Shown piece by piece: positions 1-64,000 of a stretch of DNA of 64,000 nt. Source of the stretch: Kaistella pullorum (GTDB lineage: Bacteria; Bacteroidota; Bacteroidia; Flavobacteriales; Weeksellaceae); the NCBI RefSeq assembly GCF_014837035.1, contig NZ_JACSPS010000001.1:862374-926373 (forward strand), given 5' to 3'. Within the stretch, counting starts at the first letter, position 1. Each line of letters begins with the position of its first letter. Position numbers and translations under genes: made by a program. The notes beneath the pieces are model-generated. The model was not told where the DNA came from. It made no database searches and saw only the letters and a program-made list of their open reading frames with translations.

Positions 1-1
1 C

Positions 2-235
2 GATCTAGATGCGTTCGATCCGTCACTCGCGCCTTCAACCGGAACACCGGAGCCGGGCGGTCTAGAGTGGTACCCAACTTTAGAATTATTGAAAAAAGTA
101 TTCGAAAAGTGCAATGTTGTTGCTTTTGATATTGTAGAATTAATGGATTCGCCGATGCCGAAACCAAGCGCTTTCCTAGCAGCGAAACTTTATTATAAGA
201 TGCTGGCGTATTATCATTTGGGAAGAGCAAAGTAA
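2..235 (+). CDS. Ureohydrolase (arginase/agmatinase family), C-terminal fragment
   Basis: The reading frame is open from the left edge, so only the last 77 residues are present. They begin with DLDAFDPSLAP followed by TGTPEPGG, the ureohydrolase signature whose aspartates bind the two-manganese centre of arginase, agmatinase and formimidoylglutamase. The rest (FDIVELMDSP, then LAAKLYYKMLAYY) is the usual C-terminal helix region of the family. Members hydrolyse a guanidino or formimino group to release urea or formamide. The substrate cannot be decided without the N-terminal half; an agmatinase/arginase-type enzyme is the better guess over formimidoylglutamase. A simple hairpin terminator follows about 45 bp downstream. 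Confidence 0.85.
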   Translation, partial: DLDAFDPSLAPSTGTPEPGGLEWYPTLELLKKVFEKCNVVAFDIVELMDSPMPKPSAFLAAKLYYKMLAYYHLGRAK

Positions 236-280
236 AAACAGCCAGGTAAAAAGAGCCAGGAATCTAGAATCAAGAAAAAG

Positions 281-312
281 ATGCTTTCCATAATTTTTGG
301 AAAGCATTTTTT
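281..312 (+). terminator. Rho-independent terminator after the ureohydrolase
   Basis: Perfect 9-bp stem ATGCTTTCC / GGAAAGCAT with a 9-nt loop, followed by a run of five T. It lies 45 bp after the ureohydrolase stop. Confidence 0.85.
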
Positions 313-352
313 GTATTGTATTTAAAAAAGAGACCTTTTTAATGTTTTTTCA

Positions 353-474
353 CCGGAAAGTCTCAAACACACGTGCGACAAGCTTTCCGGTGTTCCGGAA
401 AGTCCCAAACACATGTTCAACAAACTTTCCGGAAGACCCGAAAAGTCCAAACACTCGTGCGACAAACTTTCGGG
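353..474. repeat. Three 42-bp tandem units, each an inverted repeat
   Basis: Units start at 353, 395 and 437 with an exact 42-bp spacing. Each begins CCGGAAAG (CCCGAAAA in the third) and ends with its complement CTTTCCGG (CTTTCGGG in the third), so every unit can form its own hairpin. The interior resembles CAAACACnCGTGCGACAA with a few substitutions. In the third unit both arms changed together, so pairing is kept. It fills the space between the ureohydrolase terminator and the 3' end of the convergent hydrolase. No credible coding capacity is seen in it. Confidence 0.85.
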
Positions 475-508
475 AAATTGGGTAATGCAATTCAATGTTG
501 TGTTGTCT

Positions 509-2365
509 TTATTTCAAAACATCAACTTCCAAAGAACTGTCGCCAAAAACGTTTATAAAGGCTTTTGTGTAATCATCTTTAGTAGCGAAGTTCGGATTGT
601 CCAAAAATTTCTGAGGATTTACAGAAAACAGCGGAAACCACGTGCTTGAAATCTGAACCTGGATTCTGTGACCTTTTTTGAAGGTATGCACCACGTCCTG
701 CAACCTGAAATTCACGGCCATTTTTTGATTCGGCACCAGGGCTTCCGGCTTTTCGCGTGAGTTCCGGAATCTTGCAGGCATTATTTCGCTGCGAACCATC
801 TGGTGGTAATTTCCGTAAACCACGCCGTCTTTCTTTTCTGTGGGTTTGAAGTCTCCCGGATAGACATCGATAAGTTTGAGCGCAAAATCTGCATCGGTAG
901 AAGTAGAGGAAATATTGAGTTTGGCTAAAATTTCGCCTGCAAAAGTGAGGTCTTCCGTGAGTACATCGGTTGTGAATGTGATCACATCCGGCCTTCCCAC
1001 AGCGAAACGCTGGTCTTCGCTCATATAATTTCGCGGTGTGAACCCGTTGAAGTCTTTCAGTTTATCTGAACTTAAAACCGGATTGTTCGGATCGCTGTAA
1101 TACTCCGAGATTGAGTTGGAAGCTGCCGGTTTCAGGGTTCCGTCTGCGAGGAAAAAGTTGACTTTCTGCGCGTTTTTAGGCGGATAAACATCAAATTCTT
1201 TCCATTCTTTCTTTCCGGTATCATACATCATCGCTTCGGGCAAACCGGCCTCAGCTTTGGAATTCCCTTTAAGATAATGACTGAAAAATTTCGTTTCCAG
1301 ATTTTTTTGATAATAGGTCGCAATGCTGTCTCCGAAATAAATTTCATTGTGAAAATGTTTCCCGGTTTCCCGGCTCCACGCGCCGTGCGAGAATGGTCCC
1401 ATCACGATGGTGTTTTTAGCTTTTGGGCTCGTTTTCTCAATGGTTTTATAAATATTTAGAGGTCCGGACAGATCTTCAGCATCAAACCAGCCGCCAACGG
1501 TCATCACCGCGTGCTTCACGTTTTTTAAGTGTGGTAGCAGACTTCTTTTTTGCCAGAATTCATCATAATTCGGATGATTCATAATCTCGGTCATAAAGAA
1601 ATTGTCTTTGTAGTATTTATCATAGCCGTCTTTCAGCGTTCCCATATCACGGTAAAACTTTAAGCCGTCCTCTGAAGTGGATTTAATCATGCTGTCGCTG
1701 TACCACGCCTTATTTTCAGCTTTTGTCTTTTGGACGCCGAAAACCGGAAAGGTCTTGAAGTAACCCAGCATAAACTTGCCATTGTGCAGAAAATCATCAT
1801 TCCAGAAATCTGAAATCGGAGCCTGCGGCGATGAAGCTACAAGCGCCGGATGATCCGCCAATATCCCTGCAGCCGTGTAGAATCCGGGATAAGAAGTGCC
1901 GTATTGGCCCACTTTGCCGTTATTGTTTTTTACATTTTTAAGCAACCATTCAATCGTATCGTAAGTGTCCGTGCTTTCATCAACATCTTTTTTGGTTTTG
2001 CGCTCCACCTGTGGCGTCATATTGGTGAAGGTGCCTTCGCTCATGTACCGGCCGCGCACATCCTGATAGACGAAAATATATTTGTCATTCATCAGCAACT
2101 TGTTGGGGCCCAGCGATGCACGGTATTCGTTTTCGCCATATGGCGCGATGCTGTAGCAGGTACGCTGCATGATGAAAGGGTATTTCTGAGACTTCGAAAT
2201 GCCTTTTGGAATATAAATGGCAGTGAAGAGTTTTACACCATCGCGCATCGGGATGTACACTTCCTGTTTCGTGTAATTATCTTTTACAAATGTATTGTCG
2301 GGACGCGTCTGCGCGAATGTGGAGAGTACGCAGAAAATCAGCGCAAATTCCAGGAATTTTTTCAT
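509..2365 (-). CDS. Secreted CocE/NonD family hydrolase (X-Pro dipeptidyl-peptidase / alpha-amino-acid ester hydrolase type)
   Basis: An alpha/beta-hydrolase of 618 residues. I chose the start at MKKFLEFALIFCVLSTFAQ because it gives a clean Sec signal peptide; the frame stays open upstream but without one. The nucleophile elbow is GTSYPG (Ser158). The acid/base histidine is probably in GPFSHGAWS in the second third. The C-terminal part is rich in beta strands, as expected for the jelly-roll domain of this family. Members cleave acyl groups from amines or esters (glutaryl-7-ACA acylase, cocaine esterase, alpha-amino-acid ester hydrolase, Xaa-Pro dipeptidases). Probably periplasmic or exported and used on peptides or esters. 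Divergent from alkB with a 64-bp gap. Substrate unknown. Confidence 0.85.
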   Translation of the reverse strand: MKKFLEFALIFCVLSTFAQTRPDNTFVKDNYTKQEVYIPMRDGVKLFTAIYIPKGISKSQKYPFIMQRTCYSIAPYGENEYRASLGPNKLLMNDKYIFVYQDVRGRYMSEGTFTNMTPQVERKTKKDVDESTDTYDTIEWLLKNVKNNNGKVGQYGTSYPGFYTAAGILADHPALVASSPQAPISDFWNDDFLHNGKFMLGYFKTFPVFGVQKTKAENKAWYSDSMIKSTSEDGLKFYRDMGTLKDGYDKYYKDNFFMTEIMNHPNYDEFWQKRSLLPHLKNVKHAVMTVGGWFDAEDLSGPLNIYKTIEKTSPKAKNTIVMGPFSHGAWSRETGKHFHNEIYFGDSIATYYQKNLETKFFSHYLKGNSKAEAGLPEAMMYDTGKKEWKEFDVYPPKNAQKVNFFLADGTLKPAASNSISEYYSDPNNPVLSSDKLKDFNGFTPRNYMSEDQRFAVGRPDVITFTTDVLTEDLTFAGEILAKLNISSTSTDADFALKLIDVYPGDFKPTEKKDGVVYGNYHQMVRSEIMPARFRNSREKPEALVPNQKMAVNFRLQDVVHTFKKGHRIQVQISSTWFPLFSVNPQKFLDNPNFATKDDYTKAFINVFGDSSLEVDVLK

Positions 2366-2429
2366 GAATGATAATTTTGTCCGAAAGTATAAAAAACATA
2401 CTAAATTTAAGAGGTAAAAACGCGGAATA

Positions 2430-3044
2430 ATGAGCTTATTTGATAATAATTCGGATCCAAACATCAATCTTTTGCCACACGACGGTACTGTAAATTACTA
2501 TGGGAAGATTTTAACTAAAGATGAGGCCGACCGATTTCAACAGGCACTTTTGAATACCATCCAATGGCGCAATGATGAGGCCGTGATTTTCGGTAAAAAA
2601 ATCCTCACAAAGCGCAAAGTAGCGTGGTACGGCGATGAAGAATTTAAATATACCTACTCTAAAACGACCAAAACCGCACTTCCCTGGACTGCGGAACTGC
2701 TGGAGCTAAAGAAAATTTGCGAGGCAGAAACAGGTGAGATATTCAATTCGTGTTTGCTCAATCTCTATCATTCCGGCGACGAGGGAATGGCCTGGCACAG
2801 CGATGCGGAGAAAGATCTAATGAAAAATGGCGCCATCGGATCCATGAGTCTGGGTGCTGAAAGAAAGTTTGCATTTAAACATAAATCAACCGGTGAAAAA
2901 ATTGAGCTGATGCTGGAACACGGCAGTTTGCTCGTGATGAAAGACGAAACCCAAACGTTCTGGCTGCATCGGCTGCCGCCCACGAAGAAGGTGAGCGAAC
3001 CGAGAATCAACCTTACTTTCCGCACGATTCAAAATATCTCTTAA
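2430..3044 (+). CDS. alkB: AlkB-like 2-oxoglutarate/Fe(II) dioxygenase
   Basis: 204 residues. The iron ligands are visible as WHSDAE (His123, Asp125) and His180 in WLHRLPP. The 2-oxoglutarate-binding arginines lie in PRINLTFR (Arg192, Arg198). The NLYHSGDEGMAWHSD stretch is typical of bacterial AlkB/ALKBH2-type repair dioxygenases, which oxidatively remove methyl groups from N1-methyladenine and N3-methylcytosine in DNA or RNA. The small N-terminal lid ends around residue 85. Cytoplasmic; no signal peptide. Starts at ATG 64 bp from the divergent hydrolase. No ada-type regulator is adjacent, so regulation is not evident here. Confidence 0.9.
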   Translation: MSLFDNNSDPNINLLPHDGTVNYYGKILTKDEADRFQQALLNTIQWRNDEAVIFGKKILTKRKVAWYGDEEFKYTYSKTTKTALPWTAELLELKKICEAETGEIFNSCLLNLYHSGDEGMAWHSDAEKDLMKNGAIGSMSLGAERKFAFKHKSTGEKIELMLEHGSLLVMKDETQTFWLHRLPPTKKVSEPRINLTFRTIQNIS

Positions 3045-3126
3045 GCGTGGGAACTAAAAAGCTTAAAATATGTCCGTTGAGGAAAAATACCTGAAAAATT
3101 GTGAAAAGTTTAATACTTGTTAGCTA

Positions 3127-3155
3127 TTTGGCATCAATTTTAATGGCTAAATTTG
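3127..3155 (+). promoter_or_regulatory. Bacteroidota-type promoter for the BON genes
   Basis: TTTG at 3127-3130, a 17-nt spacer, then TAAATTTG at 3148-3155, close to the flavobacterial consensus (TTTG, 17-23 nt, TAnnTTTG). The downstream gene starts 29 bp later. Confidence 0.65.
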
Positions 3156-3184
3156 AAATTACTAAATCATAAAATCATCAAACT

Positions 3185-3664
3185 ATGAAAAAACTAATTG
3201 CAGCCTCAACTCTCGTATTGGCGGTTTCATTTACATCTGTAGCGTGCAAGAAGAAGGTGACTGATGCCGATCTTCAGACGCAGGCAACTACCGTAGTTAC
3301 TGCGAATCCTCAGGCAACTGTGGAAGTGAAAGACGGTACGGCACATCTTAGCGGTACTTTTGAAGATGAAGCCTCACGTGATCAGATGATTGCATCTTTA
3401 AAGGCAATTCCAGGAATCAAAGACGTTATGGACATGTCCAAAATAGAGGCGCCTGTGGTAGTGGAAACTGTGTCCGCAGTAGATCCGGCTGTTCAGCAAA
3501 AAGTGACTGACGCCGTGAAAGACTTCCCTTCAGTTTCTGTAGAAGTTGTAAATGGCGAACTCACCCTTACCGGAAACGTTTCACCGGAGCAGGCAAGAAA
3601 AATCAAGATGTCTGTAGATGCCCTTCAGGCCGGCAAAGTAAATTATAATTATACCGTAAAATAA
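3185..3664 (+). CDS. BON-domain lipoprotein
   Basis: 159 residues. The signal sequence MKKLIAASTLVLAVSF ends at a lipobox-like TSVAC, and the mature protein would begin CKKK. The rest holds two BON-like repeats of about 60 residues each: one with TVEVKDGTAHLSGTFED, the second with VSVEVVNGELTLTGNV. BON domains bind phospholipid or act as envelope-stability modules, as in OsmY and DolP. It is likely a periplasmic lipoprotein. The next gene, also BON-containing, starts 5 bp after its stop, so they form a two-gene unit behind the promoter at 3127-3155. Function beyond the domain is unknown. Confidence 0.8.
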   Translation: MKKLIAASTLVLAVSFTSVACKKKVTDADLQTQATTVVTANPQATVEVKDGTAHLSGTFEDEASRDQMIASLKAIPGIKDVMDMSKIEAPVVVETVSAVDPAVQQKVTDAVKDFPSVSVEVVNGELTLTGNVSPEQARKIKMSVDALQAGKVNYNYTVK

Positions 3665-3669
3665 TAGCT

Positions 3670-4089
3670 ATGAGTACATTACAGGATAAATACGCCGGTG
3701 TAATCGCTGCAGCACAGTCTGCGGGAATCCGGAATCTTCAGATTGCCGAGCAGGACGGTATTTTATACGTTTCAGGCGATGCCGCTTCTAGCGCCGCGAA
3801 AGACAGTGTCTGGAATGCTTTAGGCGCGATCGATACAACGTATTCTGCATCAGATATTAATTTAAATGTGCAGGTTTCAGGCCTTTCGGCAGGCTCATCA
3901 CTTACCGTGGCTACAGATAATTCAAACCTGAATATCCGCCAGGAAGCTTCTACCGACGCCGCAATCGTGGGCAAGGCAGGCAAAGGCGACAGCGTAACAC
4001 TGGTGGAGCAAACCTCCGATGACTGGTGGAAAGTACGCACCGCAGATGGCGTGGAAGGTTATGCTTACTCGCGCTATCTCCGTTCATAG
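3670..4089 (+). CDS. BON + bacterial SH3 (SH3b) protein
   Basis: 139 residues with no signal peptide. Residues 1-70 look like a single BON-type domain (GILYVSGDAASSAAKDSVW). Residues about 78-139 form an SH3b domain (LNIRQEAS, then DDWWKVRT and GVEGYAYSRYL), a fold often used to bind peptidoglycan or peptides. The arrangement recalls Kbp/YgaU, a cytoplasmic BON-LysM potassium sensor, with SH3b in place of LysM; that comparison is inference. Five bp behind the BON lipoprotein and followed by a strong terminator, so it is the last gene of a two-gene operon. Confidence 0.75.
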   Translation: MSTLQDKYAGVIAAAQSAGIRNLQIAEQDGILYVSGDAASSAAKDSVWNALGAIDTTYSASDINLNVQVSGLSAGSSLTVATDNSNLNIRQEASTDAAIVGKAGKGDSVTLVEQTSDDWWKVRTADGVEGYAYSRYLRS

Positions 4090-4114
4090 AAAGTCTTTTC
4101 GTTATATATTTGGT

Positions 4115-4144
4115 AACCTCTGGATTTGTTTCAGAGGTTTTTTT
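4115..4144 (+). terminator. Terminator of the BON operon
   Basis: Perfect 8-bp stem AACCTCTG / CAGAGGTT, 9-nt loop, then a T tract to 4144. 26 bp after the SH3b gene. Confidence 0.85.
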
Positions 4145-4152
4145 ATGGGCCA

Positions 4153-4242
4153 TCCCGAAAAATTGCCCGCGCTATTGTCCGCGCCAATTTTCGGGACCGC
4201 GCTCTCCGTTACAATCTCCGCGGTCTTTTCAGGCCGCGGAGG
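4153..4242. repeat. Intergenic double-hairpin element
   Basis: Two GC-rich inverted repeats lie between the BON terminator and the symporter promoter. The first pairs CCCGAAAA at 4154 with TTTTCGGG ending at 4195 and extends inward through CCCGCG/CGCG. The second pairs CTCCGCGG (4216-4223) with CCGCGGAG (4234-4241). It is followed by GATTTTCACTGCGATCGC. No T tract follows, so neither is a standard terminator. From memory, similar palindromes with a variable stem recur between genes in Chryseobacterium-type genomes; only a genome search would confirm it. Confidence 0.6.
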
Positions 4243-4301
4243 ATTTTCACTGCGATCGCTTGTCCGGCGCAGTTTCCCAAATTTATGTATGTTAAAAAAA
4301 C

Positions 4302-4309
4302 TATATTTG
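4302..4309 (+). promoter_or_regulatory. Promoter -7 element for the DAACS symporter
   Basis: TATATTTG matches TAnnTTTG, 26 bp before the chosen ATG at 4336. No clear TTTG is seen at -33. The site supports starting the gene at 4336 rather than at in-frame codons upstream, which would lie inside the hairpin element. Confidence 0.55.
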
Positions 4310-4335
4310 TAACCTTACACACAACAAAAATTAAC

Positions 4336-5586
4336 ATGAAAGGTCAAAACAAGCTTTTTATTGCCATCGTAGTGGCGCTCATCATAGGAGTGATCATGGG
4401 TGGGGTGGTACACACACAGTTTCCCGAAAATGCAGAAGGATTTTCCACCAACATCAAACTTTTGGGAACGATATTCATCCGTCTGGTGCAGATGATCATC
4501 GCACCGCTTGTTTTCACCACGCTTGTTGTAGGTATCGCTAAGATGAGTGATATGCGGATGATAGGCCGTGTGGGCACGAAAGCCATGCTGTGGTTTATCA
4601 CAGCGTCTTTGGTTTCCCTGATGATCGGACTTATTTTTGTAAACTGGCTCGAACCGGGTTACGTAATGCAACTAGAAAAACCCGCGGCGGATGCAGCTGG
4701 AGATGTGGTGGCAAACAGCCAGGGACTTTCATTGGAACAGTTCGTAAAACACATCATCCCGAAAAGTTTGTTCGAAGCTTTCGCGACCAACGAGGTCCTG
4801 CAGATCGTCGTGTTTTCCATTATGTTTGGCGTTGCCCTCGCTAACATGGGTGAAGATTATACAAAACCGATCGTTCGCGCGCTCGATATCCTTGCTCACG
4901 CCATCCTGAAAATGGTAGGCTATATCATGTGGTTTGCACCTTTTGGTGTTTTAGGAGCTATTGCCGCAGTAGTTGCAACGAACGGATTTGATATATTCAA
5001 AGTATACGCAATTTACCTCCGCGACTTCTTCTTCGCGTTGGCCATCCTGTGGCTAGTTCTGTGTATTGTCGGCTATTTAATTCTTGGAAACAGACTTTTT
5101 GAACTATTAAGAAGAATAAAAGAGCCGTTGCTTATCGCGTTTTCCACCACAAGTTCAGAAGCGGTTTTCCCGAAACTCGTGGAAGAACTCGAAAGATTTG
5201 GCTGTAACAACCGTATCGTTTCCTTTATTCTACCGCTGGGTTACTCTTTCAACCTCGACGGAAGTATGATGTACATGACGTTCGCCGCGATATTCATTGC
5301 ACAGATCTACGGAATTGATATGTCGCTCGGGCAGCAGATAATCATGCTGTTGGTTTTGATGCTTACCTCGAAGGGGATCGCGGGCGTTCCGCGTGCCAGC
5401 CTCGTGATCATTGTGGCAACATGCACAATGTTCGGCATTCCGCCTGAAGGAATCGCGCTAATTCTTCCAATCGATCACTTCTGCGATATGGGTAGAAGTA
5501 TGACTAATGTTTTAGGAAATGCGCTCGCTACTTCCGCTGTTTCTAAGTGGGAAGGTCAGCTTGATAACCACGGCGGGGATCTTTAA
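4336..5586 (+). CDS. Dicarboxylate/amino acid:cation symporter (DAACS family)
   Basis: 416 residues starting MKGQNKLFIAIVVALIIG, with about eight hydrophobic segments. Family hallmarks are the serine-rich re-entrant loop FSTTSSEAVFPK, the FNLDGSMMYMTFAAIFIAQ segment that carries the cation-binding motif, and the late GIALILPIDHFCDMGRS segment. Members (GltP, DctA, Glt homologues) take up glutamate, aspartate or C4-dicarboxylates across the inner membrane with Na+ or H+. The substrate cannot be told from sequence alone. It is followed after 36 bp by the carrier brnQ in the same frame, so the two uptake genes may be co-transcribed. Confidence 0.9.
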   Translation: MKGQNKLFIAIVVALIIGVIMGGVVHTQFPENAEGFSTNIKLLGTIFIRLVQMIIAPLVFTTLVVGIAKMSDMRMIGRVGTKAMLWFITASLVSLMIGLIFVNWLEPGYVMQLEKPAADAAGDVVANSQGLSLEQFVKHIIPKSLFEAFATNEVLQIVVFSIMFGVALANMGEDYTKPIVRALDILAHAILKMVGYIMWFAPFGVLGAIAAVVATNGFDIFKVYAIYLRDFFFALAILWLVLCIVGYLILGNRLFELLRRIKEPLLIAFSTTSSEAVFPKLVEELERFGCNNRIVSFILPLGYSFNLDGSMMYMTFAAIFIAQIYGIDMSLGQQIIMLLVLMLTSKGIAGVPRASLVIIVATCTMFGIPPEGIALILPIDHFCDMGRSMTNVLGNALATSAVSKWEGQLDNHGGDL

Positions 5587-5622
5587 TACATTTATTTAGG
5601 TTTAAAATTTAATAAGTCAGCC

Positions 5623-6936
5623 TTGAAAAACAAACTGGGTACAGCGGTAACATTGGGTTTCGCGCTGTTTGCAATGTTCTTTGGCGCGGGCAATCTTGTA
5701 TTGCCGCCCTTTATAGGCCTGCAATCCGGAGATGAATGGTTTGCTGCCGTTTCGGGTTTCTTCACTACAGGTATCATCGCACCATTTTTAGGTGTGCTCA
5801 CCGTAGTGCTGTTCGGAACTTCTTTTACCGATCTTGGCAAAAAAGTGAACCCTACAATTGTAACCGTGCTCGCGCTGCTGATTATGCTCTGTATCGGACC
5901 TTTTGTGGCGATACCGCGTACTGCCGCTGCGACATTTGAAATCGGCATCCAGCCTGCTTTCACGGGTTTTAATCCGGTTGTCTTTTCGGTTTTATTTTTT
6001 TCGGTTGTGTTCTTTTTGTCGGTTTCACCGTCAAAGATCGTAGATATCATCGGCAATTTCCTTACGCCTTTTCTGATCATCAGTCTGGGGGTACTGGTGG
6101 TTTTAGGACTTTTAAATCCAACCGCAATTGCCCTCGAAACGGATCTGAGCGCGCAGGAGTCTTATGTTTACGCATTCCATCAAGGCTATCAAACTTTAGA
6201 TGTTCTGGCATCTGTCATTTTCGCGGGCATCATCATTTCCGCCGCCATTGATAAAGGTTTTACCAACGCTAATGAGCGGTTTAAAATAACAGTTTTCGCC
6301 GGTCTTATTTCTATGATGGCCCTGCTTTTCATCTACGGCGGCCTGATTTATCTTGGTGCACATTCAGGGATTTCGGTGTCACAGGAGATTTCACGCGTGG
6401 ATCTGCTGCTCTCTATTTCGAGAGCGGTGATGGGAACTAATGGTACAGTCGTAATTTCTATGGCGGTGGCACTCGCTTGCCTCACAACAGCGATTGCACT
6501 CACGGCCGCGATGGGCAGTTTTATCGATAAGTTGACGAAGGGGAAAATCAGTTACCGTGTTGCTGTAATACTTACATGCATCGTTTCGGGCTATTTTTCG
6601 GTGAAAAGCGTTGATGAAATCATCGAATATGCGGTGGTGATCTTAAGTTTTGTCTATCCGATCACATTCGCGCTTATACTGACACTTTTATTCTTTGGCA
6701 AAATAATTTTTTCGAAATCACCTTATATCGCAGCAATTGCAACAGCGGGCGTCGTGGCGTCGCTAGCGGTATTCAAACATTTCGGTCTGTTCAGTGAGCA
6801 GATTGATGTTTTGAACACCTGGTTGCCACTGTCTGAGCATGAACTTGGCTGGGTTTTGCCTTCCTTCCTTGCATTCTTCATTACTGCTGGCTTAAACCGT
6901 GGCCTGCGAAAGTCCCGGAATACGTCACCTTCCTGA
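5623..6936 (+). CDS. brnQ: Branched-chain amino acid carrier (LIVCS/BrnQ family)
   Basis: 437 residues with about twelve hydrophobic segments. It starts at TTG: the resulting MKNKLGTAVTLGFALFAMFFGAG aligns with the usual BrnQ N-terminus (GFALFxxFFGAGNLxxPP). The first in-frame ATG would remove the first membrane segment. BrnQ proteins import leucine, isoleucine and valine with Na+ or H+. The conserved GNLVLPPFIGLQSG loop and the IAVATAxMGSF-like ALTAAMGSFIDKLTKG segment are present. Located 36 bp after the DAACS symporter, probably one operon of amino-acid uptake genes. Confidence 0.9.
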   Translation: MKNKLGTAVTLGFALFAMFFGAGNLVLPPFIGLQSGDEWFAAVSGFFTTGIIAPFLGVLTVVLFGTSFTDLGKKVNPTIVTVLALLIMLCIGPFVAIPRTAAATFEIGIQPAFTGFNPVVFSVLFFSVVFFLSVSPSKIVDIIGNFLTPFLIISLGVLVVLGLLNPTAIALETDLSAQESYVYAFHQGYQTLDVLASVIFAGIIISAAIDKGFTNANERFKITVFAGLISMMALLFIYGGLIYLGAHSGISVSQEISRVDLLLSISRAVMGTNGTVVISMAVALACLTTAIALTAAMGSFIDKLTKGKISYRVAVILTCIVSGYFSVKSVDEIIEYAVVILSFVYPITFALILTLLFFGKIIFSKSPYIAAIATAGVVASLAVFKHFGLFSEQIDVLNTWLPLSEHELGWVLPSFLAFFITAGLNRGLRKSRNTSPS

Positions 6937-6991
6937 TTGATGTCAGGTTTAACTTACTTTTTATTCATTCTAAATTACAGATTAAATTACG

Positions 6992-6999
6992 TAAATTTG
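6992..6999 (+). promoter_or_regulatory. Promoter -7 element for mrp
   Basis: TAAATTTG fits TAnnTTTG and lies 22 bp before the mrp ATG; no clear -33 element is visible. Confidence 0.5.
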
Positions 7000-7021
7000 C
7001 CTTTCAATCAGAGCAAATATT

Positions 7022-8125
7022 ATGTTGACCAAAGATAAAGTTCAGGCCTTTCTAAAAGAAATTGAAGTTGATGATTTAGTGCACAATTTCCAGGTAATGG
7101 GCAAAGATGTGTATATTGATATGACCGCGCATTCACCGGCCATGCATGAAAAAAAGAAACTTGAAGCCGCAATGAAACAGGCTTTTTCTTCCCAGTTCGG
7201 TGAAGATGTTGTCTTAAAGCTTAAAATAGCTTCACCGGAACCGTCGGAAATTCAACAAAGCCAGATCAAAGGCAAGCAGATTCCGGGAATCCAGAATATT
7301 ATCGCAGTTGCGTCCGGCAAAGGTGGCGTGGGTAAGTCTACGGTAGCTGCAAATCTCGCGGTTACATTAGCCAAAATGGGCTTTAAAGTAGGAATTTTAG
7401 ATGCCGATATTTACGGTCCGTCTGTCCCAACTATGTTTGATACAGAAGGTGCAAAACCTCTTTCTGTAGAGATCGACGGGAAGAATCTGATGAAACCAAT
7501 CGAAAATTATGGCGTGAAAATGCTGTCGATTGGCTATTTTTCCGGTGCGAACCAAGCGGTGGTTTGGCGTGGTCCTATGGCGAGCAAAGCATTGAATCAA
7601 ATGATTCGTGATGCGGCTTGGGGCGAACTTGATTTTCTGTTGATCGACCTTCCTCCGGGGACGGGTGACATTCACCTTTCCATCATTCAGGAAGTTCCGG
7701 TTACCGGCGCCGTGATTGTGAGTACACCTCAGCATATTGCTTTAGCCGATGTACGTAAAGGTATTGCGATGTTCCAGATGGAAAGCATCAACATTCCGGT
7801 GCTTGGACTCATCGAAAATATGTCTTATTTTACCCCTGAAGAACTTCCGGAAAACAAATATTATATTTTTGGCAAACAGGGCGCGCAGTATCTTGCTGAG
7901 GACCTCGGCATCCCGGTTTTGGGTGAAATTCCAATCGTACAGAGTATCCGTGAAGCCAGCGATGTAGGTCGTCCGGCATCATTGCAGGAAGGGACACTTA
8001 TCGGTGATGTGTACAAAAAGGTTGCGCAGAATATGATAGAAAGTCTTGTGGAAAGGAATAAAAACCTGCCGGCGACAGAAGCGGTGAAAATCACTACCAT
8101 GGCTGGCTGCTCTCCGAAGAAATAA
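7022..8125 (+). CDS. mrp: Mrp/NBP35 family Fe-S cluster carrier ATPase
   Basis: 367 residues. Residues 1-75 form a MIP18/DUF59-type domain, and from about residue 90 there is a deviant Walker A ATPase (SGKGGVGKST, Lys100/Lys105) with ILDADIYGPS and IDLPPGTGD. ApbC/Mrp proteins bind and transfer [4Fe-4S] clusters in the cytoplasm, usually through a CxxC after MSYF. Here the segment reads ENMSYFTPEELPENKYYIFG with no CxxC; I recall this being normal for Bacteroidota members. The only late cysteine is in MAGCSPKK. It is followed after 48 bp by a NifU-type scaffold, which supports an Fe-S role. Confidence 0.92.
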   Translation: MLTKDKVQAFLKEIEVDDLVHNFQVMGKDVYIDMTAHSPAMHEKKKLEAAMKQAFSSQFGEDVVLKLKIASPEPSEIQQSQIKGKQIPGIQNIIAVASGKGGVGKSTVAANLAVTLAKMGFKVGILDADIYGPSVPTMFDTEGAKPLSVEIDGKNLMKPIENYGVKMLSIGYFSGANQAVVWRGPMASKALNQMIRDAAWGELDFLLIDLPPGTGDIHLSIIQEVPVTGAVIVSTPQHIALADVRKGIAMFQMESINIPVLGLIENMSYFTPEELPENKYYIFGKQGAQYLAEDLGIPVLGEIPIVQSIREASDVGRPASLQEGTLIGDVYKKVAQNMIESLVERNKNLPATEAVKITTMAGCSPKK

Positions 8126-8173
8126 TTAAAAAATGCGCAAAGCAACATTTTGCGCAGCAAAAATAGAGTCTCT

Positions 8174-8407
8174 ATGCACGAACAAACTGTAAATAATGTG
8201 ATGTACGCCCTCGAAAAAATTCGGCCTTTCCTGAACAAGGACGGTGGCGATATAGAGCTTGTAGATGTGCGGGACAGCATAGTTTATGTAAAACTGCAGG
8301 GAAACTGCAATGGCTGCCCGATGAGTTTCTCTACCATGAAACTTGGCGTAGAGAATACCATAAAACAACATGCTCCTGAGATCCAGGAAGTTGTAAATGT
8401 GGAGTAA
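8174..8407 (+). CDS. NifU-like Fe-S scaffold domain protein
   Basis: 77 residues, a free-standing NifU C-terminal (Nfu) domain. The cluster-binding pair is GNCNGCPMS (Cys45, Cys48), and the DGGDIELV stretch is typical. It would assemble or carry [4Fe-4S] clusters, here together with Mrp upstream. The start is the ATG of MHEQTVNNVM. An alternative TTG at 8150 sits inside an 8-bp inverted repeat and would add eight untypical residues. A strong terminator follows, closing an mrp-nifU unit. Confidence 0.92.
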   Translation: MHEQTVNNVMYALEKIRPFLNKDGGDIELVDVRDSIVYVKLQGNCNGCPMSFSTMKLGVENTIKQHAPEIQEVVNVE

Positions 8408-8429
8408 AATCTCTTCAGAACCTTACTCA

Positions 8430-8462
8430 AAAGCAATTCGTAACTTTGAATTGCTTTTTTTT
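8430..8462 (+). terminator. Terminator of mrp-nifU
   Basis: Perfect 10-bp stem AAAGCAATTC / GAATTGCTTT with an 8-nt loop running into a long T tract. Confidence 0.88.
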
Positions 8463-8565
8463 GGCACTGAAGTTTTTTAGGACGCCACAACGGACAAAAA
8501 TGGCGGAAACCTGCGGGTTTTTCGCGATATAATTGGTATTTTAGCGCACTAAACCTCACTGATAT

Positions 8566-9423
8566 ATGATTGCCATTATAGACGGCGGCTCTACAAAATG
8601 TGACTGGGTTATTCTTGAAAATTCAGGCAAACTTAGCCTTCGGACCACCACGCTGGGCTTTAATCCGAACATTATAAATCCGGATTTTATTCCACAGGAA
8701 ATCAACCGCAATCAGGATCTGTTTTTTCTGAAAAATCATATCGAAAAAGTGTTTTTCTACGGTTCAGGCTGCGGAACTTCGCACAACTGCAAAAAAGTGT
8801 ATAAAGAGTTTTCTGAAATTTTTCCGAATGCAGAGGTTTCAGTTCGGGAAGATATGACGGCTGCAGCGTATGCCGCCTACAACGGATCACCCGCTATAGT
8901 TTGTATATTAGGCACCGGCTCGAACTCGTGTTTTTTTGATGGTGAAAGAATCCGGGTTGATCTGCCTTCACTCGGTTTTCTTATTGGTGACGAAGGCAGC
9001 GGGAGCGCGCTCGGAAAACAGTTGCTTCGCCGTTTCTTTATGAAAAAACTGCCTAAGGACCTGGAAGAGGATTTTAAACAGACGTATAATCTGACGATAG
9101 AGGAGGCCATCCAAAAAATGTATCACAACCCGAGAGCGAATGCATATCTGGGTGAATTTAACCAGTTTATTGCCAACCGCAGGAAGCACCCGTATTTTCA
9201 GAATATGGTGTTTGATGAAATGAAGAATTTCCTTGATTATCAGGTTCTCCCATATCCGGAAGCGAGGGAAGTAGAGGTGAACTTCATTGGGTATATTGCC
9301 TTCATTTATGAAGATATTCTGCGCTCAGCCGCCGCAGAACTCAATCTTAAAATAGGGAATGTAGTGCAGAAACCCATTGAAAGCCTTGTGAATTACCATA
9401 AAAAGTACATGCTGAATCTTTAA
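8566..9423 (+). CDS. BadF/BadG-type ATPase, N-acetylglucosamine kinase-like
   Basis: 285 residues of the ASKHA (hexokinase/actin) fold. Phosphate-1 loop is DGGSTKCDWVI at residues 6-16, phosphate-2 is ILGTGSNSC near residue 110, and FLIGDEGSGSALGK follows. Eukaryotic NAGK and bacterial BadF/BadG/BcrA proteins share these motifs. In Bacteroidota such single-domain proteins are generally annotated as N-acetylglucosamine kinases that phosphorylate amino sugars during cell-wall recycling. The adenosine motif is not clear by eye. No sugar gene lies nearby, so the substrate is inferred from the family only. It appears monocistronic, between the nifU terminator and maeB. Confidence 0.8.
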   Translation: MIAIIDGGSTKCDWVILENSGKLSLRTTTLGFNPNIINPDFIPQEINRNQDLFFLKNHIEKVFFYGSGCGTSHNCKKVYKEFSEIFPNAEVSVREDMTAAAYAAYNGSPAIVCILGTGSNSCFFDGERIRVDLPSLGFLIGDEGSGSALGKQLLRRFFMKKLPKDLEEDFKQTYNLTIEEAIQKMYHNPRANAYLGEFNQFIANRRKHPYFQNMVFDEMKNFLDYQVLPYPEAREVEVNFIGYIAFIYEDILRSAAAELNLKIGNVVQKPIESLVNYHKKYMLNL

Positions 9424-9497
9424 GAGATCTCAGTTCAAATTTAATCAGGCCCAAGCGCCTTCGGCAATTTTATGTGCCGGTTTTTTTTTATTTAATT

Positions 9498-11783
9498 ATG
9501 TCAAATCAAAACAACCGCGACGAAAAAGCGTTCAATCAGGCAGCGCTTGATTATCATCGTCAGCAACCCAAAGGAAAAATTGAGGTCATACCCTCGAAAC
9601 CGCATACTTCACAGCGTGATCTTTCGCTTGCGTACTCTCCAGGTGTGGCGATTCCGTGCCTCGAGATAGAAAAAGACCCAAAGCTTGCTTACGAATATAC
9701 AGGAAAAGGCAATCTTGTAGCGGTAATTTCGAACGGAACAGCTGTTTTAGGTTTAGGCGACATCGGTGCCGAAGCATCAAAGCCTGTGATGGAAGGTAAA
9801 GGACTTTTATTTAAAATCTTTGCCGATATCAACGTTTTTGATATTGAAATCGATGAAAAAGATCCTGACAAATTCATTGAGATCGTAAAAGGAATCGCGC
9901 CAACTTTTGGTGGAATCAACCTTGAAGATATCAAAGCGCCCGAAGCGTTCTACATTGAGCAACGCCTGAAAGAAGAGCTTACTATTCCCTTGATGCATGA
10001 TGATCAGCACGGAACCGCGATCATTTCTGCAGCAGCGCTCATCAACGCACTGGAAATTGCCGGCAAAGATATCGGTGACGTGAAAATGGTGGTCAATGGT
10101 GCCGGTGCGGCTGCCATCGCCTGTACGAAACTGTATCTGGAACTTGGCCTTAAAAAGGAAAATGTGCTGATGTGTGATTCCAAAGGTGTCATCAGCCACA
10201 CCAGAGAAAATCTTACGCCGGAAAAATTAGATTTTGTTCGCGAAACCGATTTGAAAACCCTTGAAGAAGCTACGCGTGACGCGGATGTTTTTATCGGACT
10301 CAGCAAAGGTAATGTACTCACGCCGGAGATGCTCTTGTCTATGGCGGACAATCCGGTGGTATTCGGGTTGGCCAATCCGGATCCGGAGATAGAATACGAC
10401 CTCGCAATGGCCACACGTCCGGATACCATCATGGCGACAGGCCGAAGCGATTATCCTAACCAGGTGAACAACGTACTTGGATTCCCTTACATCTTCCGTG
10501 GTGCGCTGGATGTGCAGGCAACAGGAATTAATGAAGCGATGAAGCTGGCTGCTGTGTATGCCATTGCTGAATTGGCCAAAGAACCTGTACCGGAAGCGGT
10601 AATTTTAACGTATAATCTGAAGAGTTTGAATTTCGGTCGTGAATATTTTATTCCAAAACCGTTTGATAACAGACTCATTACTAAAGTTTCAATGGCCGTT
10701 GCTAAAGCTGCGATGGAAAGCGGTATAGCCGGCAAACCAATCGAAAATTTTGACGATTACGAAACCGCTTTGCTCGACAGGATGGGCCGTGATGAGAAAC
10801 TGATCCGAATGATGCAAAACCGTGCGAAAGCCAATCCTAAAAGGGTTACGCTCGGCAACGCAGAAGAATATAATGTATTGAAAGCGGCGCAGATCCTCTA
10901 TGAAGAAGGTATTGCACAGCCAATTCTCTTAGGCGATAAGAAATATATTCAGGAGCAGATGCAGAAATTCGGCATTGAGCTTAATGTTCCAATTGTAGAT
11001 CCTGCCAGCGATGAGCAGGAAGAAAAGCGCAAAATTTACCGCGATGACTTGTGGAAACTGCGTCAGCGCAAAGGAATGAATGAGTACAAAGCGAAAAAAT
11101 TTGTACGTCAGCGAGATTATTTCGGGCCAATGATGTTGAGAAATGGTGATACAGATGCGCTGATTGTTGGTTTTTCGAAAAATTATTCATCGACATTAAG
11201 ACCTCTTCTGGAGACCATCGGTAAAATAAAAGGTGTAGATAAAGTTTCGTCGATGATGATGATTCTCACCGAAAAGAAGCCAATTTTCTTCGCTGATGCG
11301 TCGATCATTCAGAATCCTACAGCGGAAGATCTTGTAAATATTGCAAAAATGGCTGAAACTGTCGTGAAAAGTTTTGCTATCGAACCGCGCATTGCGATGC
11401 TTTCGTTTGAAAACTTCGCAGCGATTTCCGATACCAGCAAAAAGGTGGCAAAAGCCGTTTCTATTCTCCACGAGAAATATCCAAATATGATCGTGGACGG
11501 AGAAATTCAGCCTGATTTCGCGATGGATGCGGATCACCTTTCAGATTATCCGTTCTCGAAACTCGGTACTACGCCGGCGAACGTTTTCGTGTTTCCAAAT
11601 CTTGAAAGTGCGAATCTCTCGTATAAAATCATTCGCGGGATGAAGGTTGCACAGGTAGTAGGCCCAATTCTGATGGGACTTCAGCATCCTGTCCATGTTC
11701 TGCAGATGCGCGCGAGCGTCGATGAGATTGTGAATCTGGCTACAATCGCAGTGCTCGATGCACAGCAGCGTCAAGAGCAATAA
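9498..11783 (+). CDS. maeB: NADP-dependent malic enzyme with C-terminal phosphotransacetylase-like domain
   Basis: 761 residues from ATG at [20 protein letters not shown]; a frame-open GTG 24 bp upstream would sit in a T-rich hairpin. Residues 1-430 are the malic enzyme: YSPGVAIPC, the divalent-metal region ending HDDQHGTA, and the nucleotide-binding [13 protein letters not shown]. Residues from about 440 to the end resemble phosphate acetyltransferase, normally inactive as PTA and allosteric in MaeB. It decarboxylates malate to pyruvate with NADPH in the cytoplasm, feeding biosynthesis. Length matches MaeB (about 760). Followed by a bidirectional terminator. Confidence 0.95.
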
Positions 11784-11801
11784 ACATTTAAAATAAAAAA
11801 A

Positions 11802-11830
11802 AACTGCGGGCAGTGTTCGCAGTTTTTTTT
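11802..11830. terminator. Bidirectional terminator between maeB and the 1294-aa gene
   Basis: Stem AACTGCG / CGCAGTT with a T tract on the plus side and an A tract before it, so it can serve maeB (plus) and the minus-strand operon that ends at 11895. Confidence 0.82.
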
Positions 11831-11894
11831 GTGGAAAAATGCCGGATGCAAGTTGGCTTAATATTTAAATGTGTTCAAAAGTTTGATTTAAAGC

Positions 11895-14800
11895 TCAGCA
11901 ATCCTCACAGCACACTTCCGTGATGCCCGTCAACTTGCTTGAGCGGTAAATCCGGTGTTGGCCAAGTAGGTCAGTTAACGGATTTAATGTACTTCGTGTG
12001 GCCAGATATTCTTCGATGTATGTGGCCTCTGACCCGCGTTTTGCGCCTTTGTCGAGTTGCCATTTGTTATCCATCGGGAAAATTTCCACCGCTATTGCGC
12101 TTATACTGTTGCTGCGCGGCAAACCAAGTGCTTCAAGCTTGTCACCGATTTCGCGTACAGATAATTTCGCTGTGCCCATTCGGTTTCCGTTTTCCTTTAT
12201 GTATCCACCGTCATTTATTTTAGATTTTTTAGGGCGGTAAGGCATCGGACCGGAATCAATTAAAATATTTCGAAAAGATTCACCATCTGCCTGCATCACC
12301 TGTGTATAAAGGGAATACCACAGTGAAGTGTTTGGTGGAAATGCGGTGATATTTTCTCCATTCAAGACTGCGCTTGCGTGTGGCGCGGAAAGTTCCACGT
12401 ATTTGTTTTTGCCAATTGGCGTTTTTATTTCACTTCGCACGGCGTGGCAAGCCAGTTCAGGTGCGGGATGCTGAACTCCGTTCACCTTCAGCGGTCTGCC
12501 ATAGCGTCCCTGTGCGGTGGCCCAAACTTCTTTCCGGTGACCAACGCGGATTTCATATGTAAAGAAACCGAAAAGCTCGTCGCTGGCGGAGTGTAGACCG
12601 GGTGGCAGTGGCAGCAAATAACGGGTGGCGTTCTCTTCTTCCTCCGGAATCAGTTCCTGCATCACGCCTATTCCGGCAAAATCATTAGTCATTCCCGGAA
12701 TTATTTCACGGATCTTTTCATCATTAATGTTGAACCGTTGATCTTCGGAAATATTTGAGATAAGTTCCCTGTCTACGCGGCACAGATACGGATCGGGTGA
12801 ATAGGCAAGTATTCGTGCGTAGTAAGTAGTGCGTGGATTTTCCGGAGCTTTATCAAATTCAAGCCAAAGGTATTTTTGCCTTTCGTCCGAATACCGGTAG
12901 TTTTCCCGGTCATATTGGTAAGGTGTAAGCGCCACGCCGGCAGAAACCAGTTTTGGTACCTGATGCGGAATTACCGTTACAGGCAGTTGAATGTTTAAAG
13001 TCTCAAATTCATCTGTCACTGTTTCTTCATTTTTAAAGTTGAGCTTAAGGCTGTATTCGGCAAAAAGTTCACGCGGAAAATTCTTTTGATATTTTTTAGG
13101 ATCTATTGAATCTAAAAACATCACGCGGGTAGTGGTTCTATCAGCATCCTGCAGCATCTGCATGTTTGCCGTATCTTTTAGCTGTACGCTGCCGATTTCC
13201 ATTAATTCAGTATCCGCGGCATGCACTTTTCGCATTACTGTGATGCTGTCGGGTTCGAATCCCTGCCATGACCAGTCGCGCAGTACGCTGAAATCTACAG
13301 CAATGATCCATCGGTTAAAGAGTTCATTTACAGAAGATAGAGTTACAGAGCCACTTTCGGGTGCCAAAGAATGCCGGATTTCATTATTCACCCCAAACTG
13401 CACGCGCTGGCCGGGCTCGCCCTGAAGTGTTAAGTTATGTGAACTTAAATCCAATGCTTCCGCTAATCTTTTTAATTCGGGTGCGGTGACATTCACCATG
13501 GTTTTGGTGGAGGCAAGTTTTAGCTTGTTATGTTCTGAAACTTCAGGTTTGCTTTCAGGCTGCAGGTAAAATGCCCGCAGGCCGCCTTTGATGGGTGAAA
13601 GCAGTTCCGGCTCTTCCTCAGCTGCTTTATACGCGTTCAGAGATAGCGGTGTTCCGGATGTCACGAATTTGGCTGCATAATCGTCATCCGCAAAATCTAC
13701 GATCGGAATGAAAGTTAGCCTTAAGTGCCGTGATGTCGGCAGTAACAGTTCATCTGCATCTTCGTCGCCTGTATAGTTGTTAAGTAAATCAAGTTGGTGG
13801 AAATCCTGGTAAACGATTTTGATACTCGCTGCTAAATCATAGTTTTCCGCGGCAAGATCTTTTGGTAGCGTAAATGTTTTTTCCTGCCACAAAATATAAG
13901 CTTCACGGCCGTTTTCCGAAAGCACGTTGTCCATTTCCAATGATTTCACTTCCACTAAAACTTTAAAACTGTTTACGTCAGGATCTGGCAGACCAATTGT
14001 CTGCTGAGAACGGTCTGCTGGGTCTGCCGGCACCGAAATTCCATTGATCTTATTTTTAAGAAGCTCACCTGCATCTTCATATTTTCCTGTATACGCCACA
14101 CTCGGATAGCTGAGGTCTGGTCTTTTTATCCTGAGTATGTTGTCTTCGTCCAAAATATTTTCCAGGACACTGGTATCCCTTACCAGGGACGATGTCTGCA
14201 TTCGTAAAAATTCATTGATGTTCGATATTTTCACCGCGCCAGCTTTGATATTTCTGCGGAAATGTGCTTGTGCAACAGATTTTTGACCCCCATTCAGCGG
14301 CTCGCTTTTAAGCTTTGGTGAACCTCCGGAAATGTCCATGAGGCGTATCCGAACTTCATAATCATGTCCATAGCGAAGCGCTACGGTTTGCTTGGGATCC
14401 TGATGGAATGGATGGAAATTTTTTTTAGGCTGAAGGTTTACCGCGTTTGTGCTGGCTAGGCCAGAAACCGCAACACGCGGCTTTTCCAAAAGGTGAATTT
14501 CCTGTGCCTCCCGGTCCGGAATCACCATGCACTTACCATTCCAGGCGGCAAAATACATAGGCAGCCAAAATCCTTCTTCCATTGTGTTGCCGTGCGAGGA
14601 CGGATGCACTTCGGTGGGAAGTTCAAAAGGCCTGTTCTGTGCAAAAAGCACTTCGCCATTCTGCATTTTGATATCCTGAGATGCCATCACTCGGTTTTGC
14701 GAAAACCAGGTGGAATCTCCAAGTTTCCTTATATCGACTTTATATCCGAAAACGCCGAGCGGCGCATCTATCGGCAAATCTGTAAGTTCATCTTTCTGCC

Positions 14801-15779
14801 GCAGTTGCCGGTTCCCCCAGATGGTCAGCTGCTCATCATCCCAACCTAATTGCAGACCTATATCTTTAAGCGGCGGATTAGTGGTATCTGATTCCTGCAG
14901 CAAATCCTGGTTTACAGGTTGGTTGGCATGCACGATTTTAGCAAAACCGTCATTGTACAAAATCGCCTCCTGCATCACCGCATCATAGGTTGCATTATTG
15001 GCCGCAATTTCCGTAACCGGAAAAAGAACTGGCGCAAAAAGCGTACGGTCGTTTTTCAACGCGGGTAGCCGCGCAGCGTAAATCGCGCAATGCGTTGTTC
15101 CAAATTCAGAGCCTGAACCAAATCTGGTGAAAAGCCATCCGCCTTTTTTGAAGACATCACCGGAAACCGGGATGCTGGCTTTGTATATAAGCCCGGCTTT
15201 TTCGGCTAGAACTGAATTTCGGAGGATAAACCCAACTAATTTTCCCCACGAGATGTACCGGCGGTCCGTCAGTTCGTCGGTTAGGTGTCTATCTTTGTTT
15301 TTAATTATACATTCATAAGAATCGTCTGTTACGGCAAATTTTGTTCGCGAACTCGTAAAATTGAACGAATTGCGGTAGGTTTGGGGCAGGTATTTTTTGA
15401 TTGCTACATTCTTTGTCGCATATTTCTGCGCCTGCGCGCGTGCCCCTGAATCTTTATTTAATGCTTGGTTTTCACTTATTTGCAGCCCGTCATTAGCTTC
15501 CATCTGGGCAATCACTTCATCTATCACCGCTTTTTTATTAACCGGAAGAATGGCTATCTGTGGCGTTTCCGTATGCGTGACGGTGGAAAATAAGGGCAGC
15601 CCGTCAAGCTGATTTATTATTTGGGTGTCGAACTGAAAAGTTGCGTCAACAAAAGCCGGTGCCCCGGAGGGCAAAGGGTTCCGAAGGTTGATATTTCTCG
15701 GAAGTACTACAATGTTGAAATGAAGCCGGCCTTCACTGAAATGTTGCGGAAAAGTGAGAATGCTATAAATTGGTTCCAT
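11895..15779 (-). CDS. Very large protein of unknown function (1294 aa)
   Basis: I do not recognise this family. The frame is intact over 1294 residues, starting MEPIYSILTFPQHF, without signal peptide or membrane segments, so it looks cytoplasmic or exported by a non-Sec route. It is rich in short beta-type stretches and acidic loops; no catalytic motif of a known enzyme class is visible. The N-terminal 150 residues contain LHFNIVVLPRNINLRNPLP; the middle has RYGHDYEVRIRLMDISGG and LRLTFIPIVDFADDD; the extreme C-terminus ends TEVCCEDC, a compact three-cysteine tail that could bind metal or form disulfides. It starts 27 bp after the stop of the 1627-aa gene and is surely the second gene of a two-gene operon. 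Codon use looks like its neighbours. The two genes most likely act together. Confidence 0.8.
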   Translation of the reverse strand: MEPIYSILTFPQHFSEGRLHFNIVVLPRNINLRNPLPSGAPAFVDATFQFDTQIINQLDGLPLFSTVTHTETPQIAILPVNKKAVIDEVIAQMEANDGLQISENQALNKDSGARAQAQKYATKNVAIKKYLPQTYRNSFNFTSSRTKFAVTDDSYECIIKNKDRHLTDELTDRRYISWGKLVGFILRNSVLAEKAGLIYKASIPVSGDVFKKGGWLFTRFGSGSEFGTTHCAIYAARLPALKNDRTLFAPVLFPVTEIAANNATYDAVMQEAILYNDGFAKIVHANQPVNQDLLQESDTTNPPLKDIGLQLGWDDEQLTIWGNRQLRQKDELTDLPIDAPLGVFGYKVDIRKLGDSTWFSQNRVMASQDIKMQNGEVLFAQNRPFELPTEVHPSSHGNTMEEGFWLPMYFAAWNGKCMVIPDREAQEIHLLEKPRVAVSGLASTNAVNLQPKKNFHPFHQDPKQTVALRYGHDYEVRIRLMDISGGSPKLKSEPLNGGQKSVAQAHFRRNIKAGAVKISNINEFLRMQTSSLVRDTSVLENILDEDNILRIKRPDLSYPSVAYTGKYEDAGELLKNKINGISVPADPADRSQQTIGLPDPDVNSFKVLVEVKSLEMDNVLSENGREAYILWQEKTFTLPKDLAAENYDLAASIKIVYQDFHQLDLLNNYTGDEDADELLLPTSRHLRLTFIPIVDFADDDYAAKFVTSGTPLSLNAYKAAEEEPELLSPIKGGLRAFYLQPESKPEVSEHNKLKLASTKTMVNVTAPELKRLAEALDLSSHNLTLQGEPGQRVQFGVNNEIRHSLAPESGSVTLSSVNELFNRWIIAVDFSVLRDWSWQGFEPDSITVMRKVHAADTELMEIGSVQLKDTANMQMLQDADRTTTRVMFLDSIDPKKYQKNFPRELFAEYSLKLNFKNEETVTDEFETLNIQLPVTVIPHQVPKLVSAGVALTPYQYDRENYRYSDERQKYLWLEFDKAPENPRTTYYARILAYSPDPYLCRVDRELISNISEDQRFNINDEKIREIIPGMTNDFAGIGVMQELIPEEEENATRYLLPLPPGLHSASDELFGFFTYEIRVGHRKEVWATAQGRYGRPLKVNGVQHPAPELACHAVRSEIKTPIGKNKYVELSAPHASAVLNGENITAFPPNTSLWYSLYTQVMQADGESFRNILIDSGPMPYRPKKSKINDGGYIKENGNRMGTAKLSVREIGDKLEALGLPRSNSISAIAVEIFPMDNKWQLDKGAKRGSEATYIEEYLATRSTLNPLTDLLGQHRIYRSSKLTGITEVCCEDC

Positions 15780-15806
15780 GGTAATTGATTTTAATAAAAA
15801 CTGCAG

Positions 15807-18800
15807 TTAGCTGATCTGACGTGTTTCTTCCCAGGTTTCAGTGAAGCTGATGTTCACCACAAACGCAATGGAAATATCAAGCGCGAAGGTGCACCTTGCG
15901 ATACAGTTTGTAGGTCCGCCACCGATTTTTTTCTGAACCTCGCCCGCAGCTTCAATTGAAATAGTGATTGTTACGATGCCACCTAAAATCTCTGCACGAC
16001 CACGGAAATAGATGAATGCACCTACCACAATATCGCCCGAAATCTTCATGTCTATTCCCACGATAAAAGTGACGGCTACTGAACCAATCACCGGAAGACC
16101 TACAGCCAGTTCTACACCGAAGCCAAATTTAAAATAGAGAGCCGGAGGTGACGATAGGTCTGCCGCCAGGCCTACTTCTGCACGTCCAATCGCGTAGATA
16201 GTTGCGGCCGCCACACTTACACACATCACGCGTATATCTGCGCCAAGCTCCAGATACGCACCTACCGAGGGCTTTATTTGGTCGATAGTTTTTGGAATTT
16301 TAATTGGCTGGTTAAAATAGACACCTACTTTGAAGTACGCGTCCATTTTCAGTGGTGTTGTCGGGGAGTTGTAATTGATGGGATCAAAAGGAAATTTCAC
16401 CAGTGGAATCTCTTTGTCGGCTTTAAATTTATATTCCCAGCTGTCCGCGGAATTACTCATCGCGATTTTCAATGCTTTTTTCACGGCTTCGGACGGCTGC
16501 GTAGGATCAAGATTATTCAGGAATTCCAGAATGTCGTAAATCTTCTGCAGGGTTTTGTCAAGTTTAAGCTGAGGTCCGCTTCCAATGGCCATTCCGGCAT
16601 TTTTCTTTTTCGCGTTGCTGAAGTTTCCGGAAATGTACATCAGCGGTGCAAAACCTGCCAGATCAACTGCAATCGTGATGTTATGCATCTGGTTAGCCCA
16701 TTTTTCGATGGATTTGGAATCTGTTACATAATCGATTATAGATTCATTGGTGTTAGCCCCCTCTTCGTCAATTGCGGTATATTTAATATAAATCCTGAAA
16801 GCGTCACCTGGCTCGCCAACGATATCAAAACCGAAATTCGTCGGGACGGTATACTTGAAAACTTTTTGCACGCCATCCGGCAAAAGTGTCATTGTGGTTT
16901 TGGCCAGATTATCGATTTTAATAGCATCGGCAAGGTTCGGAAACGGTCCTTTTGAATTCATCAGCCGGAAACAATCAGCTAGCAATGCCGGGTCTGAAGT
17001 GTATTTTTCGATTTCACCTTTTGTATACTCAATGGAATTCAGCAGCAATTTCTGTGTATCGGTATTTTGAAGAAAGCCGTAGGTTTTACTAAATGTTGCA
17101 GCCGTATTTTTTAATGAATCAGGATATGCTAAAAGTGTTTTTGTGGTATTCAGGCTGAACGGTGCGCCGCTGTTTTTCGGCCGAAGGCCGTCTTTTATCA
17201 AACCAACGGAGGTTCCGGGCGCCAGATTTTGTACCGAACCCGAATTTTTATCAACATCCACCACACTCCAGCTTCCGTCTGCCGGCAGAACCGGCGATCC
17301 TTTTACCGATGCCACGAAGGCAGGCTGGGAAGTATTATCGTTTTGGTAGGATGCGGACATTTCCACCGCCGTTGTTTTAAACTTTTGCAGGGTCTTTTCT
17401 ACAGATAAAATAGAGTCAACTGTGCCACTTACGGGGTTTTGGCTTTTATTTAAAATAGCTTTAAGTATACGCGCCGGAACCGGAACTCCCTGTGGTTTGA
17501 TCTGCAGATAACCTTTGAACTGGGTTCCTGTAATATTTTCGTCTAATGGCTGCAAGTCTACGTCACAGTCAAAATAAACGGCCACAAATTCATAATCAAC
17601 CTTGCGGCCTGGTGCAGAAGCTAACACAATCGGCACACTTTCATCCAGAAAATATTCGTTGCCCAGCGTCGTGTATTGTCCGCTGATGACGTCCGTATAA
17701 TCTTCCCGGATGTTTTTCACTTTATACAATCCTTCCACAATTCCCGGATAGATGTCGTATGGATTATTAAATGCTAAAGTTTCTGTCGCGGTCGGCCACG
17801 TAAAACTGAAATCGAAGAGGCCTTCGCTTTGTGCTAACCAGCCACTGTCTTCACGGAAGATCACTGCATTATTGTTGCGCCGGAAGGTGACCGTACGCGT
17901 TACGCAGATTCCCCAGGGGTAGATGACGCTCACGGCCTGCACTATTTCGTGTGCCGTACGCCCTTTCATGACGTCAAATTTGGCCTGTGAGATTGACGCG
18001 AACTTTACTGCAGGATTTTTCCAGTTGCTGAAGGTACTCGCGCCATAGCCGGAAAAATCGAAATGGGTGAGCGGAACTCCGCGCGGCTTCTGTGGGGTAA
18101 AAACGCTGTTGAAAATTTCGGTAACGGTTTTTCCCAGTATGCTGATTCCCGGCTGATTGGTGATTGCCTCAAGCTGTTTCGTAAGGCCTTCCATACGCGG
18201 CGGCGCTTCAGGATTGGGATCTTTATATGCAGCGATCCTAAACTGTATTCCACCACGAAGTTTTTGGTTTTGGAACTTAAAATCGGGCTGAATAAATTCA
18301 AGATGACCGTTGCTGTGCATCGGTTCATTTTTATAAGGATACAGCGTAGCAAAAGAATATTTGGCATTCGGTAGAGTAAACAGCACTTTTCCGACCAGCT
18401 GTTGGTTCATCATGCCCGAACCGTTGAGATTGGCTTTGAACTGACGCATATAATCCGCCGGATGAATCCGCACCCAGTGATTATCTGTTTGGCTGAAAAC
18501 GGTGGGTAAAGTATTCGGGGTTTGGTTTAATATGCCGAGATCCGGATCCGGAACTGGCGGATCACCCGGATTAATTGGTGCTGGTCTTGGCGTGATATTG
18601 TTTACAGGTTCCCAACTCACATTCGGTAAGGTGAGTCCCTGCAGAAAACCCATCGGAGCCTGCAGATAATTTCGGTTGACAGTAACTACATTTTCGCCCG
18701 TCACCGTTACATCATCACGGTAAAGTTTACGCATCTCCTCACGGTTTTGAAGTGAGAGCGCAACACCCCAATGGTCAGCCTGTGTACTTACGTCAAACAG

Positions 18801-20690
18801 CATGAAGTTGTTCTGTATTGCCGGAACTCCACGGATAAACGAACGTTCAGCGGTTGCCGAAAAGGCAGTGTTGGTAGGCTCCGCAAATGTATAGTTCATT
18901 TTAAACGTAACTTCTGCCAATGCAGTCCTGTCGATGGTATTCCAATTGGTGATGGCCTGCAGAGAACCTACAATCTGATCCCGACCTTGGCGGTCGTTTT
19001 TCAGATTGGTTGTGTAAGGGTGTGGCAGCGTGGGAAGTAGCGACAGGATGTAAAAATTGAGAAGCAAAGTAGCTTCGTAGATTTCGTTTTCATCCGTGTA
19101 TTTGCCAGTCAGATACAGCCCGCTTTCTTTAGTTGTGGTGAAATATGCATTCTGCAGGGCAAACTGATATTTTTCAAGTTTATTATTGGCCTGGTTTGTA
19201 TTGACAGTTGTATTCTGAAGATTTTCCGTGAGCATATCACTGTCGATGATCAGAATGTTTTTGGCGTTTTTACTCTGAATTTTGCTGTACAGACTTTTTT
19301 TTGAGACCGGATGAACCGGCGTATTATCGGCGTGAAGTGGTTTGTCTATAAAAAATTCGGTATCTGCAAAGCTGCTTACAACATCTCCCGTATCGCTCTG
19401 TGAGGCAATATTCAAAGTTTTATAATTCATCAGCCGGACATCAAGTGTCATCCGGTCTTTGTTCTCCGCAGATTTTTGCCATAACGTGAGATGGTCGCGC
19501 AGGTAAGCAAAATCAGTATTTTCAGAGGATAAATAAATCAGTCCATTCAAAACCATCAAAGTGCAGTTGTTCAGTTGTGCCTCTGAATTTTGGTTCCGAA
19601 CACCGTCCCATGTTGCGGTGAGTCCTTTCTTTAAGCCTATTGAAAGTAAGCCGTTGAACTTCAGTTCAATGGATTGGTTATTCTGGAGAACGCGCGTCGG
19701 CAAAAGCCATGTTGCAGTTTCAATACGTGCTTGTCCGGAGAGTGAGTACAATACTGAATTTGATTTCCGAACAGTAAATTTTTCCTGGTTTGGCGTAAGC
19801 GTAAGACCTAAATATTTTTGAACAGGGTCCCAGGCCAGCGAGTGGTCTGTTGAGGTGAATCCACATTCCCAATCCAATGTTTTTACCGTGAAATTTCGGG
19901 TTTCCAGCACTAACAGTCTTGCGAAGTTTGTTTTTAAATGCAACCTGTCTGTAGGCAGAAACGTGGAGTTTTTTCCGTCTATTCCCACGGATTCCTCCGG
20001 CGGTGAATAGGAATTGTCCAGCATAAAATCAGCATCAAATATCGAGGCACGTGGTACCTGGATGCTATTATTGTCTAAAATATGAGATCCTCCTAAGCCC
20101 AGCGTCCCCGAAAGTATCCGTAAGCCGACATAAGTTGTGACCGGCGCGGCAGGATCCAGCAAGTCTGCACGGATCCACACATTTCCTGCAACCAATGTTA
20201 ATGTACTTGCTCGCGGGTTAGCAGCCAGCAAACGCGGAATTTTAACCGGAATTATGAATGCGGCTCGTGCCTCGCCCGGGAAAAAAACTTTAAAGTCATC
20301 TATGAGTTTATAAAGATTGTACAAAATAGGTGGACCGTCCAGCGTGGGGAAGGGACCGAGAATTTTATCGGGAACGGTAAAGACTTGGTTGGCATCGAAG
20401 ATTTGGTGTGCACCGAAACGCATGGAATTTTCGGGTAGTTTTTCAATTTCGAACTCCGGTTTGGGAGTTGACGCCGCGCGAGTAGGGTTCGGGACCGTTA
20501 GGAAGTCGCGCAGTCGGTTCGTGCTGAACGGTAGCTTGGACGCCCGTATTTCCTGGAAGTTAGTCGGGGAAAGATTTGATTTTTCGATGGTTTCGAGCAG
20601 AAACTCAAGATGTTCAGGCTGGTTTTGCTTCGCAGCAGCCAAGTCTAAATCCTGCAACAATAGTGTTGCAGATTTTACAGGATCTGGCAT
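15807..20690 (-). CDS. Very large protein of unknown function (1627 aa) with beta-rich C-terminus
   Basis: I do not recognise this family. It starts MPDPVKSATLLLQDLDLAAA, has no signal peptide and is unbroken. Residues 1-60 look helical. A proline-rich linker (INPGDPPVPDPDLG) lies near residues 697-720 and splits it into two halves. Roughly the last 190 residues alternate small/hydrophobic and polar residues, such as GAYLELGADIRVMCVSVAAA, LYFKFGFGVELAVGLPVIGS and ISGDIVVGAFIYFRGRAEIL, ending ETWEETRQIS. That pattern suits amphipathic beta-hairpins, such as a pore, barrel or fibre-like sheet. It contains CIARC near the end. First gene of a two-gene minus-strand operon with the 1294-aa gene; a candidate promoter lies at 20829-20836. 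Function unknown; structural partner or toxin-like roles are guesses only. Confidence 0.8.
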   Translation of the reverse strand: MPDPVKSATLLLQDLDLAAAKQNQPEHLEFLLETIEKSNLSPTNFQEIRASKLPFSTNRLRDFLTVPNPTRAASTPKPEFEIEKLPENSMRFGAHQIFDANQVFTVPDKILGPFPTLDGPPILYNLYKLIDDFKVFFPGEARAAFIIPVKIPRLLAANPRASTLTLVAGNVWIRADLLDPAAPVTTYVGLRILSGTLGLGGSHILDNNSIQVPRASIFDADFMLDNSYSPPEESVGIDGKNSTFLPTDRLHLKTNFARLLVLETRNFTVKTLDWECGFTSTDHSLAWDPVQKYLGLTLTPNQEKFTVRKSNSVLYSLSGQARIETATWLLPTRVLQNNQSIELKFNGLLSIGLKKGLTATWDGVRNQNSEAQLNNCTLMVLNGLIYLSSENTDFAYLRDHLTLWQKSAENKDRMTLDVRLMNYKTLNIASQSDTGDVVSSFADTEFFIDKPLHADNTPVHPVSKKSLYSKIQSKNAKNILIIDSDMLTENLQNTTVNTNQANNKLEKYQFALQNAYFTTTKESGLYLTGKYTDENEIYEATLLLNFYILSLLPTLPHPYTTNLKNDRQGRDQIVGSLQAITNWNTIDRTALAEVTFKMNYTFAEPTNTAFSATAERSFIRGVPAIQNNFMLFDVSTQADHWGVALSLQNREEMRKLYRDDVTVTGENVVTVNRNYLQAPMGFLQGLTLPNVSWEPVNNITPRPAPINPGDPPVPDPDLGILNQTPNTLPTVFSQTDNHWVRIHPADYMRQFKANLNGSGMMNQQLVGKVLFTLPNAKYSFATLYPYKNEPMHSNGHLEFIQPDFKFQNQKLRGGIQFRIAAYKDPNPEAPPRMEGLTKQLEAITNQPGISILGKTVTEIFNSVFTPQKPRGVPLTHFDFSGYGASTFSNWKNPAVKFASISQAKFDVMKGRTAHEIVQAVSVIYPWGICVTRTVTFRRNNNAVIFREDSGWLAQSEGLFDFSFTWPTATETLAFNNPYDIYPGIVEGLYKVKNIREDYTDVISGQYTTLGNEYFLDESVPIVLASAPGRKVDYEFVAVYFDCDVDLQPLDENITGTQFKGYLQIKPQGVPVPARILKAILNKSQNPVSGTVDSILSVEKTLQKFKTTAVEMSASYQNDNTSQPAFVASVKGSPVLPADGSWSVVDVDKNSGSVQNLAPGTSVGLIKDGLRPKNSGAPFSLNTTKTLLAYPDSLKNTAATFSKTYGFLQNTDTQKLLLNSIEYTKGEIEKYTSDPALLADCFRLMNSKGPFPNLADAIKIDNLAKTTMTLLPDGVQKVFKYTVPTNFGFDIVGEPGDAFRIYIKYTAIDEEGANTNESIIDYVTDSKSIEKWANQMHNITIAVDLAGFAPLMYISGNFSNAKKKNAGMAIGSGPQLKLDKTLQKIYDILEFLNNLDPTQPSEAVKKALKIAMSNSADSWEYKFKADKEIPLVKFPFDPINYNSPTTPLKMDAYFKVGVYFNQPIKIPKTIDQIKPSVGAYLELGADIRVMCVSVAAATIYAIGRAEVGLAADLSSPPALYFKFGFGVELAVGLPVIGSVAVTFIVGIDMKISGDIVVGAFIYFRGRAEILGGIVTITISIEAAGEVQKKIGGGPTNCIARCTFALDISIAFVVNISFTETWEETRQIS

Positions 20691-20798
20691 TTTTTTCAGT
20701 TTTTGTGGTTATTAGTTTCAGATCGTGGATCTTGGTGCGCGAACGTTAAGGCCGTTCACCTCACTGCAAGTAGATACTTGTGACGGTCGTAAATCGTT

Positions 20799-20836
20799 GA
20801 TATATACATTGTTATATATCTTTAAAAACAAAGTTA
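20799..20836 (-). promoter_or_regulatory. Candidate promoter and inverted repeat of the giant-gene operon
   Basis: On the minus strand TAACTTTG (20829-20836) matches TAnnTTTG. Just downstream of it lies a perfect inverted repeat GATATATA (20799-20806) / TATATATC (20813-20820) with a 6-nt spacer, near the expected transcription start. It may be an operator or a 5'-UTR hairpin. The leader to the start codon is then about 110-130 nt. No clear -33 element is seen. The rest of the 212-bp gap holds no gene. Confidence 0.5.
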
Positions 20837-20902
20837 GGTGTTTTAGGTAATACGTTGTAAATATTCCTTTAAGTAGTGCGAAAATTGCGTGAAATCACCT
20901 GA

Positions 20903-22507
20903 TCAGAACCTGCTGATTACACCCCAGTGGATTTTAGTATCACCAAATCTGATCGGATTTCCAAACTGGTTTCCGTTTGAGATCTGAAAACTCATCAAAC
21001 CGATTGGCAGAAAGAAATTAAAACCCAAACCAAAACTGTAGAGTTTAGGTTTTTCAGCGAGGGAACTGTTGTTCAGTCCGCCATATTGCCCGAAAATATC
21101 GAAAAAAGCCTGTTCTCCAACCAGATAACGGTATTCGGCAGTGCCGAAATAATAGAAATCTGCGAGCAGTGTGTCTTCATTGAAGCCACGAAGCGAATCC
21201 CAGCCGCCAAAGCGGAGCAGTTCGTTTACAGCTGGTTCTTCTTCCGAATTCATCAGGGCTGTTTCGGCTCGCAAATTCAAATAATGGTTTCCTTTTATAG
21301 CAAGATTCCGTTCAGCGGAAAAGAAGAAATTGTTTTGCTGAATGCTTTGTGGATCATTTGCATATCGTGTACTGATGAGGTCGACCTCGGCTCTGAGTCT
21401 CGATTTGTACTGAAACAGCGGAATCTCCGTTGGCTCCATGTAATCATACCAAACTCCGACACCTTTTTTATTAAAATCACGCCCGCCTACGAACAGCGAA
21501 TCGGTTACAGCAGAGGTTTCAAAGGTTCCGCGAAGACCTATTTTCTGCCGAATGCCAAGATTCAGGTAAATTCCGGGTAAGAATTTAAAGGTGGCAAAAG
21601 TAGAATCCTGTCTGAAAACATTCACATTCAGTGCCATTCCGATGTTAGAACCGGCCACGTAGGGTATATCCGTTTTAAGGTCGAAGGTCTGTCCGCGGTC
21701 TGGGTTTCGCTGCCAGAATATGTTTACCGTCTCGAAACTGTTAAACATATTCCGGAAGTTTACATTCAGACTACCGTTAAAGCTGAATTTTTCGTTTTTA
21801 TCATTCCCGAATCCCACGATGCCGTCGAATGTATTCGATTTTTTTTTCTGCACAAACAGGTAAATCTGTGTGGAATCGCGTGTGAAGAGCGTTTGTGGTG
21901 GTTTTTCGAGGGCTACAAAAGGATGGTTTTGGAGTGTTTGGTTCAGTTTTGAAAGATTTTTGTCATCGTAGACCTGACCTTTGAAATCGCGCTCGATGTT
22001 TTTAATAAACCGTTTCGGTACCTTCTCATATCCGCGTACCACAATGGCGTCCAGCTTTCGGCGTTCGCCTTCAGCAACGCTTAATTCAAGTTGCGGCTCA
22101 CCATTTTTCAGACCCAGGAATTTCGTCTTCACCCTGTTGAATGCAAAACCGCGTAAACGGTAGTTTTCGCTGACGGCCTTTTTTAATGAGTCGATGTTTT
22201 GCGAGTACAGTTCGCGCGGTAGTTTTAAATTTAAAGCAACTTCATCTTCTAATTTTATAAGACCTCCATTGAAGTTTTTTCCTTTATCGTAGAAAATCTC
22301 GATGCTGTTCTCCGATTCATTTACACTTTTCAGTTCGGTCAGATAAAAGTTGTTCTGTGAAAGCGAATCCAGGAATTTCGCCGCAGTGGCAGAATCTTTC
22401 ACCACTTTCCGCTGTCCGTTCGCAACATCGGTAAGCCAATACTCTTTCTGCTGCGACCAGAGCGAAACGCAACAAAACAGGGCTATAAGCGCGGCAAAAT
22501 ATTTCAA
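20903..22507 (-). CDS. Omp85/BamA-like outer membrane protein with POTRA region
   Basis: About 534 residues. I chose a TTG start giving MKYFAALIALFCCVSLWSQ, a complete signal peptide; ATG codons at 22585 and 22597 are possible but give an implausibly long leader. After the signal come about 220 residues of POTRA-like sequence (LDAIVVRGYEKVPKRFIKNI). A C-terminal beta-barrel follows, which carries the Omp85 L6 motif as LRGFNEDT (usual form VRGF/Y) and ends in an aromatic residue (VISRF). Omp85 proteins insert or translocate proteins at the outer membrane. This one is shorter than BamA and could be a TamA/ShlB-like relative. Divergent from nadD. It lies 212 bp from the giant-gene operon on the same strand, but a link is unproven. 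Confidence 0.8.
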   Translation of the reverse strand: MKYFAALIALFCCVSLWSQQKEYWLTDVANGQRKVVKDSATAAKFLDSLSQNNFYLTELKSVNESENSIEIFYDKGKNFNGGLIKLEDEVALNLKLPRELYSQNIDSLKKAVSENYRLRGFAFNRVKTKFLGLKNGEPQLELSVAEGERRKLDAIVVRGYEKVPKRFIKNIERDFKGQVYDDKNLSKLNQTLQNHPFVALEKPPQTLFTRDSTQIYLFVQKKKSNTFDGIVGFGNDKNEKFSFNGSLNVNFRNMFNSFETVNIFWQRNPDRGQTFDLKTDIPYVAGSNIGMALNVNVFRQDSTFATFKFLPGIYLNLGIRQKIGLRGTFETSAVTDSLFVGGRDFNKKGVGVWYDYMEPTEIPLFQYKSRLRAEVDLISTRYANDPQSIQQNNFFFSAERNLAIKGNHYLNLRAETALMNSEEEPAVNELLRFGGWDSLRGFNEDTLLADFYYFGTAEYRYLVGEQAFFDIFGQYGGLNNSSLAEKPKLYSFGLGFNFFLPIGLMSFQISNGNQFGNPIRFGDTKIHWGVISRF

Positions 22508-22666
22508 TAGTAAAGACTTTGGAATTCTGAACTCAATATACGCAAGAATATTTTGTTTAATGTTAACTTTAAACGGCAATTGCATGGTTGTGTCCATATT
22601 TCCGCCTTTAATCACTATCTTTATCGCGGACAAAAAGCGTCTGCTAATGATGATTTCCCGCGTTTT

Positions 22667-23251
22667 ATGAAGAAAGTTGGACTTTTTTTCGGCAGTTTCA
22701 ATCCTATCCATATCGGGCACCTGATTTTGGCCAATTATATTCTCGAAAATTCTGATATGCACGAACTTTGGTTCGTGGTGAGCCCGCAGAATCCATTTAA
22801 AGAAAAAAAGTCGCTGCTGAGTGATCACAACAGATTGGATATGGTGCAGCTTGCGATCCAAAATTACCCGAAGATGCGCGCCTCCAACGTAGAGTTTTCG
22901 CTTCCCACGCCCAGCTACACTATTGATACACTCACGTACCTGAAAGAAAAATATCCCGATATTTCTTTTGCGCTGATCATGGGAGAAGATAATCTGAGCG
23001 GTTTGCACAAATGGAAAAATTCGGAAAAACTGATAGAAAGTCATCAGATCATCGTCTATCCGCGGCTGTTCGAGGATCAAAAACCAGCTTCGGAATTCCT
23101 GCAACATCCAAATATTTCATTGGTGAGTGCTCCGGTAATTGAAATCTCCGCGACTGAAATCCGGAATATGATAAAAGCAGGCAAAAATGTGCGCCCAATG
23201 CTTCCGCCGGAGGTTTTCGAATATCTTGACGGAAGTGCTTTTTACCGTTAA
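22667..23251 (+). CDS. nadD: Nicotinate-nucleotide adenylyltransferase
   Basis: 194 residues, start chosen at MKKVGLFFGSFNPIHIGHL, the standard N-terminus. GSFNPIHIGH (His15, His18) is the nucleotidyltransferase HxGH motif, and ISATEIRNMIKAG is the ISSTxIR motif that binds ATP. It adenylates nicotinate mononucleotide to deamido-NAD in NAD biosynthesis, in the cytoplasm. The short DUF3817 gene follows 15 bp downstream, so they are probably co-transcribed. Length is normal for NadD. Confidence 0.95.
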   Translation: MKKVGLFFGSFNPIHIGHLILANYILENSDMHELWFVVSPQNPFKEKKSLLSDHNRLDMVQLAIQNYPKMRASNVEFSLPTPSYTIDTLTYLKEKYPDISFALIMGEDNLSGLHKWKNSEKLIESHQIIVYPRLFEDQKPASEFLQHPNISLVSAPVIEISATEIRNMIKAGKNVRPMLPPEVFEYLDGSAFYR

Positions 23252-23266
23252 TTTTAATTGATTGAG

Positions 23267-23605
23267 ATGAAGATTTTAGATAATTTTTTCACCAAGTACG
23301 ACGATGAGCAAATCAACCGCTGGTTTAAGAAAATTTGTGTAGCGGAAGCAATTTCGTGGCTTTTGCTTTTCTCCGCAATGATATGGATCAGATATGACAG
23401 GGAAGGCCTCGCGCCTACCATATACATCATCATCATGGGGAATATCCACGGGCTTTTTTTCACACTTTACTTGCTGATGGTGTGGCCGGCCAAGAAAATT
23501 TTCAGGTGGGATGATGAAGATTTCATTTTCGCGCTGATTGCGGCATTCTTTCCGTTTGCCACTATGTGGATCGACAAAAAACTCGCCCGGTTCGATCGGG
23601 AGTAA
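23267..23605 (+). CDS. DUF3817 integral membrane protein
   Basis: 112 residues from ATG at MKILDNFFTKY (a TTG start 9 bp upstream is possible). Three hydrophobic segments lie at about residues 17-36, 43-64 and 77-95. The pattern CVAEAISWLLL, GNIHGLFFTLYLLM and FFPFATMWIDKKL matches the DUF3817 family of small inner-membrane proteins of unknown function. It follows nadD by 15 bp and is closed by a UUCG-loop terminator. Confidence 0.8.
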   Translation: MKILDNFFTKYDDEQINRWFKKICVAEAISWLLLFSAMIWIRYDREGLAPTIYIIIMGNIHGLFFTLYLLMVWPAKKIFRWDDEDFIFALIAAFFPFATMWIDKKLARFDRE

Positions 23606-23628
23606 CCGATTATTTAATAAATATTTTG

Positions 23629-23652
23629 AAGTGGCTTCGGTCACTTTTTTTT
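23629..23652 (+). terminator. Terminator of nadD-DUF3817
   Basis: Stem AAGTGGC / GTCACTT closed by a TTCG tetraloop, then a T tract. It opens the 312-bp gap 23606-23917, which otherwise holds only A/T-rich sequence, the inverted repeat and the promoter of the next gene; I see no gene in it. Confidence 0.85.
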
Positions 23653-23773
23653 GTTTTTGGATGTAATGAAATGCATCTTTCAATAGTCTATTCCATAGTT
23701 CCAATATTTACATAAAAATTTATGCTGCTGATAACCAATACTTTAAATATATTTTTGCTTTTATTTTACTACT

Positions 23774-23818
23774 TTGCATTGCATGATACTAAATAATTGA
23801 TATATCTTTGCAATGCAA
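23774..23818 (+). promoter_or_regulatory. Promoter of the outer-membrane receptor inside a 10-bp inverted repeat
   Basis: TATCTTTG at 23803-23810 is a consensus -7 element. The perfect 10-bp arms TTGCATTGCA (23774-23783) and TGCAATGCAA (23809-23818) bracket the core promoter with 25 nt between them, one arm overlapping the -7 element. This is the geometry of a repressor operator. The leader to the ATG is about 100 nt. Confidence 0.55.
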
Positions 23819-23917
23819 TCCTAAACTAATAACAATACATAACGCAGGGTCTCAAAACCCGTTCACCAAATCACTTTTCAAATATTGAAATCCTGCTTTT
23901 ATTAAAACTTAAACATC

Positions 23918-26212
23918 ATGAAAAAATTCACCGTAACATTGGCATTGATTACTTTTTCGGCAGTCTCGGCACAGCAAAGCGTAAAAAACGACAGTCTTAA
24001 AATCCACAGCGTACAGGAAGTGCTGATCAGCAAAAAAGTATTTAAAAAAGAAAGTGACCGTTTTGTGTATGACATTTCAAATGCACCGCTGGCGAAAGGA
24101 AGTTCCACTTTTGATATCCTAAAACAGACCCCGATGGTTTCTTCCAGTGACGAAAGCACATTGAAAATTGCCGGGAAAAACAATGCGGTAATCTATATCA
24201 ACGGCCGGAAATCTAATATGGATGCCGCTTCGCTCGTGCAGTTCCTTAAAAATACACCGGCGGAAAATATCCAGAAAATCGAAGTGATCACAATGCCGGG
24301 CAGCGAGTATCAGGTAGAGTCTTCAGACGGAATTATCAATATCATTTTGAAGAAAAAATCAACTGACGGCTTCAACGGAAACATGCGCATGAGCAGTACT
24401 GCGAACAAGTACACGAATAATTCATCATCTTTCTCCGGAAACTACCGCAAAGACAAGCTTGGGATCAGCGCAAACCTCAGCGGTTCGGCGAACATCCAAC
24501 CTCAATATTTCGATCTTCAGAACGGTAACAGCCTTGCTACGAACCGCAGCGTAGGTTTCATAGACGATCCCAACCAGAATCTCGGCGGTTATCTGAACAT
24601 AGATTATCAGCTGAATGATAACAGCAATATCGCACTGAGCTGGAATACTTGGGCAAACAAGAGCTATGGCGCCACGATTAATCTCTTCAACACATTGAAA
24701 ACGTTTGACAATGCGGGCAATCTTTTGTCCACGGAATACACAAATTCCCGCAACCGCGAAGATGCGAGATCGTACAATAACAATGTGAATCTGAATTATG
24801 AACTGAAAACCGATTCGCTAGGCAGTAAACTGAACCTGAATGCAGCTTACCTCAATTACAAGCGCTTCCAGCACGGAGACAATAACACTATTCTCGCCAA
24901 TGCTGACGGTACAGACGTGCATGCAACGAAGAATGTTTTGCAAAGTCAACCGCAGATCATCAACAGTTTTGCAGCAACCGCAGATTATAATCGGAAATTT
25001 GAAAATGATTTCAGTGCTTCTGTTGGCGCGAATTTCAACAAGACCAATACAGACAACGACATACTGAGTATTACCACAGATTTCATATACGACGGCACGG
25101 GTCAGTTAATTGATAAAGATCCTACCGCCACACCCAATCATTTTATCTATGATGAAACCATTTATGGCTTTTATCTGACACTTGAAAAAAAGTTTTCCGA
25201 TAAATTTTCGGGGAAAGCGGGCGCTAGATATGAAATTACAGGCAGCCTCGGAACTTCGGATAACAGTAAGGATCCGGCGCTGCGCAGGATAGAGCGCGAG
25301 TACAGCAATTTCCTGCCCTATTTAAGTCTTAATTATGCCATAAATGATAACCAGAATCTTTCCTACGCGTTTTCAAGCCGTATGCGCAGACCAAGTTTTT
25401 GGGAACTGAATCCTGTGAAAAACCTGTTAACCGAATACAACTATACGCAGAACAACCCTTTCGTGAAGGCTTCTGCAACCTATAATCAGGAGTTGACGTA
25501 TATGTACAAAAATTCTTATTTCGTAGTTCTGAATCATTCTTACCTTAAAGATGTCATCACACAGGTTCCGCTTCAGGGTTATCCGGTTAGCCCCGATGGT
25601 ACGGTGGGAGCGGTGAACGAGCTCAGATACATCCGCACCAATTTTGGCGACCAGCAGGAGATGTCCGCTGCACTTGGAGTGAACAAATCCTTTTTTAAAC
25701 AGGCGGTTTCGGTGAATTTTAGCATCGGTATGCAGCACAATATCAACCGTGGATCGCTAAGCGTAGATCCTACTACCGGCGACCGTTTCCTCAACGCCAA
25801 TGGTGATTTTGTGACCTATACGAACGAAACCGAATCCACCAGCCTGTTCATTCAGTCAAACAATACCATCAGGCTCGACAAAAAGAAAACCTGGTTCCTG
25901 GGTGTCAATTATTTCTATGTTGACAAACAGCAAATCGAGCTTGGCTTACTCAAAAATATGATGAGTCTGGACCTGAACCTTAAGAAAATCTGGAATGACT
26001 GGACTTTCAGCGTAAATGTAAATGATGTGTTCCGTACGAACGTCGTTGAAGTAAATGACCATCAGGCCAACGGAAACTTCAATTATATCCTGAATGATAG
26101 CTACCGCCAGAATTTTGGAGCTACAATTGTCTATAATTTCGGCAACAAAAAAGTGAAGAAAGTCCGCGATATCGAAGATGCAAGCAAGGATGTAAAAAGC
26201 AGGACGCGCTAA
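23918..26212 (+). CDS. TonB-dependent-receptor-like outer membrane beta-barrel protein (PF14905 type)
   Basis: 764 residues. The signal peptide MKKFTVTLALITFSAVSAQ is followed directly by a plug domain (VQEVLISKKVFKKESDRFVY, then TPMVSSSDES and VIYINGRKS) without the usual carboxypeptidase-like domain. A long C-terminal beta-barrel carries the sequence style of the outer membrane beta-barrel family 3 (RMRRPSFWELNP, YNYTQNNPFVKAS). Such proteins take up metal chelates, peptides or other ligands. No typical TonB box is obvious. The gene is monocistronic, between its own operator-like promoter and a strong terminator. Ligand unknown. Confidence 0.85.
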   Translation: MKKFTVTLALITFSAVSAQQSVKNDSLKIHSVQEVLISKKVFKKESDRFVYDISNAPLAKGSSTFDILKQTPMVSSSDESTLKIAGKNNAVIYINGRKSNMDAASLVQFLKNTPAENIQKIEVITMPGSEYQVESSDGIINIILKKKSTDGFNGNMRMSSTANKYTNNSSSFSGNYRKDKLGISANLSGSANIQPQYFDLQNGNSLATNRSVGFIDDPNQNLGGYLNIDYQLNDNSNIALSWNTWANKSYGATINLFNTLKTFDNAGNLLSTEYTNSRNREDARSYNNNVNLNYELKTDSLGSKLNLNAAYLNYKRFQHGDNNTILANADGTDVHATKNVLQSQPQIINSFAATADYNRKFENDFSASVGANFNKTNTDNDILSITTDFIYDGTGQLIDKDPTATPNHFIYDETIYGFYLTLEKKFSDKFSGKAGARYEITGSLGTSDNSKDPALRRIEREYSNFLPYLSLNYAINDNQNLSYAFSSRMRRPSFWELNPVKNLLTEYNYTQNNPFVKASATYNQELTYMYKNSYFVVLNHSYLKDVITQVPLQGYPVSPDGTVGAVNELRYIRTNFGDQQEMSAALGVNKSFFKQAVSVNFSIGMQHNINRGSLSVDPTTGDRFLNANGDFVTYTNETESTSLFIQSNNTIRLDKKKTWFLGVNYFYVDKQQIELGLLKNMMSLDLNLKKIWNDWTFSVNVNDVFRTNVVEVNDHQANGNFNYILNDSYRQNFGATIVYNFGNKKVKKVRDIEDASKDVKSRTR

Positions 26213-26238
26213 GTTATTTTTTCTAAATTTTTCATAAA

Positions 26239-26270
26239 ACAAAATCCACGGTTTGCGCCGTGGATTTTGT
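26239..26270. terminator. Bidirectional terminator between the receptor gene and ctlX
   Basis: A 13-bp perfect stem ACAAAATCCACGG / CCGTGGATTTTGT with a 6-nt loop; short A/T runs inside the stem ends serve both strands. Confidence 0.8.
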
Positions 26271-26292
26271 GGTTGTAAAACGATATTTGTTT

Positions 26293-27216
26293 TTAAACTT
26301 TTGGCAAGAACACTTCTGCAAGCATGCATCGCGCGCTTCCGCCACCGTTGGTTTCGATTGTTGCTAAATCGGCTGATAAGATTTCGCAATATTTCCTGAT
26401 TTTTTCAATTTGCTCGGCGTTCAGCGACTGGTGGGCGGTCTGGCTCATTACCAAATATTTTTTCCCGTCCTCACTTTGCACCTGCAGCATGTTTCCCGCG
26501 AATTGCTGCAGCTGGTCTTCGGAAATTTCAATGATTTCCTTATTGGTAGATTTAATGACTTCCTGCACTTTTTCACGTTCCAGCTCGCTGTCGATACAGT
26601 CCAGGCAAATCACCACAAAACCGTCAGCAACGCACATCATGACATTGGTGTGATAAATCGGTAATCTTTCGCCATCGGCATTTTGGTAAGAATGAAAAAC
26701 CACCGGCGTGTATCCCATTTTATCACAAAGTTCACGGAAGAGCCCTTCGTCAAGCCGCATAGAAACTGACCCGTAGGCAATCTTGTAGTCGTGGTCGAAA
26801 ATGATGCTTCCGGTTGCCTCCAGAAACTTGTTTTCATTTTCATAATGCGAATAATCTTCTACATTTTCTATTTTGAAACCGTCAGCTTTCAATCTTTCCA
26901 GAATGTCCGGACGTCGCTCTACACGGCGGTTTGGGGCGAACATTGGGTACAGGCGCACCATACCGTCGGGGTGAAAACTCACCCAGTTGTTTGGGAAAAT
27001 CGAGTCGGGGGTGTGCGGCTCCGGCGTGTCTTTCACCACGATTACGTTGATGCCTTTGCTGCGCAGTTTTTCTACGAAATTTCGGAATTCACCGAGCGCT
27101 TTTTCCTGGATATCGTTGCCGGTCTGCTCTACCTGAAAATAATTGTTCAGAGCCGTCTGCTCGTTGTATCCAAATGCTACAGGTTCAATCATCAGAACCG
27201 TACTGGCTGTCTGCAT
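26293..27216 (-). CDS. ctlX: Citrulline hydrolase CtlX-type guanidino-modifying enzyme
   Basis: 307 residues of the amidinotransferase/arginine deiminase fold. Visible elements are FPNNWVSFHPDG near residue 75, EATGS (Glu133), YHTNVMM (His189) and the catalytic cysteine in GGGSARCMLAEV (Cys297). CtlX proteins hydrolyse citrulline to ornithine, CO2 and ammonia; related enzymes act on arginine derivatives. Cytoplasmic. It stands divergent from cutC, with the -7 element TATTTTTG on the minus strand at 27254-27261. Substrate assignment is by family resemblance and could equally be another ureido or guanidino compound. Confidence 0.85.
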   Translation of the reverse strand: MQTASTVLMIEPVAFGYNEQTALNNYFQVEQTGNDIQEKALGEFRNFVEKLRSKGINVIVVKDTPEPHTPDSIFPNNWVSFHPDGMVRLYPMFAPNRRVERRPDILERLKADGFKIENVEDYSHYENENKFLEATGSIIFDHDYKIAYGSVSMRLDEGLFRELCDKMGYTPVVFHSYQNADGERLPIYHTNVMMCVADGFVVICLDCIDSELEREKVQEVIKSTNKEIIEISEDQLQQFAGNMLQVQSEDGKKYLVMSQTAHQSLNAEQIEKIRKYCEILSADLATIETNGGGSARCMLAEVFLPKV

Positions 27217-27253
27217 GCTGAATTTTATTTTAAGAGTTAAAATTGAAGTCGGG

Positions 27254-27261
27254 CAAAAATA
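27254..27261 (-). promoter_or_regulatory. Promoter -7 element for ctlX
   Basis: Reads TATTTTTG on the minus strand (TAnnTTTG), 38 bp upstream of the ctlX ATG. Confidence 0.5.
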
Positions 27262-27294
27262 CTTAAATTTAAAGACAATAATTAAAAAAGGTAA

Positions 27295-27957
27295 ATGTTA
27301 GAAATAGCCTGTTTTGAAATGACTTCCGCCGAGACTGCACTGCGCTCCATGGCAGACCGAATCGAGTTCTGCACTGATCTGGAACTGGGCGGCACAACGC
27401 CGGATTTTTATGAGTTCCTGCATCTGAAACGCACGTTCAGCAAACCGGTTTATGTGATGATCAGACCCAAAGGCGGCCCGTTTTATTATTCTGAGACTGA
27501 ATTCATTGAGATGAAAAAAAGCATCATCTCATTCGGTGAAGCGGGAGCAGACGGTTTTGTCTTTGGAATCCTAACGCCTCAGAACGAAGTAGATGTGCAA
27601 AGAAATGCTGAACTTATCACACTTGCAGCTGGTATTCCGTGTACCTTTCACCGTGCTGTAGACCGCACGGCGGATCTCGACAAATCGGTGGAAACATTGA
27701 TTGGGCTTGGCTTTAAGACTGTACTGACTTCGGGCGGAAAAAAGAGCGCGATGGAAGGCAAGGAAAATTTAAAACAGCTGATCGGGAAATATTCCAATCA
27801 AATTGAAATCCTCATCGGAGGCGGCGTAAGGTCTGAAAACGTGGCTGAAATCAAAGAATTCACCGGAGCAACCAGCTTTCATTCCTCGGCAATTCTGAAA
27901 TATGACACTCTCGCCAGTGCCGCCGAAATAAAAGATATTAAAAAGCTGATATCCTGA
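27295..27957 (+). CDS. cutC: CutC family protein (copper homeostasis)
   Basis: 220 residues, a TIM-barrel of the CutC family. Typical stretches are LEIACFEMTSAETAL at the N-terminus, CTDLELGGTTP, YVMIRPKGG (MIRPRxG motif), GADGFVFGILT, TFHRAVD and ILIGGGV. CutC was linked to copper tolerance in E. coli, but its biochemical role remains unsettled. Its stop codon abuts the stop codon of the convergent DDAH-like gene with no gap. Confidence 0.92.
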   Translation: MLEIACFEMTSAETALRSMADRIEFCTDLELGGTTPDFYEFLHLKRTFSKPVYVMIRPKGGPFYYSETEFIEMKKSIISFGEAGADGFVFGILTPQNEVDVQRNAELITLAAGIPCTFHRAVDRTADLDKSVETLIGLGFKTVLTSGGKKSAMEGKENLKQLIGKYSNQIEILIGGGVRSENVAEIKEFTGATSFHSSAILKYDTLASAAEIKDIKKLIS

Positions 27958-28872
27958 TTATTCCCGGGCCAGCGGCAGGGTGGAGCAGCGCAGTAGACCG
28001 CCCATTTTGGCGATTTCACGGTACGGAATCTCTTCCACCGTCATTCCCCATTCGTTGCGCAAGTGCTCATTCATGCGTGTGAAACTTCCGTCAGACACCA
28101 CAATATCGGGCGCGATGGAGAAAATATTAGGGTTCATCTCGAACATCTCCTCTTTGGTCACGTGGAAACAGTTTTCTTCGCCAAAAATATCGAGCAACAA
28201 TCTGTAATCGCTTTCATCTACAAAGCCGTCTTTGTAAATGATGCATTTGTCTTTTCCGACAGGATTGAAAGTGCAGTCGAGGTGTAGAATTCCGGAGAAA
28301 GCGTCAAAGTCGTTTTTGGTGAGTTCAAGATCGATGATACGTTTTTTTGGGAAGTATTCTTTTAATATTTCAATAGCGTATTCATTTGTACGCGCGGTTT
28401 TATAATTTCGGTAATCTTCAGAAAAACAGGTCCCTACAAACAGAAAGTCATTCCAGATGATCACGTCGCCGCCTTCGATATGCGCTGAATCTGGCAGGTT
28501 GATAATATTTTTCCAGCCAACTCGCGCGAAGATTTTTCGGTAAGCATCCTGCTCATTATAGCGGTCCTGAATGATGTTTGAGATGATCATTTTATCATCG
28601 ATGACGAAGGCCACATCACGTGCAAAAACCTGGTTGTAATCGTGGATCAGGTGCGGACGGAAAACTTCTACATCATGTTTAAGCAGTACTTTTTCGAATT
28701 CAGACATTTCCATGATGATGTCTTCTTCGCGTGGGTAGATCCCGTTTTGTATGGAGTGATAAGATTTGGCATCGTAGCTGTGCTCCAAGGCATGCACAGG
28801 TCCCATAGAGTTTGGAAGACCGAGCACCACGGATTTTAGCCGGCCGGTTTCGTTTTTAATGTTAAGTTTCAT
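27958..28872 (-). CDS. Dimethylarginine dimethylaminohydrolase-like / arginine deiminase family protein
   Basis: 304 residues of the guanidino-modifying superfamily. The catalytic set reads HIEGGDV (Glu133, Asp136), HLDCTF (His197) and GGLLRCSTLPL (Cys296). The family hydrolyses the guanidino carbon of arginine or methylarginines to citrulline plus ammonia or amine. It could be DDAH, arginine deiminase or an amidinotransferase; the length and Cys context favour a DDAH-like hydrolase. Convergent with cutC with stops touching. The -7 element TAAATTTG on the minus strand at 28889-28896 supports the ATG start at 28872. Confidence 0.85.
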   Translation of the reverse strand: MKLNIKNETGRLKSVVLGLPNSMGPVHALEHSYDAKSYHSIQNGIYPREEDIIMEMSEFEKVLLKHDVEVFRPHLIHDYNQVFARDVAFVIDDKMIISNIIQDRYNEQDAYRKIFARVGWKNIINLPDSAHIEGGDVIIWNDFLFVGTCFSEDYRNYKTARTNEYAIEILKEYFPKKRIIDLELTKNDFDAFSGILHLDCTFNPVGKDKCIIYKDGFVDESDYRLLLDIFGEENCFHVTKEEMFEMNPNIFSIAPDIVVSDGSFTRMNEHLRNEWGMTVEEIPYREIAKMGGLLRCSTLPLARE

Positions 28873-28888
28873 AATTTCGTGAGAGTTC

Positions 28889-28896
28889 CAAATTTA
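28889..28896 (-). promoter_or_regulatory. Promoter -7 element for the DDAH-like gene
   Basis: Reads TAAATTTG on the minus strand, 16 bp upstream of the ATG, implying a short leader. Confidence 0.5.
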
Positions 28897-29093
28897 AACA
28901 AATGCTTTGAAGTAGCGAAATATTATATAAATGAGCGAAATATGACAAAACGGCAGTGCAAAAGACATTAATGCCTTTAACATTTAGCCTGGAATTGAAT
29001 CAAACGTGTGTGCTAACACTAAAAATAGCCAATGATTGTTAAGGTTTAGTTAAAACTGAAACTATCCTGTAATAATCTCTACTTATTTAGCAT

Positions 29094-29101
29094 TAAATTT
29101 G
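29094..29101 (+). promoter_or_regulatory. Promoter -7 element for the HtrA protease
   Basis: TAAATTTG, 32 bp before the ATG. The rest of the 261-bp gap from 28873 is A/T-rich with no gene seen. Confidence 0.5.
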
Positions 29102-29133
29102 ACAATCGCAAAACGAAAAATCGAAATAAATTT

Positions 29134-30648
29134 ATGAAGATGAACATTATAAAAAAACTAATTCCGTATGCCTTCGTAGGTGTTATCTCCGGCGCTACTA
29201 CTTTTGGTGCCATCAATTATTTTAACGAAAAAAACAGCGATTCCGACTTTTCCTATTTCGCGCCGAAGAACAGCGATGCGAGATATGCGTCATTTAATAT
29301 GACGGGCGTTGGTGAAGATTTCGTGAAAGCTTCTAAAATGACGGTTCCGGCTGTAGTGAGTATTAAAAACTACGCGGACCGCACAAACCGCCGCAGCGAA
29401 CAGGATATGTTCGACCTCTTTTTTGGGAATCCATTTGGCGGACAGCCACGTCAACAGCAGCAGCCACCTCAAAATATGCCCTCTGGAATGGGTTCTGGTG
29501 TGATCATTTCGCCTGACGGGTATATCATTTCAAACAACCACGTGATCGCAGGTGCCAGCAAACTCGAAGTGGTGCTTTCGAATAAAAAATCATACGTTGC
29601 AAACCTTGTAGGAACGGATCCTACAACAGATATCGCACTTCTAAAAATCGAAGAAAAAGGCTTGCCTTACCTTAATTTTGCAAATTCTGATAATGTGGAA
29701 GTCGGGCAGTGGGTACTCGCTGTTGGAAACCCGATGGGCTTGAACTCTACTGTAACAGCCGGTATCGTTTCCGCAAAAGGCCGAAGCATTGATCTGTTAA
29801 GCCAGCAATCAAGAACACCAATCGAGAGTTTTATCCAGACGGATGCCGCTATTAATCCGGGCAACTCTGGAGGAGCCTTGGTAAATCCTAATGGTGAACT
29901 GATCGGTATCAACTCTGCGATCTCATCGAAGACAGGATATTATGAAGGTTATGGTTTTGCAGTACCTTCAAATCTTGCCAGAAAAGTTGTTGAAGACATC
30001 AAGAAATTTGGTCTTGTACAGCGTGGTTTCTTAGGTGTGAATACGCTTGACCTTTCTGATACGCGCCAAGTAACTGCTTACAATCAGCAAAATAAAACGA
30101 ATCTGAAAGCCGGCGAAGGTGTCTATTTGACTCAGGTTGTAGCTAAAGGCGGCGCTGAGGCGGCAGGTTTGAGAACTGGTGATATCATTACTAAAGTTGA
30201 CAACACGGTGATTTCCAGTTACTATGACTTGTCTTTCGCAGTGGGCAGCAAACGTCCGGGGGACAAAGTAGCGGTGACCTACACCCGAAACGGCCGCAGC
30301 AACACCGTAGATGTGACGCTTCGTGATGAGCGTGGCGGAACAAGCTTTAGAAGTAAAGCCGATCTTACCGTAACTGAAAAAATTGGGTCAGAATTTGAAC
30401 CGTTAAGCGACAGATTCAAAACAGATTATGGTTTAAACAGTGGCGTGATCGCGAAGAATGTTGTTTCCGGAAGTGAGATGGCTAAGATTGGTGTGGTAGA
30501 CAATTACATCATCGTGGAAGTGAACGGGAAACCGGTAAACTCTCAGAAAGATGTAGAAAAAATCCTTCAGGGTTACAGCGGTAACGTTCAGGTAAAATAT
30601 GTGGACGAATATGGCAGAATCACAACACGTGGTTTCAAGATGCCTTAA
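29134..30648 (+). CDS. degP: Do/DegP-type periplasmic serine protease (HtrA)
   Basis: 504 residues. It starts MKMNIIKKLIPYAFVG with an N-terminal hydrophobic segment that acts as a signal or anchor. The trypsin-like triad is His136 in SNNHVIAG, Asp166 in TTDIALLKI and Ser245 in NPGNSGGAL. Two PDZ domains follow from about residues 285-395 and 415-504. A glutamine-rich loop (residues 105-112) lies in the LA-loop position. HtrA proteases degrade or refold misfolded envelope proteins. Monocistronic, closed by a strong hairpin. Confidence 0.95.
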   Translation: MKMNIIKKLIPYAFVGVISGATTFGAINYFNEKNSDSDFSYFAPKNSDARYASFNMTGVGEDFVKASKMTVPAVVSIKNYADRTNRRSEQDMFDLFFGNPFGGQPRQQQQPPQNMPSGMGSGVIISPDGYIISNNHVIAGASKLEVVLSNKKSYVANLVGTDPTTDIALLKIEEKGLPYLNFANSDNVEVGQWVLAVGNPMGLNSTVTAGIVSAKGRSIDLLSQQSRTPIESFIQTDAAINPGNSGGALVNPNGELIGINSAISSKTGYYEGYGFAVPSNLARKVVEDIKKFGLVQRGFLGVNTLDLSDTRQVTAYNQQNKTNLKAGEGVYLTQVVAKGGAEAAGLRTGDIITKVDNTVISSYYDLSFAVGSKRPGDKVAVTYTRNGRSNTVDVTLRDERGGTSFRSKADLTVTEKIGSEFEPLSDRFKTDYGLNSGVIAKNVVSGSEMAKIGVVDNYIIVEVNGKPVNSQKDVEKILQGYSGNVQVKYVDEYGRITTRGFKMP

Positions 30649-30666
30649 ATAATTGGTAACAATATA

Positions 30667-30699
30667 AAAAAGCGCGACTCTTACTGGGCCGCGCTTTTT
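30667..30699. terminator. Bidirectional terminator after htrA
   Basis: Perfect 10-bp stem AAAAAGCGCG / CGCGCTTTTT with a 13-nt loop. It overlaps the last codons of the convergent membrane-protein gene, so that gene's stop codon lies in the loop. Confidence 0.8.
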
Positions 30700-31142
30700 C
30701 TATGCATTTGGCGCTTGAGTCGGCGTTTTTTCCGCTCGTAAATAACTTCAGTGATCTTCCCGCCAATCCACGAAAACGGAAAGAAAGTGAGGAAAATCAA
30801 AATTTTGTAGAAAGTGGGATGATAGGGAAAAATTATGATGTCCAGCATCGCTATAAACAGGAGGATGAACCCAATGAGGATTGCATAGGCAACTTTTGCG
30901 TATTTCACAATGATAGCCGTGATGACGCCGCCTACCGTTGCTGCAATACCTGAAGAAATGAGCAGTGCTACGAAAAAGTAAGGTTTATGCTCCATTGCCA
31001 TGAGAAGTGTTTCCCAATGCTGAAACGGTGCGAACTCATCGTAAGTAATCCAGGCCGAATTGAGTCTCACGCCAAGTGAGATCAGTACACCCGCTACACC
31101 GAGCCCTACCAGTACCCCTATCGTATTTCGAAGGAAATTCAT
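30681..31142 (-). CDS. Small integral membrane protein, unknown function
   Basis: 153 residues with four hydrophobic segments at about 7-27, 54-80, 84-104 and 110-128, and a basic C-terminal tail (ERKKRRLKRQMHRK). No family is recognised. Its ATG follows the ridA stop directly (TAAATG), so it is translationally linked to ridA, the last gene of the lptD-ridA unit. The 3' end overlaps the htrA terminator hairpin. Confidence 0.7.
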   Translation of the reverse strand: MNFLRNTIGVLVGLGVAGVLISLGVRLNSAWITYDEFAPFQHWETLLMAMEHKPYFFVALLISSGIAATVGGVITAIIVKYAKVAYAILIGFILLFIAMLDIIIFPYHPTFYKILIFLTFFPFSWIGGKITEVIYERKKRRLKRQMHRKSAAQ

Positions 31143-31523
31143 TTAGAATTGATGTGCAATCATTGATATTTCGATGTCCACATTTTTTGGCAGGCATGAA
31201 ACCTGTACCGTTTCGCGTGCCGGATAATGATCAGCATCCAGATAGGACGCGTAGATATCGTTCATTACCGCAAAATCATCCATATTTTTAAGGAAAATCG
31301 TCGCCTTCACCACATTTTTAAATGAAAGTCCTGCCTCGCTTAAGATGGCCTGCAGGTTTTTCATCACCTGGTGAGTCTCCTTGTCTATGCCTTCTACCAG
31401 TTTTCCGGTTTCCGGATTTAGCGGTATTTGGCCTGAAATGTACAGTATTCCGTTGGCGAGATTGGCCTGCGAATACGGACCAATTGCAGCCGGAGCGTCA
31501 GGAGTAGATATAATAGTTTTCAT
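31143..31523 (-). CDS. ridA: RidA family reactive intermediate deaminase
   Basis: 126 residues. Shows the full family pattern: AAIGPYSQA near the N-terminus, LYISGQIPLNPETG, VVKATIFLKNMDDF and the C-terminal arginine region YPARETVQVSCLPKNVDIEIS. RidA hydrolyses 2-aminoacrylate and related enamine/imine intermediates made by PLP enzymes, protecting the cytoplasm. It lies 55 bp downstream of lptD and is immediately followed by the small membrane-protein gene. Confidence 0.95.
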   Translation of the reverse strand: MKTIISTPDAPAAIGPYSQANLANGILYISGQIPLNPETGKLVEGIDKETHQVMKNLQAILSEAGLSFKNVVKATIFLKNMDDFAVMNDIYASYLDADHYPARETVQVSCLPKNVDIEISMIAHQF

Positions 31524-31578
31524 ATCAAATTATTGTGTGGCAAATATAAACTAATGTTTAATTCTTTCAAAAATATTC

Positions 31579-34170
31579 TTAGAATGGCGCGTTCGGCTGG
31601 TTAAAGCTGCGGTCTTTGTACTTCAGCGCGTCCCGAAGAATATTTGCTTTGATGCCGATGAAGAAATCGTACACTTTATATGGGCCGTACGGGATCCAGT
31701 TGAAATTAATGGTGAAACTTCGCTGGTCACGTGAGAAACCTAGCTGTGTTGTGGCGATTTCCTTTGAAATCACGTCATAGTATAGGTTTCCGGTAATGTT
31801 CCAGTAAGGCGTGAGTTTTATGCTGCCGTCAAGCCCAATTGAAGCCATCTTGTTGCCGAAACGTGTGAGACTTCTTGTGTAGCTGTATTGCGCATTGATA
31901 TTTAAAGTCCAGGGTTGTGAAAACTGTGAATAGTTATCCTCATCGAAATAATAGTTCTCATTCCGGATCTCACCCTTCTTCGTGTATTTTTTGGAGATAT
32001 CTTCCGCATCTTTTTTCTTAAAGATATCGCTGCTCAGCGGATAAGAAAGTTGCGCATTGAAACCCTGAACACTGAAATGACCGAAATTCTCAGTCCTTAC
32101 ACCAATATTCTCGCCAGGTGCGAACGTGATTTCGTAGGGTTCAAGATTCAAACCTGTATTGATATTCAGCTTTTCAAAAATTGTCGTCTGACCATTAAAT
32201 GAAAATATGGACCAACGGTTTGAAGGTGCAGCGAAGTTGTAATTCGTATTAAAATTTAAGCTTTCAAAGATCTTGATCTTGCGTGTGCCTACAGAATCGT
32301 TTTTAGATTTCACCTTCATCTCCAGGTTGTTGTTGATGGAAAAACTCAGTGCCTGCACAAGTCCGGAATTCGGCGATCCAATGATTCCACGGTCGAAAAT
32401 GGAGTAGGGCGTCATCTCTCCACGGTCATTGTAGTAATTTTTGTAATACCCAAATCCCGGCGTAGAAAAATCGGGCGAGTACGTGAAACCTATCTGCGGT
32501 GTCATCATGTGCCTGATTGCCTGCACAGCCGAACTTCTTTTGAAATTCAGCATTCCGTAAAGTACAGTTTGAAGACTGGCACCTGTGGAAAAGGAAGAGT
32601 AGCCGGTGATTTTCTTATTAAAGGTATCTTCTACATTATTGGTTACAGGGTTATAAGCGCGCGACAGTGATTTGGTAGTCAGTGCGTTATCTACGTTTGC
32701 GTTTAGTGAGAAGGTGAAATATTTAGCAATTGTGGTATTGGTTCCAAGAACGATATTATTTTTAAGACCGGTTTGCATTTTATCCCACATTGCACCGGTA
32801 AATAGCTCGTTCTCATTGGTCTGAACGTAATTGTTAAAATTCAGGCCTGTATTGACGGTGATGTTTTCTAATAATCCCTGTCTGATGCCGGTTTTCGGCT
32901 TGAACAGATAAAATTGGTTAATGGCTACATTAAGTACCGGAAGTTTCAGATCTGCGAGTCCTGTAGAAAAGTTCTGCGAATATGATGATGTTCCAGTGAT
33001 GGTAACAGGCAGCGTAAGGAATCGTTTTACAACACTGACACTGGAGTTTTGCTGTGCGTTGAGGTTGTTCTGGTTGAATGCGTAATTGTTGTTTACCGTA
33101 TTGTTGTAAAATTTGTTGCTCACCACATCTACTGAGGCCGCAAATGTAAGGAATGGGTTGGCTTTCGCATCCTGCTGATGACGCCAGGCGATACGGTAGG
33201 TCCCGGTTTTCGAATAATCTGAAAGTCCTTTAATGCCACGTATTGTAGTACCTATATCCGCGGAAAAGTTGCCGGTGTAGCGGTAATTTTTCTTGTAATT
33301 GACCTCGGGCCTTAATGTCCAGCTGCCTTTTGTGTAAATATCTGCGAGTATTTTAAGGTCAAAATGGTCACCGATCGGCTGGTAATATCCCAAAGAGTTA
33401 AGGAAAAAGCCTACATCTTCACGCTCACCAAAACTCGGGATCAATATCCCCGCGCTGCGCTTGTCGGAGAAAGGCAAAATGGCAAAGGGCATGACGAGCG
33501 GGGTAGGAACCTGCTCCACATACAGTTGGATGGGCCCGGTGATCACCTGTGATTTATCTTTTCCTTTGATAAGTTTGATGTTGGGCGCCAACAGATAGTA
33601 ATCGGCGATCGTATCTTTCTTTTGGATAAAATATTCGTCTGTGGTGTACTTTCCGCGACGCATATAGAAGACCGAATCATTGTATTTTTTGGTTCTTTCC
33701 GCGATGATCACACCTTCGCTTTCCTCCGTTCGGGCATTGAAGGCAATAGCTTGGCGCGTCTTTATATTGTAGGTAAATTCGTCGTATTCGTACTTTTTAC
33801 CGCCCTGGTCGGCCACGGCCGGGGTTTTTATGCGGCCCAGAGAATCGAGCTCGCCGCGCGCGAAGATCAAAGATTTGTTCCAGTCGATCGATATATAATC
33901 TGCATCGATCTGCATATCCTGATATTTTACCTGCGCCTTGCGGTTGAGGTAAGTCATCTTTTTAGGGATGTCATTCCGGATGTTTTCCGCCTTCGATTCT
34001 ACCACTGCCTGAAGTTGTTCAGGTGTGACCTTCAGTGTATCAGCGACTCTTGCGGTATCGTTAAGTGCCTTATTTTCAGACAAATTTTGAGCATGTATAT
34101 TTGCTAAAATATTGTTAAAAATTAGGATTATTAGGAATAGAAATATATTTTTGAAGCCAGTTTTGACCAA
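31579..34170 (-). CDS. lptD: LPS assembly outer membrane protein LptD (OstA)
   Basis: 863 residues. Signal peptide MVKTGFKNIFLFLIILIFNN, cleavage near NIHAQ. After it comes an LptA/OstA-like beta-jellyroll (YQDMQIDADYISIDWNKSLI and DEFTYNIKTRQAIAFNART), then a long beta-barrel. The barrel includes LPFSDKRSAGILIPSFGE, a conserved LptD insertion, and RHMMTPQIGFTYSPDF. LptD with LptE inserts lipopolysaccharide into the outer leaflet. Divergent from the amidase. First gene of the lptD-ridA-membrane protein unit. Confidence 0.93.
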   Translation of the reverse strand: MVKTGFKNIFLFLIILIFNNILANIHAQNLSENKALNDTARVADTLKVTPEQLQAVVESKAENIRNDIPKKMTYLNRKAQVKYQDMQIDADYISIDWNKSLIFARGELDSLGRIKTPAVADQGGKKYEYDEFTYNIKTRQAIAFNARTEESEGVIIAERTKKYNDSVFYMRRGKYTTDEYFIQKKDTIADYYLLAPNIKLIKGKDKSQVITGPIQLYVEQVPTPLVMPFAILPFSDKRSAGILIPSFGEREDVGFFLNSLGYYQPIGDHFDLKILADIYTKGSWTLRPEVNYKKNYRYTGNFSADIGTTIRGIKGLSDYSKTGTYRIAWRHQQDAKANPFLTFAASVDVVSNKFYNNTVNNNYAFNQNNLNAQQNSSVSVVKRFLTLPVTITGTSSYSQNFSTGLADLKLPVLNVAINQFYLFKPKTGIRQGLLENITVNTGLNFNNYVQTNENELFTGAMWDKMQTGLKNNIVLGTNTTIAKYFTFSLNANVDNALTTKSLSRAYNPVTNNVEDTFNKKITGYSSFSTGASLQTVLYGMLNFKRSSAVQAIRHMMTPQIGFTYSPDFSTPGFGYYKNYYNDRGEMTPYSIFDRGIIGSPNSGLVQALSFSINNNLEMKVKSKNDSVGTRKIKIFESLNFNTNYNFAAPSNRWSIFSFNGQTTIFEKLNINTGLNLEPYEITFAPGENIGVRTENFGHFSVQGFNAQLSYPLSSDIFKKKDAEDISKKYTKKGEIRNENYYFDEDNYSQFSQPWTLNINAQYSYTRSLTRFGNKMASIGLDGSIKLTPYWNITGNLYYDVISKEIATTQLGFSRDQRSFTINFNWIPYGPYKVYDFFIGIKANILRDALKYKDRSFNQPNAPF

Positions 34171-34196
34171 TGCGTTGTTTTTGTGGAATTTGGGGT

Positions 34197-34204
34197 CAAA
34201 ATTA
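34197..34204 (-). promoter_or_regulatory. Promoter -7 element for lptD
   Basis: Reads TAATTTTG on the minus strand, 26 bp upstream of the lptD ATG, in the 56-bp divergent gap with the amidase. Confidence 0.5.
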
Positions 34205-34226
34205 GCATAAATTTTAAACTTTGAAG

Positions 34227-35513
34227 ATGATTAACTCCAGTTTTTCTCCTAAAAAATATTTTCTCCTTTTCGGCATTTTATTCTCCATTTTCAGTTTCGC
34301 TCAAAAGAAATTCACCATCGTGCTCGATGCGGGTCATGGCGGTTCAGATCATGGAGCCAACCGTTATTACGGTGACCTGGGAACGGTGCGCGAAAAGGAT
34401 ATTACGCTGTCCGTCGTGCTGAAGGTGGGCCGTATGCTCGAGAAAAACAAAGATTACAAAGTGATCTACACCCGGAAAATCGACGAATATCCATCGCTTA
34501 CGGAGCGTACAACATTGGCAAACCGTAGTAAAGCAGATTTATTTATCTCCGTTCACGTAAATGCAAATACGAAAACTTCACCCTACGGAACCGAGACTTT
34601 CGTGCAGGGACCGGATCAGAACAAAACCAATTTAGAAGTTGCAAAGGCAGAAAACGACGTGATCTTCCTGGATGAGAAAGACCGTGAGATGTTCGCATCC
34701 TATGACCCGAAGTCTCCGGAATCGCTCATTGCACTGAAAATACAGCAAAGCAAGTATCTCGAGAGCAGCCTTCTTTTCGGGAGTTTTGTAGAAGAAAACT
34801 TCGTGAAGAGAGACAAGCGCTTTTCGCGCGGGGTGAAGCAGCAAAACCTTCACGTGCTGAGACTGAATGCAATGCCATCGGTGCTTATCGAAACAGGCTT
34901 TGTAAGTAATTATGACGAGGCGGTTTATCTGGCTTCAGAAAAAGGTCAGGATGAGATTGCGGAAAGTATTTACCAGGCGGTGCTGAGTTATAAAAAAGCG
35001 TTGGAACGCAACGGGTCTGCATCAGCGCCCCGCGAAGTGGAAAAACCGGAAGAAAAACCGTTGAAGAATGACTTCCGCATATTATTGATGTCTACACCTA
35101 CTAAATATACCAGCACGGATCCGGCACTGAAAGGATTAAACTATATCCTGCCAATAAAAGAAAACGGCATGTATAAATATTATTACAGCACTACCAATCT
35201 CGCGTCGGTGCGGGATAATAACCTGAAAACTGCCAAAGATGCCGGCTTCCGAAACGCGACTTCTATCTCATTTGTGCCTAATCAAAAACTTGGTGTAGGT
35301 TATTACAGACTAGAGTTGGCCGTGACTGCGCAAAAACTCAGTTCAAATTCTTATATGCTGAATACAGTGAAAGATATTACGCGTACCAAGGAAAACGGCA
35401 AGTTTTACTACACTTACGGACGTTTCAGCACACTGGAAGAGGCTGTGAAGATGCAGAAAACACTGGAGGATAAAGGAATCAAGAATACCGTCATCGAAAA
35501 AGTTTTAAAATAA
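34227..35513 (+). CDS. N-acetylmuramoyl-L-alanine amidase (Amidase_3) with C-terminal SPOR-like region
   Basis: 428 residues. ATG start MINSSFSPKKYFLLFGILFS gives a signal peptide ending FSFAQ. The zinc amidase domain shows VLDAGHGGSDHGA (zinc His), REKDITLSVV (zinc Glu), SVHVNAN (zinc His) and VLIETGFVSN. Residues about 285-428 contain two aromatic-rich repeats (IKENGMYKYYYSTT and TKENGKFYYTYGRF), as seen in SPOR-like peptidoglycan-binding tails. It cleaves the amide between muramic acid and the stem peptide for daughter-cell separation and wall turnover. Confidence 0.92.
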   Translation: MINSSFSPKKYFLLFGILFSIFSFAQKKFTIVLDAGHGGSDHGANRYYGDLGTVREKDITLSVVLKVGRMLEKNKDYKVIYTRKIDEYPSLTERTTLANRSKADLFISVHVNANTKTSPYGTETFVQGPDQNKTNLEVAKAENDVIFLDEKDREMFASYDPKSPESLIALKIQQSKYLESSLLFGSFVEENFVKRDKRFSRGVKQQNLHVLRLNAMPSVLIETGFVSNYDEAVYLASEKGQDEIAESIYQAVLSYKKALERNGSASAPREVEKPEEKPLKNDFRILLMSTPTKYTSTDPALKGLNYILPIKENGMYKYYYSTTNLASVRDNNLKTAKDAGFRNATSISFVPNQKLGVGYYRLELAVTAQKLSSNSYMLNTVKDITRTKENGKFYYTYGRFSTLEEAVKMQKTLEDKGIKNTVIEKVLK

Positions 35514-35572
35514 GACTTTTCGGTATTGCAGGATTAAAAGTTTATTGATAGTTTTGCAGTCCCTAAAACAAA

Positions 35573-35644
35573 GGCCTATTCGTCTAGTGGTAAGGACTCA
35601 AGATTTTCATTCTTGCAACAGGGGTTCGATTCCCCTATAGGCTA
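35573..35644 (+). tRNA. tRNA-Glu (anticodon TTC)
   Basis: A full cloverleaf of 72 nt without encoded CCA. Acceptor GGCCTAT pairs with ATAGGCT (first pair G-T). D arm GTCT/GGAC. Anticodon stem CAAGA/TCTTG has the loop TTTTCAT, whose anticodon is TTC. The T arm is AGGGG / CCCCT with TTCGATT loop. Lies 60 bp after the amidase and before rpsT. Confidence 0.95.
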
Positions 35645-35682
35645 CTAAAGAATAGAAAATTTAGAAAAAAAAGAAAATATAT

Positions 35683-35712
35683 TTTGTAACTTAAAAAGAT
35701 TTTATATCTTTG
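35683..35712 (+). promoter_or_regulatory. Consensus promoter of rpsT
   Basis: TTTG (35683-35686), an 18-nt spacer and TATCTTTG (35705-35712), the best match to the flavobacterial consensus in the window. rpsT starts 21 bp later. Confidence 0.75.
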
Positions 35713-35733
35713 CACCCAAGTTTTTAAAAGGAT

Positions 35734-35988
35734 ATGGCAAATCATAAATCAGCGCTGAAGAGACTCAGACAAAACGAAAAGAAGAGACTAAGAAACAGAT
35801 ACTATCATAAGACTGCTAGAACAGCTTTGAAGGTACTGCGTAATGAAGAGGATAAGACTGCTGCTACAGAGCAATTGCCAAAAGTAATCTCTTTGTTGGA
35901 TAAATTGGTGAAGAAAAACATTATCCACAAAAACAAAGCGGCTAACTTAAAAAGCAAATTAACTAAGCACGTTAACAAACTGGCTTAA
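35734..35988 (+). CDS. rpsT: 30S ribosomal protein S20
   Basis: 84 residues, rich in Lys/Arg and helix forming: MANHKSALKRLRQNEKKRLR at the N-terminus is the S20 hallmark, and KNIIHKNKAANLKSKL ends the second helix. S20 binds 16S rRNA in the body of the small subunit. The gene lies between two tRNA-Glu genes and 18 bp before the second tRNA, so they are probably one transcript. Confidence 0.97.
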   Translation: MANHKSALKRLRQNEKKRLRNRYYHKTARTALKVLRNEEDKTAATEQLPKVISLLDKLVKKNIIHKNKAANLKSKLTKHVNKLA

Positions 35989-36005
35989 TTATATAAAAAG
36001 CGTCC

Positions 36006-36077
36006 GGCCCGTTCGTCTATCGGTTAGGACCTCAGATTTTCATTCTGGTAAGAGGGGTTCGATTCCCCTACGGGCTA
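36006..36077 (+). tRNA. tRNA-Glu (anticodon TTC), second gene
   Basis: 72-nt cloverleaf. Acceptor GGCCCGT / ACGGGCT, anticodon stem TCAGA/TCTGG with loop TTTTCAT (anticodon TTC), T arm AGGGG / CCCCT. It differs from the first copy in the acceptor, the D loop and the anticodon stem, so this is not a recent duplicate. Lies 17 bp after rpsT and is followed by a strong terminator. Confidence 0.95.
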
Positions 36078-36079
36078 CA

Positions 36080-36110
36080 AAACTTCCGAATTTATTTCGG
36101 AAGTTTTTTT
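36080..36110 (+). terminator. Terminator after tRNA-Glu / rpsT
   Basis: Stem AACTTCCGAA / TTCGGAAGTT, loop TTTAT, then a T tract of seven or more. Confidence 0.9.
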
Positions 36111-36209
36111 ATGTCTGAATTTCCCATTGTCAGGCTGAAAATTCCCTTTAAAAAGGGAGAATTCTCTCTCTTCCTTATTCTTCTGTTTTCCTAAAATTTC
36201 AAAAAAACC

Positions 36210-36217
36210 TATCTTTG
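36210..36217 (+). promoter_or_regulatory. Promoter -7 element for icmF
   Basis: TATCTTTG, 19 bp before the ATG; upstream TTTT about 20 nt earlier could be the -33 region. Confidence 0.6.
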
Positions 36218-36236
36218 GACCTTATCGAAATTACTT

Positions 36237-39200
36237 ATGGAAACCCAAAAATATTCTCCTAAAAACAAAATACGGATTGTAACTGCTGCTGCGCTCTTCG
36301 ACGGGCACGATGCTGCCATCAATATCATGCGCCGCGTGATCCAGGCCACGGGCGTAGAAGTGATTCACCTGGGCCACGACAAATCTGCTGAGGAAGTAGT
36401 GAACTGTGCGGTGCAGGAAGATGCAAATGCCATTGCGCTAACTTCTTACCAAGGTGGACACAACGAGTATTTTAAATATATCTACGATCTTTTGAAGGAG
36501 AAAAACGCCTCTCACATCAGGATATTTGGCGGCGGTGGAGGTGTAATCCTTCCGGAAGAGATTAAAGATCTGATGGATTATGGGATTACGAGAATATATT
36601 CTCCGGATGATGGCCGTGAACTTGGCCTGCAGGGCATGATCGACGACCTAGTTCAGAAATCCGACTACGCGACGGGAGAAAATGTTACCGTAGAAAATTT
36701 AGATAAAATAAGCTTTGACGATGCCAGGTCGATTGCTGAAGTGATTTCAGCGGTTGAAAATTTCTCCGAAAGCAAAACCGATTTGGTTAAAGAAATAGAC
36801 GCCAGAGCTGAAAATTCCACAATCCCGATTATTGGCATCACCGGTACAGGCGGTGCAGGGAAATCCTCATTGACTGACGAACTTGTGAGAAGATTCCTAA
36901 GGTCCAACCCTGAGAAAAAAATCGCCATCATTTCCATAGACCCGTCCAAGAAAAAAACAGGCGGTGCATTGCTTGGCGACAGGATCCGGATGAATTCCAT
37001 CAACGACGCGCGTGTTTATATGCGTTCGATGGCAACGCGTGAGAATAATGTTTCAGTTTCGCCGTATATCCATTCGGCTTTAAATGTCCTGAAAATTTCA
37101 AAACCCGATGTCATCGTACTGGAAACTTCAGGTATTGGACAGTCCGGTTCGGAAATTACTGAAATTGCTGATGTTTCCATGTACGTCATGACGCCGGAAT
37201 ACGGCGCCTCTACCCAGCTGGAGAAAATTGACATGCTGGATTATGCCGACCTTATCGCACTGAATAAATCGGACAAACGCGGTGCGCTGGACGCGCTGCA
37301 GGCCGTTAAAAAGCAATATCAGCGAAACCATGTACTCTTCGAGCAGCCGCTGGAAGAAATGCCCGTATATTCCACAAAAGCCAGCCAGTTCAACGATTGG
37401 GGAACTACAGAGCTTTATAATGAACTTATTAAAAAAGTTAACGCGAAGTTTGAAGGTTTAAACCTCAGCGAATATGTGGAGCAGAATGTTTCAGAAGAAA
37501 CGACCATCATTCCGCCGAAAAGAGTCCGTTATTTGTCTGAAATCGTGGACACGAACCGTGCTTACGATAAAGAAGTAGAAAACCAGGCACTCATCGCCAA
37601 GAAGATGTACCTCGTGGAGGGCGCGAAAGCACTTATCCAGGACGATCAGCATACGCATGACAAGCTTGAAAAAGTTTTCCTGAAAACCAAAAAAGAACTT
37701 TCCGAAGAAAACGCAGCCTTCCTGCACGGCTGGCATCATTTCAAAGAAGAGTTGGAAGCGGATACTTACTCTTACTTTGTGCGCGGAAAAGAAATTAAAG
37801 TTCAGACCAAGTCTGAAACACTGTCACACCTTAAGATTCCAAAGATCGCTTTGCCAAAATTCCAGGACTGGGGCGACCTCATCCGTTGGAAAGGCCAGGA
37901 AAATGTTCCCGGATCCTTCCCTTTTACTGCGGGAATCTACCCATTTAAAAGAACAGGTGAAGACCCTACAAGAATGTTTGCCGGCGAAGGCGGACCGGAA
38001 AGGACCAACCGAAGATTCCATTATGTTTCGGCGGAGATGGACGCCAAAAGGCTTTCCACCGCATTTGATTCGGTGACGCTTTATGGTCAGGATCCGGCTT
38101 TACCACCGGATATCTACGGTAAGATCGGTAACGCGGGTGTTTCCATCGCTACGCTGGATGATGCGAAGAAACTTTACTCCGGTTTTGATTTGGTAAATGC
38201 CATGACTTCGGTATCTATGACCATCAACGGTCCGGCGCCGATGCTGCTGGCTTTCTTTATGAATGCCGCCATTGACCAGAACTGTGAGAAATATATTGAG
38301 GAAAATAACCTTTGGGATAAAGTTGAGGCCAGACTCAAAGAAAAATTCGACGATAAAGGACTGAACCGCCCAACTTACAGCGGCGACTTGCCACCAAGCA
38401 ACAACGGTTTAGGTTTGAAATTACTTGGACTTACCGGTGATGAAATTCTGGACGCTGATATTTATGCTAAAATTAAAGCAGAAACTATTGCAACCGTTCG
38501 CGGAACTGTCCAGGCGGATATCCTGAAAGAAGACCAGGCACAGAACACGTGTATTTTCTCCACGGAATTTGCGTTGAGGCTGATGGGTGACGTTCAGGAA
38601 TACTTCATCAAAGAAAAAGTAAGGAACTTCTATTCGGTTTCCATTTCAGGTTACCATATTGCTGAAGCGGGCGCCAACCCAATTTCGCAGCTGGCCTTTA
38701 CCCTGGCCAACGGTTTCACTTATGTGGAATACTACCTGAGCCGCGGCATGGACATCAACGATTTTGCTCCAAACCTATCGTTCTTCTTCTCCAACGGCAT
38801 CGATCCGGAATATGCTGTGATCGGGCGTGTAGCCAGAAGAATTTGGGCCAAAGCAATGCGCGAAAAATACAACGCCAACGAAAGAAGCCAGATGCTGAAA
38901 TATCACATCCAGACTTCCGGTCGTTCGCTGCACGCGCAGGAAATTGACTTCAATGATATCAGGACTTCTCTGCAGGCACTTTACGCCATCTACGACAACT
39001 GTAACTCACTCCATACCAATGCTTATGACGAAGCCATTACGACGCCAACTGAAGAGTCGGTAAGACGTGCGATGGCCATCCAGCTGATCATCAATAAAGA
39101 ACTCGGTCTGGCGAAAAACGAGAATCCACTACAGGGTTCATTCATTATCGAAGAGCTAACCGATTTGGTGGAAGAAGCTGTCTATGCGGAATTTGACAGG

Positions 39201-39599
39201 ATCACGGAAAGAGGCGGCGTGCTGGGTGCTATGGAAACGATGTACCAGCGTTCCAAGATCCAGGAAGAATCCATGCATTACGAATGGCTGAAACATACGG
39301 GTGAATATCCGATTATCGGTGTGAACACTTTCCTTGGGAAGGACGGTTCCCCAACTGTATTGCCAGGAGAAGTCATCCGTTCTACCGAGGAAGAAAAGCA
39401 GATGCAGATTAGAAACCTGCACAATTACCAAAGTTCCAATTCCGCCAATACCCAAAACGCGCTGAAATCCCTTCAGCATGGCGCCATCAATCAGCAAAAC
39501 TTGTTTGAACTGATGATGGAAGCGGTAAAATACTGTTCGTTGGGTCAGATTACCAATGCGCTGTTTGAAGTGGGTGGTATGTACAGAAGGAATATGTAG
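36237..39599 (+). CDS. icmF: Fused isobutyryl-CoA mutase (IcmF-type, B12-dependent)
   Basis: 1120 residues with three parts in IcmF order. Residues 1-145 are the cobalamin-binding domain ([13 protein letters not shown], His24 being the lower axial ligand). The MeaB-like G-protein chaperone follows from about residue 195, with P-loop GTGGAGKS at 203-210. Residues about 550-1120 form the mutase large subunit (GAGANP-like [38 protein letters not shown]). IcmF interconverts isobutyryl- and n-butyryl-CoA; some relatives act on pivalyl-CoA. Methylmalonyl-CoA mutase proper lacks the internal G domain. Single gene with its own promoter. Confidence 0.93.
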
Positions 39600-39602
39600 A
39601 TG

Positions 39603-39637
39603 GTTAGAAGTTAGAGGTTAGAAGTTAGAAGTTAGAC
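39603..39637. repeat. Five tandem 7-bp repeats (GTTAGAR)
   Basis: GTTAGAA, GTTAGAG, GTTAGAA, GTTAGAA and GTTAGAC in head-to-tail order, starting 4 bp after the icmF stop. Likely slippage-prone. Confidence 0.9.
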
Positions 39638-39670
39638 TGGAGACCATAAACAATTAATCCATTTATATAA

Positions 39671-39706
39671 AAACCGTGTCAAGTGCTTTGCCTGACACGG
39701 TTTTTT
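39671..39706 (+). terminator. Terminator downstream of icmF
   Basis: Stem AAACCGTGTCA / TGACACGGTTT with an 11-nt loop and a T tract; A-rich sequence before it may allow function on the minus strand too, for the copper-binding gene. Confidence 0.85.
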
Positions 39707-39735
39707 ATTTAGCCCTGATTGAGCGGTTTGTTTGA

Positions 39736-39780
39736 GCTCTTTTCCCTGGTGCGGCGGCTTCGCCGCCCCAGGGAAAAAGC
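39736..39780. repeat. Long compound palindrome between icmF and the copper-binding gene
   Basis: Nested hairpin: outer arms TTTTCCCTGG / CCAGGGAAAA, inner arms GGCGGC / GCCGCC around TTC. It is flanked by GAGCTC upstream and GAGCCGCGAAAGCAGG downstream. No T tract follows on either strand after the GC core, so this looks like a repeat element, not a standard terminator. Confidence 0.65.
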
Positions 39781-39813
39781 GAGCCGCGAAAGCAGGTTCC
39801 CGGCTCCCAAAAA

Positions 39814-40134
39814 TCAATTCATAAATGATCGGCAAGCTTCCGCACATTCGCGGCAGGCACGGGCACATTCGCGGCAGTGATCGTGTTCGTGCTTCTCACA
39901 CTCTGCTGCACATTCGTCACAGATCCGGATGCAGACTTCAAGCAAATCAACAATGTTGGTGTATTGGGTCGCGGCCACGTGATGTACCGCCGTACACACC
40001 GCCGCGCAAACGCGGTCCGTACGGATGCAGTTGACCATATGATGCACATGTTCTTCTTCCAGACACGCATCTGCGCAGTGATTACATGCCGCGATGCAGG
40101 CTGCCAGTTTTTCTAATAGCATTTCCTTGTTCAT
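39814..40134 (-). CDS. Four-helix-bundle copper-binding protein (DUF326/Csp type)
   Basis: 106 residues containing 16 cysteines, many in CxxC or CxxxC spacing (CIAACNHCADAC, CIRICDECAAEC, CRECARACRECAEAC), plus a His cluster (EEEHVHHMVNC). This matches the four-helix copper-storage proteins (Csp family, DUF326), whose cysteines point into the bundle core to hold Cu(I). No signal peptide, so cytoplasmic. No export ATPase is nearby, but the nitrite reductase operon (copper enzyme) and SCO lie 7 kb away. Monocistronic, minus strand. Confidence 0.85.
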   Translation of the reverse strand: MNKEMLLEKLAACIAACNHCADACLEEEHVHHMVNCIRTDRVCAAVCTAVHHVAATQYTNIVDLLEVCIRICDECAAECEKHEHDHCRECARACRECAEACRSFMN

Positions 40135-40273
40135 AATTTTGCTTTTTTGGTTGGTAAAACTGCAACAAGGTTCCTGCCATGATGCAGAAATAAAATTTGA
40201 ACCTGAATTTTGATGCCGTCATATTACCTTCTGCCACGGTTTTTGCACTTGGGAAGGAATAAAACTCAGCGTC

Positions 40274-41383
40274 TTGAAGAAAAACTATCTGTGGACCTTA
40301 CTTATTTTAAGTATTGGAACGTCGTGCTCTACCGAAAAGGCGGTTCCCGCAAAACCGGAAATTTCCCAACACCAACTATATATTGATGCCTTAGCTGAAG
40401 TTCAGGAAAGAATATTGGCCTCGAGGATTGATTCTGTTTGCTCAAATTCAGGTTTTAACGGTTCTGTTTCGGTCACTAAAGCCGAAAAAGTCATCTATAA
40501 GCGGGTGGCAGGTTTCGAGGATTTCAGGACTAAAAAAGCCTTGACAGATAAATCTGTATTTGCAGTCGGTTCGGTAAGTAAGCAGTTTACGGCGGCGCTG
40601 ATACTTGCGCTCGAAGAACAAGGTAAATTATCCACCGCAGATCTGGCGGGTAAATATTTGAAAAGTTTTAGCAGAAAGCCGTTCGATAAAATCACGATTC
40701 ATCAAATTTTAAATCACACTTCAGGGATTACTGATGTGGGTCCCGGGCTGATATCTAAACCCGGAGCAGAATTTCATTATTCAAATAAAGGATATCGGGT
40801 TTTGGGCGAAATCATAGAAAAAGCTTCGGGCAAAACGTATGACGATAATTTCCGTGAACTTTCGCGAAAAGCAGGTATGGTTTCCAGTTTTACCGCTGAC
40901 CACTTTGAAGGTGAATATTTGGCGGGAGCCTATTTTGGGAATCCAGAACGTTATAAATCGGTTCCGAATATGCCCGAACGCTTGGCCCAGGCCACAATAT
41001 CGGTAGCCGCCGGCGGAGTTTTGTCCACTTCGGCAGATCTCCATAAGTGGAATCTGGCGCTGCACGAAGGAAAACTTTTCAAGCCCGAAACTTTAGAAAA
41101 GATGCGTACCAAAACCTCTGGTACCAAGCATCCGGTTTTAGGAGAAGTGGGTTATGGCTACGGCATTATGATGAGTGAAAGTCCAGAAGCGTACTTTCAT
41201 TCAGGTTATGTTAAGGGTTCGCCATCGCTGCTGATTTATTATCCTTCGTCGCGAACTTCGGTCGTTATCCTCTCAAACATTGCCGATATGGATAAAGGTA
41301 AATCCTTTGTATTCCGTCCGCACAAGAAAATTAAAGAAATAATGGATGGTGTGGAACGTAATAAACTCTGGAATCTAAACTGA
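40274..41383 (+). CDS. Serine beta-lactamase-fold hydrolase (class C/DD-peptidase type)
   Basis: 369 residues. Starts at TTG, since MKKNYLWTLLILSIG forms the signal peptide and no nearby ATG exists; CST after it could be a lipid-anchor site. SxxK is SVSK (Ser100, Lys103), YxN is YSN (169-171), and the third box is HSG near residue 317 within FHSGYVKGSPS. The Beta-lactamase family includes esterases, D-aminopeptidases and penicillin-binding proteins, so a resistance role should not be assumed. The last 9 bp overlap the convergent DUF1989 gene. Confidence 0.85.
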   Translation: MKKNYLWTLLILSIGTSCSTEKAVPAKPEISQHQLYIDALAEVQERILASRIDSVCSNSGFNGSVSVTKAEKVIYKRVAGFEDFRTKKALTDKSVFAVGSVSKQFTAALILALEEQGKLSTADLAGKYLKSFSRKPFDKITIHQILNHTSGITDVGPGLISKPGAEFHYSNKGYRVLGEIIEKASGKTYDDNFRELSRKAGMVSSFTADHFEGEYLAGAYFGNPERYKSVPNMPERLAQATISVAAGGVLSTSADLHKWNLALHEGKLFKPETLEKMRTKTSGTKHPVLGEVGYGYGIMMSESPEAYFHSGYVKGSPSLLIYYPSSRTSVVILSNIADMDKGKSFVFRPHKKIKEIMDGVERNKLWNLN

Positions 41384-41971
41384 ATCTGAAATTGAATAAT
41401 GGATTGGTTTGAAAGTACCGCCATTGCTGTCCTCAGCGGAACAGGCCGTCAGGCATACAAGCAAATCCATCATCGCCTCAAAACGCACAAAGTCACCCGG
41501 TTTCGAAGTAGGTGGTAGGACGGAAATCTTTCCCTTTTCGTTAAACTGTACATTCATGAAAATGTTGAAAGCCGTTGGAATATCGTCCTGCGTTAAGCCG
41601 AAAGGTTCCAGATTCTTGGTGAGGTTTTCCAGGCAACTCGGGTGATAACCTGTGTGGTCATACATTATTTCAAATGTTTCCTTACTGCAGGGTGCGAGGA
41701 GGAAATCATTGCGGCCGTTGGTGTCCTCAATGATTTTCACCATTTTGTTTGATCGGTTGCTCCACAAAAAATTTCCGGCAGTCAGCAGGATTGATTCCTC
41801 AAAATCCAGCGTTTTTCCGGAAGAAATTTTCTCTGAGTGATCGTGACGGTTCAGCATCACCATATCGCTTACCTGCTGCCCTTGCGGATCAGTCACGGTG
41901 AGAATCTGACCTTTATTCAGTAGGAAAGCCTTTCCCGTTTGCGGCTTGATAATCTGTATTTGGTGCGACAT
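41375..41971 (-). CDS. DUF1989 / urea carboxylase-associated family protein
   Basis: 198 residues, cytoplasmic. Recognisable DUF1989 features are an N-terminal AFLLNKGQILTVTDPQGQQVSDMV, the loop LLAPCSKETFEIMY with GYHPSCLEN, a conserved FNIFMNVQFNEKG, and KPGDFVRFEAMMDLLVCLTACS. DUF1989 proteins are found with urea/guanidine carboxylase systems, where pairs act as carboxyguanidine deiminase. Here there is only one copy and no carboxylase. The gene directly follows the YqcI/GntA-like gene on the minus strand with abutting ends (stop at 41972, start at 41971). A shared guanidino or ureido substrate is suggested by this pairing. Confidence 0.85.
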   Translation of the reverse strand: MSHQIQIIKPQTGKAFLLNKGQILTVTDPQGQQVSDMVMLNRHDHSEKISSGKTLDFEESILLTAGNFLWSNRSNKMVKIIEDTNGRNDFLLAPCSKETFEIMYDHTGYHPSCLENLTKNLEPFGLTQDDIPTAFNIFMNVQFNEKGKISVLPPTSKPGDFVRFEAMMDLLVCLTACSAEDSNGGTFKPIHYSISDSV

Positions 41972-42682
41972 TTAGTTGTGTTTGTGGTGAAAAGGGCATT
42001 TCCAGGCATCTTCTACGTTTCGTCCGCTATACTGCCGACTTTCTGAGTCATCACCGAAATCTTTCAGCACAGGATTAATGCTTCCCTGCAGATTTTTGTC
42101 ATTCTGCCGGATCATGTCGCGCACTTTTTCGTACGTTCCCATTGAACGAAGCTTTTCAAACTGACTGTGCAGGTTGAAAGTTAAAGCCGTAAACGGCGCC
42201 TGCCTTGCCATTCGTGAACTTGCAGGATGCATGCCGATCACATAGAAAGCTTTGCCATGAAGACTGAAACTGAATTCTGCATCATCCGGATTGTGACTCA
42301 CAGTTGAATCCCATTCACTTGGATCGGCATCGTGCAGAGACTGAAGGGTTTTCCAGAGCGCATTCTCAAAACCTACTTCGTCGCTGAAGTAATTATTCGG
42401 AAATACAGCAATGAACGACCGGAATTCCATCGTGTCATGTTTTACATTGCTTATATACGTTTTTATGTCATCGAGCAAAGTGGTGATGCATTCGGGAGTG
42501 TGCATGTCTCCATAGGTATGCATGTCGTAATTTTTCATCTTGAAGACAGATTTCGCCATGATGCATGGGTGCGCACCCTCCTGCACAAAAGCGCTGAATT
42601 TTGTCTCGATGTTTTTGTGATCAGTAGTCGATATAGTGGAAGTTCTCATCATCATTGATTTTACAGTTTGGCCTTTGTACAT
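41972..42682 (-). CDS. YqcI/YcgG (GntA-like) heme-dependent N-hydroxylase family protein
   Basis: 236 residues. The family marks are GAHPCIMAKS, the GMHPASSRMARQAPF motif, and the C-terminal WKCPFHH. In the guanitoxin pathway GntA of this family N-hydroxylates a guanidino intermediate using heme, and YqcI/YcgG homologues are widespread and mostly uncharacterised. The preceding MMMRTSTIST region is a possible alternative start. It overlaps no other gene and joins the DUF1989 gene end-to-start, so the pair is one operon; the adjacent MBL gene is 80 bp upstream. Substrate unknown, likely a guanidino amino acid. Confidence 0.8.
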   Translation of the reverse strand: MYKGQTVKSMMMRTSTISTTDHKNIETKFSAFVQEGAHPCIMAKSVFKMKNYDMHTYGDMHTPECITTLLDDIKTYISNVKHDTMEFRSFIAVFPNNYFSDEVGFENALWKTLQSLHDADPSEWDSTVSHNPDDAEFSFSLHGKAFYVIGMHPASSRMARQAPFTALTFNLHSQFEKLRSMGTYEKVRDMIRQNDKNLQGSINPVLKDFGDDSESRQYSGRNVEDAWKCPFHHKHN

Positions 42683-42762
42683 TAATTTTTAGTACGCAGT
42701 GCGACACTGTAAATACAACAATGATACCACCAAAGGGCATGGTATTGCTAAAACTGATCTCT

Positions 42763-43686
42763 TTAGCTCTCTAAGGTTTTGCGGAGTTCGGTGAGGAAGC
42801 CGGCAAATCTTTCGGGCGTCTTTCGGTTCTCAAATCCCGGAATATAGGCGTGTTCCTTTAATAGTTGCTCGGTAGATTTACCTTCCGCTAACGCTTTCAA
42901 CATAAACGTATTTGAAGCTTCAAGAAAATTTATCATTTCCCGCAGATTTTCCTTTTTGCCGTTCGCAAGTTCAGGAGTGGGCGCATGACCAAAAATAAAC
43001 TGAGTGTCATCACTGAAGGTCTCAAGGGTTTTCTCCAGTACTTTTATCCAGCTTCTCGAGTCCGATCCGTCAGGCGTTCGGTAGACTGGTATCATGTTGA
43101 TAAACATCAGATCGCCCATATGTACTACATTGTCTTTTTCGAAATGATAGATTGCATCACCAAAAGTGTGACCGTTCCCGAAATGGTATGCACGTATTTT
43201 TTCCCGACCCAAATCTATGGCAAACGTTTCATCGAAAAGTTCCGTTGCGTACCGCTGCTCAGTCAGTTTATTGCTTTTTTCAGCTGCAAGCCGCTGAAGT
43301 TCGGGCACGCGGCTGTGTGCCACAACCTTTATTTTTTGATCTTTGAATGAAATGTTTCCCGAGGTGTGATCGCCGTGGTGATGGGTGTTCAAAAGATACA
43401 GGACTGGTTTTGCTTTGGCTGAAATTCCGTCTAACACCGGCTGTATCGAATCCGGAAACTGGGAATCGACGACCACAAAACCTTCTTTAGTTTCGAAAAT
43501 ACCTACAGTACCGCCTTTGTTGGTGTAGCGTGAAACATTTCCGCGAACAGTTTTTAAATCGCCACCTGATGCAAGTTCTAGCGGCTGATACAGCATGCGC
43601 TGAGGCGTACAGCTTATGATGGCAGGTAGTGTGGCGAGGCCAAGTCCGGCCAGCGCAGTGTTTGAGAGGAATTCTTTGCGTGTCAT
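42763..43686 (-). CDS. Metallo-beta-lactamase-fold hydrolase, exported
   Basis: 307 residues. N-terminus MTRKEFLSNTALAGLGLATL resembles a signal, and LPAIISC suggests a lipid-anchor cysteine. The zinc motif THHHGDHTSG is the HxHxDH motif of the fold. Further conserved sites are FGNGHTFGDA, HMGDLMF and FGHAPTP. The substrate is not predictable; the MBL fold includes glyoxalase-like enzymes, arylsulfatases and nucleases as well as beta-lactamases. It is the gene upstream of the GntA-like/DUF1989 pair, separated by an 80-bp gap that holds a 13-bp palindrome CAGTG-CGA-CACTG at 42697-42709. Confidence 0.8.
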   Translation of the reverse strand: MTRKEFLSNTALAGLGLATLPAIISCTPQRMLYQPLELASGGDLKTVRGNVSRYTNKGGTVGIFETKEGFVVVDSQFPDSIQPVLDGISAKAKPVLYLLNTHHHGDHTSGNISFKDQKIKVVAHSRVPELQRLAAEKSNKLTEQRYATELFDETFAIDLGREKIRAYHFGNGHTFGDAIYHFEKDNVVHMGDLMFINMIPVYRTPDGSDSRSWIKVLEKTLETFSDDTQFIFGHAPTPELANGKKENLREMINFLEASNTFMLKALAEGKSTEQLLKEHAYIPGFENRKTPERFAGFLTELRKTLES

Positions 43687-43735
43687 AATGAGGTGATTTT
43701 GGTTAAATTAAAACTACAAAAAATATTAATCCCGA

Positions 43736-43767
43736 TTTGTGTCTCCACCGCATTAAGTTTATTTTTG
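43736..43767 (+). promoter_or_regulatory. Promoter of the small beta-barrel protein
   Basis: TTTG at 43736-43739, a 20-nt spacer and TATTTTTG at 43760-43767. The ATG follows 13 bp later, so the leader would be very short (about 7 nt). Confidence 0.6.
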
Positions 43768-43780
43768 GCGAAAATTATAT

Positions 43781-44362
43781 ATGAACAGAATTGTACTTGC
43801 TGCGGCGGTTTTCGCTGCTACTTTTTTAAACGCCCAAAAATTCGAAGCAGGAATTAAAGTGGGTTATGTAAACTCTACATTAGACCTTACTGTTGATGGC
43901 CAAAAGCAACAGGTAGATCCTAAGCACAACGTATATATGAGCGTTCCTATCGAGTACCATGCGCACAAAAACGTTTCAATATTCACGGAGCTTGCAATGG
44001 CAGGTTTGGGTGGTGAAAACCTGAATTTTGGTGGCGAACGCAGCAGACTACACCTAACTACAGTTTATTTCCCTGTGGGAGTAAAGCTTTATCCGGTAGA
44101 AAGATTTGCGTTGGTAGGCGCGTATAATTTTGGCTTTGTGACAAATGCTTTAGGCAAACAGGATGGCGAAGAAGTAGATTTTGAAGACCTTCACAAAGGC
44201 AACAGTTCGTTTTCCTTTGGTGCAGAATACCGTTTTACGCCAAACTTTTCGGCGGAAGCGAAATACAATATCGGAACCAGCAATATCGCAAAGGAAAGTC
44301 CGGGTGTGGTGATGAAAAACAATTTCCTGCAGATCGGTGTAGGTTACTATTTTCAAAATTAA
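43781..44362 (+). CDS. Outer membrane beta-barrel protein (OmpX/porin-like)
   Basis: 193 residues. Signal peptide MNRIVLAAAVFAATFLNAQ. The mature part alternates hydrophobic and polar residues in about eight strands (FEAGIKVGYVNSTLDLTV; GVKLYPVERFALVGAYNFGF; ITEVFR-free C-terminus FLQIGVGYYFQN). The last residues YYFQN and the Y/F-rich strand ends fit a small outer-membrane barrel of the Bacteroidota porin-like family (PF13568-type). Function not known. Single gene before a terminator. Confidence 0.8.
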   Translation: MNRIVLAAAVFAATFLNAQKFEAGIKVGYVNSTLDLTVDGQKQQVDPKHNVYMSVPIEYHAHKNVSIFTELAMAGLGGENLNFGGERSRLHLTTVYFPVGVKLYPVERFALVGAYNFGFVTNALGKQDGEEVDFEDLHKGNSSFSFGAEYRFTPNFSAEAKYNIGTSNIAKESPGVVMKNNFLQIGVGYYFQN

Positions 44363-44375
44363 ATCTTCAATGATT

Positions 44376-44402
44376 AAAGCCGGATTAAGTTCCGGTTTTT
44401 TT
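44376..44402 (+). terminator. Terminator after the beta-barrel gene
   Basis: Stem AAGCCGGA / TCCGG with a 6-nt loop then a T tract. Confidence 0.75.
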
Positions 44403-44438
44403 ATGCTGAACAGGTGAAGCGGTTTAATTTAAACCATC

Positions 44439-44446
44439 TATTTTTG
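44439..44446 (+). promoter_or_regulatory. Promoter -7 element overlapping the ruvC start
   Basis: TATTTTTG ends 4 bp before the GTG start codon of ruvC, so the mRNA would be leaderless or nearly so. Confidence 0.45.
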
Positions 44447-44450
44447 TAGT

Positions 44451-45005
44451 GTGCAAAGCGAAAAAATAATATTAGGGATCGATCCGGGAACCACAATTAT
44501 GGGTTTCGGACTCATTTCTGTAGTGAAAGGAAAGATGGAAATGATCTCAATCCACGAGCTTATTCTTAAGAAATATCCAAACCACGAAACCAAACTGAAA
44601 GTGATCTTCGACAAAACACTCGCGCTTATCGACGAATTTCATCCTGATGAAGTCGCGCTGGAAGCACCTTTCTTTGGCAAAAACGTGCAATCTATGCTGA
44701 AGTTGGGCCGCGCGCAGGGTGTCGCGATGGCAGCCTCGCTGCACCGCAACATTCCGATCACGGAGTATTCACCAAAAAAAATAAAAATGGCGATCACAGG
44801 AAACGGAAATGCGAGCAAAGAGCAGGTCGCCGGCATGCTGCAGAGCCTGCTGAACCTCAAAGAATTTCCTACAAAATACCTCGATGCATCAGATGGTCTC
44901 GCCGTGGCGGTTTGCCATCACTTCAATTCCGGGAATGCTGTGACAGAAAAGAATTACACCGGTTGGGAGAGTTTTCTGAAAGCAAATCCGGACCGTCTGA
45001 AGTAA
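44451..45005 (+). CDS. ruvC: Holliday junction endonuclease RuvC
   Basis: 184 residues, GTG start. The four catalytic acidic residues read IDPG (Asp11), ALEAPFFGKN (Glu71) and DASDGLAVAVCHH (Asp145, Asp148). RuvC cleaves Holliday junctions in recombination repair together with RuvAB. The first in-frame ATG (MGFG) would delete the first catalytic Asp, so GTG is the true start. ruvA lies 6 kb away next to sprA. A TAnnTTTG element ends just 4 bp before the start codon. Confidence 0.95.
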   Translation: MQSEKIILGIDPGTTIMGFGLISVVKGKMEMISIHELILKKYPNHETKLKVIFDKTLALIDEFHPDEVALEAPFFGKNVQSMLKLGRAQGVAMAASLHRNIPITEYSPKKIKMAITGNGNASKEQVAGMLQSLLNLKEFPTKYLDASDGLAVAVCHHFNSGNAVTEKNYTGWESFLKANPDRLK

Positions 45006-45064
45006 TTTTTCAAGGAGCAACACAGGTATTACACTTGCGGCGGGTGGTACCGGCTTTCAACTCT

Positions 45065-45083
45065 ATCCCGCCGCGGCGGGGAT
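45065..45083. repeat. GC-rich palindrome downstream of ruvC
   Basis: ATCCCGCCGCGGCGGGGAT, with the perfect 14-bp palindrome CCCGCCGCGGCGGG at 45067-45080. Flanks ACCGGCTTTCAACTC upstream and GCCGTTTCAATCCGGGC downstream look like a larger repeat unit. No T tract, so not a terminator. It may share architecture with the element at 4153-4242. Confidence 0.55.
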
Positions 45084-45252
45084 GCCGTTTCAATCCGGGC
45101 TAAAAGACCGGAACCTCACCTTTCCACGGTAATGTGCTCTGTTTCAACAAAACGATTTTGTAAAACAATTTACACAGTTTATACAACACATTTACTTGGC
45201 TAAACCTAATACTATTTGTAACATTGATACGTTAAAAGCTACAAATCAGATT

Positions 45253-46320
45253 ATGAAAGTTTCACAACCACAACCTGTCATCAGCCGCCGAATGAATTGG
45301 TTCCAGAAGTTTCTGCTCATCTGTTCGGGAGGCAATATTCATATTTTACGTAAAACACCGTCTGAATGGAACAAGTTCGCCGGCATCGGCGGCATCGTAT
45401 TGTTCACGGCGATATTTGCTACGCTTTCCGCGGGTTATGCGATGTTCACGGTCTTTGACGATATCTGGATTTCGGTGGCATTCGCCATTGTCTGGGGATT
45501 GATGATCTTTAATTTGGACCGCTACATCGTTTCTTCTATCAAGAAAACGGGAACCTGGTGGAATCAGCTGTTGATGTCGCTGCCTCGATTGATTTTGGCT
45601 GCATTCCTGGGAATCATCATTTCTAAACCGCTCGAACTCAAAATATTTGAAAAAGAAGTCAACAAACAGCTCAACACGATCATCCAGCGCAATAAAACCC
45701 AGCTTCAGGCTGAAATGAACGGTCGGATTATGCAACAATCGGGTCCGTTTGAAACCGAGAAAAAACAGATTGCCGCGCGTGCTGCCGATTATCAGCGAGC
45801 GTATGATTCGGCTGCTGTAGAACTTGAAAAAGAAATTCTAGGTAAACAAAGCGGTCTTACTTCCGGCAAAGTCGGTTTTGGTACCAACGCGAAACGTAAA
45901 GCGGAACTAAAGGAACAGCGACGTCAGGATCTCGAAAATTATCAGAAATCCGTTGCGCCACGCCTCGAATATTTAGATAAAGAAATCTCGAAAGTCTATA
46001 CCAATATTGAAACCGAAAGAAACAAAACCGAAACCTTCGAAGATAAATTCAATGGTTTTGCAGCGCGGCTGCAGGCACTCGACGAACTCGGGAAGAATTC
46101 TGCAGTCATCGCACTTGCAGCCGCGTTCATCATGGGTCTTTTCATAACGCTCGAGATAGCGCCGGTGCTGGTGAAACTGATTTCCGCTGCCGGACCTTAT
46201 GATTACCTGCTCGAAAAGACCGAAAACGATTATCGGCTATATTCAAAAGAAAAAATTGAAAAAGGTAATGCCGGCACCGATTGGCGAATCGAGGATTTTA
46301 AAGATAAACTGGGCAATTAA
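45253..46320 (+). CDS. DUF4407 membrane protein
   Basis: 355 residues. The ATG at MKVSQPQPVISRRMNW is preferred; a TTG 57 bp upstream is open. Three hydrophobic segments lie near the N-terminus (IGGIVLFTAIFATLSAG; ISVAFAIVWGLMIFNLDRYIV; LPRLILAAFLGIIIS). A long charged segment with coiled-coil-like heptads (ETEKKQIAARAADYQ; LKEQRRQDLENYQ) follows, then a fourth hydrophobic segment (AVIALAAAFIMGLFITLEIAP). This arrangement is the DUF4407 pattern; the biochemical role is unknown. Divergent orientation to the nirK operon, closed by a strong shared terminator. Confidence 0.85.
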   Translation: MKVSQPQPVISRRMNWFQKFLLICSGGNIHILRKTPSEWNKFAGIGGIVLFTAIFATLSAGYAMFTVFDDIWISVAFAIVWGLMIFNLDRYIVSSIKKTGTWWNQLLMSLPRLILAAFLGIIISKPLELKIFEKEVNKQLNTIIQRNKTQLQAEMNGRIMQQSGPFETEKKQIAARAADYQRAYDSAAVELEKEILGKQSGLTSGKVGFGTNAKRKAELKEQRRQDLENYQKSVAPRLEYLDKEISKVYTNIETERNKTETFEDKFNGFAARLQALDELGKNSAVIALAAAFIMGLFITLEIAPVLVKLISAAGPYDYLLEKTENDYRLYSKEKIEKGNAGTDWRIEDFKDKLGN

Positions 46321-46328
46321 TTCAGATA

Positions 46329-46361
46329 AAAAATGTCATTGGAATTCCCAATGACATTTTT
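46329..46361. terminator. Bidirectional terminator between the DUF4407 and sco genes
   Basis: Arms AAAATGTCATTGG / CCAATGACATTTT with AATTC loop and A and T tracts on the outsides. Confidence 0.85.
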
Positions 46362-46377
46362 CTTTATTTTTGGATTC

Positions 46378-46950
46378 TTAGTTCAAGCCGTTCACCACAT
46401 TCGCAATATCACCGGCTTTCACGGTTCCTTCTTCCTGACTCACCATTTCACCGTTCTTATCGAACACGCTGATGATATTAGAGTGTGAAAAAAGTATCGG
46501 CGTGATTTCCTTGTATTTCACCGCAAGCACATTGGCCAGTTCACGTGTTGATTCCAGATCTCCGCGGAGCAGCGTGTAGGGTTCGCGGTCGATATTTTCA
46601 CGCTGTGCGTATTTTTTCAGGACTTCAGGCGTATCATTCACCGGGTCTATCGAAACCAAAACCAGCGTCGTTTCTTTCAGTTTGTCTTTGTCTATCTTCT
46701 TTTCAACGCTTTTCATATCAGCAACAAGAAGCGGACAAGCCGTTTGGCAAGAGGTGAAAATAAGTACAACCACAAGGTTTTTACCTTTCAGGTCTTTCAG
46801 GAACAGTTCTTTTCCTTCCTGGTTTTGCCATTTAGAATCAAGCTGAAAGATGGAGTTGGCGTGTTCGTCCTTTTCCATTGATTTTGCTTCGTTCTCTTTG
46901 CACGAAAAAAGCATTAAAAACGAAAATATGATCAGTGCTAAATTTTTCAT
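46378..46950 (-). CDS. SCO/SenC family copper chaperone lipoprotein
   Basis: 190 residues. Signal MKNLALIIFSFLMLFSC with lipid-anchor cysteine. Thioredoxin-like fold with the copper site CQTAC (Cys68, Cys72) and His156 in LFSHSNII. SCO proteins deliver copper to oxidases and related copper enzymes and can act as thiol redox factors. It is the last gene of nirK-nirV-sco, 8 bp behind nirV, so the partner is probably the nitrite reductase. Confidence 0.9.
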   Translation of the reverse strand: MKNLALIIFSFLMLFSCKENEAKSMEKDEHANSIFQLDSKWQNQEGKELFLKDLKGKNLVVVLIFTSCQTACPLLVADMKSVEKKIDKDKLKETTLVLVSIDPVNDTPEVLKKYAQRENIDREPYTLLRGDLESTRELANVLAVKYKEITPILFSHSNIISVFDKNGEMVSQEEGTVKAGDIANVVNGLN

Positions 46951-46958
46951 TTGTTTGT

Positions 46959-47795
46959 TTAGTTAAGGTCCTTCGCGCACCGGAACCCGAGATTCGAAAC
47001 CGTGAAATTAGCCTTCAGACTTGCCCGGAACGCGTAACGCATGTACGAAGCGTAATTGAGCGCGTCTGTCGACGTGGTAGCCGCTGCCGCACAGAAAAGC
47101 CCTTTGTCATCGAAGTTTCCGCTGCGGGTGTCGCTGGTGGTCATGATAGAATTAAAGTCATCCGTCCACTCCCAAACCAAATCGAACATATTGTAAGCAC
47201 CCCAATAATTGGGTTTTGAGACCATCGTAGGTTTCAGCTGGCGTTCTTTTTCGTTGTAAAGATTGATCAGATTAGATGAGTAGGTGGGTTTTTCCCTTGC
47301 ATTGGCGGTTTCTTCATCGGCCATCGCCACATATTCCCATTCATCCAGCGTCGGAAGTCTTTTGCCGGCACTTTTAGAATAAGCTTTTGCGGCAAACCAC
47401 GAGACGTACGTCACAGCCGCATCCGGATCCGCATTTTTCGGGAGTGTTTCATCGTCCTGCCAATCCTGCAGATAGGTGTCATCAGCAAAGATAGCTTTCA
47501 CATTGCTGCGTTTCCATTTAGGGTTTTTCTTTACAAAATAGAGAAACTCACGGTTGGTCACCGGTCTTTCATCGAGCAGGAAATCTTTAATTTCCACCAG
47601 CGAACTGTCTTCACCGTAAAATGGCTGATATTCGCCACCTTTGATGGTCACCATCTTTACGTCGGGCGTTATTTTTACTTCCTTCGCAATAGTACTGTAG
47701 TTATTCGCCTGGTTTTCGGCCGCGGCCTCTCCGCAGCTTTGCATCAGGAAAAAGAAACTGCCGGACCAGAGAATTGTTTTTAAAAATGCTTGCAC
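46959..47795 (-). CDS. nirV: NirV-type protein of the formylglycine-generating enzyme family
   Basis: 278 residues, lipoprotein-like N-terminus (FFFLMQSCGEAAA). The SUMF1/FGE-fold shows KGGEYQPFYGED, ERPVTNREFLYF, AVTYVSWFAAKAYSK, RLPTLDEWEYVA, WEWTDDFN and GFRCAKDLN. The usual catalytic-site stretch RGGSW is not evident, so it may be non-catalytic. In other bacteria NirV homologues sit beside the copper nitrite reductase. Here it follows nirK by 21 bp and precedes sco, so a role in NirK maturation or electron transfer is likely (inference). Confidence 0.85.
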   Translation of the reverse strand: MQAFLKTILWSGSFFFLMQSCGEAAAENQANNYSTIAKEVKITPDVKMVTIKGGEYQPFYGEDSSLVEIKDFLLDERPVTNREFLYFVKKNPKWKRSNVKAIFADDTYLQDWQDDETLPKNADPDAAVTYVSWFAAKAYSKSAGKRLPTLDEWEYVAMADEETANAREKPTYSSNLINLYNEKERQLKPTMVSKPNYWGAYNMFDLVWEWTDDFNSIMTTSDTRSGNFDDKGLFCAAAATTSTDALNYASYMRYAFRASLKANFTVSNLGFRCAKDLN

Positions 47796-47816
47796 AGCAG
47801 TTTCTCTTTAAAATGA

Positions 47817-48851
47817 TTACTGAACTTTGTGATAAACTTTAGGGTTTTTCTCACCGGTCACTTTCAGGATGCCGATCGCACCCTTGTTGAATGCCCGGAA
47901 GATTGAGTGGTCTACCATGATATATTCTCCGGGTTCTTCCACTTTGAATTCTACGATGGTTGCACCACCTGCGGGAATCAGGGTAGTTTGTACATTTTCA
48001 TTGATTTTGCTGCCGCCTTCCATATAAACGCGGTCGAAAATTTCACCGATTACGTGGAAAGAAGAGGCGAGGTTCGGACCTGCATTACCTACATATAGTC
48101 TTACGGTTTCACCCACTTTTGCTTCAAGTTTATTTTCACCCATCAACGCGTTTTTCTTTCCGTTGAAAACCACATAGGTCGGCTTTTCATCTACGCCTTT
48201 GTCCTGATCAAACTCCTGAAGTCCTTTTTCATCGGTTTTACCTTTTGTATAGAATTCAGACTGCATGATGTAATATTCACGGTCAACTTTTGGAAGTCCG
48301 CCGGCAGGTTCTACCAGGATCAAACCGTACATTCCGTTCGCGATGTGCAGCGGAACGGGTGCTGCGGCACAGTGGTAAACATATAATCCGGGATTTAAAG
48401 CTTTAAAGTTGAAAATTGCCGTTTTGCCGGGAGCCACATTGGTCGCTTCTGCACCGCCGCCCGGGCCGTTTACCGCATGAAGGTCGATGTTGTGCGGCAT
48501 TACGCTGTTGCTGGCATTTTTGAGGTGAAGTTCTACCTCATCACCAACGCGCACGCGGATGAAAGAGCCCGGAACAGTGCGGTTGAAAGTCCAGAATTTA
48601 TAAGTAACGCCGTCCGCCAGCGTACCTTCTTCTTCAGTAGACTCAAGATGAACGATGACTTTTTTAGCCGCACGGTCACCAATTGCCGCTGGAAGCATCG
48701 GAGGATTGAAATGTTTTTGAGTTTCGGTTTCACCACTTACTTTGATGTCCATGGCATTCTCGGTTGCTGTTGCAGAAGAATTTTCGGGATTTTGTTTGCA
48801 GGCATGCAGTGTGAGAAGAGCGAGTGCAAGGGTTGCGAGGATCTTATTCAT
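47817..48851 (-). CDS. nirK: Copper-containing nitrite reductase NirK
   Basis: 344 residues, N-terminal lipid-anchor signal (LTLHAC). All copper ligands are visible: type 1 His120, Cys161, His169, Met174; type 2 His125, His160, His315; catalytic Asp123 and His266. Key motifs are [35 protein letters not shown] and [12 protein letters not shown]. It reduces nitrite to nitric oxide in the periplasm, attached to a membrane by its lipid. First gene of nirK-nirV-sco. The promoter TATCTTTG is at 48882-48889 and a Crp/Fnr-like palindrome at 48922-48937. NO reductase is not in the window. Confidence 0.96.
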
Positions 48852-48881
48852 GCTAATAATATTTAATCATTTTTAATAGGA

Positions 48882-48889
48882 CAAAGATA
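48882..48889 (-). promoter_or_regulatory. Promoter -7 element for nirK
   Basis: Reads TATCTTTG on the minus strand, 30 bp before the nirK ATG. Confidence 0.6.
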
Positions 48890-48921
48890 TCCGATTTATA
48901 GGAATTCTGAAAATTACCCGG

Positions 48922-48937
48922 TATGAGTTATGTCACC
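48922..48937 (-). promoter_or_regulatory. Candidate Crp/Fnr-family binding site upstream of nirK
   Basis: TATGA-GTTATG-TCACC on the plus strand, an imperfect palindrome close to TGTGA-N6-TCACA (mismatches only at outer positions). Its centre is about 53 bp upstream of the expected nirK transcription start, where class I/II activators bind. Nitrite reductase genes are often under Crp/Fnr-family (NnrR-like) control. Confidence 0.35.
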
Positions 48938-48987
48938 ACACATTAAAATCCAGCTAAATTGCAACAGTAATCCCAAAACCACTGTAT

Positions 48988-49431
48988 TTAATTTGTTCTA
49001 ATCGTGAGGATTACAGAATCAAAGACGCTTTTTTGGGAATAGTATCTGGCAGTACACACATTAGATTTCAGCGTGTAATTTCCTTTATAGATCTTAAAAT
49101 GATTTTTTGCTTTCCGCGGTACCGGCAAATTGTAAATATGCTTTTGATCTACTGCAATTGCACGAACGATAATGTTGCAGTTCGAAGTGTTTTCTATGAC
49201 CAACGCGGTGAATGAATCTTCCGGATCGTTGTCATTGAGGAGATAATTCAGCACTTCAGCGGTTTCCTGGGTTTTGTGTTGCTGATCTTTCGCAAAAAGT
49301 GTAGCATATTCCGCGGATTCATCATTTATACTGCCAACAGTATTTCGGGGTCCTGCAACTGACGGCGCGGAAAGTGCGTCGCACTGCACAAGTAGGAGGG
49401 AGAGCATCGTCAGCGTCAGTAATTTCTTCAT
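48988..49431 (-). CDS. Small lipoprotein of unknown function
   Basis: 147 residues from ATG at MKKLLTLTMLSLLLVQCDAL; lipid-anchor Cys17. Mature part has helix (ESAEYATLFAKDQQ) followed by a C-terminal domain with beta strands and two cysteines (NTSNCNIIVRAIAV, LKSNVCTARYYS). A consensus -7 element TATATTTG (minus strand, 49440-49447) ends 8 bp from the ATG, implying a very short leader and supporting this start. I recognise no family. Minus strand, 136 bp upstream of nirK. Confidence 0.7.
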   Translation of the reverse strand: MKKLLTLTMLSLLLVQCDALSAPSVAGPRNTVGSINDESAEYATLFAKDQQHKTQETAEVLNYLLNDNDPEDSFTALVIENTSNCNIIVRAIAVDQKHIYNLPVPRKAKNHFKIYKGNYTLKSNVCTARYYSQKSVFDSVILTIRTN

Positions 49432-49495
49432 CGTCCTAACAAATATAACCAAATATCTCAAATGGAAAAAGAGGATCATTTTCCCAGTTAAACAC

Positions 49496-49521
49496 GAAAA
49501 AAGACCGCAAATATTGCGGCC
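49496..49521 (-). terminator. Terminator of guaB
   Basis: On the minus strand the arms CCGCAA / TTGCGG around TAT, then a run of six T (plus-strand A run 49497-49502). Confidence 0.8.
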
Positions 49522-49544
49522 TCTGTTATATTTATTTTAAAAGC

Positions 49545-51005
49545 TTAAAGCGAATAGTTCGGCGCTTCCTGTGTGATAATCACATCATGCGGATGCGATT
49601 CTTTCAGTCCGCTACCTGTAATCATCACCATTTTGCCTTCGCGCTGCAGAGTTTCAATGTCTTTTGTACCGCAGTAACCCATACCGGCCCGAATTCCGCC
49701 GGTAAGCTGGAAAACCACTTCTTCCAGTTTTCCTTTGTGGGGAACGCGGCCTTCGATACCTTCCGGCACAAATTTCTTCGCTTCGCTCTGGAAATATCTT
49801 TCTTTGCCGCCACGTCTCATCGCCGAAAGTGATCCCATGCCCTGATAAGCCTTGAACTTTCGTCCCTGGAAGATGATTTCCTCACCCGGCGCTTCATCTG
49901 TACCTGCAAGCAAAGAACCGAGCATCACAGCGCTTGCGCCGGATGCTAAAGCTTTCACGATATCACCAGACAGCTTTATTCCACCGTCTGCGATCACCGC
50001 GACATTTTTGGTTTTTGCATATTCGAAAACATTATAAATCGCGGAAAGCTGAGGAACGCCCACGCCTGCCACAACACGAGTTGTACAGATCGAACCTGGG
50101 CCGACGCCTACTTTCAGGATATTTGCACCTGCCTCGATCAAATCTTTGGCGCCATCTGCTGTAACGATATTCCCGCCCACGATATCAAGGTCCGGAAAAC
50201 CTGCACGAATTTCTTTGATCTTATCTAAGACGCCGCGCGAATGTCCATGCGCGGAATCTACCGCGATAATGTCTACACCAGCTTCCACCAATGCAGAAAC
50301 CCGGTCCATCGTGTCTTCGCCCACACCGACGCCCGCTCCTACAATCAGGCGGCCGCTCTGGTCTTTGTTCGCATTCGGATATTCCAGTTGATTGTCAATA
50401 TCTTTTATCGTAATCAAACCTACAAGTTTGAATTCTTTATCTACAATTGGCAATTTCTCGACCCGGTTTTGAAGCAGGATCTCTTTCGCCTGCTCGAGGT
50501 TGGTTTCTTTATCGGAAGTGATCAGCTTGTCTTTGGTCATCAGTTCTTCCACCTTAGCGCTGAGGTTTTCCTGATACTTCACGTCGCGGTTGGTAATGAT
50601 CCCAACCAGTGTATTTTCCGCATCCACAACCGGCAAACCGGAGATTTTGAAATGTGACATCATTTCCTTTGCTTCGGCAAGGGTGTGATCTTTAGACAAA
50701 GTCACGGGATCTGAGATCATCCCATTTTCGGAGCGTTTTACGCGGTAGACCTGCGCAGCTTGCTCCTCGACCGGCATGTTTTTATGGATAAAACCGATGC
50801 CGCCAACACGTGCCATCGCAATTGCCATTTCAGCCTCCGTTACTGTATCCATCGCCGCGGAGACGATGGGTGCGTTAAGCGTAATTTTGTCGGAAAGTCT
50901 TGATTTTAGTGAAACCTGATTTGGTAGAACTTCAGAGTATGAAGGGATAAGAAGTACGTCATCGAAAGTGATGGCTGTCTCCACGATTTTGTTATGTATA
51001 GACAT
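49545..51005 (-). CDS. guaB: Inosine-5'-monophosphate dehydrogenase
   Basis: 486 residues, standard length. The catalytic loop is [13 protein letters not shown] with Cys307. Two CBS domains occupy about residues 95-205 ([35 protein letters not shown]) and the TIM barrel is closed by the flap ([18 protein letters not shown]). It oxidises IMP to XMP with NAD+, the rate-limiting step of guanine nucleotide synthesis. Divergent from ruvA. The promoter -7 element TAATTTTG is at 51020-51027 on the minus strand. Confidence 0.97.
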
Positions 51006-51019
51006 CTTTACTTTCTGTG

Positions 51020-51027
51020 CAAAATTA
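51020..51027 (-). promoter_or_regulatory. Promoter -7 element for guaB
   Basis: Reads TAATTTTG on the minus strand, 14 bp before the ATG; CAAG at 51052 (TTG reversed) could be the -33 element. Confidence 0.5.
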
Positions 51028-51141
51028 AAGTTTTTTTACCGAAAAGAAAAACAAGTTCGTCTCTTTATAAACCGCAGCATGATCTCCTTATATTTGCCAC
51101 TTTTGCATGTCTTATGGGCATAACATGTTAATTTAAAATTT

Positions 51142-51149
51142 TATCTTTG
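51142..51149 (+). promoter_or_regulatory. Promoter -7 element for ruvA-sprA
   Basis: TATCTTTG, 17 bp before the ruvA ATG; would drive both ruvA and sprA. Confidence 0.6.
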
Positions 51150-51166
51150 AAATTCTTAAGATACAA

Positions 51167-51751
51167 ATGATTTATTCGCTTAAAGGGACCGTTCAGGAAC
51201 TTAATCCCACCTCTGTAATTATCGATGTAAACGGTGTAGGATACTATGTCGGCATCAGTTTGCAAACCTCTGAAAAACTGGTCCTCGGCCAGCCGACTTT
51301 CCTTCAGGTCCAGCAGATTATCCGCGAGGATGCGCACCTGCTGTTCGGATTTAACACAATTTCGGAAAAAGAAATGTTCAATCTGTTAATTTCTGTTAAC
51401 GGTGTTGGGCCCGTTTCTGCAATCATCATGCTCTCGTCGCTTTCGCTTTCTGAGATTTCTGCGGCGATTATGAACAACAATAGTTTGCTTCTGCAAAAGG
51501 TGAAAGGAATCGGTGGAAAAACCGCGGAAAGAATCATCGTTGATCTTCGTGATAAGGTGCAGAAATTCACCGTTTCAGCGGAGAATATTTCTAACTTTGT
51601 GAATAATAAAGTGAAGGATGAGGCGTTATCTGCATTAGAGGTTTTGGGCATTTCACGCAAGATGAGTGAGCGGATCGCCGACCGTTTATTGAAGGCTGAT
51701 GCTGAACTTTCGGTAGAAGATTTAGTGAAGCAAATTTTAAAAAATATTTAA
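51167..51751 (+). CDS. ruvA: Holliday junction branch migration protein RuvA
   Basis: 194 residues. N-terminal OB domain (MIYSLKGTVQELNPTSVIID, GVGYYVGIS), two helix-hairpin-helix units (LLISVNGVGPVSAIIMLS and LLQKVKGIGGKTAERIIVDL) and the C-terminal RuvB-contacting domain. RuvA tetramers hold Holliday junctions while RuvB drives branch migration. sprA starts 3 bp after its stop, so the two are one transcript. Confidence 0.95.
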   Translation: MIYSLKGTVQELNPTSVIIDVNGVGYYVGISLQTSEKLVLGQPTFLQVQQIIREDAHLLFGFNTISEKEMFNLLISVNGVGPVSAIIMLSSLSLSEISAAIMNNNSLLLQKVKGIGGKTAERIIVDLRDKVQKFTVSAENISNFVNNKVKDEALSALEVLGISRKMSERIADRLLKADAELSVEDLVKQILKNI

Positions 51752-51754
51752 CAT

Positions 51755-54700
51755 TTGGAGAAGAATACTTTTTTTCAGCATAAATTTTTCGTTTTTGTAA
51801 TCCTGTTATTCTGCTCTGTTCCGCTTTCGGCCCAGGTAACGCCATCAGACAGCTCGTCTTTGCGTCAGGATTTTTCATTGCCCAATCCTATCAGGTACGA
51901 TGCATTTTACGATGTATCAAGCAATATGTACGTGCTTTACCCGAAAATCGGGAATATGGTTGTAGGCAATCCGGTTTCAATGACTTCGGAAGAGTATTAC
52001 CAGTATATGCTGAATAATCAGCTTGCCGAATATTACCGCGAAAAATCTTCCGTAAATAATTTAGGCTACCGAAAAGATAAGACCGATGCGCTGAGTAAAG
52101 GTCTTCTGCCAAGTGTAAACATTAAAAACAAACTTTTCGAATCCATATTTGGCGGCAATAAAATCGAATTGATCCCCCAGGGTTTTGCTTCATTTGATAT
52201 TGGCGGACTTTACCAAAAAATTGACAATCCGTTAATCCTGCCTCAAAACCGAACCAATTTCGCGATAGATATCCAGCAAAGAATTCAGCTCGGACTTTTG
52301 GGTAAGGTGGGTGAAAATCTTCAGCTTAAAGCAAACTACGATACACAAAGCGGTTTCGCATTTGAAAACCGGATGAATCTCGTTTGGCAAGCCAAAGGAA
52401 CCTGGCGTGACTTGCAGTCTAAGGGTTTAAATGACAAAACCACGGGCGGTGAAGATAAAATCATCAAACGTATCGAGTTCGGAAACGTAAACATGCCGCT
52501 TTCCACGAGCCTCATCAGAGGTTCGGAGTCGCTTTTTGGTTTAAAGACCGAATTTCAGCTCGGCAAAACCTACGGAACCGTAGTTTTCTCGCAGCAGCAG
52601 GGTGAGGCCCGAACCATCGTGGCGCAGGGTGGAGGCGTGATGAATACGTTCAAACTCAATGCGATAGACTACGAAGACAATCAGCACTATTTCCTGAGCC
52701 ACTACTTTCTGAACAGCTACGATAATGCGCTGCTAAACTATCCGCAAATCAATTCCCGCATCAGCATTACGCGTATCGAAGCGTGGGTTCTTGATCAGGG
52801 TTCGGGTAATCTTCAGGATCAAAAAGGGATTTTGGGCATCCGGGATTTGGGTGAAGGCGTATCTGGTTTTCCTGATAACTCACAGAACGGACTTTATCAG
52901 GGAATCGTGAATCTTGGTGGTGGAATCCGGGATGTGAATACGGCTTACAACACCATCAACGGACAGTCTTTTCCTAATGCCAACGGCTCACCGGAAACTT
53001 ATACAGACGGCGAACAGTTTATTTTCAACCGTAAAGCCCGAAAACTTAACCAAAACGAATTTAAATATCATCCGCAGCTCGGTTATATGTCTTTGAATCA
53101 AAGGCTGAATGACAATCAGCTGCTGGCGGTCGCATATTCTTACACCTTAAATGGTGATAACAAAGTTTACAAAGTCGGGGAATTTTCGGAGGAAAGTCCG
53201 GTTCTTGTCACTAAGCTATTAAAATCAAACATCAAAACCACAACTACAACACCGATGTGGAACTTGATGATGAAAAATATCTACTCGCTGAACTCGAACG
53301 ATATCAATCAGGATGGATTTTTATTAAATGTTTACCTGCGCGATGCCCAAAACGGAAAAGTGAATTATCTGCCGAACACCTCTGTTCAGGACACTAATTT
53401 GCTTAAACTTTTCAATTGGGACCGTCTCAACATGAACAATGACCTGCAGCAGAACGGTTCTGTATCGGGTGACGGTATTTTTGATTTTGTTCCGGGTATC
53501 ACTATCGATCCCGAAAACGGAAAAGTGATCTTCACCAAAGCCAAACCGTTCGGATCTTATCTGCAAGGTGTTTTAGGCAGCAGCGATCCGAAATTTGTGT
53601 TCAATGAACTTTATGACCAGTTTAAGAATGTAGCCTCAGAAAACCGTCTGGCACTGGCATATACACTTGAAGGACGTTTCAAAGGTTCTCAGGGAACCGG
53701 CATTTCTCTGGGCGCGATTAACGTTCCGCAGGGTTCGGTGAAAGTTACAGCCAATGGCGTTCAGCTTCAGGAAGGTGTAGATTATACGGTAGATTATATG
53801 CTCGGTTCGGTGAATATCATCAATGAAACGGTGAAACAGTCGGGTCAGGCGATTAATATTTCCCTCGAAAACCAGCTTTCATTCAATACACAGCGTAAAC
53901 GTTTTTTAGGCTTGAACCTCGAACGTAAATTTAATGAGCATCTTACGGTTGGAACTACAGTGGTGAATTATGCCGAAACACCGTTAACACAAAAAGTGAA
54001 TTTCGGTCAGGAAGCGGTGAATAACACCATGGCTGGTTTCAATATCCTTTATAACAATCAGTTGCCATTCCTCACGAGACTTACAGACAAAATTCCGCTT
54101 GTAAATACGGAAGCGCCTTCCAATATTAGTTTTGCCGCAGAAGCAGCGTATCTGATCCCGGGTCAGAACAAAGGTATTGGTGACCAGTCTTATATTGACG
54201 ATTTCGAACAGACCACTTCAAAAATATCTTTGAAAGAACCTGCGATGTGGAGTTTGGCTTCAAAACCTGAAAAAAATCCGGAGCCTTACTTCCAGAATGG
54301 GACTTTGAACGATAACTTAGCGTACGGGAACGGTCGCGGATTGATTACGTGGTACAATATTGACCCGCGTTTCTACGGAATTGGCGGCACCGCGCCAAGC
54401 GGCATCAATGCCCAGGCGGTTTCGAACCACGCTTCACGCCGCGTGCAGACGCAGGAACTTTATAATTCGAGGGATTTCGTGGCGGGCGAACAACTGTTCA
54501 CGAATACTTTCGACATAACTTATTTCCCGGCGGAAAGAGGTCCTTATAACGTAAATCCGGTTGAAGAAAGCACACAGCAGCGCTGGGCCGGACTTATGCG
54601 CCCAATTTCGGTTTCGAATTTCATTAATTCAAACATTGAATACGTGGAATTCTGGATGATGGATCCGTATGCTGACGGCAACCCGCTTGGTGCCAATCCT

Positions 54701-57700
54701 AAACTTTTGCTTCAGCTCGGGAATGTTTCTGAAGATATCCTCAAGGACGGCAAACTGCAATACGAAAATGGCTTGCCAACGCCGAATGTACCGGCAAATA
54801 CAACAACCACGAACTGGGGAACACAGCCGAACCAATTCCCTGTTCTCTATGCATTCTCTACTGAAAATGAAGAAAGAACAGCGCAGGATTTAGGTTTTGA
54901 TGGTCTTGATGCACTTGGCGAGCAGGAAAAATTTGGCACCAATTTCATCAATCCTGTAAAGAACACGCCCGATCCGGCCTCAGATGACTTCGTTTTTTAT
55001 CTTTCAGATAAATTCCAGGGTGTTCAGGCATCATCGCTGACGGAACGTTACAAATATTTCCGCAACCCGGAAGGAAACTCCCAGAGCAACAGCCTCGAAG
55101 TAGCCACGCAAACACCGGATGCTGAAGATATCAACCGCGATTACAACCTTGACCAGAACGAAAATTATACGCAATACACCATTAATCTTGATAAGGCCAG
55201 TCTTGCAAAAGGTCAGAAATTCATCGTAGATGAAAAAGAAGTGGAGGTAAAATTCCAGAACGGGCAGACGGGCAGCAACAAATGGTACCTCTTCCGGATC
55301 CCTGTGACGCAGTTCGATGACGACCCGAATGCCGGTGGCGTGCGTGATCTGTCAATATTAAATAATGTACGTTTTGCGAGAATGCTTCTTACAGGTTTTG
55401 ACCAAACTTCTACGGTTCGTTTCGGAACTTTAGACCTTGTTCGCAGCGATTGGAGAAAATACACCAAAGACATCGCGGCCTTAGGAAATGACAGCGAAGG
55501 TGTAAACCAGATCGACAATAAAAATCTGGATGTAGGAAGTGTGAATCTTGAAGAAAACGGCCTGAACCAGCCGCCATACGTCTTGCCTCCGGGAATCGAC
55601 AGACAGATCCTCAGTGGAAATGCCGGCGCACAGAGACAGAACGAAGCATCATTATATTTAAAGGCGGCGCCGATGGAACCGAAAACGTCACGTGGTGTGT
55701 TCAAAAATGTTGCACTGGATATGCGCCGTTACAAAAAACTTGAGCTTTTCGTGCATGCGGAAGACCTTCGTGATGTGAGCAGCAGCCGGGTTGATCCTGA
55801 TGCCAAATTCTTCATCCGTTTTGGTAGCGATGCGACGGACAACTATTATGAATATGAAACTTCGCTGAAATACACCGCGAAAAACGCTACTTCACCGCTT
55901 GAAATCTGGCCTTCTGAAAACAATGTGGATCTTATGATTCAAAGTTTCGTGGATGCAAAACTTCGCCGCGACGGAAATGACCAGATTCAGATCGATGAAA
56001 GAACAGAAGATTTCAAATTCGGAAGTTTGGATCCGGATAAGAAGATCTTCATCAAAGGTCGCCCAAGTCTCGGAAATGTAACGACTATTATGCTCGGGAT
56101 GCGAAACAACGCCACAGCCGAAACAAAAGAAGTAGTTTTGTGGGTGAATGAGATCCGGCTTTCGGAAATCGAAAACAAAGGTGGCTACGCCGGAAACGCA
56201 AGCCTTAATTTCAATCTTGGGGATTTTGCACTGGTAAACGCTAACGCGTCTTACTCTACAATCGGCTTTGGAGGAATCACTGAAAAGCCGGCGGAAAGGG
56301 CACAATCTACCTTATCAGCTTACAACGTAAACACTACGGTGAACGTAGATAAATTCCTGCCGGAAAAATTAGGGATAAAAATTCCGGTGAATTACTCCTA
56401 TACGCAGACCATCGAAGATCCAAAGTACAACCCACTTGATAATGATGTGACCTTCGAGGAGGCGCCAAACAAAGACGAACTGAAAACTGTCGCGCGAACT
56501 TACACGCAGCAGCGAAGCATAGGTGTGGTGAACATGCGCAAAGAACGTATGAATGCCGCCAAAAAACCGAAATTCTATGACGTGGAGAATCTTTCACTTA
56601 CTACGGTTTATAATGACGATTATTACCGTGACGTTTATACCAAGAAAAACTATAGACAATATCTTCGCGGCTATGTAGATTACAACTACAATTTCAAACC
56701 ATGGGTGCTCCGTCCGTTTAACAAAATCGTAAGCGATACCGCGAAATCTTACAAATATTTAAGGTTTATTAAAGAAGTCAACTTTAATCCGGTTCCGACG
56801 CGCTTGTCCTTCAGAACAGAAATTGACAGGAATTATAACGAGCTTGAATTCAGGAATATTGAAGCCATATTAAACGGAACCGGCGGACAGAATTTCGATG
56901 TGATCAAAAACCGGAATTTCTATTTCGGCTGGCAGTATGGTTTAGGATTTAATTTTACTAAATCTCTGAAACTTGAGATCAATTCGGCCATGCGTACGCT
57001 GAACGATCACCTCAACGTGGCGGATATGAACTCGAAATCGATATTCTCTGATCCGTTGCGTGCAGGCCGTCCGGTACTTTACAACCACCGCGTGCAGCTG
57101 AACTACCGCTTCCCGTTCGAATATTTGCCGTATCTCGACTTTATCAACGCAGAACTCGGCTATGGATTCACCTATAACTGGAATGCGCGGAGTACAGTGA
57201 TGACAGGCTTTACGAATCCGGAAACCGGTATCAGTGAAAGCTTGGGAAGCATTGGGCAGAATACAAATAATGTGGTTGCAACTTCAACTGTTGATGTGCC
57301 TAAATTCTTCAGTAAGTTTAAATATTTCCAGAATATCAACGCCACGATGCAGAAACGCAAGCAGGAAATAGATTCCCTGAACAATGTTTACAACCTTGCG
57401 TGGCAGAAGAAAAATTCGAAACGGAACTTCAAATCCTACAAGTTTAAAAACAAACTGAACCCCATGCAGAGCATCGCGTATGCATTGACTTCGATAAAAC
57501 AGCTTGACATTTCGTACAACGAAAACAACGGGACTGTGCTTCCGGGACTGCTTTCTGCGCCAAACTGGTATGGTTACGGCCAGACTTTGGGAGGCCCGAC
57601 GTACGGATTCCTTTTAGGTTCGCAGGCGGATATCCGCAGAACGGTAATTGAAAACGGCTGGATCTCAGATTCTCCGTATATGAATGATCCGTACACGCAG

Positions 57701-58825
57701 CTGAAGAACCAAAACTTCCTCGCGAATGTGCAGATCGTGCCTGTGAATGAGTTCAGGATTGATGTAAATTTCCTTAAAAATTACAACAGCATCTTCACGC
57801 AGGGCGGTTATAATGTGGATGCAGATTCTAATCCGGCGAACGGTTTCCAGTTCTCTTTCGGTACGGATATGATCACGTATTCGCGCACTGCATGGACATT
57901 CGGAACGGCGTTCCAGGACGGCACAAACATCTACGAAACGATGGTGAATAACGCCCGCCAGATTTATCAGCAAACGGGTGCGTCCTACAACGAAGCTGAG
58001 TTTGCAGCCGGAAAAGGTCTTGGCAATGCGTATATTTTGATTCCGGCCTTCCAGGCGGCAATCGAAGGTAAATCTGTAAACGGTGAGCTCACGGATCCTA
58101 AAAAATCCGGCTTCCCGCTGCCGAACTGGCGTGTGACGTATTCAGGGCTTAAAAATATCCCGTTGGTGAACAGCCAGTTCTCTAAATTCGATATTCTTCA
58201 CGGCTACAGTTCTACTTACACCGCTTCCGGGATCCAGTCGAGCGTTGACTATTATAACCTTCAAAACAATGCGGATGCGCCGAGATTTGATACTTTCGGG
58301 AATGAATTTAATCCGTACACGTTCTCGCAGGTCGGTTATGTGGAAACTTTCGCACCACTTATCGGTGCTGACGTTACCATGCGGAACAACATGCAGTTCC
58401 GTGCGCAGTATAACCGTGACCGTATGTATATGCTCGGACTCATCAATCATACTCTCACCGAAGACGCGGGTAATGAGTATATCGTAGGTTTTGGTTATAT
58501 ACTGAAAGATTTGAAGATGAAAATCAACTTTAAAGGTAAGGCCCGAAACATCAAGAGTGACCTCAATATCCGCGGAGATTTCTCACTTAGAGACAGCCAA
58601 ACACGCATCACGAACATCCTGCAGAATGATTCTCAGGTGACGGGCGGACAGCGTATGATGAGCGTGAAAATTTCGGCGGACTATAATATGTCGCAGAATT
58701 TTAATCTAAGGTTTTTCTACGACCAGCTGCTCACGAAGTATAAAATTTCGACCTCCTTCCCGCTATCAACAATTCGGGCCGGAATATCGGCCACATTCAC
58801 CTTCTCGGGTGCAGGCGGATTTTAA
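51755..58825 (+). CDS. sprA: SprA, type IX secretion system outer membrane translocon
   Basis: 2356 residues, about the length of SprA of other flavobacteria. TTG start immediately after ruvA gives MEKNTFFQHKFFVFVILLFCSVPLSAQ, a signal peptide. The mature protein is a single very large barrel with long loops; recurring motifs include DGVDYTVDYMLGSVNI and RYKKLELFVHAED. SprA forms the 36-strand channel through which T9SS exports gliding adhesins, enzymes and toxins carrying C-terminal signals. It is likely required for gliding or surface-protein export. The ruvA-sprA neighbourhood is, from memory, conserved in Flavobacteriia. Closed by a terminator at 58833. Confidence 0.95.
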   Translation: MEKNTFFQHKFFVFVILLFCSVPLSAQVTPSDSSSLRQDFSLPNPIRYDAFYDVSSNMYVLYPKIGNMVVGNPVSMTSEEYYQYMLNNQLAEYYREKSSVNNLGYRKDKTDALSKGLLPSVNIKNKLFESIFGGNKIELIPQGFASFDIGGLYQKIDNPLILPQNRTNFAIDIQQRIQLGLLGKVGENLQLKANYDTQSGFAFENRMNLVWQAKGTWRDLQSKGLNDKTTGGEDKIIKRIEFGNVNMPLSTSLIRGSESLFGLKTEFQLGKTYGTVVFSQQQGEARTIVAQGGGVMNTFKLNAIDYEDNQHYFLSHYFLNSYDNALLNYPQINSRISITRIEAWVLDQGSGNLQDQKGILGIRDLGEGVSGFPDNSQNGLYQGIVNLGGGIRDVNTAYNTINGQSFPNANGSPETYTDGEQFIFNRKARKLNQNEFKYHPQLGYMSLNQRLNDNQLLAVAYSYTLNGDNKVYKVGEFSEESPVLVTKLLKSNIKTTTTTPMWNLMMKNIYSLNSNDINQDGFLLNVYLRDAQNGKVNYLPNTSVQDTNLLKLFNWDRLNMNNDLQQNGSVSGDGIFDFVPGITIDPENGKVIFTKAKPFGSYLQGVLGSSDPKFVFNELYDQFKNVASENRLALAYTLEGRFKGSQGTGISLGAINVPQGSVKVTANGVQLQEGVDYTVDYMLGSVNIINETVKQSGQAINISLENQLSFNTQRKRFLGLNLERKFNEHLTVGTTVVNYAETPLTQKVNFGQEAVNNTMAGFNILYNNQLPFLTRLTDKIPLVNTEAPSNISFAAEAAYLIPGQNKGIGDQSYIDDFEQTTSKISLKEPAMWSLASKPEKNPEPYFQNGTLNDNLAYGNGRGLITWYNIDPRFYGIGGTAPSGINAQAVSNHASRRVQTQELYNSRDFVAGEQLFTNTFDITYFPAERGPYNVNPVEESTQQRWAGLMRPISVSNFINSNIEYVEFWMMDPYADGNPLGANPKLLLQLGNVSEDILKDGKLQYENGLPTPNVPANTTTTNWGTQPNQFPVLYAFSTENEERTAQDLGFDGLDALGEQEKFGTNFINPVKNTPDPASDDFVFYLSDKFQGVQASSLTERYKYFRNPEGNSQSNSLEVATQTPDAEDINRDYNLDQNENYTQYTINLDKASLAKGQKFIVDEKEVEVKFQNGQTGSNKWYLFRIPVTQFDDDPNAGGVRDLSILNNVRFARMLLTGFDQTSTVRFGTLDLVRSDWRKYTKDIAALGNDSEGVNQIDNKNLDVGSVNLEENGLNQPPYVLPPGIDRQILSGNAGAQRQNEASLYLKAAPMEPKTSRGVFKNVALDMRRYKKLELFVHAEDLRDVSSSRVDPDAKFFIRFGSDATDNYYEYETSLKYTAKNATSPLEIWPSENNVDLMIQSFVDAKLRRDGNDQIQIDERTEDFKFGSLDPDKKIFIKGRPSLGNVTTIMLGMRNNATAETKEVVLWVNEIRLSEIENKGGYAGNASLNFNLGDFALVNANASYSTIGFGGITEKPAERAQSTLSAYNVNTTVNVDKFLPEKLGIKIPVNYSYTQTIEDPKYNPLDNDVTFEEAPNKDELKTVARTYTQQRSIGVVNMRKERMNAAKKPKFYDVENLSLTTVYNDDYYRDVYTKKNYRQYLRGYVDYNYNFKPWVLRPFNKIVSDTAKSYKYLRFIKEVNFNPVPTRLSFRTEIDRNYNELEFRNIEAILNGTGGQNFDVIKNRNFYFGWQYGLGFNFTKSLKLEINSAMRTLNDHLNVADMNSKSIFSDPLRAGRPVLYNHRVQLNYRFPFEYLPYLDFINAELGYGFTYNWNARSTVMTGFTNPETGISESLGSIGQNTNNVVATSTVDVPKFFSKFKYFQNINATMQKRKQEIDSLNNVYNLAWQKKNSKRNFKSYKFKNKLNPMQSIAYALTSIKQLDISYNENNGTVLPGLLSAPNWYGYGQTLGGPTYGFLLGSQADIRRTVIENGWISDSPYMNDPYTQLKNQNFLANVQIVPVNEFRIDVNFLKNYNSIFTQGGYNVDADSNPANGFQFSFGTDMITYSRTAWTFGTAFQDGTNIYETMVNNARQIYQQTGASYNEAEFAAGKGLGNAYILIPAFQAAIEGKSVNGELTDPKKSGFPLPNWRVTYSGLKNIPLVNSQFSKFDILHGYSSTYTASGIQSSVDYYNLQNNADAPRFDTFGNEFNPYTFSQVGYVETFAPLIGADVTMRNNMQFRAQYNRDRMYMLGLINHTLTEDAGNEYIVGFGYILKDLKMKINFKGKARNIKSDLNIRGDFSLRDSQTRITNILQNDSQVTGGQRMMSVKISADYNMSQNFNLRFFYDQLLTKYKISTSFPLSTIRAGISATFTFSGAGGF

Positions 58826-58832
58826 TCAAACT

Positions 58833-58863
58833 AAAACTCAGGACTTCAGTTCTGAGTTTTTTT
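58833..58863 (+). terminator. Terminator of ruvA-sprA
   Basis: Stem AAAACTCAG / CTGAGTTTT with a 10-nt loop and T tract. Confidence 0.85.
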
Positions 58864-58984
58864 ATTCTTAATGTTACCTGTGAAGCGTTTTTAATTTCTG
58901 TTCGACTCCCGACATTTATTTTTTCGCAAGGCAGAGCATTTCACACAACCGCCGTACGCGTAAGGTTTAAAAAGATTAAATCGT

Positions 58985-58992
58985 TAAATTTG
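58985..58992 (+). promoter_or_regulatory. Promoter -7 element for folE
   Basis: TAAATTTG, 17 bp before the ATG. Confidence 0.5.
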
Positions 58993-59009
58993 TCCTTTAT
59001 AATTCAAAT

Positions 59010-59675
59010 ATGAACCAGGATATCGATAACGACGATGATGTATTCACGGGAAAAGAGCATACGCCATTGCGCGATGACGCTTTCAGCAAAACGCCCGCGG
59101 AAAAAATGGAGATTATCCAGCACCATTTCCACCAGATTATGGAAACTTTAGGTCTGGATATGACAGACGATTCATTGAAAGATTCTCCAAAACGCGTCGC
59201 AAAGATGTACGTAAACGAAATTTTCGGTGGTCTTCTACCGGAGAACAGACCCGGAATCTCTACATTTTCGAATAAATACAAATACCGCCAGATGCTGGTG
59301 GAAAAAGATATCACGGTGTATTCTTTTTGCGAGCATCATTTTCTGCCGATCATCGGTCGCGCACATGTGGCCTATATCTCAAATGGCGAGGTGATTGGTC
59401 TTTCAAAAATCAACAGATTGGTTGATTATTATGCACGGCGCCCGCAGGTTCAGGAAAGGCTGACGATGCAGATCGTTGATGCATTAAAATCTGCCCTGAA
59501 TACCAAAGATGTTGCTTGTATTATTGATGCGAAACATCTGTGCGTAAACTGCCGCGGCATAAAAGATACAGCCAGCTCAACTATCACCGCAGAACTCAGC
59601 GGCATCTTCCGGACGAATCCAATCACGCGCCAGGAATTCCTGCATTATGTGGGTAGCCACGCAAAACTAGATTAG
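59010..59675 (+). CDS. folE: GTP cyclohydrolase I
   Basis: 221 residues. Zinc ligands are Cys107 and His110 in SFCEHHFLP and Cys178 in HLCVNCRG; GLSKINRLVDYYARRPQVQE is the conserved core. It converts GTP to dihydroneopterin triphosphate, the first step of folate and pterin synthesis. The N-terminal 30 residues are acidic and variable, as usual. Single gene with its own -7 element at 58985-58992. Confidence 0.96.
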   Translation: MNQDIDNDDDVFTGKEHTPLRDDAFSKTPAEKMEIIQHHFHQIMETLGLDMTDDSLKDSPKRVAKMYVNEIFGGLLPENRPGISTFSNKYKYRQMLVEKDITVYSFCEHHFLPIIGRAHVAYISNGEVIGLSKINRLVDYYARRPQVQERLTMQIVDALKSALNTKDVACIIDAKHLCVNCRGIKDTASSTITAELSGIFRTNPITRQEFLHYVGSHAKLD

Positions 59676-59807
59676 AATTAATTTGAATATGGTGATTTGA
59701 TGATTTGAGAATGTGTGAATTTAAAAATGTGAAGATTGCTTTAATGGCAAGCGCATTTTTTAATTTTTAAACATTCTTGAACGAACTTAAACCTAGAACA
59801 GAAACCG

Positions 59808-61277
59808 ATGACCTTAAAAATATACAATTCCCTTAGCGGCGAAAAAGAAGTCTTCAAACCCATCAATCCGAAAACCATCGGCATGTATGTCTGCGGTCCT
59901 ACGGTTTACAGCAATGTGCATCTCGGCAACGTGCGCACCTTCATGTCCTTCGATTTTATTTTCCGCTCACTTACCCATCTCGGCTACAACGTACGTTATG
60001 TGCGGAATATCACCGATGCCGGACATTTGACCGATGATGGCGATGTGGATAATGATCGTTTCGTGAAGCAATCGCGGCTCGAGAAACTGGAACCGATGGA
60101 GATCGTGCAGAAATACACGGTAGATTTCCACAAAGTTCTGGATGTTTTCAATTTGCTGCCGCCAACCATTGAGCCAACTGCGACGGGACATATCCTCGAA
60201 CAGATTGAACTCACCCAAAAGCTCATCGACAGCGGATTCGCGTACGAGAGCAATGGTTCGGTGTACTTTGATGTGGCAGCTTATAACGAACGTGGACTGA
60301 ACTACGGTGAACTTTCGCGCAGAAATATTGAAGAACTCTTCGCGAATACCCGCGATCTTGATGGGCAAAACGAAAAGAAAAACCCGCAGGACTTCGCGCT
60401 TTGGAAAGCCGCGTCACCAGCACACATCATGCGCTGGAATTCGCCGTGGGGCGAAGGTTTTCCCGGCTGGCACCTTGAATGTACGGCGATGTCAACCAAA
60501 TATTTAGGTGAGAACTTCGATATACACGGTGGCGGGATGGACCTTAAATTTCCGCACCACGAATGTGAAATAGCGCAGGGGAAAGCCTGCAACGGCGTGT
60601 CACCTGTGAATTATTGGCTTCATGCCAACATGCTTACCATGAACGGCCAGCGCATGAGCAAATCAACCGGAAACTACATCCTGCCAATGGAACTGGTATC
60701 GGGCAGCAACGATTTTTTTGACAAAGCTTTTGATCCGTCGGTTGTAAGGTTCAATTTCCTGCAGGCGCATTACCGCAGTGTGCTCGATATTTCGAACGAG
60801 GCGATGCTGGCGAGCGAGAAAGGCTACCAAAGGCTGATGGAAGCGGTGAAAATCGTGTCTGAGTTCGATGAAAGCAGTTGTAAATCTCAGTCAACTTTTG
60901 ATCTTAAAACGTGGAAAGACAAATGTTATGAAGCGCTTACGGACGATTTTAATTCGCCGATATTGATCTCGCATCTTTTTGAGGCTGTCAACTTTATATT
61001 TAAACTTAAAGATGATAAGGAGAGCTTAGCACTTGAAGATTTCAAGGAACTACAAACCTTGCTGAACGGATTTGTGATTGATGTACTCGGTCTGAAAACC
61101 ACTGAGGAAAGTAACCCCGAAAAGCTTGATCAGGCCCTTCAGGTATTGATTGAGCTTCGGAACCAGGCACGCAAAGCCAAAAACTTTGAACTTTCAGACC
61201 AAATACGCGACCGGCTGCTGGCTGAAGGTATTGAGCTGAAAGACGGCCGCGAAGGAACCACATATTCACTTTTTTAA
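59808..61277 (+). CDS. cysS: Cysteinyl-tRNA synthetase
   Basis: 489 residues, class I synthetase. Zinc Cys29 is in YVCGPTVY, the HIGH-type motif is HLGN at 38-41, [11 protein letters not shown] and [10 protein letters not shown] supply the other zinc ligands, and KMSKS is RMSKS. The [13 protein letters not shown] segment is highly typical. It charges tRNA-Cys. The C-terminal anticodon-binding domain ends [16 protein letters not shown]. Lies 132 bp after folE, with a tandem TGATTTGA pair at 59693-59708 in the gap. Confidence 0.97.
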
Positions 61278-61298
61278 ACTGTTCTTAATCTATCATAG

Positions 61299-61331
61299 AC
61301 TTCCGGAAAACCTGTTTTTCCGGAAGTTTTT
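61299..61331 (+). terminator. Terminator of cysS
   Basis: Stem ACTTCCGGAAAA / TTTTCCGGAAGT with a short loop and T tract; very stable. Confidence 0.9.
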
Positions 61332-61456
61332 CTTTGTAGGAATAATTATTCTCTTTAAACAAGTGATTTTCAATAGCTAAGGACTTTAAATTTAATACTG
61401 AAAACTCCAGAAAAAAGGGCGTAAATTCCTAAATTGCAGAACAAATTACGTTTAAA

Positions 61457-64000
61457 ATGAAACTATTTTTCAGTATTAATTTCCAGACGAAGGTTGGTGA
61501 GAATCTGCAGCTCCTTATCATTGAAAATCAGCACGTAAGCAAGATTTTTCCGCTTTCATATGCCGGTCACGGTAACTGGGAAGCAGAACTCGACTATTTC
61601 ACACGAAATATTTCGTACCGGTATCAGGTTACGGACAACACTGGCAATGTCCTGGATGAAGAATTCAAGTTGCATCAGCTCGATTTTCCTTATCAGTATG
61701 ATGAGTTTGTAATCTATGATGTCTGGAATCTGAAAAACTTTCCGGAAAATTACCTTAACAACAAAATCCTGAAGAATAAATTAAGTGGTTTTAAGGCTTC
61801 GAAACTGCCGGTTCTGAAGAGACATACGCACCTGTTTCGTCTTGAGGCGCCAATTTATAATCCGAATTGGCAGGTTGTGCTTTTGGGTGATGGCAAAGCT
61901 CTAGGCAACTGGGAATATTTTAAGACCGTGCCGATGACACAGACCGATTTTGGTGTTTGGGAAGCGGCAATCGAAACTACAGAAAGCAAAGGATTTCAAT
62001 ATAAATATGGCTTAAAGGATCTGCAGTCCGGCGAAGTCTTCGATATTGAATATGGTGAAAACCGCTTCGCAGGGGGAAATACAGAGAAAAATATACTTCA
62101 GATCAATGCGGATCACTTTTTCAGGTTCAAAGGTTTTGAGATGTGGCATGCGGCCGGCGTCGCGGTGCCTGTTTTCGCATTAAGAACAGCAAACGGATTT
62201 GGTGTAGGCGAATTTGCTGACCTCAAAGACCTTGCAAACTGGGCTAAAGAAACCAGCCTTTCGGTGCTGCAAATCTTACCGATAAACGATACCACGGCAA
62301 ATTATACCTGGACGGATTCTTATCCGTACGCCGCAATTTCGGTATACGCGCTGCATCCGCAATACCTTGCACTTGAAAATCTTTCTTATACGTTGCCCGA
62401 GGATGTGCTTGAAGCATTTAAAAATGAAAAAAATGAGCTGAACGAACTTGGTCTCATAGATTATGAAAGGATGATCCGTGGCAAATGGAAATACATTAAC
62501 GCTACTTTTGAAGCCAATAAAACCGAAATTTTAAAAGACCGCGCGTTTAAAAAGTTCCTGAAGGAGAATGAAGCGTGGCTCTTGCCGTACGCGGCTTTCT
62601 GTGTTCAAAGAGATAAATACAGTACACCCGATTTTAATCTTTGGAAAACGCACCGGAAGTACATTCCGGGCAAAGTTGCACAGTTTTTCAGCCCGAAAAG
62701 CAAAGATTTTGAGGCCACAATGCTGCACGCCTGGGTTCAGTTTCAGCTTCATCTGCAATTGAAAGATGCGATAGACTATACGCATCAACTAGGGATTTCG
62801 GTGAAGGGAGATTTACCAATCGGTATTTATCGCCATTCTGTGGAAGCCTGGACGGAACCGAATCTTTTCGGTATGGATTTCCAGGCCGGTGCACCGCCAG
62901 ATCAGTTTACGGAACTCGGACAAAACTGGGAATTCCCAACGTACAACTGGGAGGCGATGAAAGCAGACGGTTACCGATGGTGGAAAAACCGCTTCAAAGC
63001 GTTAGAGCAATATTTTGATGCGATGCGAATCGACCATATCCTTGGATTTTTCCGGATTTGGCGGATGCCGATGGACGCCACGCAGGGGATTTTAGGCTAT
63101 TTCTACCCGGCTTTACCGGTGACACGGGCTGAATTCGGTACAAGGGATATCGCATTTGATGAGGACCGATTTTGCAAGCCGTTCATTAATGATCAAGTCC
63201 TTTGGGATGAATTTGGCAATGAGCGTGATGCAATTCATAATCAGTTTATGAATAATCATTTTAACGGGACGTACAGTTTTAAAGATGAATTTAATTCCCA
63301 AAGAAAGCTCACCAACTATTTTAAGCAAAATCCACATCCGTGGGCAGAGGAAAAGCTTATTTCGCTATGTGCGAATGTTCTTTTTCTGAAGGAAACCAAA
63401 GATGATGGCGAAACAGTCTATCATCCGCGGTTTAATTTTGCCCAAACGAAATCATTTCAATATTTGCCGGATGCGGATAAAGGAAAACTACAGGATCTCT
63501 ACAACGATTATTTCTTCCGCCGGCAAGATGGTCTGTGGTACCGAATGGCAATGGAAAAGCTCCCGATGATCCTTAATGCGACAGATATGCTGATCTGCGG
63601 TGAAGACCTCGGCCTTGTACCGGAATCGGTTCCGCTCGTGATGGACCGTTTGGCGATCACCGCTCTGAAAGTACAGCGTATGCCTTCCGACGATGTGGCC
63701 TGGTATGACCCCAAAAATGCTTCGTACATGAACGTGGTGACGGCGAGTTCTCATGACAGTTCTACTTTGCGGCAGTGGTGGCATGAGGATCGGGAACTGA
63801 CGCAGCAATACTTCCGCTATCAGCTTGGCCAAGCCGGAACCGCACCTGAAAACCTGGAACCGGAGCTCGCGGAGATCATTATGAAGCAGCATCTTTATAA
63901 TGAAGCGATGCTTGCCATATTTCCAATCCAGGAGTTTTTGGCGACCGATTCTGCGCTTACACGTGAAAACATGGACGAAGAAAGGATCAACAATCCAGCG
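61457..64000 (+). CDS. malQ: 4-alpha-glucanotransferase (GH77) with two N-terminal CBM20-like modules, 3' end cut off
   Basis: 848 residues are in the window, and the frame is open at the right edge. Two starch-binding-type modules come first (residues about 1-115 and 125-225; the second has YNPNWQVVLLGDGKALGNWEYF). The GH77 barrel starts near residue 240 (GVAVPVFALRT). Catalytic residues are Asp526 in MRIDHILGFF, Glu716 in GEDLGLVPESV and Asp767 in SSHDSSTLRQ. The enzyme transfers maltodextrin chains in glycogen/maltose metabolism. Proteins of this type run to about 880-900 residues, so only a little is missing. The ATG lies 126 bp after the cysS terminator. Confidence 0.92.
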   Translation, partial: MKLFFSINFQTKVGENLQLLIIENQHVSKIFPLSYAGHGNWEAELDYFTRNISYRYQVTDNTGNVLDEEFKLHQLDFPYQYDEFVIYDVWNLKNFPENYLNNKILKNKLSGFKASKLPVLKRHTHLFRLEAPIYNPNWQVVLLGDGKALGNWEYFKTVPMTQTDFGVWEAAIETTESKGFQYKYGLKDLQSGEVFDIEYGENRFAGGNTEKNILQINADHFFRFKGFEMWHAAGVAVPVFALRTANGFGVGEFADLKDLANWAKETSLSVLQILPINDTTANYTWTDSYPYAAISVYALHPQYLALENLSYTLPEDVLEAFKNEKNELNELGLIDYERMIRGKWKYINATFEANKTEILKDRAFKKFLKENEAWLLPYAAFCVQRDKYSTPDFNLWKTHRKYIPGKVAQFFSPKSKDFEATMLHAWVQFQLHLQLKDAIDYTHQLGISVKGDLPIGIYRHSVEAWTEPNLFGMDFQAGAPPDQFTELGQNWEFPTYNWEAMKADGYRWWKNRFKALEQYFDAMRIDHILGFFRIWRMPMDATQGILGYFYPALPVTRAEFGTRDIAFDEDRFCKPFINDQVLWDEFGNERDAIHNQFMNNHFNGTYSFKDEFNSQRKLTNYFKQNPHPWAEEKLISLCANVLFLKETKDDGETVYHPRFNFAQTKSFQYLPDADKGKLQDLYNDYFFRRQDGLWYRMAMEKLPMILNATDMLICGEDLGLVPESVPLVMDRLAITALKVQRMPSDDVAWYDPKNASYMNVVTASSHDSSTLRQWWHEDRELTQQYFRYQLGQAGTAPENLEPELAEIIMKQHLYNEAMLAIFPIQEFLATDSALTRENMDEERINNPA

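Follow-up and report, generated by a model that had tools for sequence, protein, structure and literature searches.

A conserved two-gene module of giant proteins in Kaistella pullorum, with relatives across bacterial phyla

The window, a stretch of 64,000 nucleotides from Kaistella pullorum, contains between positions 11895 and 20690 two very long neighbouring genes, which raises the question of what kind of unit, if any, their giant products form. The first gene of the pair is called A and the second B, and their counterparts in a distant branch of relatives are called A'/B' and A''/B''. The first-pass annotation had described two intact frames in tight tandem, and this description holds: on the minus strand A is followed by B with a spacing of 27 bp, and both frames are open over the coordinates in Table 1. 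Selection for function, which it had also suggested, is borne out by a codon-position pattern of purifying selection on both genes. In comparison with the relative L014, 14% of the second codon positions in A and B are changed, as are 57–58% of the third; dN is 0.20 for A and 0.19 for B, and dS is saturated. Over 664 codons of the adjacent malic-enzyme-like gene dN amounts to 0.06, so that the pair evolves about three times faster; purifying selection on the pair is weaker than on this neighbour. Base composition at the locus is ordinary, and Rfam gave no match between positions 9000 and 24000. The housekeeping character of the surroundings is a judgement by eye, and SprA is the one neighbour with an identity from a search.

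Table 1. Positions in the window of the gene pair and its associated features
Feature	Position	Strand	Description	Basis
Gene A	15807..20690	-	1627 aa, first of the pair	Open frame; relatives with B downstream
Gene B	11895..15779	-	1294 aa, second of the pair	Open frame; 169 relatives in one scan
Most conserved block of A, residues 878-951	17838..18059	-	SGYGAS..SNW ... GRTAHE ... YPWG	Invariant columns, 28-sequence alignment
Amphipathic beta pattern of A, residues 1470-1622	15825..16283	-		Beta moment; profile match to A'
Stretch common to B and B', B residues 170-520	14220..15272	-		hhalign 97.5%, E 6.6e-12
C-terminal cysteine tail of B	11898..11912	-	CCEDC	Comparison of readable B ends
Two-way terminator hairpin	11796..11830 (about)	both		z -5.5 on each strand
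Candidate promoter of the pair	20829..20861	-		Reading by eye against a Bacteroidota-type consensus

The pair was further thought to have a shared bidirectional terminator and a promoter of its own. The former is supported by the hairpin located 3' of B, which folds on both strands and has no entry in the consensus terminator scan. The latter is a candidate: the sequence upstream of A can be read by eye as a Bacteroidota-type promoter, but the consensus promoter scan showed no excess of sites (10 against 14.8 in shuffles).

Neither protein could be assigned to a known family. No match to A or B was found in Pfam, NCBIfam, PADLOC (2023 models) or the PDB at E up to 1, PHROGs returned chance-level matches only (E 0.2–0.36), and with profiles of A and B no PDB match appeared at E up to 10. 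When 28 relatives of A and 32 of B were scanned singly, only isolated Pfam matches at E 0.03 or worse were obtained. These libraries and the protein starts, read by eye, agree with the earlier view that neither protein has a signal peptide or an assignable motif, and features of type 9 secretion cargo were likewise absent, with no Pfam sorting-domain match and no signal peptide by eye. A relationship between A and B themselves was ruled out (hhalign 0.3%). Literature searches found nothing on the pair, so the earlier suggestion of an undescribed system stands within the libraries and literature searched. Judged by the absence of a sequence link to known kinds in the libraries tried, the pair would appear to be of a new kind.

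To ascertain how the two genes are distributed, a scan for B was performed that matched 268 stretches, of which 169 encode a B relative and 80 were kept; together with plasmid and family loci these gave 92 loci, of which four were second copies of the same contig, leaving 88 distinct. A is present at 85 of these, in all 85 cases on the strand of B and upstream of it. The gap between the two genes has a median of 26 bp and falls within 400 bp at 79 of the 85. Six loci have wider gaps. A or B occupies more than one frame at four of them (L012, L029, L041 and L101), and the other two, L043 and L088, show spacings of 765 and 540 bp. At two of the three B loci without A (L087 and L100) B begins at the contig end, and the third (L013) holds a B fragment. 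The linkage of the genes, which the first-pass annotation had proposed to check, holds wherever both are visible. In a family sample A occurs in nine of 246 genomes, with B beginning directly after it in all nine, and the pair is therefore accessory. Strong B matches are present in 10 of 395 genomes of the phylum, two of them partial or split over contigs, and strong A matches fall in the same ten; one further genome of this set, G455, carries an A remnant without B. No third gene recurs across lineages in the flanks examined, and the neighbouring genes vary by lineage, the largest recurring clusters being a mixed two-component and regulator cluster (20 loci) and Algoriphagus synteny. A and B are a real two-gene module.

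Trees of A and B, built from 78 loci and the window, have 69 of 76 splits in common. Among well-supported splits, 63 of 69 in the A tree are found in the B tree and 61 of 63 in the B tree are found in the A tree, and pairwise distances correlate at r 0.956, a value reached by none of 2000 shuffles. The B tree mixes Bacteroidota, Acidobacteriota, Pseudomonadota, Cyanobacteriota, Ignavibacteriota and Chloroflexota, and a Thermodesulfobacteriota locus is also among the 80 kept. Joint transfer of both genes between bacteria would be the natural reading of trees that are congruent and mixed in phylum. The site occupied in the window lies after an outer-membrane-protein gene that is present in all 36 genomes of the genus. 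Within the stretch read, A follows this gene at three of 30 loci (the window, G110 and G158), the remainder showing other sequence or a contig end; in G155, of the same genus, the pair lies about 2.7 kb away from it. In genus relatives without the pair it looks, by eye, as if an rRNA operon follows the outer-membrane-protein gene. Directly downstream of that gene, G143, G105 and other genomes of the genus show either the contig end or rRNA-like frames by eye.

A far branch of the module was recognized when eight genomes in the phylum set of 395 gave weak B matches (E 6e-11 to 6e-4), located inside frames of about 1400 aa. A large frame lies directly upstream of B' in all six of the eight loci that were examined, that of L104 being cut by the contig start. 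Profile comparison with hhalign linked B to B' over the stretch given in Table 1, with 97.1% in other alignments, and A to A' at 92.6% (E 4.5e-7; 85.9% in other alignments), while controls of A against B and of crossed pairs stayed below 0.5% and reversed profiles reached at most 1.6%. The most conserved block of A has its motif in the same place in A', but the match falls short of significance (2.6%, E 0.017). When plasmids were searched with the pair of L106, A' had matches in 15 records and B' in 14. The A''/B'' proteins of rhizobial and Ruegeria plasmids match A'/B' at 100%, but their scores with the window's branch are low (B'' 14.7%, A'' 0.5%), and the link to it therefore runs via A'/B'. 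They are the largest of the far branch, with 3039–3311 aa for A'' and 1766–1899 aa for B''. Hosts include rhizobia, Streptomyces, Cupriavidus and others, and on plasmids of Rhizobium, Sinorhizobium, Agrobacterium, Ruegeria, Diaphorobacter and Streptomyces the pairs are annotated as 'hypothetical protein'. The far branch resembles the pair of the window in having two giant genes with the order A' then B' kept, the B 170–520 stretch in B' and the C-terminus of A in A'. It differs in that A' often bears a twin-arginine (Tat) motif, several A' proteins have a long coiled-coil stretch, and the B' ends read lack the cysteine tail. Apolipoprotein-like and other matches of A' fall inside the coiled-coil stretch below curated cut-offs and were discarded as noise.

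Within A, the C-terminal residues 1470–1622 have a beta moment of 1.39, compared with 0.75 (sd 0.09) in shuffles, none of 2000 of which reached it, and this region lies inside the stretch 1327–1627 that is common to A and A'. Its alternation of hydrophobic and polar residues would be as in a membrane barrel or a lipid-binding sheet. The rest of A, and B, show a mild beta lean on a crude scale. An LRYG..Y..R.R..DI.G-type motif in the stretch common to B and B' resembles, by eye, a fibronectin-type strand. Two of the 88 B ends are cut; all 86 that are readable have a cysteine near the end, as CC in 74 and as CCxxC in 66.

The Tat motif was located by motif scan in 10 of 15 A' proteins with an intact start (L103, L105, L106, L107, L111, L113, L114, L115, L116 and L148), where starts were taken mechanically or as annotated. 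It is absent from L102, L112, L117, L149 and L150, and the start of L104 is cut. The Ruegeria A' protein matches the Pfam TAT_signal model below cut-off (17.6 against 22.7 bits). No twin-arginine motif was seen by eye at the B' starts read. On plasmid pC of S. meliloti an annotated TatA/TatE gene of 55 aa (L111:28856-29023) begins 50 bp after B''; a motif scan found no TatA-type gene at the other 15 of the 16 far-branch loci. In the hitchhiker mechanism a partner without a signal is co-exported by the Tat system with one that bears it. The far branch is alike in carrying the motif on one partner only, and Tat export of A' with B' riding along would be a fair model there. The cargo would be far larger than in the hitchhiker cases known to us. 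The window's branch differs in lacking the motif, which occurs in none of 80 long A frames (four of them second copies from one genome), and for this branch a Tat export model is not supported.

Constant gene order and congruent trees suggest that A and B may act as one complex, as the first-pass annotation had inferred; the structural or effector role that it also proposed may or may not apply. The reading we prefer, at somewhat under even confidence, is that they form a complex of two subunits that includes an amphipathic beta module and serves as an accessory machine of the envelope or of contact. The proteins would be obligate subunits of one large complex, expressed as one operon and transferred among bacteria as an accessory unit of two genes. 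Beta domains of both would build a scaffold, the amphipathic end of A might enter or bind a membrane or hold a hydrophobic ligand, and the cysteine tail of B could bond covalently or through a metal. A' of the far branch would carry the Tat signal and B' would be exported with it as a folded complex; since no Tat signal was seen in the window's branch, the complex there would remain inside or exit by another route. This proposal is favoured by the uniform order and strand at 85 of 85 loci, the spacing within 400 bp at 79 of them, the congruent trees, the mixing of phyla, the strong A and B matches in the same ten of 395 genomes, the retained order of A' and B' in the far branch, the amphipathic end of A and the Tat motif on 10 of 15 A' proteins with an intact start. 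Counted against it are the lack of that motif in all 80 window-branch A frames and in five of 15 A' proteins, the TatA gene at a single one of 16 far-branch loci, the mild beta lean and the A remnant without B in G455.

A patchy, mobile pair with an amphipathic beta end and, in the window's branch, no signal peptide might also act as an antagonistic effector, for instance by forming pores; cell lysis would release it, or Tat in the far branch, and the end of A would enter a target membrane. We consider this unlikely, as the C-termini of both proteins are conserved rather than variable, no third gene that could give immunity recurs in the flanks examined, and the pair has no relatives in phage records or viral contigs, where 87 pattern matches yielded no confirmed relative. 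The central block of A, in which numerous R, E, D, W and G residues are invariant across 28 sequences, would suit a novel two-subunit enzyme in which the invariant polar residues are catalytic. That too seems improbable given that no enzyme family is matched in the libraries searched, that size and beta lean fit scaffolds, and that the neighbours share no pathway. It is a distant prospect that the pair defends against phages or plasmids as an undescribed module: the mobile two-gene unit, the annotated DpdE-H genes beside an A. vitis plasmid copy, and STAND-, TIR- and patatin-like genes recognized by eye at L037 speak for it. No 2023 PADLOC model of a known anti-phage system matches A or B, however, and no general link to defence genes appears among the first 25 families listed for the neighbours (89 downstream, 84 upstream). 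The pair shares mobility, patchiness and a small number of genes with polymorphic toxin and toxin-antitoxin modules, but A and B are giant, their ends are conserved and no immunity or antitoxin gene recurs; a polymorphic toxin system was rejected on the conserved C-termini and the lack of a recurring downstream gene. Genes of a phage or a phage-derived particle were dismissed on the same phage and viral searches.

Beyond the two-subunit complex of the window, a broader proposal is more doubtful, namely that the module represents an ancient, hitherto undescribed superfamily of giant two-subunit complexes in at least eight phyla (seven in the window's branch, to which the far branch adds Actinomycetota). 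Tat would export the complex of one branch intact, with a dedicated TatA at one locus, and the window's branch would work without that signal. If this were true, the far-branch complex would be among the largest Tat cargoes. That two genes spanning nearly 9 kb have stayed open and linked and are shared across phyla points to a useful function, and no library tried names them. Tat dependence, which rhizobia would allow to be assayed, offers a direct experimental handle on the far branch, and soil and water bacteria that are easily grown carry the window's branch.

Several neighbouring genes were recorded. Members of one mixed regulator cluster lie 2–177 bp after B on the opposite strand at L049, L052, L063, L090 and L093, which fall in one clade of the pair tree, and the LuxR-type GerE model was matched by six of 89 downstream proteins. 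Patatin-like phospholipase genes are found near the pair at L112 (annotated) and at L037 and L071 (by eye). Catalase-type genes near two plasmid copies do not repeat among the families listed and were attributed to chance. An SrpI-like encapsulin shell gene adjoins the pair at one locus (one of 89 downstream proteins). Elsewhere in the window, a 2356-aa frame at 51755-58825 (+) matches SprA of type 9 secretion and gliding (6h3i) over nearly its full length and is unrelated to the pair, and two tRNA-Glu (TTC) genes at 35573-36078 (+) surround a small gene that by eye resembles ribosomal protein S20.
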